DNA of 53,115 bases. It comes from an uncultured Bacteroidota bacterium. GTDB lineage: Bacteria; Bacteroidota; Bacteroidia; Bacteroidales; VadinHA17. Of the stretch, positions 1 through 53,115 are shown in pieces. A program made the position numbers and the translations under genes. A model generated the notes under the pieces. That model was not told where the DNA came from and searched no databases. It saw only the letters and a list, made by a program, of their open reading frames with translations. The first letter of the stretch is position 1, and each line of letters begins with the position of its first letter. Where the stretch lies: contig CAIMVD010000403.1 in NCBI GenBank assembly GCA_903844815.1, positions 1 to 53,115 of the forward strand, read 5' to 3'.

Positions 1-165
1 AAGGAAACGATGCAGGTATTCTCCGGAAAAAAGAAAAAGCGACTGGGTTTCCTGAAAATAAAGAACATAGTTTCCTATAAGCCAAAAGTATGAGAAGGCA
101 GCTATTAGAAAAAAAATCAATAAGATATAGGCATCAGTTTTTGATGCTGGTTTTGAATTAATCAT
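1..165 (-). CDS. DUF6057-like integral membrane protein, N-terminal 55 residues only
   Basis: An ATG at 165-163 opens a frame that stays open to the window edge, so only the first 55 residues are visible. They form a short polar start (MINSKPASK) and then a strongly hydrophobic stretch at about residues 12-36 that must be a membrane segment, followed by YVLYFQETQSLFLFSGEYL. That aromatic-rich N-terminus resembles the Bacteroidetes DUF6057 family, from memory and not by search. The start lies 5 bp after the TGA of the haem/PD40 gene upstream on the same strand, so the two are probably co-transcribed. Function unknown. Confidence 0.6.
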   Translation of the reverse strand, partial: MINSKPASKTDAYILLIFFLIAAFSYFWLIGNYVLYFQETQSLFLFSGEYLHRFL

Positions 166-170
166 TTTAA

Positions 171-1748
171 TCATTCATGAATTAATTTCTCGTTTTCTTT
201 AGGTCTGATAATTTTTCTGACGACCGGCTGTTCATTAGTTGTTTTCTTCGGATTACCGTCCTTCGCCATTAAAGCTTCCTCTTCGGCAGCTTTGGCAAAA
301 TCCCTTGTATTCAGTAATATTTTCCCATCCACAAGTTCAGGAATGTTGAACGATTCCAGCATACGGCTGTAAAGACCCGGGTCTTTCTGGGGCAGGACAA
401 ACTCTTTTCCCTGGTTTCCAAGCGAATCGATATGAGCAAAATAAGATCTTCCGCTTCTTGTATCCATTCTCCTGCTGCTGAAAACCATCCATCGGCCATT
501 TGACGACCAGGAGTGATAACTCTCGGTTTCATTGCTGTTAACCACCATTTTTGTAGTTGAGCCGTTTTGTAAGTTAAGCATGTACAAATCAGCCTCCCTG
601 TGCCAGACAGGGAAAGTGCCATAATCAGCAAGGGTGAATACAAGATATTTTCCGTCGGGTGAAATCCTTGGGAAGGAAGCGCTTTTGTTTATTTCTGCAG
701 CGTTAAAAACGATTTCAGTTTCACCAAAAGTTCTCGATTCAGGGTCAAAGGATTTTCTTGCCAGATCATAATGCGTATTCTTCAGCTCTTCTATTCCGGG
801 AGTATCAGTCGTTTTATACTGAGGCGCCCTGCAGAAGTACAGATATTTTCCATCGGCCGACCATGACGGAAACGTTTGAAGATATTTTGCTGTATCGCTG
901 TCAGTAACGCTTATTATTTCGTTGCTTTTCCTGTCGTACAGTATAAGTGATGAGACAAGGTCATAAACCTCAATTTTCTTTTCAGGAAGAGAATAGAAAC
1001 TCTGCCTCACCTGGTTCGACGAAAATGCTAAAAATCTCCCCCCGGGATGCCACGAAGGATATGTAGCTGAGCCAGGCATTGCATCGATCTTAGGATCAGT
1101 TCTAGTAATTTTACCATCCTCAACAAAATATGTTCCTCCTTTTGACCCGCGGATATGAATCATAAACCGTCTGGCGCTATTGCCGTTAAACGAGTGGCAA
1201 TTAGCGCAGTTCTTTTCAAGCATCTGGTTTTCAATGACAGATTCTTCCGAGAAACTCTCAGTTGATCTCTGAATTATCTTAATATCGGACCAGCTGTAAT
1301 AGCCGGGGAAAATAAGCCTGTAGACGAGATATGGGTCAATAGCATCATTTGCGACAATCATAAAAAAGGGCTTATAAGCTGTCAGCGATTTCTTATCATC
1401 TGCGGAAGCAAATACCTGGATTTTTATTGAATCTCCTTTTGAATCAGCGGTAAGTTTTTTCCACGATTTTTCCGGAAATCTTATTATTCCGTCACTTGAG
1501 TTAATGCTAAGCTTATATCCTGTTCTGACAGAACTTGCAGTTACCTTAAAAAACCGACCCTCTTCGCGGATCGAAAAATTCATGGGAGCAATGTTAGGCG
1601 GTATGGTTACATTAATATAATCGGGTTCGATTGAAGCTATCCGGTCTGATTCATGAACATTTTTGACTTTCTCATCCGTACAGCCAGCGCAAAGAATAAG
1701 CCCGATGCATATAACTGTCAGTATTACAATGATTCCCTTCTTACGCAT
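171..1748 (-). CDS. Exported PD40/TolB-like beta-propeller protein with one c-type haem motif
   Basis: 525 residues. The N-terminus is a hydrophobic export signal ending in LCAGC, a possible lipobox with a non-ideal residue before AGC, so it is probably a lipoprotein facing the periplasm or surface. Residues 40-160 look like a beta-rich domain. A CxxCH haem site lies at 181-185 (CANCH). The rest holds TolB/PD40-type repeats (YPSWHPGGRFLAFSSN, FPSWSADGKYLYF, FPRISPDGKYLVF, YHSWSSNGRWMVFSS). PD40 propellers usually bind proteins or glycans; the haem suggests electron transfer or a redox-sensing role (inference). It follows the radical SAM gene after 63 bp and precedes the DUF6057-like gene by 5 bp. 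Confidence 0.8.
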   Translation of the reverse strand: MRKKGIIVILTVICIGLILCAGCTDEKVKNVHESDRIASIEPDYINVTIPPNIAPMNFSIREEGRFFKVTASSVRTGYKLSINSSDGIIRFPEKSWKKLTADSKGDSIKIQVFASADDKKSLTAYKPFFMIVANDAIDPYLVYRLIFPGYYSWSDIKIIQRSTESFSEESVIENQMLEKNCANCHSFNGNSARRFMIHIRGSKGGTYFVEDGKITRTDPKIDAMPGSATYPSWHPGGRFLAFSSNQVRQSFYSLPEKKIEVYDLVSSLILYDRKSNEIISVTDSDTAKYLQTFPSWSADGKYLYFCRAPQYKTTDTPGIEELKNTHYDLARKSFDPESRTFGETEIVFNAAEINKSASFPRISPDGKYLVFTLADYGTFPVWHREADLYMLNLQNGSTTKMVVNSNETESYHSWSSNGRWMVFSSRRMDTRSGRSYFAHIDSLGNQGKEFVLPQKDPGLYSRMLESFNIPELVDGKILLNTRDFAKAAEEEALMAKDGNPKKTTNEQPVVRKIIRPKENEKLIHE

Positions 1749-1812
1749 GAAATATATTTTATATAGGAATATACACTTTAATGTTTCTAAAATAACATAT
1801 TAAAATCAATTA

Positions 1813-2769
1813 TCAACTATTTCCTGTGCAGCAAGTGCAAATGACAGGAGCTGAAATTATCTGGCTAAGATTCATTTCCGATATTCTTGCAGTTCTTTCG
1901 TCCAGACACTTTTCACACGATGAGAACAGGCCCAGGTCCCAGGTATCGGCAAAAACCCGGCCCTTGTTAAGGCTGAGGCCATAATCAAGTACTTTTTCAA
2001 GCGACATGATGTCGGGAGGAGTGAAGAGGCCTTTTTCCTTCAACTGTTCCATAGCACCGTTTCCGCCTCTTACCGGGATTATTGTGCAGCATTCCGAGCC
2101 TGCATCAAAAGCAAAGTCAAGAGTCTTTTTAGCCCAGAATAATCCTTCTTCTTCGGAGAGAAAAGGAGGGCGAAGCAGGATAAATGCCCGGGAAAGGATC
2201 CCGTTTTTTGAAAGAAAGTCAACTGCCGAAATGAAATCATCGGTTGTCATCTTTTTATTCAGCTTTTGGAGTACTTCAGGATGAATTGTTTCGAGTCCGA
2301 GGGCCACCTGAAGTTCCGGCTTCAGCAGATCCCGCAAGGCAAGGCATTTCTCACCAATAAGCCTTGGATGGCTTTCTACAATTACTGTTTCGAAATCTGA
2401 GATAAGGGAAGCTATTGCCCTGTAATCGTCGGAAGGAATAGCCTTTTCATCAAAGAAGCTCCCGCTGTTGTAAAGTTTCAGATGTTTTGCAGGCCCCATC
2501 CGGGTTAGGGCATATTCAATCTGTTGAGGTATAGCCCCCGGAGGAACCGGCTTATCTGTAGTGTTTTTCCAAAGGTCGCACATCAGGCAGTGGAAGGGGC
2601 ATTCACTGTTTGTAAGGAAAATAATAGCTGTATCTTCTGTCTTTCCCGTGGCTGTTCTTTCCTTTTCGACAAGCCAGCCATAAGGTTTGAAAGGGTCGAC
2701 GGGATTTTTACTCCCGCGACCCTTTATGATCCAGTTATCAGTTATTTCAGGTAATCTGTCCTCATTCAT
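1813..2769 (-). CDS. Radical SAM protein, Elp3/TIGR01210-like
   Basis: 318 residues. The radical SAM cluster motif CxxxCxxC is CPFHCLMC at C57, C61 and C64, so it should bind a 4Fe-4S cluster and S-adenosylmethionine and act in the cytosol. The middle (LGLETIHPEVLQKLNK) matches the Elp3/MiaB-like radical SAM fold. The C-terminus has more cysteines (CEKC and a terminal CTCC), which could hold a second cluster or a metal. The overall style resembles TIGR01210-type proteins, the family that includes archaeosine synthase RaSEA, but the substrate cannot be told. The gene overlaps the 3' end of the asparagine-synthase-like gene by 8 bp, which argues for translational coupling and a joint pathway. 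Confidence 0.85.
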   Translation of the reverse strand: MNEDRLPEITDNWIIKGRGSKNPVDPFKPYGWLVEKERTATGKTEDTAIIFLTNSECPFHCLMCDLWKNTTDKPVPPGAIPQQIEYALTRMGPAKHLKLYNSGSFFDEKAIPSDDYRAIASLISDFETVIVESHPRLIGEKCLALRDLLKPELQVALGLETIHPEVLQKLNKKMTTDDFISAVDFLSKNGILSRAFILLRPPFLSEEEGLFWAKKTLDFAFDAGSECCTIIPVRGGNGAMEQLKEKGLFTPPDIMSLEKVLDYGLSLNKGRVFADTWDLGLFSSCEKCLDERTARISEMNLSQIISAPVICTCCTGNS

Positions 2770-4090
2770 ATTTTGAGAGGAACTCTTTCCTGTAGGTTAT
2801 TTCCTTTGAGGGAAAATGTTTTTTGAAACTGTCAGATGAAGCCGCTCCATGCTGAAAGCGTCTTTTCTCAAAAACCGGCATATCTATTCCTGTTACAGCT
2901 TTTACACCCTGTGAAACAATTTCTCCCTTAAGGGCATAGAGTTTTGTGTGATCCCATCCGGTGATGTCAATATATGGAATGCCTTCGGAGATCTCAATTA
3001 CTTTCGGGAGGGTATAGGGGCTGAATCCTTCAAAACCCATCAGGTCAGTCGAAGCAAATGATCTCATATATCCCCGGCTCAGTCCTCCGGAATAGGTGAG
3101 CGAATGTTTGATTGAATCTACTCCCCAGCCTTCGTGGTAAAGCATGAGGTTATTGAGAACGCTCCTGATTGTAAGTTCAGGGTTTTCCTCGATTGGGTAG
3201 TCTTTCAGGTTTTCATCGCCTCCTTCGCCGTCGATCAGCCATTTCCATTCCGGGTAACGCGATCTGATACCTTTAAGAAGGGCCAGGCTCATAGTAGCCG
3301 ACTGAATGTCGAGTGGTTTATAATCCTCCACTACTTTTACGGCGTTTTTCCAGTCGAGCGATGAATATTCAGCTTCTACCGGTTCAAGGAACAATTCGAG
3401 GTTAAGTGCTTCAAGGAATTTCCGTGCCTGCACCAGGTCGGCGCCATCGCCATCAACTGAGAGAGTGAAGGCCTTTAAACGTGAAGGACTTTCTCCGAGT
3501 TCCTTCAGGGCATGATAGGTAAGGATGAAAACCGAGCCGCTGTCGATTCCAGCTGAAAAGGTTACTCCGACTGGGCCTTCCTTTGCACGGAACTGCAGCC
3601 ATTTTTTGATTTCGTTGTATAGGGCTCCTATGTAATCTGTTCCAATCTGAGCTAAATCGTTATGGCTGAATACATTCCGTTCGGGAGTGAAGAATCTTGT
3701 ATATACCGGATTAGGGTCGGGGCATCCCAACAATTCGATTTTTGTTATATAATGAGCCGGAACCATTCTTGTATATGAAGGATGGAACTGGTCGTCGAGC
3801 CCCTCGCTTATAAGGTAATCATAAATTGTATCGATTCTTTCGGCAACGATGAGATTTGGTCCGGCAGCACGTTTCGCAATAAAATACCGTAACGGGCGTC
3901 CGATTGACCTGGCCATCCTGATTGTCTTGCCTTCGACAGACACAATGGAAAACTGCCCGTCAATGTTTCTTACCGTTTCAATATTTCCCGATCTTACAGC
4001 TTCAACTGCTTCCTCATGTGTCATGTTGTAGATGACATTCTTTTCAGGTGACGTAAGGTCTATTACCCTGCTTATGTACTGGCTGTTCAT
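2762..4090 (-). CDS. Asparagine-synthase-like ATP-dependent ligase without glutaminase cysteine
   Basis: 442 residues. The C-terminal two thirds are an asparagine synthase ATP-pyrophosphatase domain: PP-loop SAGIDSG at 179-185 and a DGEGGDE motif further on. Residues 40-90 still look like the second half of a class II glutamine amidotransferase domain, but the protein begins MNSQ and lacks the MCG start whose Cys2 hydrolyses glutamine. It should activate a carboxylate by adenylation and couple it to ammonia or another amine, as asparagine-synthase homologues such as lasso cyclases and beta-lactam synthetase do. It overlaps the radical SAM gene by 8 bp and follows a 163-bp repeat-bearing gap. 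Substrate unknown; a true AsnB is unlikely. Confidence 0.85.
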   Translation of the reverse strand: MNSQYISRVIDLTSPEKNVIYNMTHEEAVEAVRSGNIETVRNIDGQFSIVSVEGKTIRMARSIGRPLRYFIAKRAAGPNLIVAERIDTIYDYLISEGLDDQFHPSYTRMVPAHYITKIELLGCPDPNPVYTRFFTPERNVFSHNDLAQIGTDYIGALYNEIKKWLQFRAKEGPVGVTFSAGIDSGSVFILTYHALKELGESPSRLKAFTLSVDGDGADLVQARKFLEALNLELFLEPVEAEYSSLDWKNAVKVVEDYKPLDIQSATMSLALLKGIRSRYPEWKWLIDGEGGDENLKDYPIEENPELTIRSVLNNLMLYHEGWGVDSIKHSLTYSGGLSRGYMRSFASTDLMGFEGFSPYTLPKVIEISEGIPYIDITGWDHTKLYALKGEIVSQGVKAVTGIDMPVFEKRRFQHGAASSDSFKKHFPSKEITYRKEFLSKYE

Positions 4091-4124
4091 ATATTCTTAG
4101 TTTAATTTGTATTTTTTAATTAAA

Positions 4125-4249
4125 AGTTTGGAGTGACTAGAGTTTGGAGTGTCTAAAGTTGGTCTGAGTCTTAATGTTTTTAAAAAGTTTTCTTCCATAA
4201 CTCAACTCTAGACACTCTAGACACTCTAGACACTCTAGACACTCTAGAC
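4125..4249. repeat. Tandem 9-bp repeat ACTCTAGAC (x5) with upstream partly complementary direct repeats
   Basis: Five exact head-to-tail copies of ACTCTAGAC fill 4205-4249. Upstream, AGTTTGGAGTG occurs twice with a 16-bp period (4125-4135 and 4141-4151), and 4147-4160 is complementary to 4204-4217 at 13 of 14 positions, so the spacer can fold back on itself. It fills the only sizeable gap in the minus-strand run, between the VCBS/ASPIC gene stop and the asparagine-synthase-like start. It could attenuate or stabilise the transcript (inference). Confidence 0.9.
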
Positions 4250-4253
4250 ACTT

Positions 4254-5915
4254 CTATTTCTCTCTTCCTTCCCCCTGAGTTATAACATAATAATGGTCAG
4301 CAGGAACATTTTTTAAGATATCCGTTGTTCCATCAGCCCATCTGACTTCTATCAGGTCGGCTTTTATGAAAATTCCAAGACCTGCATGAATCCGGGGGTC
4401 ATTGTTCGAAAGGTAGGTGGTTGCAGGCTGATTGAAAAGCACCTGTTTTTTACCCCCGGATGTTATTGTCACTTTTGCGCCCAGGGCGGAAGCCGGACCT
4501 TTCTTCCCCTTTAATGTTATGCCAAGCCAGTGATTATTGCTGCCTCCGTCATTTTTGAGCAGTACAGGAGTTGCCTTTTTATCCAGATGGGAAACAATCA
4601 CATCAAGGTCACCGTCATTGTCTATGTCAACAGTAGCCAGGCCTCTGCCGGAACGTAAGGTTGAAAAATAATCACCATACAACTGCCCTGAGTTCTTAAA
4701 ATGACCCTTTCCGTCATTCTCAAGCAGTAACGGGTACTGCAGAATCAGTTCTTCAGCGGTACCATTTGCTGCTATAATATCGCGATCGCCGTCATTGTCA
4801 AAGTCGAAGAATTGCGCTCCCCAGCTGCTTCTCCCATTCATGGCTGCTGCTACTCCGCCAGCCTCGGTAACGTCGGTAAAAATTCCTTTTCCGGTGTTTT
4901 TATAGAGTGCGCCATAGTCGAGGTCTGTTACAAGCAGGTCGGTTAAGCCGTCGCCGTCGACATCGCCTATAGAACCATGCATAGATCCTGTTCCCTTTCC
5001 CTTGCTGTTGGCAGCAACACCTATTGCAACAGCTGTTTCGGTGTATTTGCCTTTGTCGTTCCGGAACATGTAATTCAGGTGGTGGTCATTTGCCTGAAAG
5101 ATATCAAGGTCGCCATCGTCGTCAAAGTCAAAGATGGTAAGGCCCATGCATTTTGAATCGGGAAAAAACAATCCCCTTTTTTCAGTAACATCGAGGAATT
5201 TACCATCGGGTTGCTGTTCATAGAGCATCGAGGCCTGACCCTTGTATTCGGCAGGGCTTGGCATCATATCGGGTGATCCGGGGGAGAAATACTTTGGATC
5301 GAATGCCAGAAAGTTTCCTACCATTGCATCAACCCGTCCATCGAGGTTATAATCCCAGAAAGCAACTCCTATGCTCCATTTTACAAAGCCGTTCAGTTTT
5401 TGGGGACCTGCCAGTCCAACCGATGAAGTTATATCAGTAAAAGTGCCGTTGCCATTGTTCCTGTAAAAAACATTAGGCCCATAGTTAAGCAGGTAAAGAT
5501 CCTGGTCACCATCATTGTCATAATCGACTGCGCCGGCGGCCATACTCCAGAAAGTGCCATTAAGTCCTGACTTTTCGGTTACGGAAGTAAATGTACCGTT
5601 TCCGTTATTCCTGTAGAGTTCGTTATGCGATTTGCTGAAGACTTTGCCATCGGGATCTGAAATACCTTCAAGGTAGGTGCCGTTCATCAGGAAAATATCC
5701 ATAAATCCATCATTGTTGTAATCAAAGATTGTAATGCCCGACCCGCTGCTTTCAATTATATTTTTGTAGGAATAGTCGCCAAAATTATATTTGAAATCGA
5801 TTCCGGCTTCTTTTGTGACATCCCTGAAAACGATACTTTTCTTTTGGGCCCCTGAAGCAAGCGGGATGGATATTAGTATGATGAGTAAAAAAAATATCTT
5901 TTCTTTATTTCTCAT
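4254..5915 (-). CDS. Secreted VCBS/FG-GAP repeat protein with C-terminal ASPIC/UnbV domain (CRTAC1-like)
   Basis: 553 residues with a cleavable signal peptide (about residues 1-23, ending ASGAQ). The body is a series of FG-GAP/VCBS repeats with calcium-binding DxDxDG-type loops (FDYNNDGFMD, VDYDNDGDQD, FDFDDDGDLD, VDIDNDGDLD), expected to form an integrin-like propeller. The last 110 residues are an ASPIC/UnbV domain (GAKVTITSGGK, NDPRIHAGLG, VRWADGT). The layout matches bacterial homologues of human CRTAC1, whose biochemical role is not established. Its start overlaps the stop of the TPR/VCBS gene by 11 bp, so they are translated from one message. Confidence 0.9.
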   Translation of the reverse strand: MRNKEKIFFLLIILISIPLASGAQKKSIVFRDVTKEAGIDFKYNFGDYSYKNIIESSGSGITIFDYNNDGFMDIFLMNGTYLEGISDPDGKVFSKSHNELYRNNGNGTFTSVTEKSGLNGTFWSMAAGAVDYDNDGDQDLYLLNYGPNVFYRNNGNGTFTDITSSVGLAGPQKLNGFVKWSIGVAFWDYNLDGRVDAMVGNFLAFDPKYFSPGSPDMMPSPAEYKGQASMLYEQQPDGKFLDVTEKRGLFFPDSKCMGLTIFDFDDDGDLDIFQANDHHLNYMFRNDKGKYTETAVAIGVAANSKGKGTGSMHGSIGDVDGDGLTDLLVTDLDYGALYKNTGKGIFTDVTEAGGVAAAMNGRSSWGAQFFDFDNDGDRDIIAANGTAEELILQYPLLLENDGKGHFKNSGQLYGDYFSTLRSGRGLATVDIDNDGDLDVIVSHLDKKATPVLLKNDGGSNNHWLGITLKGKKGPASALGAKVTITSGGKKQVLFNQPATTYLSNNDPRIHAGLGIFIKADLIEVRWADGTTDILKNVPADHYYVITQGEGREK

Positions 5916-8900
5916 TGCCGGAATTAGTTTTCAATGCGTTTCTGTAACTATCCTGTGTAACTACCCTTGTGTTGTATTGGCGATTATATTTCTCCAGCTC
6001 AGGGTCATTGGGGTACTTATCATCAGCTGAAGGCGGATAGCTTTTCATCCCGTGGAAAGGAAGAGGCATCACCGTACTTCCCAGCGCAGTGTTAATATCA
6101 CCGTCCTTTACCCAGCCGACGCTGTGAATGAGGAAATCTCTTTTCCATCCTTTTTTCAGCTCAGGCAATTCTGTTGCGTTGAATAAAACTGAGGTCTCAT
6201 CGCCAGCATTTGAGATGATATATTTATTGTCCGATTCGGTGAGAAGGGATAATACATCACCATAGCGTGTATAGTTACCCGAGAGGTCGCGCCATCTTGT
6301 ATTTTTATCAACATTTGAGTAATCGAACCAGTGCGGACCGTAACGTCCGCCTTTTCTGAAACTGCCCGAAAAGCCCCTGTAATGAATGTCTGCTGAAGTG
6401 GGATCAAGTGTAGTTGCAGTTACCGCTTTGTCGACAACAGCGCCGGAGAAAAATATATAATCCCAGTAAACCTCCATATTGGTCCTGATTCTTATCCTGT
6501 GATCGGCTGAAAGGAATTTTCCGGAAAGATCTGCAACAACGTTCTTATCCTTACCCATTGGAAATCCAAGGTTGTCGATAACTGTCACCCATTCCCCTTT
6601 CTTATTGACTACCTGAATTACCGGAGGTGAAACTTTAAGGTCAGGCGATTGTGAGATTGCAGCATTAATGCTTGCATCTGTCGGGAAGATCCACCCATTT
6701 AGAAAAATGAATAGTGTTCCATTGCTGCCTGTTTTTCCGGGATCCAGGATGAGGTCATGCATTTCAGTGGTTCCCTGGTATTTATCAGGGTTGAAGTCCG
6801 AAACATATTTATCGTCCTTTTCTGATATTAAATCAAGCACATCATTCCCATTGTTATCCATAGCAGATACCGGAAGATTTTTTTCCTCTACCTGGATGAT
6901 TTTCATTCCGGGGAAGGGTGGTGGGGAGAACTGTTCGGCGACGAAGATATCCGTTGATTCGGGATGGTCTACGGCCACCAGCTGAAGTTTGTCGAGGTAA
7001 ATTGTTTCCCAGAGTTCAGAGGTGATCTGTACCGGGTAGCTGCCGTCCTTCACCTTAAGCGATTCTCCCTTAATCTTAATATAGTCATCAGAAGCGTCGG
7101 CAAAGGCGTAAGCCCGGGTTCCTCCCATTATTCCAAGGGGCATGCCGAGTGCGCTTCTCCACAGAATATCCTTTGAAAACACATACCCGTCTCCATCCCA
7201 GGTATACAGGAACGGGCAGGAACCCTTGAGAGTCTGAGCCTCAATAAGAGACTGATCAGCGCCGGGAAGGAAGATGTTCTGGGGTACGCCGTTGGTCCAG
7301 GTAATTCTGATTATGTCGGCTATTGATCTGTTCCCAAGACCGAAGTGAATTTCAGGATCTGTCACAACTATTGACTGGTAGAGATCTCCGGAACGCATTT
7401 CAACCTTGGCGCCGATACCAAAATAGTTGTTTTTAGTGCTTCCTGCCCTAAGTCCGACAAGTTTCATCTTGATGAAATGGTTTGAGTTTCCACCGTCGTT
7501 TCGGAGCAGAAAGATTCCGCCTTCAGCTCCGGCAATTACAACATCGATGTCACCATCGTCATTGTAATCAAATACTGCAATTTCCCTTCCTGAAGTGACG
7601 TTTACAGGCAAAATCTGCGAAACATCGGTAAAGTTACCCTTAGTATCGTTATGATAAAGGAAAAGGCCCCTGTTCCCCTTTGTTTCAGGCTGACCAACAA
7701 CCAGAAGATCGGAAAATCCGTCATTGTCGAAGTCGAGAAATCTGGCATCCAGGGCTTTCAGGCTCTTCGAAGAAGAGAACATTGATTCTGAATTCTTTTC
7801 AGGTTCAAAAGTACCGTCACCCTTGTTTTTGAATAATTTCTGTCCGCTGCCATTAGATGAAGTTATAAACAGGTCTGAAAATCCGTCATTATTGTAATCG
7901 CCCACAGATGCTGAAGATGATCCTCCTTCGCTTTTCAGTCCGCATTCAGCTGTAATATCCTTGAATACCCCCTGACGCTGATTAGAAAAGAGTAGGTTGC
8001 TGCCGTTCTCATTTGTAACAAACAAATCAATATCTCCATCGTCGTCGAAGTCAGCGAAGACGGCATCGGTACTCTTCAATCCACGGGCTGATAATCCCAT
8101 CTGATCAGCCTGTTCGGTGAAAGTGCCGTCTCCGTTGTTTCTGAACATCTGGTTTGCATCTGGTGCAGTTTCATACAGATCGAGATCACCGTCATGGTCA
8201 AAATCAAAAAACAATGCTTTGTTTCCCCCGGTTTTGACTCCCGCCTTTGCTTCATCGGTAACTTCGTCGAAAACTCCTTTTCCGGCATTCCTGTAGAGCA
8301 GATCTCCGCCCTCGCGGGCAATAAAAATATCAGGAAAGCCATCGTTGTCATAATCTGCAAATGAAGCTGAGGACTCATTCCCTGAGTGTTTCAATCCCTC
8401 ATCAGCAGACACATCCCTGAAGCGCCCCATATCGTTATTAAAGAGATAGTGTTTATATGAGGAAGATGCTTTATCGTAGCTGCCTGCATAGAGATCAATG
8501 TCTTCATCTCCGTCGTAATCAGCAACCTCAATGTGCGATATACTCCTGGCGTCGGGCTCATCAGAGACTAATACATCAAGTCCTGCCGATGAAGTAACGT
8601 CGGTAAACTTAATAATATCAAGAAGCGACCTGTTGTCTGCTTCAAGGGAGGAAGATTTCTGATCGAAAGTTATCAGCGGAAAACCGATAAGCGATCCTCC
8701 GGGGCCCTTAAGATCCATAATGCCAGCCTGATATGGAGATGTTACCTTCAGGTAGTTATGAAAAATGGTAAACTGGATTACAGCATTTTCTTTATCTTTC
8801 TTTTTTAACAGGCTTAATGTTTTATCGAAGAAGGGGATGGCTTCCTTAGGAAATTCAGGGAACTGTTTATGAATAACTTCGAGCTGTTCCAGAGCTTTAT

Positions 8901-9468
8901 CGGTTTCACCGTTTCTTATATAAATTTCAGTCAGATTAAGTAGGGGAACAAGGTTTCCCGGAGCCTTCCCTACCAGTTTAAGAGTATAGTTTTCCCTCTG
9001 TTTTCCTGATTCATCACCGGGAATGGCAGAAAACAACTCTGAAAGATCATACAGTATTTTGATATGGTCAGGCGCGAATGTAAGCGCTTCTTCAAGTTCT
9101 TTTATCGCCTTGGAGCCATCATCCTTCATCTGGTAAACAGTTGCCAGTATAAGTCTGATATCGGCATCCTTCGGGTCAATAGCAATGGCCTTCTGCAACT
9201 GTTTTTCAGACTCCGGGTAGTTACCCATTCTAAGGTAGGTAAGTCCCAGATTTGCATATCCAACCTTTGTGTCGGGAGCGAGTTTAATATACTTCAGAAA
9301 TTCCTTTTCCGCCTCGTCGAGTTTAAATTCTTCAAGGTAGGCCAGACCGAGTGTCTGTGTTGTCATCAGGTCGAGTGACTTCTTCTTGCTGTCCTCAGGG
9401 GAATTTTTACAGCCTGAAATAAAGAAAATCAACATTATCGAAAGGAACGCAATTTCTATCTTTTTCAT
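5905..9468 (-). CDS. Large lipoprotein: TPR repeats, VCBS/ASPIC propeller and an extra C-terminal domain
   Basis: 1187 residues from the ATG at 9468, preferred over an in-frame ATG six codons earlier because it begins the signal MKKIEIAFL and leads to lipobox FISGC. Residues about 35-220 are TPR-like helical repeats (AYLEEFKLDEAEKEFLKYIK, ANLGLTYLRMGNYPESEKQL). Then come VCBS repeats (DYDGDEDID, DYDNDGFPD, DFDDDGDID) and an ASPIC segment (GIGAKVEMRSG, IRITWTNG). A final part of some 400 residues, starting near CPFLYTWDGDGYVFSKDILW, is not identified. It looks like an exported scaffold that joins protein-binding TPRs to a calcium-dependent propeller. Co-translated with the next VCBS/ASPIC gene (11-bp overlap). 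Confidence 0.88.
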   Translation of the reverse strand: MKKIEIAFLSIMLIFFISGCKNSPEDSKKKSLDLMTTQTLGLAYLEEFKLDEAEKEFLKYIKLAPDTKVGYANLGLTYLRMGNYPESEKQLQKAIAIDPKDADIRLILATVYQMKDDGSKAIKELEEALTFAPDHIKILYDLSELFSAIPGDESGKQRENYTLKLVGKAPGNLVPLLNLTEIYIRNGETDKALEQLEVIHKQFPEFPKEAIPFFDKTLSLLKKKDKENAVIQFTIFHNYLKVTSPYQAGIMDLKGPGGSLIGFPLITFDQKSSSLEADNRSLLDIIKFTDVTSSAGLDVLVSDEPDARSISHIEVADYDGDEDIDLYAGSYDKASSSYKHYLFNNDMGRFRDVSADEGLKHSGNESSASFADYDNDGFPDIFIAREGGDLLYRNAGKGVFDEVTDEAKAGVKTGGNKALFFDFDHDGDLDLYETAPDANQMFRNNGDGTFTEQADQMGLSARGLKSTDAVFADFDDDGDIDLFVTNENGSNLLFSNQRQGVFKDITAECGLKSEGGSSSASVGDYNNDGFSDLFITSSNGSGQKLFKNKGDGTFEPEKNSESMFSSSKSLKALDARFLDFDNDGFSDLLVVGQPETKGNRGLFLYHNDTKGNFTDVSQILPVNVTSGREIAVFDYNDDGDIDVVIAGAEGGIFLLRNDGGNSNHFIKMKLVGLRAGSTKNNYFGIGAKVEMRSGDLYQSIVVTDPEIHFGLGNRSIADIIRITWTNGVPQNIFLPGADQSLIEAQTLKGSCPFLYTWDGDGYVFSKDILWRSALGMPLGIMGGTRAYAFADASDDYIKIKGESLKVKDGSYPVQITSELWETIYLDKLQLVAVDHPESTDIFVAEQFSPPPFPGMKIIQVEEKNLPVSAMDNNGNDVLDLISEKDDKYVSDFNPDKYQGTTEMHDLILDPGKTGSNGTLFIFLNGWIFPTDASINAAISQSPDLKVSPPVIQVVNKKGEWVTVIDNLGFPMGKDKNVVADLSGKFLSADHRIRIRTNMEVYWDYIFFSGAVVDKAVTATTLDPTSADIHYRGFSGSFRKGGRYGPHWFDYSNVDKNTRWRDLSGNYTRYGDVLSLLTESDNKYIISNAGDETSVLFNATELPELKKGWKRDFLIHSVGWVKDGDINTALGSTVMPLPFHGMKSYPPSADDKYPNDPELEKYNRQYNTRVVTQDSYRNALKTNSGNEK

Positions 9469-9552
9469 AGGTAAAAAATTTAACACATGGGAGCCTGAGT
9501 ACTTTTCATTGGTCCGGTCAAAATTAAGAAATTAAATAATGTAAAGATTAGT

Positions 9553-10674
9553 TCATTCTCCGACTTGAAGAGGAATTCCATTCTTAAGGTTCATCATGAT
9601 TGCTGAACCTTCCCGGTTTCCTTTTGCATCAAATCGTATTTCACCCGTTACTCCTGCGTATTTTATTCCGGAAAGGTAAGTCTGAATGTTTTCGCGGCTG
9701 GTGCCTGCATTTCTGACAGCTTCGATAAGGATTCGGGTTCCGTCATAAGCATAGGCTGCTACGGCACCGGGATAATATCCGAATCTGCTATAAAATTCTT
9801 TCCTGAAGTTATTCCCGTTGGTTCCGAACCAGTGGCCGGAGGTAATTACAGAGCAGGATTCATATTCTTTCAGATCTTCCTCCTTTATTTCCTTCTCATC
9901 AAGAAGGGAGAGTGTTCCGTAGAGAGGAATCTGAATATTCAACCTGTGCAGCTGTCCGATTAAAATCCTTGCTGAGGAAGGTTCTCCGGAAAGAATTATG
10001 CAATCGGGTTTATTAATTTTCACAGCATCGATAATTTCCCTGCATCCGGCATCGGAACCATCATAAATCAGCTGAACAGGTTTTTTTCTGCCCGATTCTT
10101 CCGTCTTTTTATTAAAGCTTCTGAAAGCCATGTTTGAGTCATAGCTTTTATCAGAAATGAAGACTACTCCGGATAAATGTTTTTTCAGATATATTTCACT
10201 GCAAAGAGCTTCCGACTGCCGGTCATTGTTTGGAGTACAGCTGTAATACCACGGCACGAAAGCCTGTGCAAGGGTAGGATCACCTGACCACAAAGAAATA
10301 AAGACTACCTGTGTCTTTGTAGCGACCTGTTCTGCAAGGTGAGCATTTCGTCCGTCGTGTGAACCTATTAGGGCAACCACCTTATCGTCGAATATCAGGC
10401 TGGTTGCTTGTTTTGAACCAGTTCCCCATGGTCCCTCCATTGACCGTACAACCAGGCCGAAAGTTATTTTTCTGCCGGCAGCCTCCTTATTGGCTTTTAT
10501 AATTGCCAGTTTAGCGCCATCGCGGGCAGCAATAGATTTACTATCCTGTATGAGAAGGCCAATTTTGACTGTATCAACAATATTCCCTGGATCTTTCAGC
10601 GCGGTGCACATGGCTGCCTGAATGGGAATTGCAGAAAAGAGGAATGTAAGTAATGATAATTTAACTGAAATCAT
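9553..10674 (-). CDS. Periplasmic branched-chain-amino-acid-type substrate-binding protein (Peripla_BP_6-like)
   Basis: 373 residues with an N-terminal signal (MISVKLSLLTFLFSAIPIQA). The fold markers are those of type I periplasmic binding proteins of the LivJ/urea/amide class: an opening strand VKIGLLIQDSKSIAARDGAKLAIIKAN, the mid-domain VVALIGSHDGRNAHLAEQ, and the late AAYAYDGTRILIEAVRNAG. It should bind a small ligand between two lobes outside the cytosol. No permease or ATPase gene is nearby, so it may present or sense a ligand rather than serve an ABC importer (inference). It follows the DAHP synthase gene by 15 bp. Confidence 0.82.
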   Translation of the reverse strand: MISVKLSLLTFLFSAIPIQAAMCTALKDPGNIVDTVKIGLLIQDSKSIAARDGAKLAIIKANKEAAGRKITFGLVVRSMEGPWGTGSKQATSLIFDDKVVALIGSHDGRNAHLAEQVATKTQVVFISLWSGDPTLAQAFVPWYYSCTPNNDRQSEALCSEIYLKKHLSGVVFISDKSYDSNMAFRSFNKKTEESGRKKPVQLIYDGSDAGCREIIDAVKINKPDCIILSGEPSSARILIGQLHRLNIQIPLYGTLSLLDEKEIKEEDLKEYESCSVITSGHWFGTNGNNFRKEFYSRFGYYPGAVAAYAYDGTRILIEAVRNAGTSRENIQTYLSGIKYAGVTGEIRFDAKGNREGSAIMMNLKNGIPLQVGE

Positions 10675-10689
10675 TAACTCACCCCTCCT

Positions 10690-11550
10690 TCAAGAGATAC
10701 TTCTTCCGACAGCTTCTGCTATCTTTTTAAGGCCCCTCATTAATTCTTCAAATTCATCCAGGCTTAGCGACTGGTGTCCGTCGCAAAGAGCCGTTTCCGG
10801 TTGATAATGTACTTCTATAATAAGGCCGTCAGCACCTGCAGCAATGGCAGCCTTTGCCATTGGGGCCACCATCCATCTTATTCCTGTACCATGACTGGGG
10901 TCCACAATTACCGGAAGATGGGTGAGTTGTTTCAGCATAGGTACGGCATTCAGGTCGAGAGTGTTTCTTGTGGAAGTTTCGAAGGTCCTTATTCCGCGTT
11001 CGCAGAGGATTACATTTTCATTTCCCTGGTTAAGAATATATTCTGCGGCATTTAAAAATTCCTCGATTGTTGCCATCATACCACGCTTGAGAAGGACCGG
11101 TTTTTTTGACATTCCGACCTCCTTTAGCAGAGGGAAGTTTTGCATGTTCCGTGAACCGACCTGCAGCATATCAGCATACTCCGCAACCATTTCCACCTGC
11201 CTTGTATCCATTACTTCGGTTACAACAGGCTGATGTGTTTCACTCCTGATCATGCTCAGCAGGTTTAAACCTTCTTCACCCATTCCCTGAAAACTATAGG
11301 GAGATGACCGGGGTTTGAAGGCGCCTCCTCTCAGAATCCTTGCGCCGCTATTGTTAACAGATCTGGCAGTTACAAAGAGCTGTTCCTGACTCTCAACAGC
11401 ACAGGGTCCGGCAATTATAACAATCCCGGACCCGCCGAACTCACTATCACCAACTTTCACTAATGTTGTTTCCGGTTTGTTGGCTCGGCTGACCTTTGAT
11501 GGTACTGTAAAACCCACATTTACCGGAATACTGCACGGAATTGTTTCCAT
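10690..11550 (-). CDS. aroF: 3-deoxy-7-phosphoheptulonate (DAHP) synthase, type I-beta
   Basis: 286 residues, cytosolic, no signal. It condenses phosphoenolpyruvate and erythrose 4-phosphate, the first step of the shikimate pathway. The beta-subclass signatures are plain: AGPCAVES with metal-ligand cysteine C50, [12 protein letters not shown] at 78-89, [39 protein letters not shown] and the C-terminal IIEVH. About 40 residues precede the barrel, too short for a full regulatory domain. Its position between two substrate-binding protein genes is odd: its neighbours are exported proteins, not aromatic biosynthesis genes. It may be a captured housekeeping gene or may feed a dedicated aromatic product. 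Confidence 0.93.
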
Positions 11551-11585
11551 TTTTCCTTTTCTTTCGTATCTTTTGATTCTGAGCT

Positions 11586-12899
11586 CTAATAATTTCCTGT
11601 TTTGCTGGTGTTCTTCTTTTTCAAATCCATAGGTGGGGCAGGATAGAAGGCGAATTTGCCGTTTTTGACTTCGGCCATGAAAATTTCGCCTACATCATTC
11701 CAGCTGCCATCTATTACAAGTTTTCCGGTAACTCCCTCATATCCCTGAAACGTTTTCTGATCAGAAATAAGATCACGTATCAGGACACGGTTAAGTCCGG
11801 CTTTTCTGATAGCTTCAATAATAATATTCATTCCGTCGTATGCATGTGCAGCAAAAACATCGGGTTCCATTCCGAATCTCTTCAGATAGCTAGCCTTAAA
11901 AGCCTTTAGTTTCGGATTATCTGCATCGGGATTATACTGGCATGTTGTAACGATACCCTCGGCATATTTACCGGCAATCTTAAGGAATTCAGGGTTAACC
12001 ATCCTGTCTGATCCATATACAGGCTGTTTCATCCCCATTTCACGAAGTTGTTTCAGGATAAGGGCCGATTCTTTTGCATTTCCCCAGAGTAGAATTGCAT
12101 CAGGTTTTGTAACCATCACCCTTTCAATCTGGGTTTTAAAATCGGTATCTCCGTCAAGGAACCTTTCTTCGATGACAACCGGATGGCCGACACGAACTGC
12201 AGCATCTGAATACTCTTTTATTCCAACCCTGCCATAACGGTTGTTTGGCCTGATGACGGCAACTCTTTTGTGCCCCATTTTTTCATTAATATAGTTCAGC
12301 ATTGCATAGCTGGAAGCACGGTCGTCGCTGATTACGCGCATGGTCCATGGTATGTTAGTCTCTGTAAATGTAGGATCCGGATCACCTACACAGACCATGT
12401 AGATTTCGAGTTTCAGTGCAGCACGTAATGCTACATGGGATACAATATCGTCGATCGAACCGAGGAAAGCCCATACCTTTTCGTCGTCCATTTTGACAAC
12501 CTCATTAGCTGCGGCTCCCCAGAGACCTACATCGTTATGGGCCATGATGGCGAAGGGAAGACCTTTGTAACCTCCTTTTTTATTGGCTTCCTCCATGGCC
12601 AGTGTAGCTCCGTTAAGCATTTGAATTCCCTGGGGAACCATAATATTGTTACTGAGGGGCCCCAGAAATCCTATCCTAACCTCCTTGAGATCGGAAGGAG
12701 CAGTTTTTTCGCGTCCTGCACCATAAAAATTCAGAGGTACAAGAAAATGATATTTATATGGTTTGACAAAATTCGAATAGGGGAAAATCTCATCGGGTGC
12801 ATTACCGTAATTGAGTTTATTATTCTGGCCGTTAATAACAGATAAAGGGGTTAATATTGCCAGCAAAAATGTCGATATTATTAATTTATGAAGTTTCAT
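11586..12899 (-). CDS. Second periplasmic substrate-binding protein (Peripla_BP_6-like)
   Basis: 437 residues with a signal peptide ([25 protein letters not shown]). The two-lobed LivJ-like fold is shown by [20 protein letters not shown], the repeated [53 protein letters not shown] and [20 protein letters not shown]. It is longer than its neighbour at 9553-10674 and only distantly similar. Like that protein it has no ABC permease or ATPase nearby. It sits 35 bp upstream of the DAHP synthase on the same strand and 27 bp after the propeller gene, consistent with one operon. The ligand cannot be read from sequence. Confidence 0.85.
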
Positions 12900-12926
12900 T
12901 GTCAGAAAGTTAAGGAAAGACTAATT

Positions 12927-14123
12927 TTATTTCATCAATTCACCACGGCTAACTCCTTTTGAGGTTGCCACCCAGCATACACCAGCATCAGCATCAACCC
13001 CAATAATAAAGTTATGAGAAATGGAGGGTGACAGAGGTATCTCCTTTGTGGTTTTGTTAACTACGTTATCATCAATACGGCCATAATTCTTAACTATTGC
13101 CATACCATTGACACTATTGTCATTTTTCTTATATGTTACCCAGCTCTTACCATCCGTTGTGCTTAATCCGTTATCGCTGCAAATATAGACTACGTTTCCT
13201 TCAGCTCTGACAAAGTTTATGAAGTTGCTTGCAAGGCCGCTGTCGGTATCAAAGAAGCCCTTCCATTTTGTACCGTCGTATCTGCATAAGCCAAAGTAGG
13301 ATGAAACCCATAAGCAACCGTCCCCAAAGGTAGTGCCGGTAGTAATATCGTGAACAGGGCCATCATCCGGAAGAAGGTCTATTTCCATCTCTCCGTCGGG
13401 ATCAGTATAATCCTTGAACTTTTTGGTTGCCTTGGTGTATTCAATGATACCACCTCCCCATGCGGCAATGAATATCTTTCCATCACCTGCAGATACACCG
13501 TAAGTCCACGGCTCATGCATGGGGGCATTCTTTTCAGTATATATTTCCCATTTTTTTGTATAAGTATCATAATGGCCGGCGCCACCACCGGTAGCAACCC
13601 AGACATCCCTGCCATCACAGGTTACACCGTATACAAGGTCGTTGGGCATGCCACTGTTTAACTGGGTGAAGTTTTCAAATTTCCCGCCTGACCAGTGACT
13701 AAGTCCTCCCAGGGTTCCGATCCATGCATCACCCGTAAGTTCGCTGACATCTATTGAAACTATACCATTATGAGGCAGTCCGTCTTTTGTAGTATAAGTA
13801 CGCCACTTTCCATTCTCATAAACTGCAAGACCGTCGTGAGTCCCAACCAGTACCCTTTTCCCGTCGATTCTGACCGTGTAGGCCTTATCCGAAGGCAACC
13901 CGTCCTTTGTAGTAAAAGTGCGCCAGTTTCCGTACACAGGCAGTGGGTTTGGATCATCCTTAGTGATAGTGCCTGCTGAAGAAGCCGGAACTTTTGTTGT
14001 TCCATGATCCGATTTGGGCTTATCAGTTAATGAAAAACCCATCGATATTATTCCGCTGAGGGATATTGCAACTGAGAAAAGCCTGAAGTAATTTTTTCTT
14101 GATTTTTCTTTCATATTAGTCAT
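12927..14123 (-). CDS. Exported Reg_prop-like beta-propeller protein
   Basis: 398 residues from the ATG at 14123, just past the TAA (14134) of the cytochrome gene and followed by MKEKSRKNYFRLFSVAISLSGI, a good signal. An open frame runs 126 bp further upstream inside the cytochrome gene but would place the signal internally. The body has repeats of the two-component-regulator propeller kind: WRTFTTKDGLPSDKAYTV, WRTYTTKDGLPHNGIVSI, WVATGGGAGHY, WVSSYFGLCRYDG, VWVATSKGVSRG. Such propellers are usually the sensor half of hybrid two-component systems, but here there is no kinase part, so it is a free extracytoplasmic propeller. Confidence 0.82.
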   Translation of the reverse strand: MTNMKEKSRKNYFRLFSVAISLSGIISMGFSLTDKPKSDHGTTKVPASSAGTITKDDPNPLPVYGNWRTFTTKDGLPSDKAYTVRIDGKRVLVGTHDGLAVYENGKWRTYTTKDGLPHNGIVSIDVSELTGDAWIGTLGGLSHWSGGKFENFTQLNSGMPNDLVYGVTCDGRDVWVATGGGAGHYDTYTKKWEIYTEKNAPMHEPWTYGVSAGDGKIFIAAWGGGIIEYTKATKKFKDYTDPDGEMEIDLLPDDGPVHDITTGTTFGDGCLWVSSYFGLCRYDGTKWKGFFDTDSGLASNFINFVRAEGNVVYICSDNGLSTTDGKSWVTYKKNDNSVNGMAIVKNYGRIDDNVVNKTTKEIPLSPSISHNFIIGVDADAGVCWVATSKGVSRGELMK

Positions 14124-14133
14124 AATTTCTTTC

Positions 14134-16167
14134 TTAATGGAATTTAAAAGAGGCCTGTTGTTCCCTTGACGATTTCGATTCGTATTCGGGAGCCCTGAGC
14201 GATTTAAGGTAGTCGGTAAGGTCATTGAGCTGTTCTTTTGAAAGGTCATTCACAATTCCGTGCTTATCGGTTGTTCCGTATTTTGTCCAGATCTCCTCAA
14301 GGGTTTGGGCACGGCCATCATGGAGATATGGTGCCGAAGCAAATATATTATTGAGGTGAGGCGTATCGAATAGGATAGAGTCATCGGACGGGACAAGAGT
14401 ACCAACGTCGAACATCTGTCTGTTTGTGAAAAATGGCCCGGGGTGACAAGTTACACACCTCCCGTTTACCGGGATTTCACTCCCTTTAAAATCTTTTGAT
14501 CGTTCAAATATGGCTTTTCCCCTCGCCTGTGATACAGTAAGTTCCTGGTCAGGATTATACTGAAGGTTTGGAGGATAATGAATTCCCCTTGTTATATATG
14601 AGGAAATTGCATCCAGATCTTTATAGCTGAATTGTTCGGTTCTTGTGAGAACGGTTGAGAACCTGATACCATCCTGCTTATAAACGGTTGCATTCTTGCC
14701 ATTCCATTTATAGGGAGCCGTGTCGCCAATATCCCTTAGACTTTGGGTATTAGTGAGGTTCCTTCCCATATCCTTCGAAGCCATATTGTAAACTAGGCCA
14801 TCCTCATGAAAATCGGGATGACAGGTGTAGCACGCAAACTGGTTCTGAAACGTGTGACCTGCGTTGCTGAATAATCTCCTTCCATGGCGGGCGACAGTTA
14901 TCCGGTCGGGGCCTCCAAGGTTAATTGTACTCATTGTTTCGAGGCTCGAAGTATTTATGACAGCAATCCTGTCTTCAAGCTGTTCGGTTACATACAGAAT
15001 CTTGCCGTCGGGTGAAAGTGCCATTCCTTTTGGGCAGGCGCCGGTCTTGATGCGGGCAGTAACAAACCTGAAGCTGATGCCCAGGTTATTTCCCCAATTA
15101 TTTATCATTTCAGGTGTTGCATCAGCTAACATGGCCCTTATTGAATCAATATCTATAACCGAGATGCTGTTTACAGCCGAATGAGAGACAAACGCTTTTT
15201 TGCCATCTGGTGAAATTACTATATCAAAAGGATCGGGGTAGTAAGAATTAGGTTCGTCAAGCAAAAGCTGAATAGTCCGGCCGTTTTCCTTCTGTTCAAT
15301 TATCCCTATTCCGTAAGTCATCATCCATCCCTGCTCGACCTGAATGGAAGGGACGAGGTTTTTTGGGCGGACAAGGGTTACTATTGCCAGATCGCCGGAA
15401 GGCGTAAAGGCAGCATTCTCCATAATATGTGCCGATTCAATGCTTTTGTGTTCCTGAACTCTCCGGGTAGTTCCGTCAATAACCGTGTATTCAGTGCTCA
15501 CAGGTTTGCCATACGGTTCTATAATAGCACGTCTGCTCGTTACAATAATGGTGTTGCCGTCAGGAGATACCTCTGCACTTGAAGGATTATTTCCTGCTCC
15601 TAATCTCTTAATTTCTTCTCCATTACTCAGGTCTATTACAGATACGTCGGATGAGAATGCATTGACAACATACAAAAAGTTGCCATCTTTGCTTAGTGTC
15701 ATTCCTGCCGGCCCGTTTCCCGTCTGAAGGGTATCGATCACCCGTGATTTGCCGATATCAACAACCGATACGTTATCCGACCACTGATTGCTGACGTATG
15801 CCAGCTTGCCGTCATTGTTAAGAACAACAGTGTATGGCATTTTCCCGACGGCAATCTTTTCGATTACATTGTTTTTCTCAGTATCTACTACAAGAAGTGC
15901 ATTTCCGTCCTGAGCAACTACGTAGAGTCGTCTTCCGTCTTTAGCAACTGCCAGATTATAGGGAGAAAGATAATCGGCATTTACAAGCTTCTTTATTACC
16001 GGGTTCTTTGATATGTAAATATGGCATGAAGTGCAGAGTAACGGATGATCTTCAACACCGGTTTTGCCGTTAACATGGGTCCTTGCAAGTTTTCTTCCCG
16101 GGAAATGGATAAGCAAAGCTGCAATAACAACAATTCCGGCAATCACAAAAAATCTTCTCATGTTCAT
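14134..16167 (-). CDS. YVTN propeller fused to MauG/cytochrome c peroxidase-type domain, three haem motifs
   Basis: 677 residues. An N-terminal membrane anchor or signal (residues 5-22) is followed by a first haem motif CTSCH (45-49). Residues 65-430 form a YVTN-type propeller (LYVVAQDGNALLVVDTEKN, LYVVNAFSSDVSVIDLSNG, AFVSHSAVNSISVIDI, LYVTEQLEDRIAVINT). The C-terminal 240 residues are a di-haem peroxidase/MauG-like module with CYTCH (446-450), CVTCH (571-575) and the family signature SAPYLHDGRAQTLEE. It could oxidise a protein partner or handle peroxide in the periplasm. MauG itself matures tryptophan cofactors; that role here is speculation. Spaced 2 bp from the upstream gene. Confidence 0.88.
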   Translation of the reverse strand: MNMRRFFVIAGIVVIAALLIHFPGRKLARTHVNGKTGVEDHPLLCTSCHIYISKNPVIKKLVNADYLSPYNLAVAKDGRRLYVVAQDGNALLVVDTEKNNVIEKIAVGKMPYTVVLNNDGKLAYVSNQWSDNVSVVDIGKSRVIDTLQTGNGPAGMTLSKDGNFLYVVNAFSSDVSVIDLSNGEEIKRLGAGNNPSSAEVSPDGNTIIVTSRRAIIEPYGKPVSTEYTVIDGTTRRVQEHKSIESAHIMENAAFTPSGDLAIVTLVRPKNLVPSIQVEQGWMMTYGIGIIEQKENGRTIQLLLDEPNSYYPDPFDIVISPDGKKAFVSHSAVNSISVIDIDSIRAMLADATPEMINNWGNNLGISFRFVTARIKTGACPKGMALSPDGKILYVTEQLEDRIAVINTSSLETMSTINLGGPDRITVARHGRRLFSNAGHTFQNQFACYTCHPDFHEDGLVYNMASKDMGRNLTNTQSLRDIGDTAPYKWNGKNATVYKQDGIRFSTVLTRTEQFSYKDLDAISSYITRGIHYPPNLQYNPDQELTVSQARGKAIFERSKDFKGSEIPVNGRCVTCHPGPFFTNRQMFDVGTLVPSDDSILFDTPHLNNIFASAPYLHDGRAQTLEEIWTKYGTTDKHGIVNDLSKEQLNDLTDYLKSLRAPEYESKSSREQQASFKFH

Positions 16168-16169
16168 AT

Positions 16170-17582
16170 CTATTCAAGTGAAATCTTTTTCTCAACAACT
16201 TTATTTATGTGAACTGGAACACTGACAGGATCTTTTATTACTGACAGCGGTCTCCTGTTATCTGGTACTATTTCATGATCTTCATGGCAGCCTACGCAGC
16301 CGCGGCGTTCGTTTGGCCGTACCCAAACCCAATCGCATGGTCCGCTGATTACATTTCCCTTTTCATCAAGTGTTCGGATCTTAAAAGGGGTATCAGCTAT
16401 TACTTTAAGGTAAAACGACCCGTCTTCCTCAGTATTAACAATTCCCATAACCGAATCCATGCCAATAATTTCAATTCGTTTTGAACTGTTGAAAGCCATC
16501 TTTCCGTCAATTGCCTGATCATTATGGATGTTTATGTCCTGGCAGAACAGGAGCCCTGTTTTAACTCCCATGTCCACCTCACTGGGTAGTTTTTTGGGTC
16601 TTTCACTGGCCACGGCTAAAACTGCTCCGGTAATATCATATCCTGAATTTTCAAACAGAGGTTTTCCGATCGATTTCAGCTGAGGATCAAATTCATAAAG
16701 ACTGTAATTTCCCGACTCAGATTCCCTGTATGAAACTAACAGCTTGCCATCTTTCCAGGGCAGGGCACACTTGAAATCTCCGCTAAGGCCGGAGGACAGG
16801 ACAGTTCTTGAATGTAATGGTCTGTTATAATTAACTGATACCAGGCTTGTTTTGTTTCCGGAGACTGAATCAGATTCAGTGAATATTATTTTATTATCGG
16901 CTGTTTCCTCTGCATTTCCCCTCTGAAAAGTTCCTTTGGCACCAAAGTAGAAGAGTTCTGCTTTGGTCCCGTCGGGACGAAGAGCCATCAGGCTTGAAGA
17001 ACTTTCTTCCGGTTTCTGTTTGCTTATGAACAAAATACGGCCGTCTTTCAAAATTGTTGATGAGGCGTAGGAATAAGGTGAAAATGTTATCTGTCTGATA
17101 TCACTTCCGTCAGGTTTACAGGTAAAAAGAGATTGTGTTGTTCCTGGTCCATTACTGGCAGAGGCTTTGCTGAAAACAATGCGATTTCCGGGAAGATACA
17201 GGGGATTGGTACAGTTATCAGGTGATGAGGTAATCTGAACCAAATGAGAACCGTTAATGTTCATCTCCCAGATCTGCCAGGTATCATTTTGTGTCTTTCT
17301 TCCCTCGAAAAGAATGTTGTTGCCATCATAAGATACCCTGGGTGATCTTGCCGTGAAAAAGTCCTTTGTCAGCACCACCGGAGCTTCCGACGGTTTGTCG
17401 GGGTTTATTAAAGCAAGTTGCTCTGCGACTGGGCTGTCTGATGTATTACCGGGTTGCTGTATACCTGAACGTGTTATTATTATTGAGCCATTGTGAATCT
17501 GAGAACATGATGCCAGGAAAAATATACAAGTTAAAACAACGGGGGTTAGGCAGGCTATAATGGGTTTTTTGAGAATTTTCAT
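16170..17582 (-). CDS. PD40/TolB-like lipoprotein with C-terminal c-type haem (hydrazine-synthase-alpha-like tail)
   Basis: 470 residues. Lipobox FFLASC ends the signal at residue 26. The body is a TolB-like propeller (ARSPRVSYDGNNILFEGRK, WQIWEMNINGSHLVQIT, CKPDGSDIRQIT). Near the end lies RRGCVGCHEDHE with haem motif CVGCH at 429-433 followed by a proline- and arginine-rich tail. That arrangement resembles the hydrazine synthase alpha-subunit-like proteins found in many non-anammox bacteria, which have no known hydrazine chemistry. It is 2 bp upstream of the triple-haem YVTN gene, so it is probably an electron-transfer partner (inference). Confidence 0.83.
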   Translation of the reverse strand: MKILKKPIIACLTPVVLTCIFFLASCSQIHNGSIIITRSGIQQPGNTSDSPVAEQLALINPDKPSEAPVVLTKDFFTARSPRVSYDGNNILFEGRKTQNDTWQIWEMNINGSHLVQITSSPDNCTNPLYLPGNRIVFSKASASNGPGTTQSLFTCKPDGSDIRQITFSPYSYASSTILKDGRILFISKQKPEESSSSLMALRPDGTKAELFYFGAKGTFQRGNAEETADNKIIFTESDSVSGNKTSLVSVNYNRPLHSRTVLSSGLSGDFKCALPWKDGKLLVSYRESESGNYSLYEFDPQLKSIGKPLFENSGYDITGAVLAVASERPKKLPSEVDMGVKTGLLFCQDINIHNDQAIDGKMAFNSSKRIEIIGMDSVMGIVNTEEDGSFYLKVIADTPFKIRTLDEKGNVISGPCDWVWVRPNERRGCVGCHEDHEIVPDNRRPLSVIKDPVSVPVHINKVVEKKISLE

Positions 17583-17594
17583 TAACTTCTGATT

Positions 17595-19307
17595 TTAGAG
17601 TTCTTTGATGGTTAATATCTGATTAGGTTTTATATTTTCAAGTATCTGAACCTTGCCTGAGGGCCATTTGATCTCAATTTTCTCAACGGTTTCATTTTTA
17701 CCCAGTCCGAAATGCATTCTCGGATCATTTTGAGAAAGGTATCCTGTAGTGCTTTTTTTCTGGGCGGTTTGTATCTTCCCTCCGGAATACAGTTTTATGC
17801 GAGCCCCGATTCCATCTCTATTGCTTATGGTTCCAATAAGATTTAAGCTTAGCCAGTTGTTCTGATTTCCCTTATTGTTTCTAAGGAACTTTCCATTATC
17901 GTTAAGGCAGACAATATAAGCATCCATGTCGCCGTCATTGTCATAATCTCCCAGGCAGGCGCCCCGTCCAACATACTCCTCGGTAAAATATTTTCCCAAT
18001 TCAACTGATATGTCCCTGAATTTTCCATCACCTTCATTCTGAAATATCTGGTCTTCCTGGCCGTAAAGATGTTTCAGGGCTCCATTGGTTTTAAACAGAT
18101 CCACATCACCATCATTGTCATAATCGAAGAACGATGAAGACCATCCGACATACTGTCCTGCGGGCATCGCTATGCCTGAGGGATAAGATTTGTCAGTGAA
18201 TACTCCGTTTCCCATGTTTTCATAGAGAGAACAATACTTGTCATCCGAAGCAAAAATATCAAGTAATCCGTCACCGTTATAGTCAGCAAAGTCAACAGAC
18301 ATGCTTATAGTCCCTTCACCGGCCTGGCTGAATGCAGTACCTGACATAGTGCCTCTGTCGGTGAAACCCTTACCCCCGTCATTATGCCACAGGTAATTTA
18401 GAGTATGGTCATTAGCGACATAAATATCAACGAATCCGTCATCATCATAGTCGGCTGCGCCGACGCCCATAGCCCTGCCGTCCACATCAATAATTCCCAT
18501 TGTGGCAGTTACATCCTCGAATTCCCCGTTGCCTTTGTTATGATATAGTACATCCTTCTGTGCATCATAAGCCATGGGGCCAGGGAACCCGTCAGGTGCA
18601 TAATAATATTTATAATTCGGGTCAAAATTCAGGTAGTTTCCTACGTACAGGTCAAGAAAGCCGTCATTATCGTAATCGAACCAGGCGGCTCCTACGCTGC
18701 ATTCATTTCCTCCGGCCACTCCGGCATGCTTTGTGACATTTGAGAAAGTGCCGTTGCCATTGTTTTCAAGAAGAACATTAGGCCCGTAATTGCTTATAAA
18801 TATATCAGGGAAGCCGTCGTTGTTGAAATCGCCGATTGTAACACCCATACTGTACCAGGAGCCTGCAGCACCAGCCTTTTTTGTAACATCCTGAAATGTG
18901 CCGTTACCAATGTTTCTGTAGAGTCTGTTTCCTCCTGCGTTTTTTGGTTTTTCGCTCTTACTGAAACCTTCTATCCATGTCCCGCTGCATATATACAGAT
19001 CAATGAACCCATCCTGATCATAGTCAAGAAAAGCCGTGCCACCGCCACTGGATTCTATAATGTTATGCAGGTCGTCATCTCCGATGGAGTGAACAAAATC
19101 AATCCCTGCCTCTTTGCCTATTTCCTGGAAATATTCGTCATTTGCTGCAGGAAGATTTGCAGTGTCCGGTTTTCCCTGTCCGGCTGAAGGTTTCTTGTTT
19201 GAATTGCATCCGGAAAGCATTAGCATAAATGCAAAAAGAAAAACTGAGGATTTTACTGAAAATAAATTCAGAAGGTGGTTTCTTTTAATCAACATTAAGC
19301 ACGTCAT
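17595..19307 (-). CDS. VCBS/FG-GAP lipoprotein with ASPIC/UnbV domain (CRTAC1-like), first gene of the long operon
   Basis: 570 residues from the first ATG; a second ATG at 19295 would give a more usual signal length. Lipobox MLSGC precedes a short linker. Then come FG-GAP/VCBS repeats with acidic calcium loops (LDYDQDGFID, GDFNNDGFPD, FDYDNDGFLD, DYDDDGFVD, GDYDNDGDMD) and an ASPIC/UnbV end (GARIKLYSGGK, NDPRMHFGLG, IKWPSGK). Its architecture is the same as the gene at 4254-5915, though the two are clearly diverged. It begins the minus-strand run, with a 381-bp non-coding stretch upstream that should hold the operon promoter. Confidence 0.9.
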   Translation of the reverse strand: MTCLMLIKRNHLLNLFSVKSSVFLFAFMLMLSGCNSNKKPSAGQGKPDTANLPAANDEYFQEIGKEAGIDFVHSIGDDDLHNIIESSGGGTAFLDYDQDGFIDLYICSGTWIEGFSKSEKPKNAGGNRLYRNIGNGTFQDVTKKAGAAGSWYSMGVTIGDFNNDGFPDIFISNYGPNVLLENNGNGTFSNVTKHAGVAGGNECSVGAAWFDYDNDGFLDLYVGNYLNFDPNYKYYYAPDGFPGPMAYDAQKDVLYHNKGNGEFEDVTATMGIIDVDGRAMGVGAADYDDDGFVDIYVANDHTLNYLWHNDGGKGFTDRGTMSGTAFSQAGEGTISMSVDFADYNGDGLLDIFASDDKYCSLYENMGNGVFTDKSYPSGIAMPAGQYVGWSSSFFDYDNDGDVDLFKTNGALKHLYGQEDQIFQNEGDGKFRDISVELGKYFTEEYVGRGACLGDYDNDGDMDAYIVCLNDNGKFLRNNKGNQNNWLSLNLIGTISNRDGIGARIKLYSGGKIQTAQKKSTTGYLSQNDPRMHFGLGKNETVEKIEIKWPSGKVQILENIKPNQILTIKEL

Positions 19308-19455
19308 TTTTAACGATCGTATGATATTTATAATATTAACGTTTCAAAGCCTTGCCTCGCAGCTTTACAGCTCTTGAAAATCAGGCGGTAAATATATCAA
19401 GATTTTTATTATTTAATCCGTGAATAATTTTGATTCTAAAGGTCGAATGTATCCG

Positions 19456-19508
19456 CACATGATTGAAAATTATATTCATACGTTTTTGTGCTTATACTCA
19501 ATCATGTG
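19456..19508. promoter_or_regulatory. Perfect 11-bp inverted repeat, 31-nt spacer
   Basis: CACATGATTGA (19456-19466) and TCAATCATGTG (19498-19508) are exact reverse complements. The spacing of about 42 bp between equivalent positions is four helical turns. It lies about 150-200 bp upstream of the first gene of the minus-strand operon. It could be a dimeric operator or part of a structured 5' leader; there is no U-tract to suggest a terminator. Confidence 0.5.
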
Positions 19509-19525
19509 TGTTTCATTTAATAATA

Positions 19526-19554
19526 AAACCCGGCCGCTGTGCCCGACCGGGTTT
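19526..19554 (-). terminator. Likely intrinsic terminator of the response regulator/kinase unit
   Basis: AAACCCGG (19526-19533) pairs with CCGGGTTT (19547-19554). Read on the minus strand, the stem runs into TTTTATTATT, the usual U-rich tail, about 135 bp past the kinase stop codon. On the plus strand the tail is only TTTATATT, so the minus direction is favoured. Confidence 0.6.
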
Positions 19555-19646
19555 ATATTGAATCTTAAACTAAAAACAACATCATAAAAAGAACCCTGAC
19601 TAATCAAACTATGCACAACAAGGATATAACCTTACAATTAAACGGG

Positions 19647-19679
19647 GATTAAAATGAGATTAAAAAGTGATTAAAATGA
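19647..19679. promoter_or_regulatory. Three 11-bp direct repeats (GATTAAAA core), possible response-regulator site
   Basis: GATTAAAATGA, GATTAAAAAGT and GATTAAAATGA follow one another with an exact 11-bp period (19647-19657, 19658-19668, 19669-19679), so all cores face the same side of the helix. OmpR/PhoB/PhoP-family regulators bind direct repeats of about this period. The adjacent regulator gene makes this a candidate target, but the AT-rich context weakens the case. Confidence 0.4.
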
Positions 19680-19688
19680 AAAAAAGAA

Positions 19689-21059
19689 TTAAGCTTTAGC
19701 GGAGAAAGATACAATTACTTCCGTTCCGATCCCGGGCTTGCTGGTGATGCTTATTAAGCCATTATGGTTTTTAATTATCTGGTTTACAAGAGGTAATCCA
19801 ATACCGCTACCCTGAAAGGAGAGGGTGTTGGCACCACGGAAAAATGGTTCAAAGATTTTTTTGAGATCGGTTTCGCTGATGCCAATTCCATTGTCGGAGA
19901 AAACAGCTACGACCCTGTTATCTGTGTGCCTGAGATCAATATGGCATGTTTTATCGGGTGAGTATTTACAGGCGTTGTCGATAATATTTGAAACCGCAAC
20001 CTTGAGCAGGTATTCATCACCTACAACTACCATCTGATCAAAATCGGTAACAGAGTCGTCTATTGAAATATTTATCTGGTAATCATTTTTGAATTTCTTC
20101 AGGTCGTCACGTGTCTGCCAGACTATTTCGTCGAGCCGAATCTCTCTTTTGTAATTATCAATATTCTCTGAACTGGTTCGGGCTATCAGAAGCAGCCTGT
20201 TCAAAAGGTCGATAAGTGATTTAATATCCTCGAGTACAGAATTCAGGGCAGCCTGATATTCCCCGACAGGTCTCTCCTTCATCATGAGGACTTCGATCTG
20301 TCCGTTTATGGAGGTCAGAGGAGTCCTCAGCTCGTGAGAGGCATTGGCAATGAAATTCTTTTGAACTCCGAACGATGCCTCGAGTCGTCCGAGCATGCTG
20401 TTAAATGTTTTTGCAAGCCTCCCTATCTCATCGGTTCCGTTTCCCTCATTCAGCCTCAGATTCAGACTGGTTATGGAAATGTCCTCAACTTTACTTACCA
20501 CCTCTGAAATGGGTTTAAGCGCTTTCCCTGCAAAGAACCTGCCGGCTGCATAAAAGAGCAACAGGCTAAAAAGGCAGACTATCGTAAGAATCAGTTTTAA
20601 TTTTTCGAGGTGGAGGGCTCCTTCTGTATCAACGGCAGCTGCAATTATTACAAACCTGTCATAGTTTGTGAAAAAAAGTGTTCCGGTTACGTCGTATGAA
20701 CCCTGTCGGTATGTTATATTATATCCCAGTCTGACCCTTTCCAGAACATCATTCCTTATTATTATGTCGGAATTTTCATCTGAATTGTAAACTATATCAT
20801 TATTGAAATTAATTATGATAATTTTTTCATCCAGAAGGAAAACAGGGCCCTGATTTTCAATTTCGAGTATACGGTTTGCATCAACCTCCCTTTTATCAAA
20901 AAAAAGGTTTGCCGTACTCCTGGCCTTGTTCCGGAGGCGGTTATTAAAGTCATCCTTTCGGAAACCTGCCGAAGAAAAATAGATTGCAACTGATGCAACT
21001 ACCATTATTAAGCCTCCCAGGAGGAGAAACTGCAACGTCAACCGGGTCCTGATCTGCAT
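19689..21059 (-). CDS. Sensor histidine kinase (HAMP, HisKA, HATPase_c)
   Basis: 456 residues from the ATG at 21059, one base after the TAA of the response regulator gene. An earlier in-frame ATG at 21086 would overlap that gene by 26 bp and gives a less typical start than MQIRTRLTLQF. Order: membrane helix about 8-31, a periplasmic sensor region of about 120 residues, a second helix about 155-175, HAMP, HisKA with phospho-acceptor His242 (NASHELRTPLTS), then the ATPase lobe with an N box (ISNIIDNACKYS), DNGIGI and GSGIGLPLV. It should autophosphorylate and pass phosphate to the regulator at 21061-21738. The signal sensed is unknown. Confidence 0.93.
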   Translation of the reverse strand: MQIRTRLTLQFLLLGGLIMVVASVAIYFSSAGFRKDDFNNRLRNKARSTANLFFDKREVDANRILEIENQGPVFLLDEKIIIINFNNDIVYNSDENSDIIIRNDVLERVRLGYNITYRQGSYDVTGTLFFTNYDRFVIIAAAVDTEGALHLEKLKLILTIVCLFSLLLFYAAGRFFAGKALKPISEVVSKVEDISITSLNLRLNEGNGTDEIGRLAKTFNSMLGRLEASFGVQKNFIANASHELRTPLTSINGQIEVLMMKERPVGEYQAALNSVLEDIKSLIDLLNRLLLIARTSSENIDNYKREIRLDEIVWQTRDDLKKFKNDYQINISIDDSVTDFDQMVVVGDEYLLKVAVSNIIDNACKYSPDKTCHIDLRHTDNRVVAVFSDNGIGISETDLKKIFEPFFRGANTLSFQGSGIGLPLVNQIIKNHNGLISITSKPGIGTEVIVSFSAKA

Positions 21060-21060
21060 C

Positions 21061-21738
21061 TTATAAATTTCCAAAAACATATCCAAAGCCTACCTTTGTG
21101 TGGATAAGCTTTTTATCATATCCTTTTTCAATTTTCTTCCGCAGGAAGTTGACATATACATCTACAACATTTGTACCGAAGTCGAAGCCTGCATCCCATA
21201 CTTTTTCGGCAATATCGTTCCGGGAAAGTACCCGGCCTGCATTTCTCATAAAGTACTCAAGCAGCGAAAATTCCCTTGCAGTGAGCTCAATACTTTTCCC
21301 TGACCTGACAGCAATCTTTCTGTTGAGATCAAGTTCCAGATCTTCAAATATCAGCTTATTACCTATGTTAACCTGATGGCCTGATTTTTTAAGAAGAACT
21401 TTTACCCTGGCAAGGAGTTCCCTGAACTCGAAAGGTTTTACAAGATAGTCATCGGCTCCAGCATCAAAGCCAAGTATCTTATCATCGGTAGTGCCCAGGG
21501 CAGTAAGCATGAGCACGGGAATATCGGGATTGAACTTTTTAAGTTTCGTGCACAGCTCAAGACCGCCAATTCCCGGTATTATTACATCGAGAATGAAAAG
21601 ATCGAACTTATAAAGCCGGGAAAGCTTTTCAGCCGAAATTCCGTCATAGGAAATTTCGGCTTCATAATGATTTTCCTGAAGCCCTTTTTTAATAAATGAG
21701 GCTACTTTGGGTTCGTCTTCGACTATCAATATTTTCAT
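21061..21738 (-). CDS. OmpR/PhoB-family response regulator
   Basis: 225 residues. The receiver domain has the acidic pocket (VEDE at 6-9), phospho-acceptor Asp51 (LFILDVIIPG), the conserved Thr in LMLTALG and Lys in DDYLVKPF. The C-terminal half is a winged-helix trans_reg_C domain (LTAREFSLLEYFMRNAGRVL, NVVDVYVNFLRKKIEKG). Expected to bind direct-repeat sites as a dimer. It is immediately upstream of its kinase and divergent from susC across a 512-bp gap, so it may control the SusC/SusD unit, the long minus operon, or both (inference). Confidence 0.94.
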   Translation of the reverse strand: MKILIVEDEPKVASFIKKGLQENHYEAEISYDGISAEKLSRLYKFDLFILDVIIPGIGGLELCTKLKKFNPDIPVLMLTALGTTDDKILGFDAGADDYLVKPFEFRELLARVKVLLKKSGHQVNIGNKLIFEDLELDLNRKIAVRSGKSIELTAREFSLLEYFMRNAGRVLSRNDIAEKVWDAGFDFGTNVVDVYVNFLRKKIEKGYDKKLIHTKVGFGYVFGNL

Positions 21739-21874
21739 TGATTATGAATAGGATAAATGCGATAGCTGTTTTTAATATCACGTAAAACTACTTCAAAATC
21801 CTTTTAAAGAGTTAAAAATAATCATTTTTCATAAGAACCTATAATACAGACAGGAAAAGTATGTGTGTAGTAGC

Positions 21875-21909
21875 GGGGACCCTGGGGGGCAGGGGGGTAA
21901 AAATCGGGG
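21875..21909 (+). other. G-quadruplex-like block
   Basis: Four G-runs of 4, 6, 6 and 4 on the plus strand are separated by loops of 5 (ACCCT), 2 (CA) and 8 (TAAAAATC) bases. The pattern fits a folded G-quadruplex, though the last loop is longer than the strict 7-base limit. It stands out from very AT-rich surroundings, about 137 bp from the response regulator start and 340 bp from susC. Confidence 0.55.
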
Positions 21910-22133
21910 AGTGAGAAACTTATTATCCGGGCTTACTAAAACGGCATTCGATAATGTCTATATAATAAATAGGTATGAGTAAATTAACATTAACAAAATG
22001 GCATTCAGTTGCCAGAAAAATATTATTAACATTATTTAATAATTCAAAATGCATTTAATCAGCACATTAATAACGAATAATGATTATTTAACATTTAGCC
22101 GGGTAAAAAAGTGGTAATATATTTACTTAAATA

Positions 22134-22165
22134 TTTGTTAAAATGATATTTTATTGTAAAATTTG
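22134..22165 (+). promoter_or_regulatory. Possible Bacteroidetes-type promoter for susC
   Basis: TTTG at 22134-22137 is followed after 19 bases by TAAAATTTG (22157-22165). The Bacteroidetes consensus is TTTG, about 19 bases, TAnnTTTG; here there is one extra base between TA and TTTG. Transcription would start near 22170 and give a leader of roughly 80 nt containing the hairpin at 22181-22200. Confidence 0.4.
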
Positions 22166-22180
22166 ATGTGTTTTAAAAAT

Positions 22181-22200
22181 GGGAAGGTGAAAACCTTCCC
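22181..22200 (+). promoter_or_regulatory. Leader hairpin with GAAA tetraloop upstream of susC
   Basis: GGGAAGGT pairs perfectly with ACCTTCCC around a GAAA loop, an 8-bp stem with a stable GNRA tetraloop, 50 bases before the susC start. A short TATTTT follows. It may act as a weak attenuator, a 5' stability element or a binding site for an antisense RNA; many Bacteroides sus-type genes have regulated leaders. Confidence 0.5.
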
Positions 22201-22250
22201 TATTTTGAATCCCTATTATCTAACTAACATGTTAAAAAAACCGATTTACT

Positions 22251-25200
22251 ATGCAAATTATTAAGAATGTGCGGCGCATTGCGCTGGTTATGCTTAGCAT
22301 GGTACTTTCCCTGGGCGTTCTTTTTGCCCAGGAGAGGACTATTACCGGTAAGGTTTCTGCCGAAGGCGAGGGACCTATACCCGGTGTTAACGTTACAGTT
22401 CAGGGGACCACGATCGGAGCGATCACCGACCTGAATGGTGCTTATTCACTTAAGGTGCCGGGACCGGCATCTGTTCTTGTTTTTTCATCTATTGGGTACA
22501 CAACCCAGCAGACAGCTGTTGGAGCACAGAATGTTATCGATATCGTTCTGGTATCTGATACAAAGGCGCTTCAGGAAGTTGTCGTTACTGGTTATACCGC
22601 CCAGAGAAGAAGAGACCTTACCGGTTCTGTAGGTGTTGTTGAACCTGCAAAACTTACAGCTGTTCCTACAGGTAACATAAGTAACTCACTTCAGGGTCGT
22701 ACCTCGGGTGTCACCGTAGTAGGTGATGGCCGTCCGGGTGAAACTTCAAAAGTAAGGATCAGGGGCTTCAGCTCATTCGAGAACAACGATCCTCTTTATG
22801 TCGTTGATGGTGTTCCTACTCAGGACATTTCATCACTGAACCCTAACGACGTTGAATCAATGTCTGTACTTAAAGATGCCGGTGCTGCGTCGATCTACGG
22901 ATCAAGGGCATCAAACGGTGTTATCATTGTTACCACAAAAAGAGGCAGCAAGGGTACAAAAGTTAACTACAGCATGTATATGGGAACTCAGAATCCCGGC
23001 AGCGGTCCAACCGACCTGCTTAATACTCAGCAGTACGCTGATCTTCAGTGGCTGGTTTACAAAAATGACGGTACAACTGAGACTCACCCGATTTACGGAC
23101 CTTCATCAGGAAGCCCGAAAATTCCTTACTGGGCAGGAGATACTGATTGGTATAAGGAAATTACCCGTACTGCTTTCACACAGAACCACGACCTTTCTCT
23201 GTCAGGTGGTACCGATAACGCAAAATTCTTTGCCGCTCTTGGCGTTCTGCAACAGGATGGTATTGTAATGTACACAGATGCTAACAAATACACTGCCCGT
23301 TTCAACTCTGAATTTACCTTCCTCAAGGATAGAGTAAAAGTAGGAGAGAACATCACTCTCGCATATCGTACAGGTCATGGTGTTGACAACAACACTGAAG
23401 GCAGCCCGATTCAGATGGCGTCATACAGAACTCAGCCAATCATCCCTGTTTACATGACAGTTGATGTTCCTGAAGGTTTGACCCACGCTTACAAAGTTGG
23501 CGAATATGGTGGTACAGGTATTGCACCCCGTCTGGGCCAGTCAGAAAACGTTGTTGCTACCCGTATCAGGGGCAAGGACAATAACAACTGGAGCATGCGT
23601 TTGATTGGAAGCGCCTACGTTGATGTTAAAATCGCGCAGGGTTTGAGCTTCAAATCAACACTCGGTGGAACATTCAATAACGGTTACTGGATGAGCTACT
23701 CCTATAAGACTTATGAAAGATCAGAAAACAATGCTACCAACAGTTTCAGCGAAGGTGCATGGTATGGCAACGACTGGGTATGGACAAACACCCTTTCTCT
23801 TGACAAAACATTCGGACAGCATAAGATCCTTGCAGTTGCAGGTTACGAAGCAGTTAAATATGGTATCGGACGTGACGTATCAGGAAACCGTGCAGGATAT
23901 TATTCTGACGATGTTCTTTACAGAACCCTGAATAATGGTGCAAACCTTATCAATGCAAACTCAGGCCTTGGTACTCCAACTTCTCTTGTATCACAGTTTG
24001 TAAGGGCTGACTATTCACTAATGGATAAGTACATGTTGAGCGCAACCGTACGTCGTGATGGTTCATCAAGGTTTGGTACTGCCAACCGTTATGGTGTGTT
24101 CCCTTCATTCTCAGCAGGATGGCGCGTTAGTGACGAATCATTCTTCCAGGGTGTCAGTTTCATCAACGATCTTAAGATCCGCGGATCATACGGAACAATG
24201 GGTAACCAGCTTGCCGTTTCTCCACAGAACCAGTTCTATTCATATGGTGGCGACCCGGGTTCATCATTCTATGATATAAACGGTACATTCACATCATCAG
24301 CTCAGGGCTTCCGTCCTACACGTATTGGTAACCCTGATGCAAAATGGGAAACCAACGTAACTACAAACATCGGTTTTGAAGCCTCTCTTCTCGATAATAA
24401 AGTGGGCATCAAATTTGACTGGTATGCCAAAAATACAAAAGACCTTCTGTATCGTATCGAATTGCCGGGTACTGCAGGAGCAGCTGAGGCACCTTATGTA
24501 AACGTAGCATCGATGTCGAACAAAGGACTGGATATGGAATTCAGCTACAAGGAAAAATTCGGAGAAATCGGTTTCGACGGATCTTTTGTGCTGACTACTT
24601 ATAAGAACAACATTGACGGTCTTTCTGAAGGTATTACATTTTTCGATTCAGGAGGTTCAAGGATCGGTTCATATGCAAGAAATGAGATTGGAAATCCAAT
24701 GTCATCGTTCTTCGGATATAAGGTTTTAGGTCTGTTCCAGAGTGCTTCTGAAGTTGAATCTTCTCCAACACAGGACGGCGCTGCTCCCGGTTTCTTCAAA
24801 TTCCAGGATACCAATAGCGATGGCAAGATTTCTCCTGAGGACAGGACTTATATTGGCAACCCGAACCCGAAATTCACCTACGGGTTAAACCTTGCTTTTA
24901 CATACAAAAACTTTGACCTTACTGCCTTCCTTTATGGATCACAGGGAAATGACATCATTAACAACAACAAGTGGTGGACCGATTTCTGGCCATCATTCCA
25001 GGGTCAGAAAAGTACAAGGCTTCTTAACGAAAGCTGGACTCCTACAAATACAGGAGCTACAGTTCCTAAAGCAACCAACATTTCCAATTTCTCAACTAAT
25101 ACCCAGTACAATAGTTATTACGTAGAAGACGGATCTTTTTTAAGGCTTAAAAACCTGCAGTTGGGTTATACAATTCCTGAAAGCATTACAGGCAAGGTTA

Positions 25201-25367
25201 ACATCAAGTCTTTAAGAGTTTATGTTCAGGGCGTGAATCTTATTACTGCTACCAAATATTCGGGTCTTGATCCGGAACTTGGCGGTGGTGACACTAGTTT
25301 TGGATTTGACGGAGGTAACTATCCAACTGTTAAGCAGTTCCTCTTCGGACTCAACGTGAATTTTTAA
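22251..25367 (+). CDS. SusC/RagA-family TonB-dependent outer-membrane transporter
   Basis: 1038 residues. Signal peptide to about residue 27 (LGVLFAQ), then a CarboxypepD_reg-like domain (ITGKVSAEGEGPIPGVNVTVQG), TonB-box-like EVVVTGY, the plug (DLTGSVGVVEPAKL, PLYVVDGVPTQDISSLNPND, ASIYGSRASNGVIIVTTKRG) and a 22-strand-type barrel ending in FLFGLNVNF with the terminal aromatic. It should import a nutrient across the outer membrane using TonB energy with the SusD lipoprotein as lid. No glycosidase, peptidase or FecR/anti-sigma gene is adjacent, so the substrate is not evident. SusD follows after 19 bp. Confidence 0.95.
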   Translation: MQIIKNVRRIALVMLSMVLSLGVLFAQERTITGKVSAEGEGPIPGVNVTVQGTTIGAITDLNGAYSLKVPGPASVLVFSSIGYTTQQTAVGAQNVIDIVLVSDTKALQEVVVTGYTAQRRRDLTGSVGVVEPAKLTAVPTGNISNSLQGRTSGVTVVGDGRPGETSKVRIRGFSSFENNDPLYVVDGVPTQDISSLNPNDVESMSVLKDAGAASIYGSRASNGVIIVTTKRGSKGTKVNYSMYMGTQNPGSGPTDLLNTQQYADLQWLVYKNDGTTETHPIYGPSSGSPKIPYWAGDTDWYKEITRTAFTQNHDLSLSGGTDNAKFFAALGVLQQDGIVMYTDANKYTARFNSEFTFLKDRVKVGENITLAYRTGHGVDNNTEGSPIQMASYRTQPIIPVYMTVDVPEGLTHAYKVGEYGGTGIAPRLGQSENVVATRIRGKDNNNWSMRLIGSAYVDVKIAQGLSFKSTLGGTFNNGYWMSYSYKTYERSENNATNSFSEGAWYGNDWVWTNTLSLDKTFGQHKILAVAGYEAVKYGIGRDVSGNRAGYYSDDVLYRTLNNGANLINANSGLGTPTSLVSQFVRADYSLMDKYMLSATVRRDGSSRFGTANRYGVFPSFSAGWRVSDESFFQGVSFINDLKIRGSYGTMGNQLAVSPQNQFYSYGGDPGSSFYDINGTFTSSAQGFRPTRIGNPDAKWETNVTTNIGFEASLLDNKVGIKFDWYAKNTKDLLYRIELPGTAGAAEAPYVNVASMSNKGLDMEFSYKEKFGEIGFDGSFVLTTYKNNIDGLSEGITFFDSGGSRIGSYARNEIGNPMSSFFGYKVLGLFQSASEVESSPTQDGAAPGFFKFQDTNSDGKISPEDRTYIGNPNPKFTYGLNLAFTYKNFDLTAFLYGSQGNDIINNNKWWTDFWPSFQGQKSTRLLNESWTPTNTGATVPKATNISNFSTNTQYNSYYVEDGSFLRLKNLQLGYTIPESITGKVNIKSLRVYVQGVNLITATKYSGLDPELGGGDTSFGFDGGNYPTVKQFLFGLNVNF

Positions 25368-25386
25368 TATTAAATAAAGTTATAAT

Positions 25387-27108
25387 ATGAAAAATAAGTC
25401 AATTATATTCATCTTATTGCTGGCCGGAATCCTCACAGTGGGTTCATGCAAGGAAAGCTTCCTTGATGTCAAGCCGGCAGGTAGCCTCGACCAAAGTCTT
25501 TTGGGGAACGAGAAGGGTATCGAAGCCCTCCTGGTTGGCGCTTATTCAATGCTCGATGGTATGTCATGGCAGTTTGGCTGGGAATCAGCAGCTACAAACT
25601 GGGTATATGGTTCTATCCGTGGTATGGAAGCCAATAAAGGCACCGACTCAGGTGACCAGCAGGATATCAACCCGATTCAGACATTCTCTGAAACATCAAC
25701 AAACCCTTACCTGAACGTTAAGTGGAGGGAAGTTTATGAGGCAGTTTCACGTTGCAACAGCGTTATAATGGTTGTTGAATCAGCTTTGAAAGATGGCAAA
25801 ATTACCCAGGACAAAGCAGACGGCTGGCTTAAAGAAGCTAAAGTTCTTCGCGGCTGGTACCATTTTGAGGCATGGAGAATGTGGGAGAAAGTTCCTTATA
25901 TTGATGAGAAAACCGATCCTGCTGCTGCTACAAATTCAGACGATATCAGAGCAAAAATCATTGCCGACCTTACCGAAGGAACAACTCTTCCTGAAGATAT
26001 GGGCAAAATAGGTAAATGGAATGCAACTGTTTCAAAAGTCATTCTTGCAAAAGCACTTATGCAGATGAACAAAGACTATGCAGGCGCTCTTACTCTGCTT
26101 CAGTCAGCCGAAACCGGAAAGAAACCTGACGGCTCAGCTATCGGATTTGCACCAACTTATGGTGAGATCTTTGATATAGTAAACCGTAATGGAATCGAAG
26201 CTATCTATACAGTACAGTATTCTGTTAATGATGGTTCAGGCGGAAACAACGCCGGAAACGGTGAAGTTCTTAACTTCCCATATAAAGGTGGAGGTTCACC
26301 CGGCGGTTGCTGCGGTTTCTTCAACCCTACCCAGGAATTTGTAAACTCATTCAGAACAGCCAGTGGTCTTCCACTGCTTGACAACACTTACAACAATTCA
26401 CCTGTCGTTAATGACTTCGGTAAAACTCCGGCTCAGGCCTTTACCACTGATCCAGGACCACTCGATCCAAGACTTGACTGGTCAGTTGGCCGCAGGGGTA
26501 TTCCTTACTGGGATTGGGGACTTCACACAGGTTCGGACTGGATTCGTGACCAGACTTACTCAGGTCCTTACAGTCCTAAGAAACAGGTTTACAAGAAATC
26601 ACAGGAAGGTAAATATACCGAGGTTGGTAACTGGACATCAGGCTGGACAGCTAACGGATATCGTATGATCCGCTTTGCAGACCTGGTCCTCATGGAAGCA
26701 GAATGCCAGATCGAAACAGGAAATCTTGAAGCCGCACGTACCAATATTAACCGGGTTCGTACCAGGGCTGCAAATCCTGCAGGTTTTGTAAAAATGGCTG
26801 ACGGATCAAATGCTGCCAACTATCAGATTTCTAACTATGCAACTGCATTCGCCAACAAAGAAGCTGCTCAGAAAGCACTACGTATGGAAAGAAAACTTGA
26901 ACTCGGTCAGGAAGGCCACAGGTATTTCGACCTTAACAGGTGGGGAAATACAGTAACCGAACTGAACAGGATTCTTGTTTATGAGAAAACAATGCCCTGG
27001 GGTAATTTACTTTACGGTGCAGCTACAGTTGGTGCAGAGGATGTTACATTCCCTGTACCACAGCGTCAGCTTGACCTTAGCAACGGTAAACTGGTTCAGA
27101 ACAGATAA
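25387..27108 (+). CDS. SusD/RagB-family surface lipoprotein
   Basis: 573 residues. Lipobox TVGSC at the end of the signal, then the SusD N-terminal KESFLDVKPAGSLDQ. The TPR-like core (ALLVGAYSMLDGM, YEAVSRCNSVIMVV, LRGWYHFEAWRMWEKVPYI) and C-terminal family motif (RMERKLELGQEGHRYFDLNRWG) are typical. It forms the ligand-capturing lid over SusC. The GCCGFF segment, with paired cysteines, and the aromatic run PYWDWGLHTGSDWIRD are shared with the second SusD at 30629. An intrinsic terminator follows, so this closes the susC/susD transcript. Confidence 0.95.
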   Translation: MKNKSIIFILLLAGILTVGSCKESFLDVKPAGSLDQSLLGNEKGIEALLVGAYSMLDGMSWQFGWESAATNWVYGSIRGMEANKGTDSGDQQDINPIQTFSETSTNPYLNVKWREVYEAVSRCNSVIMVVESALKDGKITQDKADGWLKEAKVLRGWYHFEAWRMWEKVPYIDEKTDPAAATNSDDIRAKIIADLTEGTTLPEDMGKIGKWNATVSKVILAKALMQMNKDYAGALTLLQSAETGKKPDGSAIGFAPTYGEIFDIVNRNGIEAIYTVQYSVNDGSGGNNAGNGEVLNFPYKGGGSPGGCCGFFNPTQEFVNSFRTASGLPLLDNTYNNSPVVNDFGKTPAQAFTTDPGPLDPRLDWSVGRRGIPYWDWGLHTGSDWIRDQTYSGPYSPKKQVYKKSQEGKYTEVGNWTSGWTANGYRMIRFADLVLMEAECQIETGNLEAARTNINRVRTRAANPAGFVKMADGSNAANYQISNYATAFANKEAAQKALRMERKLELGQEGHRYFDLNRWGNTVTELNRILVYEKTMPWGNLLYGAATVGAEDVTFPVPQRQLDLSNGKLVQNR

Positions 27109-27131
27109 GATTTCTTAATCTGAAAATATTC

Positions 27132-27165
27132 AAAGCGGACTGCCTCACGGCGGTCCGCTTTTTTA
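27132..27165 (+). terminator. Strong intrinsic terminator after susD
   Basis: AAAGCGGACTGCC (27132-27144) pairs with GGCGGTCCGCTTT (27149-27161) around a TCAC loop, with one T-G wobble. A run of T follows. It lies 23 bp past the susD stop, so the next VCBS gene needs readthrough or its own promoter. Confidence 0.92.
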
Positions 27166-27241
27166 TTCTAAATACCAAAAACTTGATTTACTTTGTATAA
27201 TTGATTGTTAAGAAAAGAATCTGAAATTACTGCAGAATTAT

Positions 27242-30200
27242 ATGAGAAAACTAGCTATACTATTTGTTGCACTACTCTTTATCTCCTGTTCCCGGTCTCC
27301 GAAATTCCAATTGTTAAGTTCAGTCCAGACGGGTATATTTTTTAAAAATACAATTACCGAGAGTGACAGTTTTAACCTCATGAAGTATGAGTATATTTAT
27401 AACGGAGCAGGGGTTGGTATTGCAGATCTTAACAATGACGGTCTTCAGGACATATTATTTTCCGGTAACCAGGTTTCACCGAAGGTGTATCTGAATCTGG
27501 GGAGTTTTAAATTCAGGGATATTACTTCAAACTTTGCAGGCCTTACAAATGACCAATGGTACACAGGTGTTACAATTGCCGATGTAAACAACGATGGCCT
27601 GCCCGATGTTTATTTAACCTCCACGGGAGGCTCACATCCTCAAAACAGGAAAAACAAGCTGTGGGTCAATAACGGTTCGTCAGGAGGAGCTGATCCTTCT
27701 TTTACCGAAAAAGCCGAAAGTTTTGGTATTGCAGATACCAATCATTCAGTTAATGCAGCCTTCTTTGATTACGATCGCGACGGATACCCCGATCTTTACA
27801 TCCTGAACAATACAGTAAATTCAAGGATGAACACCAACTACCGTGAGAAAATGATTGACGGCAGCGCTCCAAATAATGACAGATTATATCATAATAATGG
27901 TAACGGAACCTTTACGGATGTTACAATACCGGCAGGAATTGTATATGAAGGATTCGGCCTTGGATTGGCAATTGGTGATGTAAACAAGGACGGATACCCC
28001 GATATATATGTATCAAATGATTTTATTTCAAATGATCTTCTTTATATTAATCAGGGTAATGGCACATTTAAAAATGAAATCAGAAAATATATCTCTTACC
28101 AGTCGCGTTCTTCAATGGGGAACGATATGGCCGATGTGAATAATGATGGGAATCCTGATATGTTTACAATGGATATGTTCCCCGAAGCCAACTTCAAGAA
28201 AAAACAGACAATAAACGGCTACAGCTATCTATTCTATCTGAATGATGAGAAATACGGTTTCGAACATCAGTACGTGAGAAACATGCTTCATTTGCATAAC
28301 GGTTTCATGAAAGGTGTGATGCTTCCCTACAGCGAAGTAGGTCAGATAATGGGTATTTCGGCAACCGACTGGAGCTGGTCGCCTCTGTTTGCCGATTATG
28401 ATAACGACGGCGATAAAGACCTTTTAATTACAAACGGGTTTCCTAAAGACGAGACCGATAAGGATTGGACCCGTCTTAAAGCACAGGCTGAAGGTTCATT
28501 TGCTTCAGATGAAACACTGATTGAGATGGCTCCGGCTATTAAAATACCCAATTTAGCATTTGAGAATATTGGTGAAAAGGGTTTTCAGAAAAAAGACAAC
28601 TGGCTTCCTAAAAACCCTTCCTATTCATATGGAGCTTCTTTTGTCGACCTGGATAATGACGGGGATCTCGATTATGTTGTGAATAACCTTAACGACGATG
28701 CATTTATTCTCAGGAATACCACTGTGGAGAAATCAAAAAAAGAATCAAACTTCATTCAGATCAGGTTATCAGGCCAGGGTGGTAACAAAATGGCTCTTGG
28801 CGCAAAGGTTGAGTTGTGGAAAAAAGACAATTACCAGTTTACCGAACATTTTTTAACCAGAGGGTACTCATCATCAGTCAGTCCGGTAGTTCATTTTGGG
28901 CTGGCACAGGATATTGTCGTGGATTCAATAAGGGTCACCTGGCCGGCAACAGGAAATACTACCGTTTTGAAGAATGTTGCAGCCAATCAGATGCTGGAAA
29001 TAAAAGAACAGGATTCAAATACTGCCAGAAAAACTGGTTTTTCTTCTGAGAAAGAATTTCTTTTTACCAAACTTGAGAATAGTGTAACATATGTTCATTT
29101 TCAAAGAGATTTTATTGATTATGTGCTCAATCAGAAAATAATTCCTCATAAGTTTTCACAGATCGGTCCCCGAATGGCAAAAGGAGACATTAACAATGAC
29201 GGGAAAGAAGACATTATCATTGGTTCAACGAATGAATTACCTACTACCGTGCTGCTGAGGAAGGGCAGGAAATTCGAAGAGGCAATTGTGGAAGGGCTGA
29301 CCGGCAGGAAGGAATTTTCGGAAGCCGACCAGGCAGTGCTTGATATTGACGGAGATGGTGATAACGATGTGATAGCAGTTGCGGGAGCGTATGAAAACAG
29401 GCAGGAAAGTGAATACCAGCATTATCTTTATGAAAAAAGGAACAATGTTTTTGTAAAAATTACACTGCCCATACCACAATTTCCGGCTTCGGTAATCCGA
29501 CCATTCGACTTTGACCATGATGGGAACCCTGAGATATTTATTGGTGCAAGGGTCAAAAAAGGAATGTTTCCTTATTCAAACCACTCCTGGCTGATTCAAA
29601 ATGACAAAGGCAAACTGTCAGTTGATTCTGCATCGATGTTTAATCTGGGTATGGTTACCGATGCTGTCTGGACTGATTATGACAACGACGGGTGGGAAGA
29701 TCTGCTCATTGCCAGGGAATGGAACTCTCTTGTTTTCTTCAGGAATATGAATGGAAAGGAACTCGTTCCGCAGTTACTTCCTGAGCTTGAAAACCAGCCC
29801 GGGATTTGGTACTCAGTTGCAGCCGGTGATTTTGATAGGGATGGAGATGATGACTATATTGTTGGGAACCTTGGGGAGAACAACCGGTTTTCTGCAAATG
29901 AAAAATACCCAATGAATCTGTATGCTATTGATTTTGATATGGATGGCAATATCGATCCCCTGATAACATCTTACTGGAAAGATCAGAAAGGTGAAATGAA
30001 AGAATATCCCGTGAATTATCTCGATGAACTCTGGTCACAGTCTCCTTATTTCCACATGAAATTCAAAGACTATGCTACCTTCAGCTATGTAAGCATTGAC
30101 CAGATGTTCGAAGAAAGTGTAAAGAAAAGACTTGATTTTAAACTTCAGGTAAATACCTTATCCAGTTATATTTTATGGAACGACAAGGGCGGTATCAGAT

Positions 30201-30547
30201 GGGAAAAACTTCCTGCTCCAGTGCAGGTTTCGCCAATCAAGAAGATGATAGTTAATGATTTCAACGGCGATGGATACCTTGATGTCCTAACAGGGGGGAA
30301 TGACTATTCCTATGAACTGGCTACAGGGTATTACGATGCAAACAAAGGATTACTCTTGATGAACAAAGGGAAAAAACAGGAATCTGGCAAACCATTCTTT
30401 GAAGTTCTGACTCCGTCGCAAAGCGGCATCCTGCTTCAGGGTATGCTTGAGTCACTGCTATATCTGAAGGGCGATACATCGCTGGTGGTGGCAGGATTCA
30501 ACAGGGCCGCTGCCACTGTACATGAACACGTTGAAAAAGTAAAATAA
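27242..30547 (+). CDS. Large VCBS/FG-GAP lipoprotein with internal ASPIC/UnbV domain
   Basis: 1101 residues. Lipobox LFISC at the signal end. A first set of VCBS repeats (ADLNNDGLQD, DYDRDGYPD, DYDNDGDKD, DLDNDGDLD) is followed near residues 500-600 by an ASPIC/UnbV stretch (GAKVELWKKDNY, SPVVHFGLAQD, RVTWPATGN). A second VCBS set then runs to the end (GDINNDGKED, DIDGDGDND, DFDRDGDDD, NDFNGDGYLD). It probably forms two calcium-stabilised propellers at the cell surface. It lies between two SusD genes on the same strand, which suggests a part in nutrient capture, but the family has no proven biochemical role. Confidence 0.9.
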   Translation: MRKLAILFVALLFISCSRSPKFQLLSSVQTGIFFKNTITESDSFNLMKYEYIYNGAGVGIADLNNDGLQDILFSGNQVSPKVYLNLGSFKFRDITSNFAGLTNDQWYTGVTIADVNNDGLPDVYLTSTGGSHPQNRKNKLWVNNGSSGGADPSFTEKAESFGIADTNHSVNAAFFDYDRDGYPDLYILNNTVNSRMNTNYREKMIDGSAPNNDRLYHNNGNGTFTDVTIPAGIVYEGFGLGLAIGDVNKDGYPDIYVSNDFISNDLLYINQGNGTFKNEIRKYISYQSRSSMGNDMADVNNDGNPDMFTMDMFPEANFKKKQTINGYSYLFYLNDEKYGFEHQYVRNMLHLHNGFMKGVMLPYSEVGQIMGISATDWSWSPLFADYDNDGDKDLLITNGFPKDETDKDWTRLKAQAEGSFASDETLIEMAPAIKIPNLAFENIGEKGFQKKDNWLPKNPSYSYGASFVDLDNDGDLDYVVNNLNDDAFILRNTTVEKSKKESNFIQIRLSGQGGNKMALGAKVELWKKDNYQFTEHFLTRGYSSSVSPVVHFGLAQDIVVDSIRVTWPATGNTTVLKNVAANQMLEIKEQDSNTARKTGFSSEKEFLFTKLENSVTYVHFQRDFIDYVLNQKIIPHKFSQIGPRMAKGDINNDGKEDIIIGSTNELPTTVLLRKGRKFEEAIVEGLTGRKEFSEADQAVLDIDGDGDNDVIAVAGAYENRQESEYQHYLYEKRNNVFVKITLPIPQFPASVIRPFDFDHDGNPEIFIGARVKKGMFPYSNHSWLIQNDKGKLSVDSASMFNLGMVTDAVWTDYDNDGWEDLLIAREWNSLVFFRNMNGKELVPQLLPELENQPGIWYSVAAGDFDRDGDDDYIVGNLGENNRFSANEKYPMNLYAIDFDMDGNIDPLITSYWKDQKGEMKEYPVNYLDELWSQSPYFHMKFKDYATFSYVSIDQMFEESVKKRLDFKLQVNTLSSYILWNDKGGIRWEKLPAPVQVSPIKKMIVNDFNGDGYLDVLTGGNDYSYELATGYYDANKGLLLMNKGKKQESGKPFFEVLTPSQSGILLQGMLESLLYLKGDTSLVVAGFNRAAATVHEHVEKVK

Positions 30548-30628
30548 TCTGGTTTTTCTTTTTTTACGATTTAATATTTCGCATGAATCTTTTCTTTTCA
30601 TTGTTTAAAATGATTATTTTTAATCGTG

Positions 30629-32548
30629 ATGAAGAAAATAGGATTACTGTTTGTCTTGTTGTCAATGGTTCTGCCAATTGGTAATTCGTGCAGGAAGGAT
30701 TTTCTTGAGATCTCGCCGGGCGGGATTCTCGATCAATACAAACTTGCCAACGAAAGAGGAATTGAAGCCCTGCTAGTGGGCGCTTACTCAATGCTCGACG
30801 GAGTTTCTTCAACAACAGGAGGCTGGGAGGCAGCATCATCGAACTGGTTGTTTGGATCAATAAGAGGTATGGAAGCCAATATTGGTTCTGACGCGGGTGA
30901 CCAAACCGACATAGGAGCAATTCAAAACTTCAGGGAAACAGCAAATCATTCTTACCTAAATCCCCGGTGGAAATCCATTTATGAGGCTGTTGCCAGATGC
31001 AACAGCACTGTAATGATTATAAATAAAGCCATTGCTGAGGGAAATATCAGCAGTGAGATGGCCGATGTTTATATGAAACAGGCAAGGTGTCTGAGAGGCT
31101 GGTTTCATTTTGAAGCATGGAGGATGTGGAAAATGGTACCTTATTTAAATGAGAATACTGACCCTGCGAAAGTAACAAACACGGAAGATGTCAGGCCAAT
31201 GATCATTGCTGACCTGTCGGAGGGGATTTCTCTCCCTGATAACATGGGACTTATCGGGAAATTTAACGGAACTGTATCAAAAGTCCTCCTCGCGAAGGCT
31301 TTGATGCAGATGAACAATGATTATGCCGGGGCCCTTCCCCTGCTGATAAGTGCCAGGTCGGGGACAAAGCCCGATGGCTCACCAATTGGTCTGGCTCCAA
31401 CCTATGGTGAGATTTTCGATATTGTAAATCGTAACGGCGTCGAAGCAGTGTATACTGTTCAGTATTCAGTAAATGATGGCTCAGGAGGGTATAACGGGGG
31501 CATGGGCGAAGTGCTTAACTTTCCTTATAAACCGGGAGTTTCACCCTCAGGATGTTGCGGATTCTTCCAGCCCACTCAGGAATTTGTTAACTCCTTCACA
31601 ACTCTAGATGGTCTTCCCTTGCTTGATTATAGATATAATTCTCTCAAATACCAGAATCTGCGCGACCAGGGTGTTCCTGGAGGAAATGAATGGGACTCAC
31701 TTAAATCTTATGACAGATATCCATATTATGAATGGGATCCCAATTACTTCCCCGGTCATCAGGGATGCACCGTTTATGATCCTGCGCGTCCTTTTACGGA
31801 TATGGCGTATGTCTCAAAAATATTTAATAATTCAGGAAACAATCCTTTAAAGTCTAAGGATACATGGACACTCAAATGGGTGGAGGATAATTTTAAAGCC
31901 GTCGACCCGCGTCTTGACTGGACTGTCGGCAGGAGGGGAATACCCTATTGGGACTGGGGAGTTCATACCGGTTCTGATTGGATACGTGATCAGTCGTATG
32001 GAGGTCCGTACAGTCCCAAGAAGCAGGTATATAAAAAATCAGATGTAGGAAAATACACTGAAACAGGTAACTGGACAACAGGGTTTACTGCAAACGGATA
32101 CAGAATGATACGTTATGCCGATATACTATTAATGACTGCAGAATGTCAGATTGAAACGGGCGACCTTACTGCAGCCCTGGCTAATATAAATCTTGTGAGA
32201 ATGAGGGCAGCAAACCCCGGGGGCTTTGTTAAGGAATCGGATGGTAAAACTCCTGCCGCGTTATATGATATAAAGCCATATCCCTCATTCCCCGATCAGG
32301 AATATGCGCGTAAAGCCCTCCGAATGGAGCGGAAACTCGAACTTGGTATGGAGGGGCACAGGTGGTTTGATCTGAATCGCTGGGGTATAACAGTGGAGGA
32401 ACTCAACCGTGCAATCGCCTATGAAAGGAAGATGCCATGGGGAAGGAATCTCTATTGGTCAGCAGTAGCAGGACCGGAAGATGTTACTTATCCCATCCCT
32501 CAGCAACAGATAGATCTCAGCAGAGGGACACTGGTACAAAACAGGTAG
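30629..32548 (+). CDS. Second SusD/RagB-family lipoprotein, paralogue of the first, no SusC partner
   Basis: 639 residues from the ATG at 30629; a GTG codon directly before it is a less likely start. Signal ends at GNSC. It is clearly a duplicate of the SusD at 25387: in the block around GYRMIRYADILLM about 70% of residues match by eye, and the GCCGFF and PYWDWG segments are conserved. It carries an extra stretch of about 60 residues after PLLDYRYNS, rich in Tyr, Asp and Pro, ending near KWVEDNF. No SusC gene follows, so it may share the upstream SusC or act as an alternative lid with other specificity. Confidence 0.93.
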   Translation: MKKIGLLFVLLSMVLPIGNSCRKDFLEISPGGILDQYKLANERGIEALLVGAYSMLDGVSSTTGGWEAASSNWLFGSIRGMEANIGSDAGDQTDIGAIQNFRETANHSYLNPRWKSIYEAVARCNSTVMIINKAIAEGNISSEMADVYMKQARCLRGWFHFEAWRMWKMVPYLNENTDPAKVTNTEDVRPMIIADLSEGISLPDNMGLIGKFNGTVSKVLLAKALMQMNNDYAGALPLLISARSGTKPDGSPIGLAPTYGEIFDIVNRNGVEAVYTVQYSVNDGSGGYNGGMGEVLNFPYKPGVSPSGCCGFFQPTQEFVNSFTTLDGLPLLDYRYNSLKYQNLRDQGVPGGNEWDSLKSYDRYPYYEWDPNYFPGHQGCTVYDPARPFTDMAYVSKIFNNSGNNPLKSKDTWTLKWVEDNFKAVDPRLDWTVGRRGIPYWDWGVHTGSDWIRDQSYGGPYSPKKQVYKKSDVGKYTETGNWTTGFTANGYRMIRYADILLMTAECQIETGDLTAALANINLVRMRAANPGGFVKESDGKTPAALYDIKPYPSFPDQEYARKALRMERKLELGMEGHRWFDLNRWGITVEELNRAIAYERKMPWGRNLYWSAVAGPEDVTYPIPQQQIDLSRGTLVQNR

Positions 32549-32556
32549 CCGGTTTT

Positions 32557-33105
32557 TTATTCTGCTTTTACAAGGTCTCCGTTCCGGAACCTGTATTTCA
32601 CTATCTCTTTGCACTTGGTACAGTCGCGTAAGGGGGAATTGCGCGACCTGGTTGTTATCTCGGCTGTAATTACCCTCTCCTTTAACCGGAGTATCTTCAT
32701 ATCCGATTCGATTACCCTGTTCAGAATCAGGTTCCCATCCTTCCCGGTAAGGATCAGAATCTCGTTTGGTTGAAGATATTGCCCTTTAGATGAGGAAATT
32801 ACAATAACAGCATCCGTTTCCTCATCCTCATTTATTAAACCGGTCGTGATCATGGCCGGGTCAATAATGTATTTAGTACTGTTGTCAACTGTTTTCAGTA
32901 TGTAGTCGACCCGGTCATCAGATACTGAAACAATGCCATTGCTTTCAGTTGTCACTTTTGACTTAGTAAATTTATCCGAAACATATTTTTTTGCTATTTC
33001 AATCACCTCATTCCTGAAGGCGTTTGACTGATCCTGATTGGCCGTTTCCGTTGAGCAGGATATTAAAACCAGAATAATAAACAGTGATGTTAAAAAAATC
33101 TTCAT
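32557..33105 (-). CDS. Hypothetical lipoprotein
   Basis: 182 residues. The signal MKIFLTSLFIILVLISC ends in a good lipobox and is followed by a short polar linker. The rest is a mixed alpha/beta domain with DRVDYILKTVDNSTKYIIDP and ITTRSRNSPLRDCTKCKEIVKYRFRNG; the CTKC pair near the C-terminus might bind a metal or form a disulfide. I do not recognise the family. It is convergent with the second susD, leaving only 8 bp between stop codons, and no hairpin terminator is visible there. Confidence 0.7.
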   Translation of the reverse strand: MKIFLTSLFIILVLISCSTETANQDQSNAFRNEVIEIAKKYVSDKFTKSKVTTESNGIVSVSDDRVDYILKTVDNSTKYIIDPAMITTGLINEDEETDAVIVISSSKGQYLQPNEILILTGKDGNLILNRVIESDMKILRLKERVITAEITTRSRNSPLRDCTKCKEIVKYRFRNGDLVKAE

Positions 33106-33148
33106 TTTAAAATAGTTTTCAGATATGGAAGAGACTTAATTGTTTTAA

Positions 33149-33274
33149 CCACGGAGTTGCACGGAGTTGCTCGGAGTTTCACAGAGTTACATTGAAAAGC
33201 AATGATTATTTCTTGCCATTTTTCTGTACTTCTTTCATCGTGCACCGTGTGTCTTGCGCCGTGTGTCTTGCGCC
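33149..33274. repeat. Short imperfect tandem repeats in the gap between two lipoprotein genes
   Basis: Imperfect copies of CACGGAGTTG with a period near 10 cover about 33149-33190, and GTGTGTCTTGCGCC occurs twice in tandem (33247-33260 and 33261-33274), the second ending beside the stop codon of the next gene. The rest of the 173-bp gap shows no gene. Confidence 0.7.
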
Positions 33275-33278
33275 GTTT

Positions 33279-33689
33279 TTACTTAAGCCTTAGATTTACC
33301 ACCCTGTCGTATATGAAATAGCAGGGATCGTCGCATTCATCTTTTGTGTATTTCACCCTGGGAGTGGCTTCATCTACAGCGATATATTGCTTATTATTAA
33401 TAAAATATGACGCTGTTACAGTATATTTTTTGTTAACCGAAACAGTATATGTTGTTTCTTTTTCATAGGTAAATATGGAACCATACAGGATACTGTCCTC
33501 AAGGTCTCCTTCGTATACTGAAATTATTGTAGAAGTCCCGTAAACAGCCTTGTCAAGTTTTATTTCAAGTTTAGTATTAATGGGTTCTTCAGCGGCACAG
33601 TCGGAACAATTTACAAAGAGTCCCTGCTTCTCGCAGGAGAAGAGAACCGTGAGGGCAAAAAGGAAAAGCGTTTTAATAATTTTTTTCAT
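33279..33689 (-). CDS. Hypothetical small lipoprotein
   Basis: 136 residues from the ATG at 33689, five bases after the stop of the ankyrin gene. The frame is open a little further upstream, but MKKIIKTLFLFALTVLFSC gives a proper lipoprotein signal. Early cysteines (CEKQGLFVNCSDC) follow the lipobox. The remainder is beta-rich (KLEIKLDKAVYGTSTIISVYEG, TYTVSVNKKYTVTASYF), like an Ig-like or transthyretin-like domain. Family not recognised. Close spacing suggests co-transcription with the ankyrin/barrel gene. Confidence 0.68.
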   Translation of the reverse strand: MKKIIKTLFLFALTVLFSCEKQGLFVNCSDCAAEEPINTKLEIKLDKAVYGTSTIISVYEGDLEDSILYGSIFTYEKETTYTVSVNKKYTVTASYFINNKQYIAVDEATPRVKYTKDECDDPCYFIYDRVVNLRLK

Positions 33690-33694
33690 AACTG

Positions 33695-35146
33695 TTAGTA
33701 CCACTTTACCGGTTTGATCTGCGACCGTGAATTGTCAAAAAAATGGTTGTAGGATATTCCTATCCTCATCCAAAAAGGACCATTTCTGAAATAAGATGTC
33801 TTCAGGTATTCCAGCCCAAACGACATTGATAAATTCATTTTAGTCATTTTCAAAGAAACGCCGGGAATTAGCTTGAAATTATTATCCGGCGTGATCCTTG
33901 TTCCCCTGAGTTTATTTCCGAATTCATATCCGGCAGTTAAAGAGGCTGAAAGAAGGTAATTGAATTTGCCAGGTTTGTCGGTGATTGTATAATCCTTAAA
34001 TAGTCCTGCATAGGCAATTGAACTTCTGTCCCAATACTGGTAGATTAACTGATCAGAGTTTTTTATCTGTATCCTTGTATACCAAAGCTTTGTATCAAGG
34101 CCCGCAATAATACCTGCATTCAGCCATGGTTCCTTGAATGCAATAGTAAATCCGGAATAAATATCCCTTGCAGTAAATCTTGTGGAAGCTGTAACCACCA
34201 CCTGGTCGATAGAATAAGAAATATTTCCCTTTATATTATTCTTTTCGAGAATAGGTATTATTTCTTTTCGGCGGAACTTGGTAGCAATTGTAATCGGATT
34301 CACCGCTTCCCTGTCAGTAGATGTCCATCTGTTGCCCTTTCTGAGGAGGTATTCGACTGTATTAATATTTCCTGTAGCAATGGCCAGGGTCAGAGCATCC
34401 TGATGGTCTTTATTTGTAGCATAAATGTCGGCGCCCTTGCTGAAAAGAAGTTCAAGAGTTAAAGTGTCGCCATAATATGCAGCAATCATAAAAGGGGTAA
34501 ATCCGTCGTTGTTACTATCGTCAGGATTAGCTCCGTTCTGAAGCAGAAGGTCTGTAATGTCAGTATTACCTGCCCATACAGATGCAAGAAGGGGAGTATA
34601 TCCATCGTCGGCTTTCCGATCCACAGAAGCATCATAATAAAGAAGCAGATCGGCCATATTGAAATTATTGTAAATAGAGGCAAAATGAAGTGCCGTTACA
34701 TCGTGCCCGTTTGAAAAGTTAATATCTGCATCGGCCCGGATAAGAGCTTCTGCAATTTTAAGATTATTTTGTTTTACTGCGATAAGCAGAGGGGTCTCAA
34801 AATGCTTGGTAATTATGTTTACATCGGCACCATATTTTATGAGCATTTGGGCAGTCAGTTCCCTGTTATTCGAAACCGCATAAACCAGTGGGGTCACCCC
34901 CGGTTCGAATTCGGCGTTTACGTCGGCTCCTTTTTTAATAAGTCTTTCAATTTCAAGGGTATAACCTTCTGATGCTGCAATCATCATGTTGTAGTCAATT
35001 GAACCCATATAGAATGCCGGCAGGTATGAAGTGGTATCATAATATGGATTAATTTCATTCTGATTTTGTGCTGACAAAGACAAGGGAGTTGCTATTAAAA
35101 AAAGCAACAAAACAAGCCGGATATACCCTGATTTAACTAATGACAT
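33695..35146 (-). CDS. Exported ankyrin-repeat protein with C-terminal outer-membrane beta-barrel-like domain
   Basis: 483 residues from ATG 35146, chosen because a signal peptide begins there (MSLVKSGYIRLVLLLFLIAT, cleavage near LSAQ). About seven ankyrin repeats follow (GVTPLVYAVSNNRELTAQML, TALHFASIYNNFNMADLLLY, GYTPLLASVWAGNTDITDLL, GFTPFMIAAYYGDTLTLELL). The last 180 residues alternate in the manner of a membrane barrel and end FWMRIGISYNHFFDNS. Ankyrins bind proteins, so this may be a surface-anchored binding module; such fusions are unusual. A TACCTTTG box at 35158-35151 lies only a few bases before the ATG and could give a nearly leaderless message. Confidence 0.82.
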   Translation of the reverse strand: MSLVKSGYIRLVLLLFLIATPLSLSAQNQNEINPYYDTTSYLPAFYMGSIDYNMMIAASEGYTLEIERLIKKGADVNAEFEPGVTPLVYAVSNNRELTAQMLIKYGADVNIITKHFETPLLIAVKQNNLKIAEALIRADADINFSNGHDVTALHFASIYNNFNMADLLLYYDASVDRKADDGYTPLLASVWAGNTDITDLLLQNGANPDDSNNDGFTPFMIAAYYGDTLTLELLFSKGADIYATNKDHQDALTLAIATGNINTVEYLLRKGNRWTSTDREAVNPITIATKFRRKEIIPILEKNNIKGNISYSIDQVVVTASTRFTARDIYSGFTIAFKEPWLNAGIIAGLDTKLWYTRIQIKNSDQLIYQYWDRSSIAYAGLFKDYTITDKPGKFNYLLSASLTAGYEFGNKLRGTRITPDNNFKLIPGVSLKMTKMNLSMSFGLEYLKTSYFRNGPFWMRIGISYNHFFDNSRSQIKPVKWY

Positions 35147-35282
35147 GAATGCAAAGGTAATTTTTTGATTTCTTTTTTTAATAATCCACACCTTATCGTT
35201 TTGTAAAAATAAGTTAAATTTGAAAATACAGCTCTTTATTGAAATAATTATAGCGTTATTACGCTTGATAAAAAATACTTTC

Positions 35283-35290
35283 TATTTTTG
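35283..35290 (+). promoter_or_regulatory. TAnnTTTG-type -7 box ahead of the beta-lactamase-family gene
   Basis: TATTTTTG fits the Bacteroidetes -7 consensus. The nearest upstream TTG (35265-35267) is 15 bases away, shorter than the usual 19, so the call is tentative. It would start transcription just before the TTG codon at 35313. Confidence 0.3.
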
Positions 35291-35312
35291 CCAACGGGAA
35301 AAATCAAAGCTA

Positions 35313-36623
35313 TTGAACAGAATTATTAAAATATTGCTTGTAGCATTCTTGCTTTTACTGGCGAGTCTGAATCCTGGTGCTGTTGAAAGCAGTGCCGGCC
35401 TTACTGATAAGCTGGTTCCTGAAAACATCAGGCTGATGAATAGTTTCTCCGCGGGGAAAGAATTTGATGCTGCCACGACTACAGTTAATACTTTTCTGCG
35501 TAAGTGGTCAATTGCCGGAGCCTCAGTGGCTATTGCCAAAGAAGGTAAGCTTATCTTTGCCAGGGGATTCGGGTTTACGGATACATCTTCACTCACAGAA
35601 ACTCAACCGTATAATCTTTTCAGGATTGCAAGTATCTCAAAACTGGTTACTGCAATAGCGATCATGAAGCTTAGTGAAGAAGGTAAGTTATCACTTGACG
35701 GTAAGGTTTTTGGCCCTGAAGGAATTCTTAATGATCCTTATTTTGACAATCCAAAAGATGAAAGGGTTTATGATATAACGATTGCTCAGTTACTGTCACA
35801 CGAAGGTGGTTGGACCCAGAGATATGGTGATCAGATGTTTATGCCATTGGTTATAGCCGAAGATCTGGGGGTTCAACCCCCTGTTGATACCAAAACCATC
35901 CTTAGGTTTGCACTCAATAAGAATCTTCACTATGCTCCCGGAAAGGGAAGAGCATATTCAAATCTGGGCTACAGTGTGCTGGGGCTGATTGTGGAAAAGG
36001 TTTCCGGAATGGCTTATGACGAATATTGTAAAGAGAAAATCCTTCAGCCCATGGGTATTTACGATATGACACTTGCACATAACCTTGCCACCGAAAAAGC
36101 TCCCTTTGAAGTATCTTATTATGAATCTTCAAATATGGGACCAAAGCCTTCAATTTTCGGAACGGGAGAGCTTGTTCCTCCAAGCAACGGAGGAAATGAT
36201 ATCAGGGCTCTGGGCGGTGCAGGCGCCTGGCTTTCGAGTGCTCCTGACCTGATACGTTTGCTCTTGTCAGTTGATGGTTTCAATACAAAGCCCGATATTC
36301 TCAACGATAAAAGCATAACATTTATGACCGATAATTCAAACGGATATGCACCGGTTGGATGGAAGGGTACAGTTATTGACGGAACCTGGTGGAGAACCGG
36401 ATCATTTTCAGGTACTGCCGGCATGATGAAAAGGCAGCCCGACGGCCTCTCATGGGTTGTCCTTCTTAATACAAGTGCCTGGAACGGGCCTGATATCTAT
36501 TCCTATATCGACCGGATGATGATAAAGGCTGTTTCTCAGATTGAATCCTGGCCCGATGAAGATCTGCTTAGCCAGTCACTTCCCCTGCCTTTAACCTTTA
36601 CTCCGGATAAATTCTTTAAGTAG
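35313..36623 (+). CDS. Serine beta-lactamase-family hydrolase (class C/penicillin-binding-like)
   Basis: 436 residues if translation begins at the TTG at 35313, which puts the signal NRIIKILLVAFLLLLASL at the N-terminus. The frame is open back to 35220, but that adds 31 residues that do not look like part of an exported protein, and there is no ATG in the signal region. The nucleophile motif SxxK is SISK (FRIASISKL, residues 107-110) and the YxN motif is YSN (AYSNLGYSVLG). This family covers class C beta-lactamases, D-amino-acid peptidases and esterases, so drug resistance cannot be assumed. It is 2 bp from the SRAP gene downstream. Confidence 0.87.
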   Translation: MNRIIKILLVAFLLLLASLNPGAVESSAGLTDKLVPENIRLMNSFSAGKEFDAATTTVNTFLRKWSIAGASVAIAKEGKLIFARGFGFTDTSSLTETQPYNLFRIASISKLVTAIAIMKLSEEGKLSLDGKVFGPEGILNDPYFDNPKDERVYDITIAQLLSHEGGWTQRYGDQMFMPLVIAEDLGVQPPVDTKTILRFALNKNLHYAPGKGRAYSNLGYSVLGLIVEKVSGMAYDEYCKEKILQPMGIYDMTLAHNLATEKAPFEVSYYESSNMGPKPSIFGTGELVPPSNGGNDIRALGGAGAWLSSAPDLIRLLLSVDGFNTKPDILNDKSITFMTDNSNGYAPVGWKGTVIDGTWWRTGSFSGTAGMMKRQPDGLSWVVLLNTSAWNGPDIYSYIDRMMIKAVSQIESWPDEDLLSQSLPLPLTFTPDKFFK

Positions 36624-36625
36624 CC

Positions 36626-37351
36626 ATGTGTTTTACGGTCAATGTAAATCTGGTTAAGGAAGAACTCGAAAACAGGTATGGTGCGACACTGATCGACCCG
36701 GATAAATACAGACCAAGTTATTATTACAACGCCTTCGGTTTGCCATCGCTGCCGGCATTGTGCTCCGGTACCCCGGATACCTTAAGGCTTCTCAGCTGGG
36801 GTTTAATCCCTTCATGGACCAGGAGTCTGAGCGAAGCCAATGAAATAAGATTTAAAACCTTTAATGCCAGGGGCGAAACCCTGGGCCAAAAACCTTCTTT
36901 TTCAGGATCATTCAGGTCGTTCAGGTGTATAATTCCTGTAAAGGGTTTTTTTGAGTGGCAGCATTCAGGTAAGGATAAAATTCCCTGGTACATTTACAAG
37001 GCAGGAGAGGAGATAATTTCATTTGCCGGTTTGTACAACGACTGGACTGAAACGAGTACCGGTGAGATTTTCAGCACCTTTTCAATCGTTACAACAGATG
37101 CAAACGACCTTATGGCCGAAATCCACAATTCAGGAAAACGGATGCCTCTAATACTGGATAAGACCGGTGAAAAGGAATGGCTCGACATCTCTTTGCCTTT
37201 AGATGAAATCTCCGGATTACTGAGGCCATGTCCGTCAGAGATCCTTAAGGCTCATACCGTAGGTCCACTGGTAAACAGCCGGTCATCAGATCGAAATACC
37301 CCTGACGTTATTAAACCATTCTCATATAATGCAGGTAATCTCTTATTCTGA
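36626..37351 (+). CDS. SRAP-domain protein (YedK/HMCES family), abasic-site DNA crosslinker
   Basis: 241 residues. The catalytic Cys2 is exposed after removal of Met1 and forms a thiazolidine crosslink with abasic sites in single-stranded DNA. Active-site residues are all present: C2, N80 in FNARGET, E110 in FFEW and H167 in IHNSGKRMP. The LSWGLIPSW motif and length match YedK. It acts in the cytosol in protection of damaged replication forks. It directly follows the beta-lactamase-family gene (2 bp), though a functional link is not apparent. Confidence 0.94.
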   Translation: MCFTVNVNLVKEELENRYGATLIDPDKYRPSYYYNAFGLPSLPALCSGTPDTLRLLSWGLIPSWTRSLSEANEIRFKTFNARGETLGQKPSFSGSFRSFRCIIPVKGFFEWQHSGKDKIPWYIYKAGEEIISFAGLYNDWTETSTGEIFSTFSIVTTDANDLMAEIHNSGKRMPLILDKTGEKEWLDISLPLDEISGLLRPCPSEILKAHTVGPLVNSRSSDRNTPDVIKPFSYNAGNLLF

Positions 37352-37363
37352 TTTCTCCTGAAA

Positions 37364-37454
37364 CTCGAAACTTTAAACTCGAAACTCGAAACTCGAAACT
37401 CGAAACGCAAAACTCGAAACTCGAAACTCGAAACGCGAAACTCGAAACTCGAAA
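37364..37454. repeat. Heptamer array CTCGAAA, 13 units
   Basis: Thirteen 7-bp units run without a break: ten exact CTCGAAA and three variants (CTTTAAA, CGCAAAA, CGCGAAA). It fills the gap between convergent SRAP and tonB-like genes. No spacer-and-repeat pattern is present, so it is not CRISPR. Confidence 0.92.
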
Positions 37455-37473
37455 CATTTAATACAGAACCTTT

Positions 37474-38223
37474 TTATTGTGCAACAAACTGGTAAGTCAG
37501 GGTACCCCTTTGGATTTTTGGGGCATTCACATCGGAGTTGAACCTCGAGATTGCAGCCGAGTTGACAGCCGTTTCTACAAGACAGGGATCGGAAGTTGTG
37601 CTCTTGTCTTCAATTATTGTTACCTTTTCAACATTTCCCTTCTGATCAACTTCGATGTACATAACAACGGTTCCGGAACCCTGGCATTTGTAGATTGGAA
37701 TCGGAAGATAGAGGTGGTTTCTTCCCGAGAGATCATAATATATTCTTGTTGGTCCCTGGTAATTGGCAGCCATTTTCACAGCGTCCTCTTTTTTATTGTC
37801 GCTTTTCTTCTTAGGTGTGACCACTTCATTATCGGTCTTTACCTCAGCATTGTTATCTTCCTGCTTTTTTTGCTCGTCAATATAATTGTCGGTACCCAGT
37901 TTCCCGCTTTTGATCAGTTCTTCCTTTACCCTGTCGATATAATCTGCTGCATTAATCTTTTCAGCCGGTTTATTTGCCAGATTTCTGGCGATATTAAGCA
38001 TCTCTTTGTCACCATTCAGAATTGTTTCAACGGTTGTTTGAGTTTTCTCCGGGGCTTGCAGTTTGACTTCCTGGATCTTTTCAGGAACATATTCTACTTC
38101 AAATTCGCCTGAGCGGGTTGTCTGCAGCGATCGCAGCTGAAAAAGCATGAAGATGATACCAGCAATAAGGTGGATTATTACAGCTCCCAGAATGGCGGTG
38201 ATCCGGCGGTCGTACTTTTTCAT
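37474..38223 (-). CDS. TonB-family energy transducer
   Basis: 249 residues. A single N-terminal membrane helix (TAILGAVIIHLIAGIIFMLF) is followed by a charged, lysine- and glutamate-rich linker that spans the periplasm and a C-terminal TonB-like domain of about 80 residues (GSGTVVMYIEVDQKGNVEKV, then LVETAVNSAAISRFNSD). It would pass proton-motive force from ExbB/ExbD to outer-membrane receptors such as the SusC at 22251, but no exbB or exbD is in the window. The Cys pair in IYKCQG and SDPCLVE may form a disulfide. It is convergent with the SRAP gene across the heptamer array. Confidence 0.83.
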   Translation of the reverse strand: MKKYDRRITAILGAVIIHLIAGIIFMLFQLRSLQTTRSGEFEVEYVPEKIQEVKLQAPEKTQTTVETILNGDKEMLNIARNLANKPAEKINAADYIDRVKEELIKSGKLGTDNYIDEQKKQEDNNAEVKTDNEVVTPKKKSDNKKEDAVKMAANYQGPTRIYYDLSGRNHLYLPIPIYKCQGSGTVVMYIEVDQKGNVEKVTIIEDKSTTSDPCLVETAVNSAAISRFNSDVNAPKIQRGTLTYQFVAQ

Positions 38224-38315
38224 ACGGCGAAATTATAAATTATTCCTATAATCATAAGGAAAGCACTTCCAATAATGAAAAGGGTTGTGATTTCTGAGAA
38301 TAGCAATATCAGACT

Positions 38316-39632
38316 CTAAAAGTTCCCGTATATACTCAAACCTCCGCTAAAATACTGGTGCTTAAGATGCTCATATACAAGATTTGTTTTCAGGTCAACA
38401 TCATCCGTCTGATAGGTGGGATAAGGCAATAACTCAAACAGGGTCTTACTAACCCTGTTGAAAACGGCAGCTGCTGTCACCGATTTATCAGCACTCTGCT
38501 CGACTTTCAGTTTTTCCTTTTTAAGTTCATCGAGTAATTCAATTGCAATCTTCCGGATCTTCTTCTTCTCGGATTCGGATAATTCAGGTTTCCTGATAAT
38601 GTCGAAAATCGCCTTCTGTTCCTCTGTTAGGCCTTCTCGTTTGGTTTCCGCTTCTTCGGCCGACAGCGAATTCACAAAATCAATCAGCCTCTTAAATGTC
38701 TCCTCGATCGTAACAGAATCCTTTCCACTGTTGTATGCATCTATGATTTCCTGGTAACGATGATAAAAATCCACCCTGAGCGGGTTCCTTTCAACCATCT
38801 GTTTCAGTTGTTTCTCTACCCTATCTTTCAACGATTGAACAGCAGTGAGTTTATCGAGTGCAATAAACATCGCTTTCCCCTTGTAACCCCTGTTGCAGAA
38901 ATGCCACACAACATCTTTCGCAATTGAATCGAGCCTCTTATGTGAAGTAAGGATCGGGTATTCCCTTGCAAACAACTGCTCCAGCCTGCTTCGCTGATCG
39001 CTGTCGAGCTCTTCGTTTTCTGCATCAATCACTGCCCTTATCTGTTCGGTAATTACCGGATTTTTCAAACCAAGATATTCACCCCTGTTCTCATAATACA
39101 AGGGAACAGTGGCGCCATCATCAACACTTCGTTTAAAATCGTAACGCGAAACATAATCGCCGAAAATTCTTCTCGTCAGTTTATCATCTTTAAACAGCGG
39201 AGTACCGGTAAAGCCAATGAATGAGGCATTCGGAAGGGCGTTCCTGAGATTCATTGCAAGTTGACCGCCCTGAGTACGGTGAGTCTCATCCGAAATGACA
39301 ATTATGTTTTCGCGGCCGATTATCTCTTCCTCAAAATTAAACTTATAAATGAGAGTAAAGAGGTACCTGTTCTCAGTACCAAGCAGCTCCTTCAGATGAG
39401 TGCCGCTTGATGCCTTCAGCGAATGACGGCCTCCTGACTTTATCCTGGGAACAGCCCCTGCTCCGCTGAATGTGCCATAGATCTGGGTATCGAGTTCGTT
39501 CCGCTCGGTAACTATCAGAAAAGTATAACTGCCTGTAAACTTCCGGTGGATTTTCTGGGCGAAGAAAACCATTGAATACGATTTTCCGCTTCCCTGGGTA
39601 TGCCAGAATACCCCCAGCTTTTGAGGCTGCAA
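38316..39632 (-). pseudogene. hsdR: Type I restriction enzyme R subunit, 3' remnant with internal deletion
   Basis: 438 codons. It begins abruptly at the Walker A region (GVFWHTQGSGKS, P-loop at about 12-18) with motif II DETH at 115-118 and GFTGTP at about 140-145. The N-terminal nuclease domain is missing and there is only a chance TTG at the start. After KGKAMFIALDKLTAV the frame goes straight to KDRVEKQLKQMVERNP, so the usual segment with FDAP and the motif VI arginine finger (QAIARxNR type) is absent; the fusion point is near 38840. The frame overlaps the abiEii 3' end in another reading phase. A working restriction enzyme is very unlikely. Confidence 0.85.
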
Positions 39633-40512
39633 TTAGCATATCTAACCTTGTAAAACGTTTGTTCCCCGGCAGGAAGGAATTCAGAGCAGCCATGCCCTTC
39701 TCAAAAACCCTGTACTTACCTCGCTTCCCTGAATCTGTTATCTTGTTGAAAAAGCCCCAGGAAAATAAAAAAGCAGTATCACGTATATCATTATAGACAT
39801 CATCAATTATAATCTTATAATCATCAAGATATGAAATCTCAAGTTCTGCTGAAATTTTAAATGTATCTGAGACAATGCTTATATCTCTTTCAGAATCAAT
39901 AAGCATATCAATGTCATAAAGCTGCTTAGCCATACTTAGATGTTTCCCTGATGCATAGGTTACCCCAATTGTATCAGGTGCAAAAGCCGTCAGTTTATCT
40001 CCAAGAAGAGAGTTCAGTCCAGGAGTTTTAACGATTAGAGGATCACCTTCATTTTTCATAGAAGGAATTTTTACAGATCTTTCTACGATTTCGGGAAAAA
40101 CCGGTTTTTCTTGAAGAACATCAAGCAGAATGTACTTTTCGTTTCCCGACAAATCAGAATGAAAAAACAGAAAATAGTGAGCTTTAGGAATCTTTCCGGT
40201 GTAACTCCTTTTAGTATCCAGTTGCCAACGGGTGAAATGGGATTCGAAGCAGATTATTGAAAGTATCTCTTCAAGTTCCTCACGAGTAGTCCCGGTAACA
40301 ATATCTATATCCGTCGAAAGTCGTTTAATATCAGGAAAATGAAGCATGAGGGAGCTCCCTCCTTTAAAAACAAAATCAAGTTTATGAAGTGACAACTGCT
40401 CAAGTAAGCCAATAGCATAAAATGCAAATTCTAATATCTCCGGACTTGTATTGCCCATCTTTTTGCTCTGTGCGAAGATCCATTCTTTACTATATGACTG
40501 AGCTGAGATCAT
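39373..40512 (-). CDS. abiEii: AbiEii-type nucleotidyltransferase toxin, 3' end fused out of frame to hsdR
   Basis: 379 codons, of which about the first 295 are AbiEii/AbiGii-like. The nucleotidyltransferase core is clear: GGSS at 51-54, DxD at D68/D70 (LSTDIDIV) and GDKLTAF at 171-177 with likely K173. These toxins transfer nucleotides and stop growth of phage-infected cells. Downstream of about codon 297 (RLDMLIAASKA) the reading changes to the wrong frame of hsdR DNA, giving a meaningless tail of some 80 residues (LRPENPPEVYRQLYF and on). Whether the toxin still works is open. It starts 5 bp after the antitoxin stop. Confidence 0.85.
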   Translation of the reverse strand: MISAQSYSKEWIFAQSKKMGNTSPEILEFAFYAIGLLEQLSLHKLDFVFKGGSSLMLHFPDIKRLSTDIDIVTGTTREELEEILSIICFESHFTRWQLDTKRSYTGKIPKAHYFLFFHSDLSGNEKYILLDVLQEKPVFPEIVERSVKIPSMKNEGDPLIVKTPGLNSLLGDKLTAFAPDTIGVTYASGKHLSMAKQLYDIDMLIDSERDISIVSDTFKISAELEISYLDDYKIIIDDVYNDIRDTAFLFSWGFFNKITDSGKRGKYRVFEKGMAALNSFLPGNKRFTRLDMLIAASKAGGILAYPGKRKIVFNGFLRPENPPEVYRQLYFSDSYRAERTRYPDLWHIQRSRGCSQDKVRRPSFAEGIKRHSSEGAAWY

Positions 40513-40517
40513 TCTGG

Positions 40518-41264
40518 TTAATGAAGGTTAATATTTTTCATGTAATCTGCAATCTCATTATTCTTTCCCCTGCGACGGGAATAGTTAATCAGGGTGGATT
40601 TGTTTACCTGGTATTTTTTAAAAACATTCAGCCAGATATTTTCAAGTTCCTCTCCCTGGAATGAAACAAAAAGCTCCTTCTCACAGAAAAGATCAACCAG
40701 CATTTTCTCAATTGAGGGAAGATGGTCATTAAACTTATGGAAAGGTGATTTGGTTATCAATGCTTTTATAATAAATGTTAACTGAGAGTTGCCGGTATAT
40801 AATTCTATTATTTTGGCATCGGGTTTAAAATACAGCTCCTTAAATTTTCTTTCCTTCAAAAAGAAAAATACACTTTCAGCAATTATTTCTTCCGGTTCTA
40901 TTATTATAAGTTTTCTGAAAGCCTGAAGGTTTGTGAATTCATTTAGCCAGGATGTGTCCCATATTAAAAAATCACCATGAACAAATTGTTTTATGATCAG
41001 TTGTTCCACTTTTTTTGCATCCTGAAAAATTGTTGGTTGCCATACAGGTTTAGGAGAGAAAGTATAACGATCACCTCCAACGACAGCTATCAGACCTTTT
41101 CTTTTAAGCTGAAAAATTCTGGCATATACCGCATTATCATTTATACCAGGAACAGTAATTTTGTAATATTCTTTAATTTCCCTAACGTCTACCTCACTCC
41201 TGCCTTTAAAATGTTCAAGAATACGTTCAGATGGTTTATTGTTATGTAATTTTTTTGTTTTCAT
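40518..41264 (-). CDS. abiEi: AbiEi-like antitoxin and autorepressor (DUF6577-type)
   Basis: 248 residues from the ATG at 41264; the frame extends 13 codons upstream, but those cross the promoter region. The N-terminal 65 residues form a winged-helix-like domain (SERILEHFKGRSEVDVREIKEYY kind of helix layout, then RIFQLKRKGLIAVVGGDRYTF), and a C-terminal domain ends in lysine- and asparagine-rich residues. In characterised AbiE systems this protein neutralises AbiEii and binds inverted repeats in its own promoter. The operator at 41281-41332 agrees. The gene is AT-richer in feel than its neighbours, in keeping with acquisition by transfer. Confidence 0.82.
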   Translation of the reverse strand: MKTKKLHNNKPSERILEHFKGRSEVDVREIKEYYKITVPGINDNAVYARIFQLKRKGLIAVVGGDRYTFSPKPVWQPTIFQDAKKVEQLIIKQFVHGDFLIWDTSWLNEFTNLQAFRKLIIIEPEEIIAESVFFFLKERKFKELYFKPDAKIIELYTGNSQLTFIIKALITKSPFHKFNDHLPSIEKMLVDLFCEKELFVSFQGEELENIWLNVFKKYQVNKSTLINYSRRRGKNNEIADYMKNINLH

Positions 41265-41280
41265 TGTATTACCTTCAATA

Positions 41281-41332
41281 CAAAGATATATAAGATAAGA
41301 CAATAAACAAGCATTACTGTCTTATCTTATAT
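41281..41332 (-). promoter_or_regulatory. abiE promoter with overlapping 15-bp perfect inverted-repeat operator
   Basis: On the minus strand TTG (41310-41308) is followed after exactly 19 bases by TATCTTTG (41288-41281), a canonical Bacteroidetes promoter. Two exact 15-bp arms, ATATAAGATAAGACA (41288-41302) and TGTCTTATCTTATAT (41318-41332), are separated by a 15-base spacer that contains the -33 box; the inner arm fills the space down to the -7 box. A repressor bound there would block polymerase, as known for AbiEi autoregulation. Confidence 0.85.
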
Positions 41333-41416
41333 TTTATTAATTCTCATTTTTAAATTGTCAATAGTGTCAATTGCTGTTTGTTCAATGAGATTGTCTTCGG
41401 AGTATTCCCAGGTCAT
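41327..41416 (-). pseudogene. hsdR: hsdR 5' remnant (start codon and about 17 codons)
   Basis: An ATG at 41416 opens MTWEYSEDNLIEQTAID, which reads like the usual N-terminus of type I restriction R subunits (WEYSEDxLxEQTAI). After Asp17 it diverges into TIDNLKMRINKI and stops at 41327, inside the abiE operator. Together with the remnant at 38316-39632 on the same strand it brackets the abiE genes, indicating that hsdR was interrupted by them. Confidence 0.6.
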
Positions 41417-41418
41417 AG

Positions 41419-41502
41419 TTATCCAAATAGTGATGGTTTAATAGCATCATTCAGTTCAAATTTAGCAGGTTTCCCGTGTATATTCTCATCCCCAATATTT
41501 AT
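41419..41502 (-). pseudogene. C-terminal fragment of an unidentified gene just upstream of hsdR
   Basis: 27 codons after a stop read DENIHGKPAKFELNDAIKPSLFG and then TAA, 2 bp before the hsdR start. The spacing is that of an operon, and the composition looks protein-like, so this may be the tail of the gene that preceded hsdR. I cannot name it. No start codon or longer frame remains. Confidence 0.3.
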
Positions 41503-41526
41503 TTACTGTTCCCGATACTTATATTA

Positions 41527-41613
41527 TTAATAACCATATCTGTATTCAAGGTACTTTAGCCAGTCATTAAACTCCCCGTTTGTCTGATTATTTCTCACAA
41601 AAGCAACCCATTG
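41527..41613 (-). pseudogene. Second C-terminal fragment, cut off by the 41.6-kb repeat
   Basis: The minus strand reads WVAFVRNNQTNGEFNDWLKY, then LEYRYGY and a TAA at 41527. It looks like real coding sequence, with its upstream end replaced by the repeat that begins at 41613. The family is not recognised. It probably belongs to the same broken restriction locus. Confidence 0.3.
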
Positions 41614-41749
41614 ATGACGCGGATTTTCAAACGCGGATAAAACGGATCAAAAAATAATCCGTGCAAATCAGCGTTGCTCCGCATCCGCGTCATCCGCGTT
41701 CCATTTTAATCAGCATTGCCCCGCATCCGCGTCATCAGCGTTCTATTTT
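41613..41749. repeat. Intergenic repeat: tandem 42-bp units plus inverted arm
   Basis: Two adjacent 42-bp units (41666-41707 and 41708-41749) differ at 4 positions and share the core CCGCATCCGCGTCAT. Upstream, GATGACGCGGAT (41613-41624) is the exact reverse complement of 41683-41694, and ACGGAT/ATCCGT (41642-41647, 41657-41662) make an inner hairpin. It can fold into a long stem. The rest of the gap to 41875 shows no gene. Confidence 0.88.
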
Positions 41750-41875
41750 TAAGGCAATAGTAATTCATGGAATTATTACCTTTGCATTTCTGTTTATAAG
41801 CTTTTATAGTTTCCCGTTTCGTCGTTTATAACCGAATTCATTGTCTAGTTATTTTAAATTGTTTATCCAGCTATT

Positions 41876-42454
41876 ATGAGAGAAGAACTTATTCTTGAGG
41901 TTATTAAAGAGAGATGGAGCCCCGTCGCCTTCTCCCCGGCACCCATTGAAGAGTATAAACTTAAAGCCATGTTTCAGGCTGCAAGTCATGCTCCTTCGTG
42001 CAATAACGATCAGCCATGGATGTTCGTGTATACCACTGCCGGTGAAACTGATTCCTTTAATGATTACCTTGGATTTATGGCTGAAGGCAACAGGATCTGG
42101 GCTCAAAACGCTTATGCCATCATCATCTGCCTCGCCCGTACAAAATTCTCGTTCAACGGCAATCCGAACAGGTTCTCATTTTATGATACGGGAATGGCAG
42201 TCGCAAACATGCTCGTTCAGGCCCAGTCGATGGATGTTTTTGCGCATCAGATGGCCGGATTTTCGGTGCAGAAGGTTAAGGAGTACTTGAAGCTTACTGA
42301 TGAAATTGAACCGGTTACAATGATAGCAATCGGTTCCCTGGGAGATGGGTCAAATCTTTCACCTGAAATTTTGAAAAGAGACGAAAAAAGAAGACCAAGA
42401 AAATCAATGAATGAGATAGTTTTCAGAAATACCCTTTCAAATCCTGCATTTTAG
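41876..42454 (+). CDS. Nitroreductase-family FMN oxidoreductase
   Basis: 192 residues, cytosolic. The FMN-binding start (ERWSPVAFSPAPIEEYKLKA, then AASHAPSCNNDQPWMFV) and the mid-region YDTGMAVANMLVQAQSM followed by IGSLGD are typical of the family. It should use NAD(P)H to reduce nitroaromatics, quinones or flavins; the physiological substrate is not clear. It stands alone between the 41.6-kb repeat region and a convergent gene, so there is no operon context. Confidence 0.92.
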   Translation: MREELILEVIKERWSPVAFSPAPIEEYKLKAMFQAASHAPSCNNDQPWMFVYTTAGETDSFNDYLGFMAEGNRIWAQNAYAIIICLARTKFSFNGNPNRFSFYDTGMAVANMLVQAQSMDVFAHQMAGFSVQKVKEYLKLTDEIEPVTMIAIGSLGDGSNLSPEILKRDEKRRPRKSMNEIVFRNTLSNPAF

Positions 42455-42526
42455 CATTTAGAGGACACATGTTAAGGTATTTTATAAAAGGACTTCTGCT
42501 ACTGATCCTGAATTAAACAGGTAAGA

Positions 42527-43273
42527 TTATTTCTTTTCCGAAGTTTTTTTCTTCTTCACGACCTTCGCTTTGACAGGCTTGTTGAATTTCTGATTTTTAA
42601 ACAATCCATGCTTGACACCGTTAATAAACTTGGCCCAGGCGAAAGGATTCAGAAGGTTGTTGACAGGATATTGGTTGCGCGTAGCCATTGAGCTGAAATT
42701 CTGTTCCATGGCATATTTGTAGCCTGCCTCGGGGGAGACTGTCATGTTACTCTGATTGGCTATGGCAACATAGATTGAAGCAATGTTGTCATTCATATTT
42801 TCAATGATGGGATCGACAGGACGCTCTCTTGTCATATCCTTAATAAATTCGTTGTAGCTCTTCCAGGGAAAGATATTGATCTCCGAAATTGCAATTGTAT
42901 CGGCTTCAAGAACTATATCAACGGTGCAGTGTTTGTCGGGAAAATCGTTGGGAATTATTGTATGGTATCTTTTGTAGCCCAAAGCCCTGAAGAAAACGGT
43001 ATCTCCCGGGGCGCTGGTAATAGAATATATGCCGGTTTTCTCACTTACAGTGCCTCTTCGAAGTTTGTGTGATATAACCGCCGCACCCTGAACCGGTTGA
43101 TACCATTGATCGGTAATAAGCCCGCTAACCTGAACATACCTGCCCGGTTCCGTTGCCTGACCCAGCATCGTCTGAAAAGAGATGATAAGCAAGGTAATAA
43201 TGTATAATAATCGTCTCAATTGGAACCGTATAAATTTCCCGTAATACTCTAAATGGAACTGCAAAATAAACAT
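42527..43273 (-). CDS. Exported CarboxypepD_reg-like domain protein
   Basis: 248 residues. N-terminal hydrophobic signal (LLYIITLLIISFQTMLGQ), then an Ig-like carboxypeptidase regulatory-like domain (VSGLITDQWYQPVQGAAVIS, GIYSITSAPGDTVFFRALGY). The C-terminal half is helical and ends in a very basic tail (KPVKAKVVKKKKTSEKK). This type is common in Bacteroidetes with no known activity, often anchored in the envelope. It stands convergent to the nitroreductase gene and divergent from iorA. Confidence 0.75.
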   Translation of the reverse strand: MFILQFHLEYYGKFIRFQLRRLLYIITLLIISFQTMLGQATEPGRYVQVSGLITDQWYQPVQGAAVISHKLRRGTVSEKTGIYSITSAPGDTVFFRALGYKRYHTIIPNDFPDKHCTVDIVLEADTIAISEINIFPWKSYNEFIKDMTRERPVDPIIENMNDNIASIYVAIANQSNMTVSPEAGYKYAMEQNFSSMATRNQYPVNNLLNPFAWAKFINGVKHGLFKNQKFNKPVKAKVVKKKKTSEKK

Positions 43274-43440
43274 TATTGAGTGTAACCATGAAACATTTAA
43301 CTATTTTTTAACTTCAATATATGATAATTGGCAGAAACATAAGCTGTTGGGTCTGATTAGTAATATTTGGGCCTTTAAATCATTCATCATTTTTAAATTT
43401 AGAAAATATTCTAATCTTTACCTGCTGAATTTGATATTGT

Positions 43441-45030
43441 ATGGAAAAATTACTTTTACTTGGCGATGAAGCCATAGCACAGGCTGGTCTGGATGCCGGA
43501 ATGAGCGGAATGTATGCTTATCCGGGTACTCCTTCGACTGAAATAATGGAATATGTTCAGGCATCAGCCGATGCTGCTGAGCGCCGTGTACACATGACAT
43601 GGTCGTCAAATGAAAAGACAGCCATGGAAGCCGCTCTGGGCATGTCTTATGCAGGGAAAAGGGCCATGGTGGCTATGAAGCATGTGGGATTGAATGTGGC
43701 GGCTGACGGGTTTATTAATTCTGCCATGACGGGCGTCAATGGTGGTCTCATAATAGTTGCAGCAGATGATCCCTCGATGCACTCATCCCAAAATGAACAG
43801 GACTCACGGTTTTATGGAAAGTTCGCTTTTGTACCCATCTTTGAACCCTCCAATCAGCAGGAAGCCTATGAAATGGTCTTCGATGCCTTTGAGACTTCTG
43901 AAAAATACAAGCTTCCCGTGCTTTTCAGGATCACTACTCGTCTGGCTCATTCGAGGGCAAGTGTGCTGCGACGTGAATCGCTTCCGGAAAATTTGCTGAG
44001 CCTTCCTTCAGATCCTAAGAGCTTCATCCTTTTACCAGCCATTGCCAGAAGAAAATATAAAATCCTTCTTGAAAAATATGAAACCTTAAGGTACGAGAAC
44101 CATATCTCAGGTTATAATCACTTTAAGGATGGCACCTTCAGGGAAACTGGAATAATAGCCTGCGGAATAGCCTATAACTACCTTATGGAGAATCTGAAGG
44201 ATACATCAGTAGATTTTCCTGTTTTGAAGATCTCGGGTTACCCTTTCCCGAAAGATCTTATAAAAGACCTGGCCAGCAGATGCAACAGCATTTTGATACT
44301 CGAGGAGGGTGCCCCTTTTGTAGAAGAATCAATAAGGGGCATACTCGATGAGGGAATTAAGATTTATGGAAGAATGGATGGAACTGTTCCGCGCGACGGA
44401 GAACTCAACCCGGCTATTGTTGGCAAAGCTCTGGGATTACCTGTAAGCTACGGCCAGGATGTTCCGTCTGTTGTAAAAATGCGACCTCCTTCATTCTGCA
44501 AAGGCTGTGGTCATGCCGACATGTTCATGGCTCTTAATGAAGCTGTGAAACCTTTCGGTCCGGGCCGTGTTTTCTCCGATATCGGATGTTATACCCTTGG
44601 AGCCCTGCCACCTTATAATTCAATAATTTCGTGTGTCGATATGGGTGCTTCAGTCACCATGGCTATCGGGGCAGCCGACGCCGGTCTTACACCTTCGGTT
44701 GCAGTAATAGGCGATTCAACTTTTACCCACTCAGGGATGACAGGCCTGCTTGATGCTGTTATCAAGAATTCCCCGGTAACCATTATCATCAGCGATAATT
44801 CAACCACAGGAATGACGGGAGGACAGAAGTCGCAGGCAACAGGAAGACTCGTTGATATCTGTCGCGGGCTTGGCGTGGAGAATGAACATTTACGAGTAAT
44901 CTCGCCCTTGCATAAGAACCATGAAGATAATGTACGAGTAATGGAAGAGGAGCTTGAATACAACGGTGTCTCGGTAATCATCGCACAGCGTGAATGTATC
45001 CAGACAGCCACCAGACGAAAACGTTCCTGA
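43441..45030 (+). CDS. iorA: Indolepyruvate ferredoxin oxidoreductase alpha subunit, lacking the ferredoxin tail
   Basis: 529 residues. It oxidises arylpyruvates to acyl-CoA with thiamine diphosphate in anaerobes. N-terminal pyrimidine-binding domain (LGDEAIAQAGLDAGMSGMYAYPGTP, MTWSSNEKTAMEAALG), transketolase-C-like middle, and a TPP domain (CKGCGHADMF, SDIGCYTLGALPP, VIGDSTFTHSG, SDNSTTGMTGGQ). Typical IorA is near 600 residues and ends with two 4Fe-4S clusters; here it ends RECIQTATRRKRS without any CxxCxxC motif. Electrons may leave through a separate ferredoxin. iorB follows after 33 bp. Confidence 0.92.
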   Translation: MEKLLLLGDEAIAQAGLDAGMSGMYAYPGTPSTEIMEYVQASADAAERRVHMTWSSNEKTAMEAALGMSYAGKRAMVAMKHVGLNVAADGFINSAMTGVNGGLIIVAADDPSMHSSQNEQDSRFYGKFAFVPIFEPSNQQEAYEMVFDAFETSEKYKLPVLFRITTRLAHSRASVLRRESLPENLLSLPSDPKSFILLPAIARRKYKILLEKYETLRYENHISGYNHFKDGTFRETGIIACGIAYNYLMENLKDTSVDFPVLKISGYPFPKDLIKDLASRCNSILILEEGAPFVEESIRGILDEGIKIYGRMDGTVPRDGELNPAIVGKALGLPVSYGQDVPSVVKMRPPSFCKGCGHADMFMALNEAVKPFGPGRVFSDIGCYTLGALPPYNSIISCVDMGASVTMAIGAADAGLTPSVAVIGDSTFTHSGMTGLLDAVIKNSPVTIIISDNSTTGMTGGQKSQATGRLVDICRGLGVENEHLRVISPLHKNHEDNVRVMEEELEYNGVSVIIAQRECIQTATRRKRS

Positions 45031-45063
45031 AGTTCAAACCAATGATTTTTTAAATGCTTTAAA

Positions 45064-45639
45064 ATGAAGAATGACATTATACTGGCAGGAGTAGGAGGAC
45101 AGGGAATATTATCAATTGCGGCTGTAATTGGCCTGGCCGCAGTTGCAAACGATCTCTTTCTTAAACAATCGGAGGTTCATGGTATGAGCCAGAGGGGAGG
45201 GGATGTTCAATCGCATCTAAGGCTGTCAGATAAGCCCGTTTCTTCGGATCTTATTCCGTTTGGAAAGGCTGAGCTTATAATTTCGATGGAACCTATGGAA
45301 TCCCTTAGGTACCTTCCATGGTTATCTGAAAACGGGTGGCTGGTGACAAATTCAAGTCCCTTTATCAATATTCCTGATTACCCTGCAACCGATGATATCA
45401 TTGCAGAGATTAAAAAAGTAAAAAACCATTTAATAATCGATGCCGATGCTATTGCGAAGCAGTCAGGCTCTGCCCGTTCAGGCAACATGGTAATACTGGG
45501 AGCTGCTTCGGCCTATATTGATATGACCTTTGAAAGCATTGAAAATGCCGTAATAAAACTCTTTGGACGAAAAGGGAACGATATTGTAGAAGCTAATCTT
45601 AAAGCACTTAAGGCTGGCAGAGATGCTATTCAGGTCTGA
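45064..45639 (+). CDS. iorB: Indolepyruvate ferredoxin oxidoreductase beta subunit
   Basis: 191 residues. The gamma-type 2-oxoacid oxidoreductase fold is shown by ILAGVGGQGILSIAAVIGLAA, SEVHGMSQRGGDVQSHLRL and DADAIAKQSGSARSGNMVILG. It completes the IorA/IorB enzyme that converts aryl 2-oxoacids from Trp, Phe and Tyr to aryl-CoA with reduced ferredoxin. It closes the two-gene operon and is convergent with the porin-like gene, 15 bp apart. Confidence 0.94.
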   Translation: MKNDIILAGVGGQGILSIAAVIGLAAVANDLFLKQSEVHGMSQRGGDVQSHLRLSDKPVSSDLIPFGKAELIISMEPMESLRYLPWLSENGWLVTNSSPFINIPDYPATDDIIAEIKKVKNHLIIDADAIAKQSGSARSGNMVILGAASAYIDMTFESIENAVIKLFGRKGNDIVEANLKALKAGRDAIQV

Positions 45640-45654
45640 TAAACGAATTTCCGT

Positions 45655-46650
45655 TCAGAATTTGAAATGTGCATTTACAAAATAGCCGTTAGTAAAATGC
45701 TTCTCCGCGTCAGAAGGATCAGTTCCCCGGTAGTTGATTGCAATCCTTAGGTTCTTACTGAAAGTATACTGGATGCCTGCAATAAGATAAACCTGATCCA
45801 GATTATAGAAACATGGTAATTTCTCCTCGGGGACTACCGAAGAAGCAGAGTTATCGTAACGGATGAAAATTTCTGATTTATCACTAAGGAAGATAGCTCC
45901 TGTGGCCGAGAATCCCCAGGTATTATGACCTATGATCTTATCAGAATTTGATTTGTAGCTTTCCTCAACACCTAAACTGAACCGGTTATTTTTAATTCCG
46001 GCAAACCCTATGAGCACAGTCTGGATAACACCATTTGGCTTCATCATATCTCCATAAAATCGGAAGACCAGATTATCAGATTTTGAAAGAGTAATGCCAA
46101 ATGCTGTTTTGAGACTGTTGTCGAACTGGATGTTTGAATATCCTTTTCCATTAATCAGCGAGAAATCCACTTTAACCAGGTTACTGAGCTTATAATCAAC
46201 GACAATACCTATATCCGCAACTGATCCGTAGTTATATAAAACATGATACTCTGGTCCAAGATATCTCTTACCCCAGTATCCCTGTTGAATATTGAATATC
46301 CTGGTACTTACCATTCCAAAATTTACTTTCAGCTTTTCTGTTGTATAGGCTATCGATACTTCCTTGAAATAGGCATAGCGCCTGGATGTTGATCCTTCTG
46401 CAAGTTCTTCCGGAATCCCGATATTAACCATTACCAGGGCAGTAAGGTTGTTTCCTGCATTGTAGTTATATCCTAAATGAGCCCTGTTGATAGCAAAACC
46501 TGTTGCACTGAGAGTATCGTCAGGAGAATAGTGAAAATCAGTGTATATTTCTGTCACTGGCTTACCTGTTCCGGTTTGATCCTGTGCCGCTCCGGCGGTC
46601 CATATCAGGAGTGAAAACAGTAAGAGTAAAAGGATTCGGTTCTTTGTCAT
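45655..46650 (-). CDS. Outer-membrane porin-like beta-barrel protein
   Basis: 331 residues from the ATG at 46650, chosen because the signal (MTKNRILLLLLFSLLIWTAG, cleavage near AAQ) begins there; the frame is open 16 codons upstream. The rest alternates hydrophobic and polar residues with many aromatics, as in a porin of the phosphate-selective O/P or DUF3078-like kind (INRAHLGYNYNAGNNLTAL, VSIAYTTEKLKVNFGM, AINYRGTD) and ends in NGYFVNAHFKF with terminal Phe. It should let small solutes through the outer membrane. Confidence 0.75.
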   Translation of the reverse strand: MTKNRILLLLLFSLLIWTAGAAQDQTGTGKPVTEIYTDFHYSPDDTLSATGFAINRAHLGYNYNAGNNLTALVMVNIGIPEELAEGSTSRRYAYFKEVSIAYTTEKLKVNFGMVSTRIFNIQQGYWGKRYLGPEYHVLYNYGSVADIGIVVDYKLSNLVKVDFSLINGKGYSNIQFDNSLKTAFGITLSKSDNLVFRFYGDMMKPNGVIQTVLIGFAGIKNNRFSLGVEESYKSNSDKIIGHNTWGFSATGAIFLSDKSEIFIRYDNSASSVVPEEKLPCFYNLDQVYLIAGIQYTFSKNLRIAINYRGTDPSDAEKHFTNGYFVNAHFKF

Positions 46651-46796
46651 TTTTTTAAGTCGGCATCTTCCCAGGTAGCTTCTGAAAAAATCGTGCAATG
46701 ATAAGGATTTTAAAATTTATTCACATAAATTTTTCATTGGATAATTATTTAGTTCCTATCTTGACCGACCTAAAATGATAATTTTAATAAGTATCT

Positions 46797-49127
46797 ATGA
46801 AACCATATTTGTTGTTTTTTGTTGTTCTGTTTTTTTCTCTGTCAGCAACTGCTCAAAAGGCGGATTTCAAGGCTGCCGAAAAATTCAGGGGCGATAATCT
46901 CATTCCAAAGTACGGTGACCTTTCGGTAAATGCAACATGGATTGAGGAATCTGATATTTTCTGGTATTCCTTCAAAAGTCCTGCAGGTAAGAATTTTTAC
47001 TATGTAAATGCTGCAACGGGTTCAAAACAGCTTATGTTCGATAGCCGTTTTATGGCATCCGAATTGCGCAAACTTACCTATCACCCGTATAATGATCTTG
47101 ACCTGCCTTTAAAGGATATCAAGTTTGAAAAGAAAAGTACTGTAAAGTTTACTTTTTTGATTGATTCGGTTAAATTCCTGTATGATATTTCAAATCAGAA
47201 ACTTGTTATTAAAGATACTATCGGTAAGAAAGAGAAAAAGAAACCATCATGGCTTACTTATTCTCATGACAGTACGTGGTTTGCTTATGCTAAAAACTAC
47301 AACCTCTACCTTATGAAGGCTAAGGATAAGGACAGCACAGAGATCCGGCTCACAACTGACGGAGAGCGTTATTACAGCTATTCAGGCTCCGACAAGCCCG
47401 AAGATACAGTTAAGAACAAGAAAGTCAGGGCTAACGTGGAATGGTTCAAAAATTCAAAGAAGCTTTATATTGTAAGGGAAGATGAACGAAAAGTAAAGGA
47501 TTTGTTTGTAATTGATGCACTGGCTCAGCCCCGTCCAAAACTGCAGACTTACAGGTATTCAATGCCCGGAGAGGAATTTGTTCCACAGTCTGAGCTCATA
47601 GTTTTTGACGTTCCATCAGGGAAGAGGGTAAACGTTGACACAAAAAAATGGAAGGACCAGACCATCAGTGTTGATTGGTCTTCGCAGAAATCGGCGGAAA
47701 AGCTAATCCTGATTCGAAAGGACAGACCCCTGAAAAATCTGGATGTTTGTCTCGTCAATGCAGAAACAGGAGAACTGTCGGTTCTGTTCAGCGAGAAGAC
47801 CTGGCCCTATTTCAATAATGAATATACGCGGTTGTCAGTATTGAATGAAGGAAACGATATAGTCTGGTGGTCAGAGAGGACTGGATGGGGCCAGCTATAC
47901 CTTTACGACGGGAAGGGAAACCTCAGGAACCGCATTACAGATGGATATTTTGTAACTGGTAGAGTTGAGCGCATCGATACCCTTGGACGTATGGTTTATT
48001 TTGAAGGTTATGGAAGGGAGGAAGGGGTTCATCCTTATTACAGCCTGAAATATAAAGCATCAATTGACAAGGGGGGAATAACACTCCTCACAAAAGAACC
48101 CGCCAGCCACTCCTTTTCAATGTCGAAATCAAATAAATTCTTTGTCGACACCTATTCGGCAGTAGATAAGGCCCCCGAAACCGTCATGCGTGATAATACG
48201 GGAAAGATCGTCCTTCGTCTTGAGAAAGCAGATCTTTCATTGCTTTACAAATCCGGTTGGAAAATGCCGGAAACTATCGTCGTTAAGGCTAAAGACGGTG
48301 TGACAGATCTTTATGGCGTCATTTACAAACCATTTGATTTTGATTCAACACGGAAATACCCGGTTATTTCATATGTTTATCCCGGTCCCCAGACTGAATC
48401 GGTACCCTATACCTTTACAGTTACCGGAGGAAAGAATATTGCCCTGGCCCAGCTGGGATTTATTGTTGTCAACTTCGGCCACAGGGGAGGAAGTCCGATG
48501 CGTAACAATTATTACCATACCTTCGGTTTCAACGACCTCAGGGATTATGCCCTGGCCGATGATAAATACGGTATAGAACAACTTGCCGATATGTATAAGT
48601 TCATCGATATCACCCGGGTTGGTATTTATGGCCATTCCGGGGGAGGATTCATGTCGACGGCTGCGATATTATCATATCCCGACTTTTACGATGTGGCTGT
48701 TTCTTCGTCGGGTAATCATGATAACAACATCTATAATCAGTGGTGGGGTGAGACACATAATGGTGTAACCGAAACTGAGAAAAAGACTAAGGTTAAAGGT
48801 GAAGTCAAAGACAGCCTCGACAAAAAGAAGGAAGTTGAAATTTCATTCAAAGGTGCTGTTGAGAAAAATCAGGATCTCGCTAATAACCTTAAAGGCCATC
48901 TTCTGCTTGTAACCGGCGATATTGATGATAACGTTCATCCCGGGAACACTCTGAGGGTCGCAGATGCCCTGATTAAGGCTAATAAGAGGTTCGGTTTTAT
49001 GATGCTGCCTGGTCAAAGGCACGGATACGGCACTGACACCCCATATTTCGACAGGATGATGTGGTATTATTTTGCTGAACATCTCCTGGGTGATTACAGG
49101 ACCAATGTAGATTTACTGGATTTTTAA
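46797..49127 (+). CDS. S9 family peptidase, dipeptidyl peptidase IV-like, exported
   Basis: 776 residues with signal peptide (MKPYLLFFVVLFFSLSATAQ). An eight-bladed-type DPP4 N-terminal propeller fills residues 25-500, then the alpha/beta-hydrolase domain. Catalytic triad by motif: Ser614 in GHSGGGFMS, Asp710 in GDIDDNVHPGN and His742 in GQRHGYG; the order and spacing resemble DPP4 (S630, D708, H740). A lysine-rich stretch of about 25 residues (KTKVKGEVKDSLDKKKEVE) interrupts the catalytic domain before the Asp. It should release dipeptides, often X-Pro, from peptides in the periplasm. A thioredoxin-like gene follows. Confidence 0.92.
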   Translation: MKPYLLFFVVLFFSLSATAQKADFKAAEKFRGDNLIPKYGDLSVNATWIEESDIFWYSFKSPAGKNFYYVNAATGSKQLMFDSRFMASELRKLTYHPYNDLDLPLKDIKFEKKSTVKFTFLIDSVKFLYDISNQKLVIKDTIGKKEKKKPSWLTYSHDSTWFAYAKNYNLYLMKAKDKDSTEIRLTTDGERYYSYSGSDKPEDTVKNKKVRANVEWFKNSKKLYIVREDERKVKDLFVIDALAQPRPKLQTYRYSMPGEEFVPQSELIVFDVPSGKRVNVDTKKWKDQTISVDWSSQKSAEKLILIRKDRPLKNLDVCLVNAETGELSVLFSEKTWPYFNNEYTRLSVLNEGNDIVWWSERTGWGQLYLYDGKGNLRNRITDGYFVTGRVERIDTLGRMVYFEGYGREEGVHPYYSLKYKASIDKGGITLLTKEPASHSFSMSKSNKFFVDTYSAVDKAPETVMRDNTGKIVLRLEKADLSLLYKSGWKMPETIVVKAKDGVTDLYGVIYKPFDFDSTRKYPVISYVYPGPQTESVPYTFTVTGGKNIALAQLGFIVVNFGHRGGSPMRNNYYHTFGFNDLRDYALADDKYGIEQLADMYKFIDITRVGIYGHSGGGFMSTAAILSYPDFYDVAVSSSGNHDNNIYNQWWGETHNGVTETEKKTKVKGEVKDSLDKKKEVEISFKGAVEKNQDLANNLKGHLLLVTGDIDDNVHPGNTLRVADALIKANKRFGFMMLPGQRHGYGTDTPYFDRMMWYYFAEHLLGDYRTNVDLLDF

Positions 49128-49160
49128 AATCATATATTAAACTCGAAAACAGGATTTATT

Positions 49161-49673
49161 ATGAATACAAGAGGATTGAAAAAAGCTCTTTTTATTGCCA
49201 TGCTCTTCTCGGCAACATCAATTTATGCTCAGGAAACAGTTAAATTATACGATCCGTCGCTCGACGGAATGAAACAGCTGACTGCAGCTATATCACAGGC
49301 CAAATCGGGAGGGAAGCATGTTCTTGTTCAATTTGGCGGCAACTGGTGCAGCTGGTGCCGAAAGTTCGACGCATTCTGTAAAGCCGACAGTGTATTATCA
49401 AAAATCGCAGCAGATAATTATGTGGTGGTTAAGCTGAATTACAGCCCCGAAAACAAAAACGAAGCTTCCAATATCTTCCTGGGTAATCCAATTAGATTCG
49501 GATTTCCGGTTTTTATAATTATTGACGGAAATGGCAAGGTTCTGCATATTCAGGACAGCTCCCTGCTCGAAGAAAGCCCCGGGTACAATAAGGGAAAAGT
49601 AAAGGGATTTTTCGAAAACTGGACAGCTTCGGCCATAATTCCTCAACCTCCGAAACCCAAGGCCGCAAAATAA
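49161..49673 (+). CDS. Exported thioredoxin-fold protein (DUF255/thiol-reductase-like)
   Basis: 170 residues. Signal peptide (MNTRGLKKALFIAMLFSATS, cleavage near YAQ), then a thioredoxin fold with active-site C63 and C66 (NWCSWC) and the cis-proline loop FGFPVFIIID. It probably reduces or shuffles disulfides in the periplasm. It is 33 bp after the S9 peptidase gene on the same strand, and a perfect hairpin follows its stop. Confidence 0.88.
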   Translation: MNTRGLKKALFIAMLFSATSIYAQETVKLYDPSLDGMKQLTAAISQAKSGGKHVLVQFGGNWCSWCRKFDAFCKADSVLSKIAADNYVVVKLNYSPENKNEASNIFLGNPIRFGFPVFIIIDGNGKVLHIQDSSLLEESPGYNKGKVKGFFENWTASAIIPQPPKPKAAK

Positions 49674-49692
49674 ATCCAGGGTTAAAATAAAC

Positions 49693-49720
49693 GAGACTGT
49701 TTCTTGTGTGAAACAGTCTC
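49693..49720. terminator. Perfect 11-bp hairpin between convergent thioredoxin-like and ssb genes
   Basis: GAGACTGTTTC (49693-49703) pairs with GAAACAGTCTC (49710-49720) around TTGTGT. On the minus strand it runs into GTTTATTTT, so it should end the ssb transcript; on the plus strand no T-run follows, though the stem could still protect or weakly stop the thioredoxin-like transcript. Confidence 0.75.
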
Positions 49721-49764
49721 TGGCACGTAGGATGGCAGCGATTTTTGTCAGGCACAGTGATTGA

Positions 49765-50133
49765 TCATCCCTGTCCTTCTTCCTCCTTACTGTGTTCCCT
49801 TCCGTTCCGTAAAAGCACCAGGTCGTTCAGCACAATCTCGGTAGAGTTCTTTGTAACTCCCTTCTTGTCTTCATAGGTCTTGTAGACCAACCGTCCCTCA
49901 ACAGCGACCTCTTTGCCCTTTTTAAGAAATTTGCAGGCGGTTTCTGCCAGCCCGTTCCAGGCAACAATGTTATGCCATGTTGTTTCGCTGACCCGCTGTC
50001 CGTCGGCATTTTTGTAGCCATCATTTGTGGCAAGGGTAAAATGTGCCACTTTCTTTCCACTCTCAATGGTTCTCATTTCCGGATCCTGACCAAGATTCCC
50101 GATAAGGATTACTCTGTTTTTTAGTGAGCTCAT
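49765..50133 (-). CDS. ssb: Single-stranded DNA-binding protein, short form
   Basis: 122 residues from the ATG at 50133 (MSSLKNRVILIGNLGQDPEMR); an ATG 9 codons upstream is possible but SSBs normally begin here. The OB fold is complete, with the core FTLATNDGYKNADGQ, TTWHNIVAWNGLAETACKFLKKGKEVAVEGRL and YEDKKGVTKN. It ends EHSKEEEGQG and lacks the acidic DDDIPF-type tip that recruits repair proteins, so it may be an accessory SSB rather than the main replicative one. Confidence 0.93.
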   Translation of the reverse strand: MSSLKNRVILIGNLGQDPEMRTIESGKKVAHFTLATNDGYKNADGQRVSETTWHNIVAWNGLAETACKFLKKGKEVAVEGRLVYKTYEDKKGVTKNSTEIVLNDLVLLRNGREHSKEEEGQG

Positions 50134-50304
50134 GACTTTAAGTATTTGGTTCGACATCATTTAATTTCAAATCAAATTTAAGCCACCCCGGGAACCTGTT
50201 CCGGTTAATAATTATTTATACTCGTTTCACAATCGCTTATAGTCGTTTGTATCCGTTTAAAAACGTTTTTTTATATCTGTATCAGCATAATATGTAGTCA
50301 GTCG

Positions 50305-50337
50305 TTTGATTGTATATATGTATTTTTCGTATCTTTA
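50305..50337 (+). promoter_or_regulatory. Possible promoter for the Zn-ribbon gene
   Basis: TTTG (50305-50308), 21 bases, then TATCTTTA (50330-50337), one mismatch from TAnnTTTG. Transcription would start around 50343, just before the GTG start at 50354. Confidence 0.35.
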
Positions 50338-50353
50338 ACAAAAGTATAGTGCT

Positions 50354-50719
50354 GTGGATAAAAGATGCCTCGATTGCGGTGACGCGCTACGTGGCCGCAC
50401 CGACAAAAAGTTTTGTTCCGATCAGTGCAGGAATAATTACAATAACAAGCTAAACCGTGATTCTAACAATTTTGTAAGGAATGTTCACGGACTGCTCAGG
50501 AAGAACAGGAGAATACTTTCCGACCTTTATGCTGACGGGAAACTAAAAGTTCATAAAGACGCTTTGTTTGCACTGGGTTACAATTTCAGCTTTTTCACCC
50601 ATGTCATTGAAACCTCCAATGGAGCAAAATATCACTATTGCTTCGAATACGGTTATTGTGAAACCGGGAATGATTTCCTGGAACTCAGGCAGAACAGCCA
50701 ATATGTGGAATACCAGTAA
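50354..50719 (+). CDS. Small Zn-ribbon protein, function unknown
   Basis: 121 residues from a GTG start. The N-terminus holds a zinc ribbon: C5-x2-C8 and C21-x3-C25 (CLDCGD, KKFCSDQCRNNYNN), a motif shared with DUF2116-type and HTH-associated ribbons. The middle is helical and basic (VHGLLRKNRRILSDLYADGK), and the end has a beta-rich part YHYCFEYGYCETGNDF. A nucleic-acid or protein-binding role is plausible. It is divergent from ssb across 220 bp. Confidence 0.78.
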   Translation: MDKRCLDCGDALRGRTDKKFCSDQCRNNYNNKLNRDSNNFVRNVHGLLRKNRRILSDLYADGKLKVHKDALFALGYNFSFFTHVIETSNGAKYHYCFEYGYCETGNDFLELRQNSQYVEYQ

Positions 50720-50760
50720 TAAAGGCATTATCGCATAGAAGCAGCTGTAATTGTCAAATA

Positions 50761-51306
50761 TTAAATTAGTAAGCCCGAAGGAGGCGGTGCTACTATTTCT
50801 CCCTTAACAGGAACCAGCTGTCCGGAATATGTAATGTTGTCGATCATCAGGCCTGAAATGGAAGCATCGCATGAACCATTGCTGCAGATCCTGAGAGTTA
50901 CATCCAGTGTCTGGGTTCCGTTGTTGACCTTCATCTTTATCACGTATTTGCCTTTGGCTGATTGATTCTGTTTGTCTGAAACAGACGCTTTCCCGATCAT
51001 ATTAATTCCCATTATCGGGCGGATATCAAATTGTCTGCCAACATATGCAGTATTGATAATTGCATTTCCCCTGTCGAGTATTATATAGTTAGCCCTCGGC
51101 CTCAGGTCAGCAATCCCGCCGCGCCTGAAGTAAATCCTGTCAAGCTTAATTATGAACCTTCCCGATTCAACCGACTTTTTGACGGCAGCCTGTTGAGCAA
51201 TCTTCTCTTCCTTCGACTGTTTGCTGCCTGCTGCAGATATGTTAATGTTGAACGAAATGATAGTTATTGCCAAAAAAGCAAATAATTTTCTCAGTAAGTT
51301 TTTCAT
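50761..51306 (-). CDS. DUF4251 family exported protein
   Basis: 181 residues with a signal peptide (about 1-26). The conserved DUF4251 features are present: an early SGRFIIKLDRIYFRRGG segment, NYIILDRGNAIINTAYVGR, and a final DVTLRICSNGSCDASISGL. The family is abundant in Bacteroidales and has no known function; it looks like a beta-rich periplasmic domain. It stands alone, codirectional with the deacetylase gene. Confidence 0.86.
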   Translation of the reverse strand: MKNLLRKLFAFLAITIISFNINISAAGSKQSKEEKIAQQAAVKKSVESGRFIIKLDRIYFRRGGIADLRPRANYIILDRGNAIINTAYVGRQFDIRPIMGINMIGKASVSDKQNQSAKGKYVIKMKVNNGTQTLDVTLRICSNGSCDASISGLMIDNITYSGQLVPVKGEIVAPPPSGLLI

Positions 51307-51363
51307 GGCACGATATTTAAATTATTATGATTCAAATATCATGCCATTGCTCATTGTTAAGGA

Positions 51364-52257
51364 CTATTTTGTCTTTAAGAACGGAAAGTAGATGCTTATG
51401 TTTTCTTTAGTTAGTGGTGTTCCGTAACCCGAATCCTCGAAAGCCTCGCAGTATTTGATCTTGCTTCCCCTTTCTTCTCCGTAAAGCTCAATTAGTTTGG
51501 CCCTGTAGGGCGAGGCATCAGATCCTCCCTTTCTCGTCTCTCCCAGCCATTTCCGGCGATCGGTGTCCGAAACAGGAACCTGGGCAAGCCTGCCGCTGTT
51601 GAATGGAAGCCATTCATACATCTGCGATGGGTGCTGATGGTACATATCCATCTTCTTTTCGATAGCATCATCAATATCTACACAGACGTCAGGTCTAAAT
51701 GGTTCCGGGTGAATGAAACCGTCAGCACAGAAAAGGAAAACAGGATTTTTTTCAAGAAAGGGAACTTCCGGAAGAATGGTAGGAACAGTCACCATGTACG
51801 CTGCATCAAGTACAAGGGTCCCGGTGTACCTGTGATCGGGATGATAATCGTAGGGCCGCGGGAAAACGACCAGATCGGCTTTCTGTTCCCTGATAAGCCT
51901 GATAACTTCGAGCCTGTTCTTATAGGTTGGCATCAACTGCCCGTCATGATTATCGAGGGTAATATACCTGACACCGATGACTTCCCCGGCTTTTCGTGCC
52001 TCTTCGCGCCTGATCTTTGCCAGCTTTTTAGCTTTTATCGACTGATGACCGGCATCGCCATTGGTGAGCGAAACCATTAGAACATCATATCCTGCCTGTG
52101 CCCATTTATAGGCGGTACCGCCATCTTCATCAGGGTCATCGGGATGAGCCCCTATGATTATTATATGCAGTTTTTTCCCCGCCGGTTCCTGTGCTGATAA
52201 GGTAATCGAAAAGAGAGAGAAGATTAAAAAGATTATTAGTTTAAAATGTGTTTTCAT
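51364..52257 (-). CDS. PIG-L/LmbE-family N-deacetylase, exported
   Basis: 297 residues. Signal peptide (MKTHFKLIIFLIFSLFSITL, cleavage near SAQ) followed by the zinc motif AHPDD at 37-41 and the second motif HPDH in YDYHPDHRYTG. The family removes N-acetyl groups from GlcNAc-type sugars. Export is notable, since many members are cytosolic, and suggests action on envelope or environmental sugars. It lies 24 bp downstream of the M28 peptidase gene on the same strand. Confidence 0.92.
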   Translation of the reverse strand: MKTHFKLIIFLIFSLFSITLSAQEPAGKKLHIIIIGAHPDDPDEDGGTAYKWAQAGYDVLMVSLTNGDAGHQSIKAKKLAKIRREEARKAGEVIGVRYITLDNHDGQLMPTYKNRLEVIRLIREQKADLVVFPRPYDYHPDHRYTGTLVLDAAYMVTVPTILPEVPFLEKNPVFLFCADGFIHPEPFRPDVCVDIDDAIEKKMDMYHQHPSQMYEWLPFNSGRLAQVPVSDTDRRKWLGETRKGGSDASPYRAKLIELYGEERGSKIKYCEAFEDSGYGTPLTKENISIYFPFLKTK

Positions 52258-52281
52258 GGTTTGTAAGTATTAGTTCATTTT

Positions 52282-53115
52282 TTACCAGCTAGTGTTTGCA
52301 AGTTCCCATACATCCGCAAAATTGATCCTTATTATCTCCTTCATAATATCCCAGTTGACAGTGCTGAGCTCATCTTTTGGGGTATGATACTCTTCACGAT
52401 GCCCCGGTTTAAAACGGATAATAGGAATTCCTGCAGCAACAAACGACCTGTGATCGGTTCCTCCGGGAGGATCGGCTGAAGGCTGATAGTCGACAACCAG
52501 GTCGATTCCGTATTTTTTTATGTTTCCGGTTGTGAGGTCCTGAAATGAGGGGAACGACCCTGTATAGGTCATTGTTACTTTTTTCGGATCGCCTGGTGAA
52601 ATGTATCTCGAGATCATGTCAAAATTCATATTGAGCTTAATATCCTTAACCGGATAGTCCTGACTCTGTACGAAATACCTTGAACCGAGCAAGCCCTCTT
52701 CTTCGGCTGTCCACAGGGCCACGACGATTGTTTTATCAGGCTTTTTGCCAGTTTCCATAATGGCTTTTGCAATTGTCATAACGCCAACTGTTCCTGATCC
52801 GTTATCATCGGCTCCGTTCCAGATATAACCGTTTCCCATTCCCATGTGATCGTAATGAGCTCCCAGTACAATCACCTGATCCGGGTTATTGCCTTCAATG
52901 ATCCCTATGATATTCTTAACCGGAACCTGGGTGTTTGTTGCCATCGATTTAAAACGAATAGTCTTGCCTTTCAGCAAAGGTTTCAGCGGGGTTTCTCCGG
53001 ATTCTTCCTTCTTTAAGTAATCTTCTACTGTAAATCCGCTTCCCTTGAGAATTTCATTTGCCGTTTTTACCGAAACTGTAATCCTGATAATATTATCCGA
53101 TGGTCTCTTTCCTGC
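52282..53115 (-). CDS. M28-family zinc aminopeptidase, C-terminal 277 residues
   Basis: The frame is open to the window edge, so the N-terminus and signal are missing. The M28 zinc ligands are visible: His and Asp in LGAHYDHMG and NGADDNGSG, Glu pair in TAEEEGLLGS, Asp in NMNFDMISR and His in EEYHTPKDE. The first visible residues (VSVKTANEILKGSGFTVEDY) belong to the family's inserted PA-like or linker part. It cleaves N-terminal residues from peptides outside the cytosol, fitting with the S9 peptidase in the same stretch. The deacetylase gene follows. Confidence 0.92.
   Translation of the reverse strand, partial: AGKRPSDNIIRITVSVKTANEILKGSGFTVEDYLKKEESGETPLKPLLKGKTIRFKSMATNTQVPVKNIIGIIEGNNPDQVIVLGAHYDHMGMGNGYIWNGADDNGSGTVGVMTIAKAIMETGKKPDKTIVVALWTAEEEGLLGSRYFVQSQDYPVKDIKLNMNFDMISRYISPGDPKKVTMTYTGSFPSFQDLTTGNIKKYGIDLVVDYQPSADPPGGTDHRSFVAAGIPIIRFKPGHREEYHTPKDELSTVNWDIMKEIIRINFADVWELANTSW

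Follow-up and report, generated by a model that had tools for sequence, protein, structure and literature searches.

Gene content of the island

The window, a stretch of 53,115 nucleotides of DNA, contains a foreign island; in it a broken hsdR gene encloses an AbiE gene pair, as the original prediction had proposed. Read along the minus strand, the order is 17 hsdR codons, an operator-like repeat, abiEi, abiEii and hsdR from codon ~303, so the 5' piece of hsdR, the AbiE pair and the later hsdR piece of the predicted layout are all present. The features are as follows:

38224..41875, no strand: whole foreign island, between a TonB-like gene and a nitroreductase gene
41527..41612, minus strand: 3' scrap of a PD-(D/E)XK nuclease gene (REase-ARP family), the gene found upstream in locus L037
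41419..41475, minus strand: 3' scrap of a dprA-like gene, GKPAKFELNDAIKPSLFG with its stop, which ends just before the start codon of the scar
41366..41416, minus strand: hsdR codons 1-17, read as a cassette-insertion scar (upstream repeat), from protein and DNA identity
41288..41332, no strand: operator-like inverted repeat before abiEi, with 19-nt arms and a 7-nt loop
40518..41264, minus strand: abiEi-type antitoxin gene, DUF6577, 248 aa from ATG
39619..40512, minus strand: homologous part of the abiEii-type toxin gene (~residues 1-299)
39373..39618, minus strand: out-of-frame hsdR, forming the tail of the AbiEii ORF (~residues 300-379)
38845..39623, minus strand: hsdR ~codons 303-562, Walker A and first helicase lobe (PF18766)
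38316..38845, minus strand: C-terminal part of hsdR, joined in frame after a loss of 337-338 codons

The segment 41416-41366 encodes MTWEYSEDNLIEQTAID, which corresponds to codons 1-17 of intact HsdR in the related loci L036, L047, L049, L034 and L087. All 17 residues predicted here match intact HsdR in the aligned relatives, and the DNA is 92% identical to that of L047 over 51 nt (E 1e-13). The piece that starts at 39623 (~codon 303) has 87% amino acid identity to L036 over 265 residues, and segment 38845..39623 is ~76% identical in DNA to L036, L047 and L049; both pieces align to intact relatives, a comparison proposed with the prediction. That hsdR runs from Walker A onward is correct for the point where it resumes, just before Walker A, but there is a second in-frame gap at ~38845. 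This second deletion comprises 337-338 codons, by arithmetic on alignment coordinates, and its junction sits at a short repeat, CTGCxGT. The C-terminal end at 38316 is the same as in the relatives. An HsdR with a nuclease domain and two helicase lobes is not found in the window. Since codons 18-302 and 337-338 further codons are gone, a complete type I nuclease presumably cannot be made, and the hsdR of the window is a dead gene. A second copy of the hsdR 5' end is absent from the window, so a duplication is not visible there.

The abiEi reading frame (40518-41303) reaches a TTG at 41303, while the ATG at 41264 is the more likely start. Its product matches Pfam DUF6577 (E 1e-58) and the PADLOC AbiEi profile (E 4e-62). 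The abiEii reading frame (39373-40512) matches PF08843 (E 2e-16) and, over residues 1-299 of 379, PADLOC AbiEii (E 7e-82), and its product has 64% identity to AbiEii of L037 over 302 aligned residues. The two genes lie on the same strand, 5 bp apart, in the gene order of AbiE. Residues G51-G52, D68, D70 and G171-D-K, which we take to be the nucleotidyltransferase motifs of AbiEii, are kept in the window and are invariant over 12 aligned sequences. The toxin is incomplete, having lost the last ~57 of 357 residues (the length in L037), which include the conserved LNKL...YW region. Because it keeps the conserved N-terminal residues and loses the conserved end, the toxin is probably inactive. Short homology at the abiEii-hsdR junction is possible and only suggestive. 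Both the truncation of AbiEii and the second hsdR deletion had been overlooked in the earlier reading.

An operator inverted repeat before abiEi is a feature of AbiE systems and is tied to autoregulation. The core of the repeat in the window is kept in L037, and a similar repeat is found in L088 and L153; a crude scan with approximate gene starts found none in 14 of 32 related loci. At 41288-41281, a TATCTTTG box resembles the Bacteroidota -7 element. The antitoxin gene and the operator-like repeat look intact today. No long repeat flanks the AbiE pair in the window, and no Rfam family reaches its gathering score in 38000-42000. The pair resembles the AbiE type IV toxin-antitoxin system in its adjacent abiEi and abiEii, its conserved AbiEii residues and its inverted repeat before abiEi. 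It differs in that the antitoxin is a DUF6577 protein and the toxin of the window is without its C-terminal end. An AbiEii match lies near DUF6577 in 24 of 30 fetched loci, three of the 24 being partial.

Upstream of the 17 codons, the dprA-like scrap matches with 75% amino acid identity over 20 residues (E 0.002), the gene in L081 being PF02481. A joint match to the dprA end and the hsdR start, 63-110 bp long and 76-87% identical, is found in L043, L062, L078 and L081 among others. The nuclease scrap has 74% DNA identity over 86 bp and a 23-residue match to L037:815-1828 (PF22558).

The original prediction had further proposed that one defence was exchanged for another. This is unsupported: the toxin is clipped, and hsdM and hsdS have no match (PF02384 or PF01420, E 0.001) on the contig (C403), while such matches are present elsewhere in the genome of the window. 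What is seen is a foreign island in decay, and not one working defence in place of another.

The site in same-genus genomes

The TonB-like neighbour gene is found in all 58 genomes of the genus, that of the window included. Loci were fetched, with flanks of ~1.5 kb, for 30 genomes, 29 of them from the 57 other genomes matched. None of these 29 loci has a match to hsdR, abiEi or abiEii (E 1e-8, within the ~1.5-kb flanks). The TonB-like gene adjoins the nitroreductase gene in 14 of them and, in 12, the gene that follows the nitroreductase gene in the window (42527-43273); in the other three (L121, L124, L139) the far neighbour could not be identified within a flank of roughly 1.5 kb. The prediction had suggested looking for related strains with hsdR and without AbiE at this site, and the 29 fetched loci instead have neither, so that the island looks like a lineage-specific acquisition. 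The best-scoring relative of the hsdR piece within the genus is 40% identical, too distant for junction analysis. Plasmid matches to the piece are all below 60% identity, and no confirmed relative of intact HsdR was found in viral contigs.

Copies of the hsdR start in related loci

A first set of 80 loci with relatives of the hsdR piece was collected, 58 at 77-88% identity and 22 at 41-56%. In several of them the full gene is preceded by a truncated hsdR start. To detect such scars, 150-bp segments of hsdR were compared with the upstream DNA of the same locus. The first 150 bp are repeated upstream in 6 of the 70 first-set loci that have enough upstream sequence (L057, L066, L070, L084, L088 and L112). 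The second set has scars in 4 of 39 (L181, L207, L214 and L189, the same contig as L088), giving 9/108 for the two sets without the duplicate L189. An apparent copy in L105, whose hsdR start lies near the contig end, is an artefact and is not counted. In the third set, where the hsdR start was set mechanically at the first start codon in frame, one of 19 loci has a scar (L231); 18 of these loci are new, L215 being the contig of L091. Combined, an upstream copy of the hsdR 5' end is present in 10 of 125 distinct related contigs and absent from 115, after removal of L189 (L088), L175 (L076) and L215 (L091); the pairs L039/L070 and L050/L067, near-identical around the hsdR start, are both kept in this count. 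The loci were chosen by similarity to the hsdR of the window, and those of sets two and three are mostly from its phylum; L112 is a betaproteobacterial record. A genome search gave 36 matches, for 35 of which upstream DNA was fetched (G467 was excluded, its match being without the N-terminus). A further genome sample returned the same 36 matches and added nothing.

As a control, other genes with 250 codons or more in the first two sets have an upstream 5' copy in 1 of 336 cases, the single case being a RhuM gene near hsdR in L177. The Fisher value is 2.5e-5, computed with 9/113, which is slightly off the corrected 9/108. Comparable copies of later hsdR segments are confined to L112 and L214, where the copy extends further into hsdR; weaker and shorter matches in other segments have E of 5e-6 or worse. 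Scar and main copy are 75-97% identical and form direct repeats of 35-505 bp. The scars begin no more than 10 nt from codon 1, excluding the second, decayed scar of L214 and the scar of L084, which extends 109 nt further upstream. Transposition was considered and discarded, as these repeat lengths are too variable for the ordinary target duplication of a transposase.

Eight scarred loci were scanned with PADLOC, and in 7 of these 8 the insert between scar and hsdR matches a model of a known or candidate defence system. The cargo of each locus is the following:

L057 and L070: three-gene cassettes, PADLOC candidate PDC-M64
L066: cassette of the PDC-M64 kind, from clustering of its last gene, outside the PADLOC scan
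L084: RhuM/Fic, PDC-S23
L088: AbiEi (DUF6577), between a 35-bp scar and hsdR
L112: AAA/DUF4143, PDC-S01
L207: Septu-like PtuA and PtuB
L214, from the genome of the window: PDC-M04 genes, the second decayed scar, then an HTH/ImmA-IrrE gene
L181: antisense HATPase/DUF4325 gene, no PADLOC match
L231: a frame of ~100 codons, outside the PADLOC scan

Similarity clustering shows that the gene directly before hsdR varies among 70 loci. The clusters comprise 11 last genes of the PDC-M64 cassette, 10 HsdS, 7 DprA, 7 McrC-like, 6 GmrSD-like, 4 RhuM/Fic and 3 AbiEii-type genes, three pairs and 16 singles; for some clusters the label comes from a scan of single members, and for the others from our own reading of the sequence. 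In L037 a homologous abiEi-abiEii pair, 70% identical in DNA over 1715 bp, overlaps the hsdR start by 4 bp; no scar was found in this locus, the closest AbiE relative. Among the 30 fetched DUF6577 loci, hsdR lies within ~1.5 kb in one (L173, the contig of L088), which indicates that AbiE is not a usual neighbour of hsdR.

A locus with a cassette, L070, can be compared with a cassette-free relative that has one copy of the hsdR start, L039; a counterpart of this kind was not found for the window. L070 and L039 share 99.98% identity over 5578 bp, a stretch that stops exactly where the 108-bp scar of L070 ends, and 99.9% over 5938 bp from the hsdR start onward; the difference between them is a unit of 1624 bp containing the cassette. 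All 6 mismatches downstream are at hsdR nt 3-30, where the scar of L070 has the letters of L039; the scar has one difference from L039, at nt 105. The pair would fit an insertion that brought the hsdR start of a donor and, equally, an excision between repeats. As both loci are metagenome assemblies and both hsdR starts have early stops, the pair is strong and not perfect.

Taken together, these comparisons suggest repeated insertion of defence genes at the hsdR start, with a short copy of the first part of hsdR left behind. In type I restriction operons, embedded defence genes are known as PADLOC candidate families, found through guilt-by-embedding. The loci described here resemble such embedded genes in that the cargo lies directly before hsdR, often overlapping its start, and go beyond them in that the scars suggest a route of entry. 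The Kobayashi group has reportedly described insertion with long target duplication for restriction-modification genes. As in that process, direct repeats of variable length flank the insert and one copy lies in a gene that keeps its start; the same sequence is found at both ends of the insert in the 10 related contigs with scars, while the window keeps the upstream copy only. Unlike that process, in which the restriction-modification unit is the insert, the restriction operon is here the target, and toxin-antitoxin or defence cassettes are inserted repeatedly at one gene start. What may be new is that cargo uses such insertion repeatedly at the start of hsdR. Homology-facilitated illegitimate recombination is known in natural transformation, and by analogy one homologous and one illegitimate join would yield both the mosaic seen here and a scar of variable length.

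We give even chances to a broader reading, in which the hsdR start would be a general docking site: cassettes would carry an hsdR 5' homology arm and enter by one-sided homologous recombination, the operon would stay working, and a truncated hsdR start would be deposited each time. If this is true, the sequence in which defences were stacked would be readable from the scars, of which L214 has two. If the scars are indeed footprints of insertion, they would reveal where cassettes entered, with what polarity and in what order they arrived, and any set of genomes could serve for a direct computational test. Annotated short "orphan" hsdR starts would then be footprints and not gene debris.

History of the locus

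What remains here is probably the ruin of a horizontally acquired type I restriction-modification island, in which the hsdR start had earlier docked a defence cassette, and the 17 codons are most likely an insertion scar. With 51 bp, the scar is too short for dating. From the parts present, the empty site, the recurrence of scars and the one pair of filled and empty loci, we infer the recombination mechanism and the order of events in the window. The acquired island would have had dprA directly before hsdR. An abiEi-abiEii cassette would next have come in at the start of hsdR together with an hsdR 5' end of its own; most simply, one side would be a homologous crossover within hsdR, and the other an illegitimate join within the 5' end of the recipient's hsdR. 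This would have left hsdR whole, with the first 17 codons of the old copy remaining upstream as the scar. A later deletion of ~1.1 kb would have taken the last ~57 codons of abiEii and hsdR codons 1-302, fusing both genes, and a second deletion, at a short repeat, would have taken the 337-338 codons in frame; hsdM and hsdS would also have been lost. Starting from an L070-like ancestor (dprA end, scar, AbiE, hsdR), one deletion would explain the loss of both the abiEii end and hsdR codons 1-302. Points that speak against this history are the single hsdR 5' copy in the window, the scarless L037, the rarity of hsdR beside DUF6577 genes, the 115 contigs without a scar and the selection of loci by HsdR similarity.

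The original prediction had AbiE DNA replacing several hundred bases of hsdR. Codons 18-302 are indeed missing, but replacement is a possible history and not the best one. By a double illegitimate recombination, abiEi and an already clipped abiEii would have replaced codons 18-302; this one event would suffice for the present layout (hsdR 1-17, AbiE, hsdR from ~303), and a second 5' copy is unseen in the window. However, replacement makes it a coincidence that abiEii ends at the hsdR junction without its conserved end. It also leaves unexplained the relatives with a scar, a cassette and an hsdR having its own start, and the AbiE pair that abuts the hsdR start in L037. We consider replacement unlikely, and retain it since the decisive undeleted intermediate, with scar, full abiEii and hsdR codons 1-302, was not found in the loci examined.

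For scars in general, the direct repeats of 35-505 bp could come from tandem duplication within one lineage, with cassettes landing later between the copies. This is quite unlikely, given that scar and main copy share only 75-97% identity, that at nt 3-30 it is the L070 scar, and not the main copy, that matches the cassette-free locus, and that scars begin at or near codon 1 apart from the two exceptions above. A tandem-duplication origin of scars is compatible with the history preferred here for the window. The same hsdR clearly shows decay by deletion, yet it is highly improbable that the 17 codons are the remnant of an earlier hsdR deletion into which AbiE came by an unrelated mobile route, as the three main ORFs of the island, those covered by the scan, are abiEi, abiEii and hsdR and include no transposase, no long repeat lies around the AbiE pair, and the scars in other loci would have to be a coincidence. 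In the preferred history, that of cassette insertion followed by deletion, the window has the arrangement of L070, with which it shares the dprA end and the scar, but not the cassette.

Successive scars and upstream copies

The genome to which the window belongs carries, on another of its contigs (C309, locus L214), two consecutive scars, that is, short copies of the hsdR 5' end, at 4575-4642 and 6135-6226, which precede a single hsdR. The cargo that follows the first scar differs from that of the second, and the double scar apparently represents two insertions stacked within one genome.

Among the other genes of the compared loci, which served as controls, a sole one had its start repeated further upstream. 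This RhuM-like gene of locus L177, which is itself cargo a short way before hsdR, lies at 7027 and has its partial copy at 6228-6318, in the orientation used when this locus was compared for scars.

In the near-isogenic pair L070 (7095) and L039 (7095), which has a cassette and a scar before hsdR only in L070, the hsdR copies carry different early stops, both inside the first ten codons, and the copy of L070 additionally lacks its ATG.

DUF6577 and AbiEii

DUF6577 is a Pfam family of unknown function. Because an AbiEii match lies near DUF6577 in 24 of 30 fetched loci (L144-L173; 3 matches are partial), and because both members scanned (n = 2) matched PADLOC AbiEi, the family very probably consists of AbiEi-type antitoxins.

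A second DUF6577-AbiEii locus is found in the window's own genome (L171, contig C133). Its AbiEii frame matches over about 120 residues only, and this gene may be broken too.

Restriction genes and a tandem repeat

The same genome is rich in restriction genes, with 8 HSDR_N and 12 N6_Mtase matches, none of either set falling on the window's contig. The window contains a short repeat:

41666-41749, 42-nt tandem repeat in two copies with a high content of CCGCATCCGCGTCATC, the nitroreductase gene lying to one side and the scraps of the island to the other
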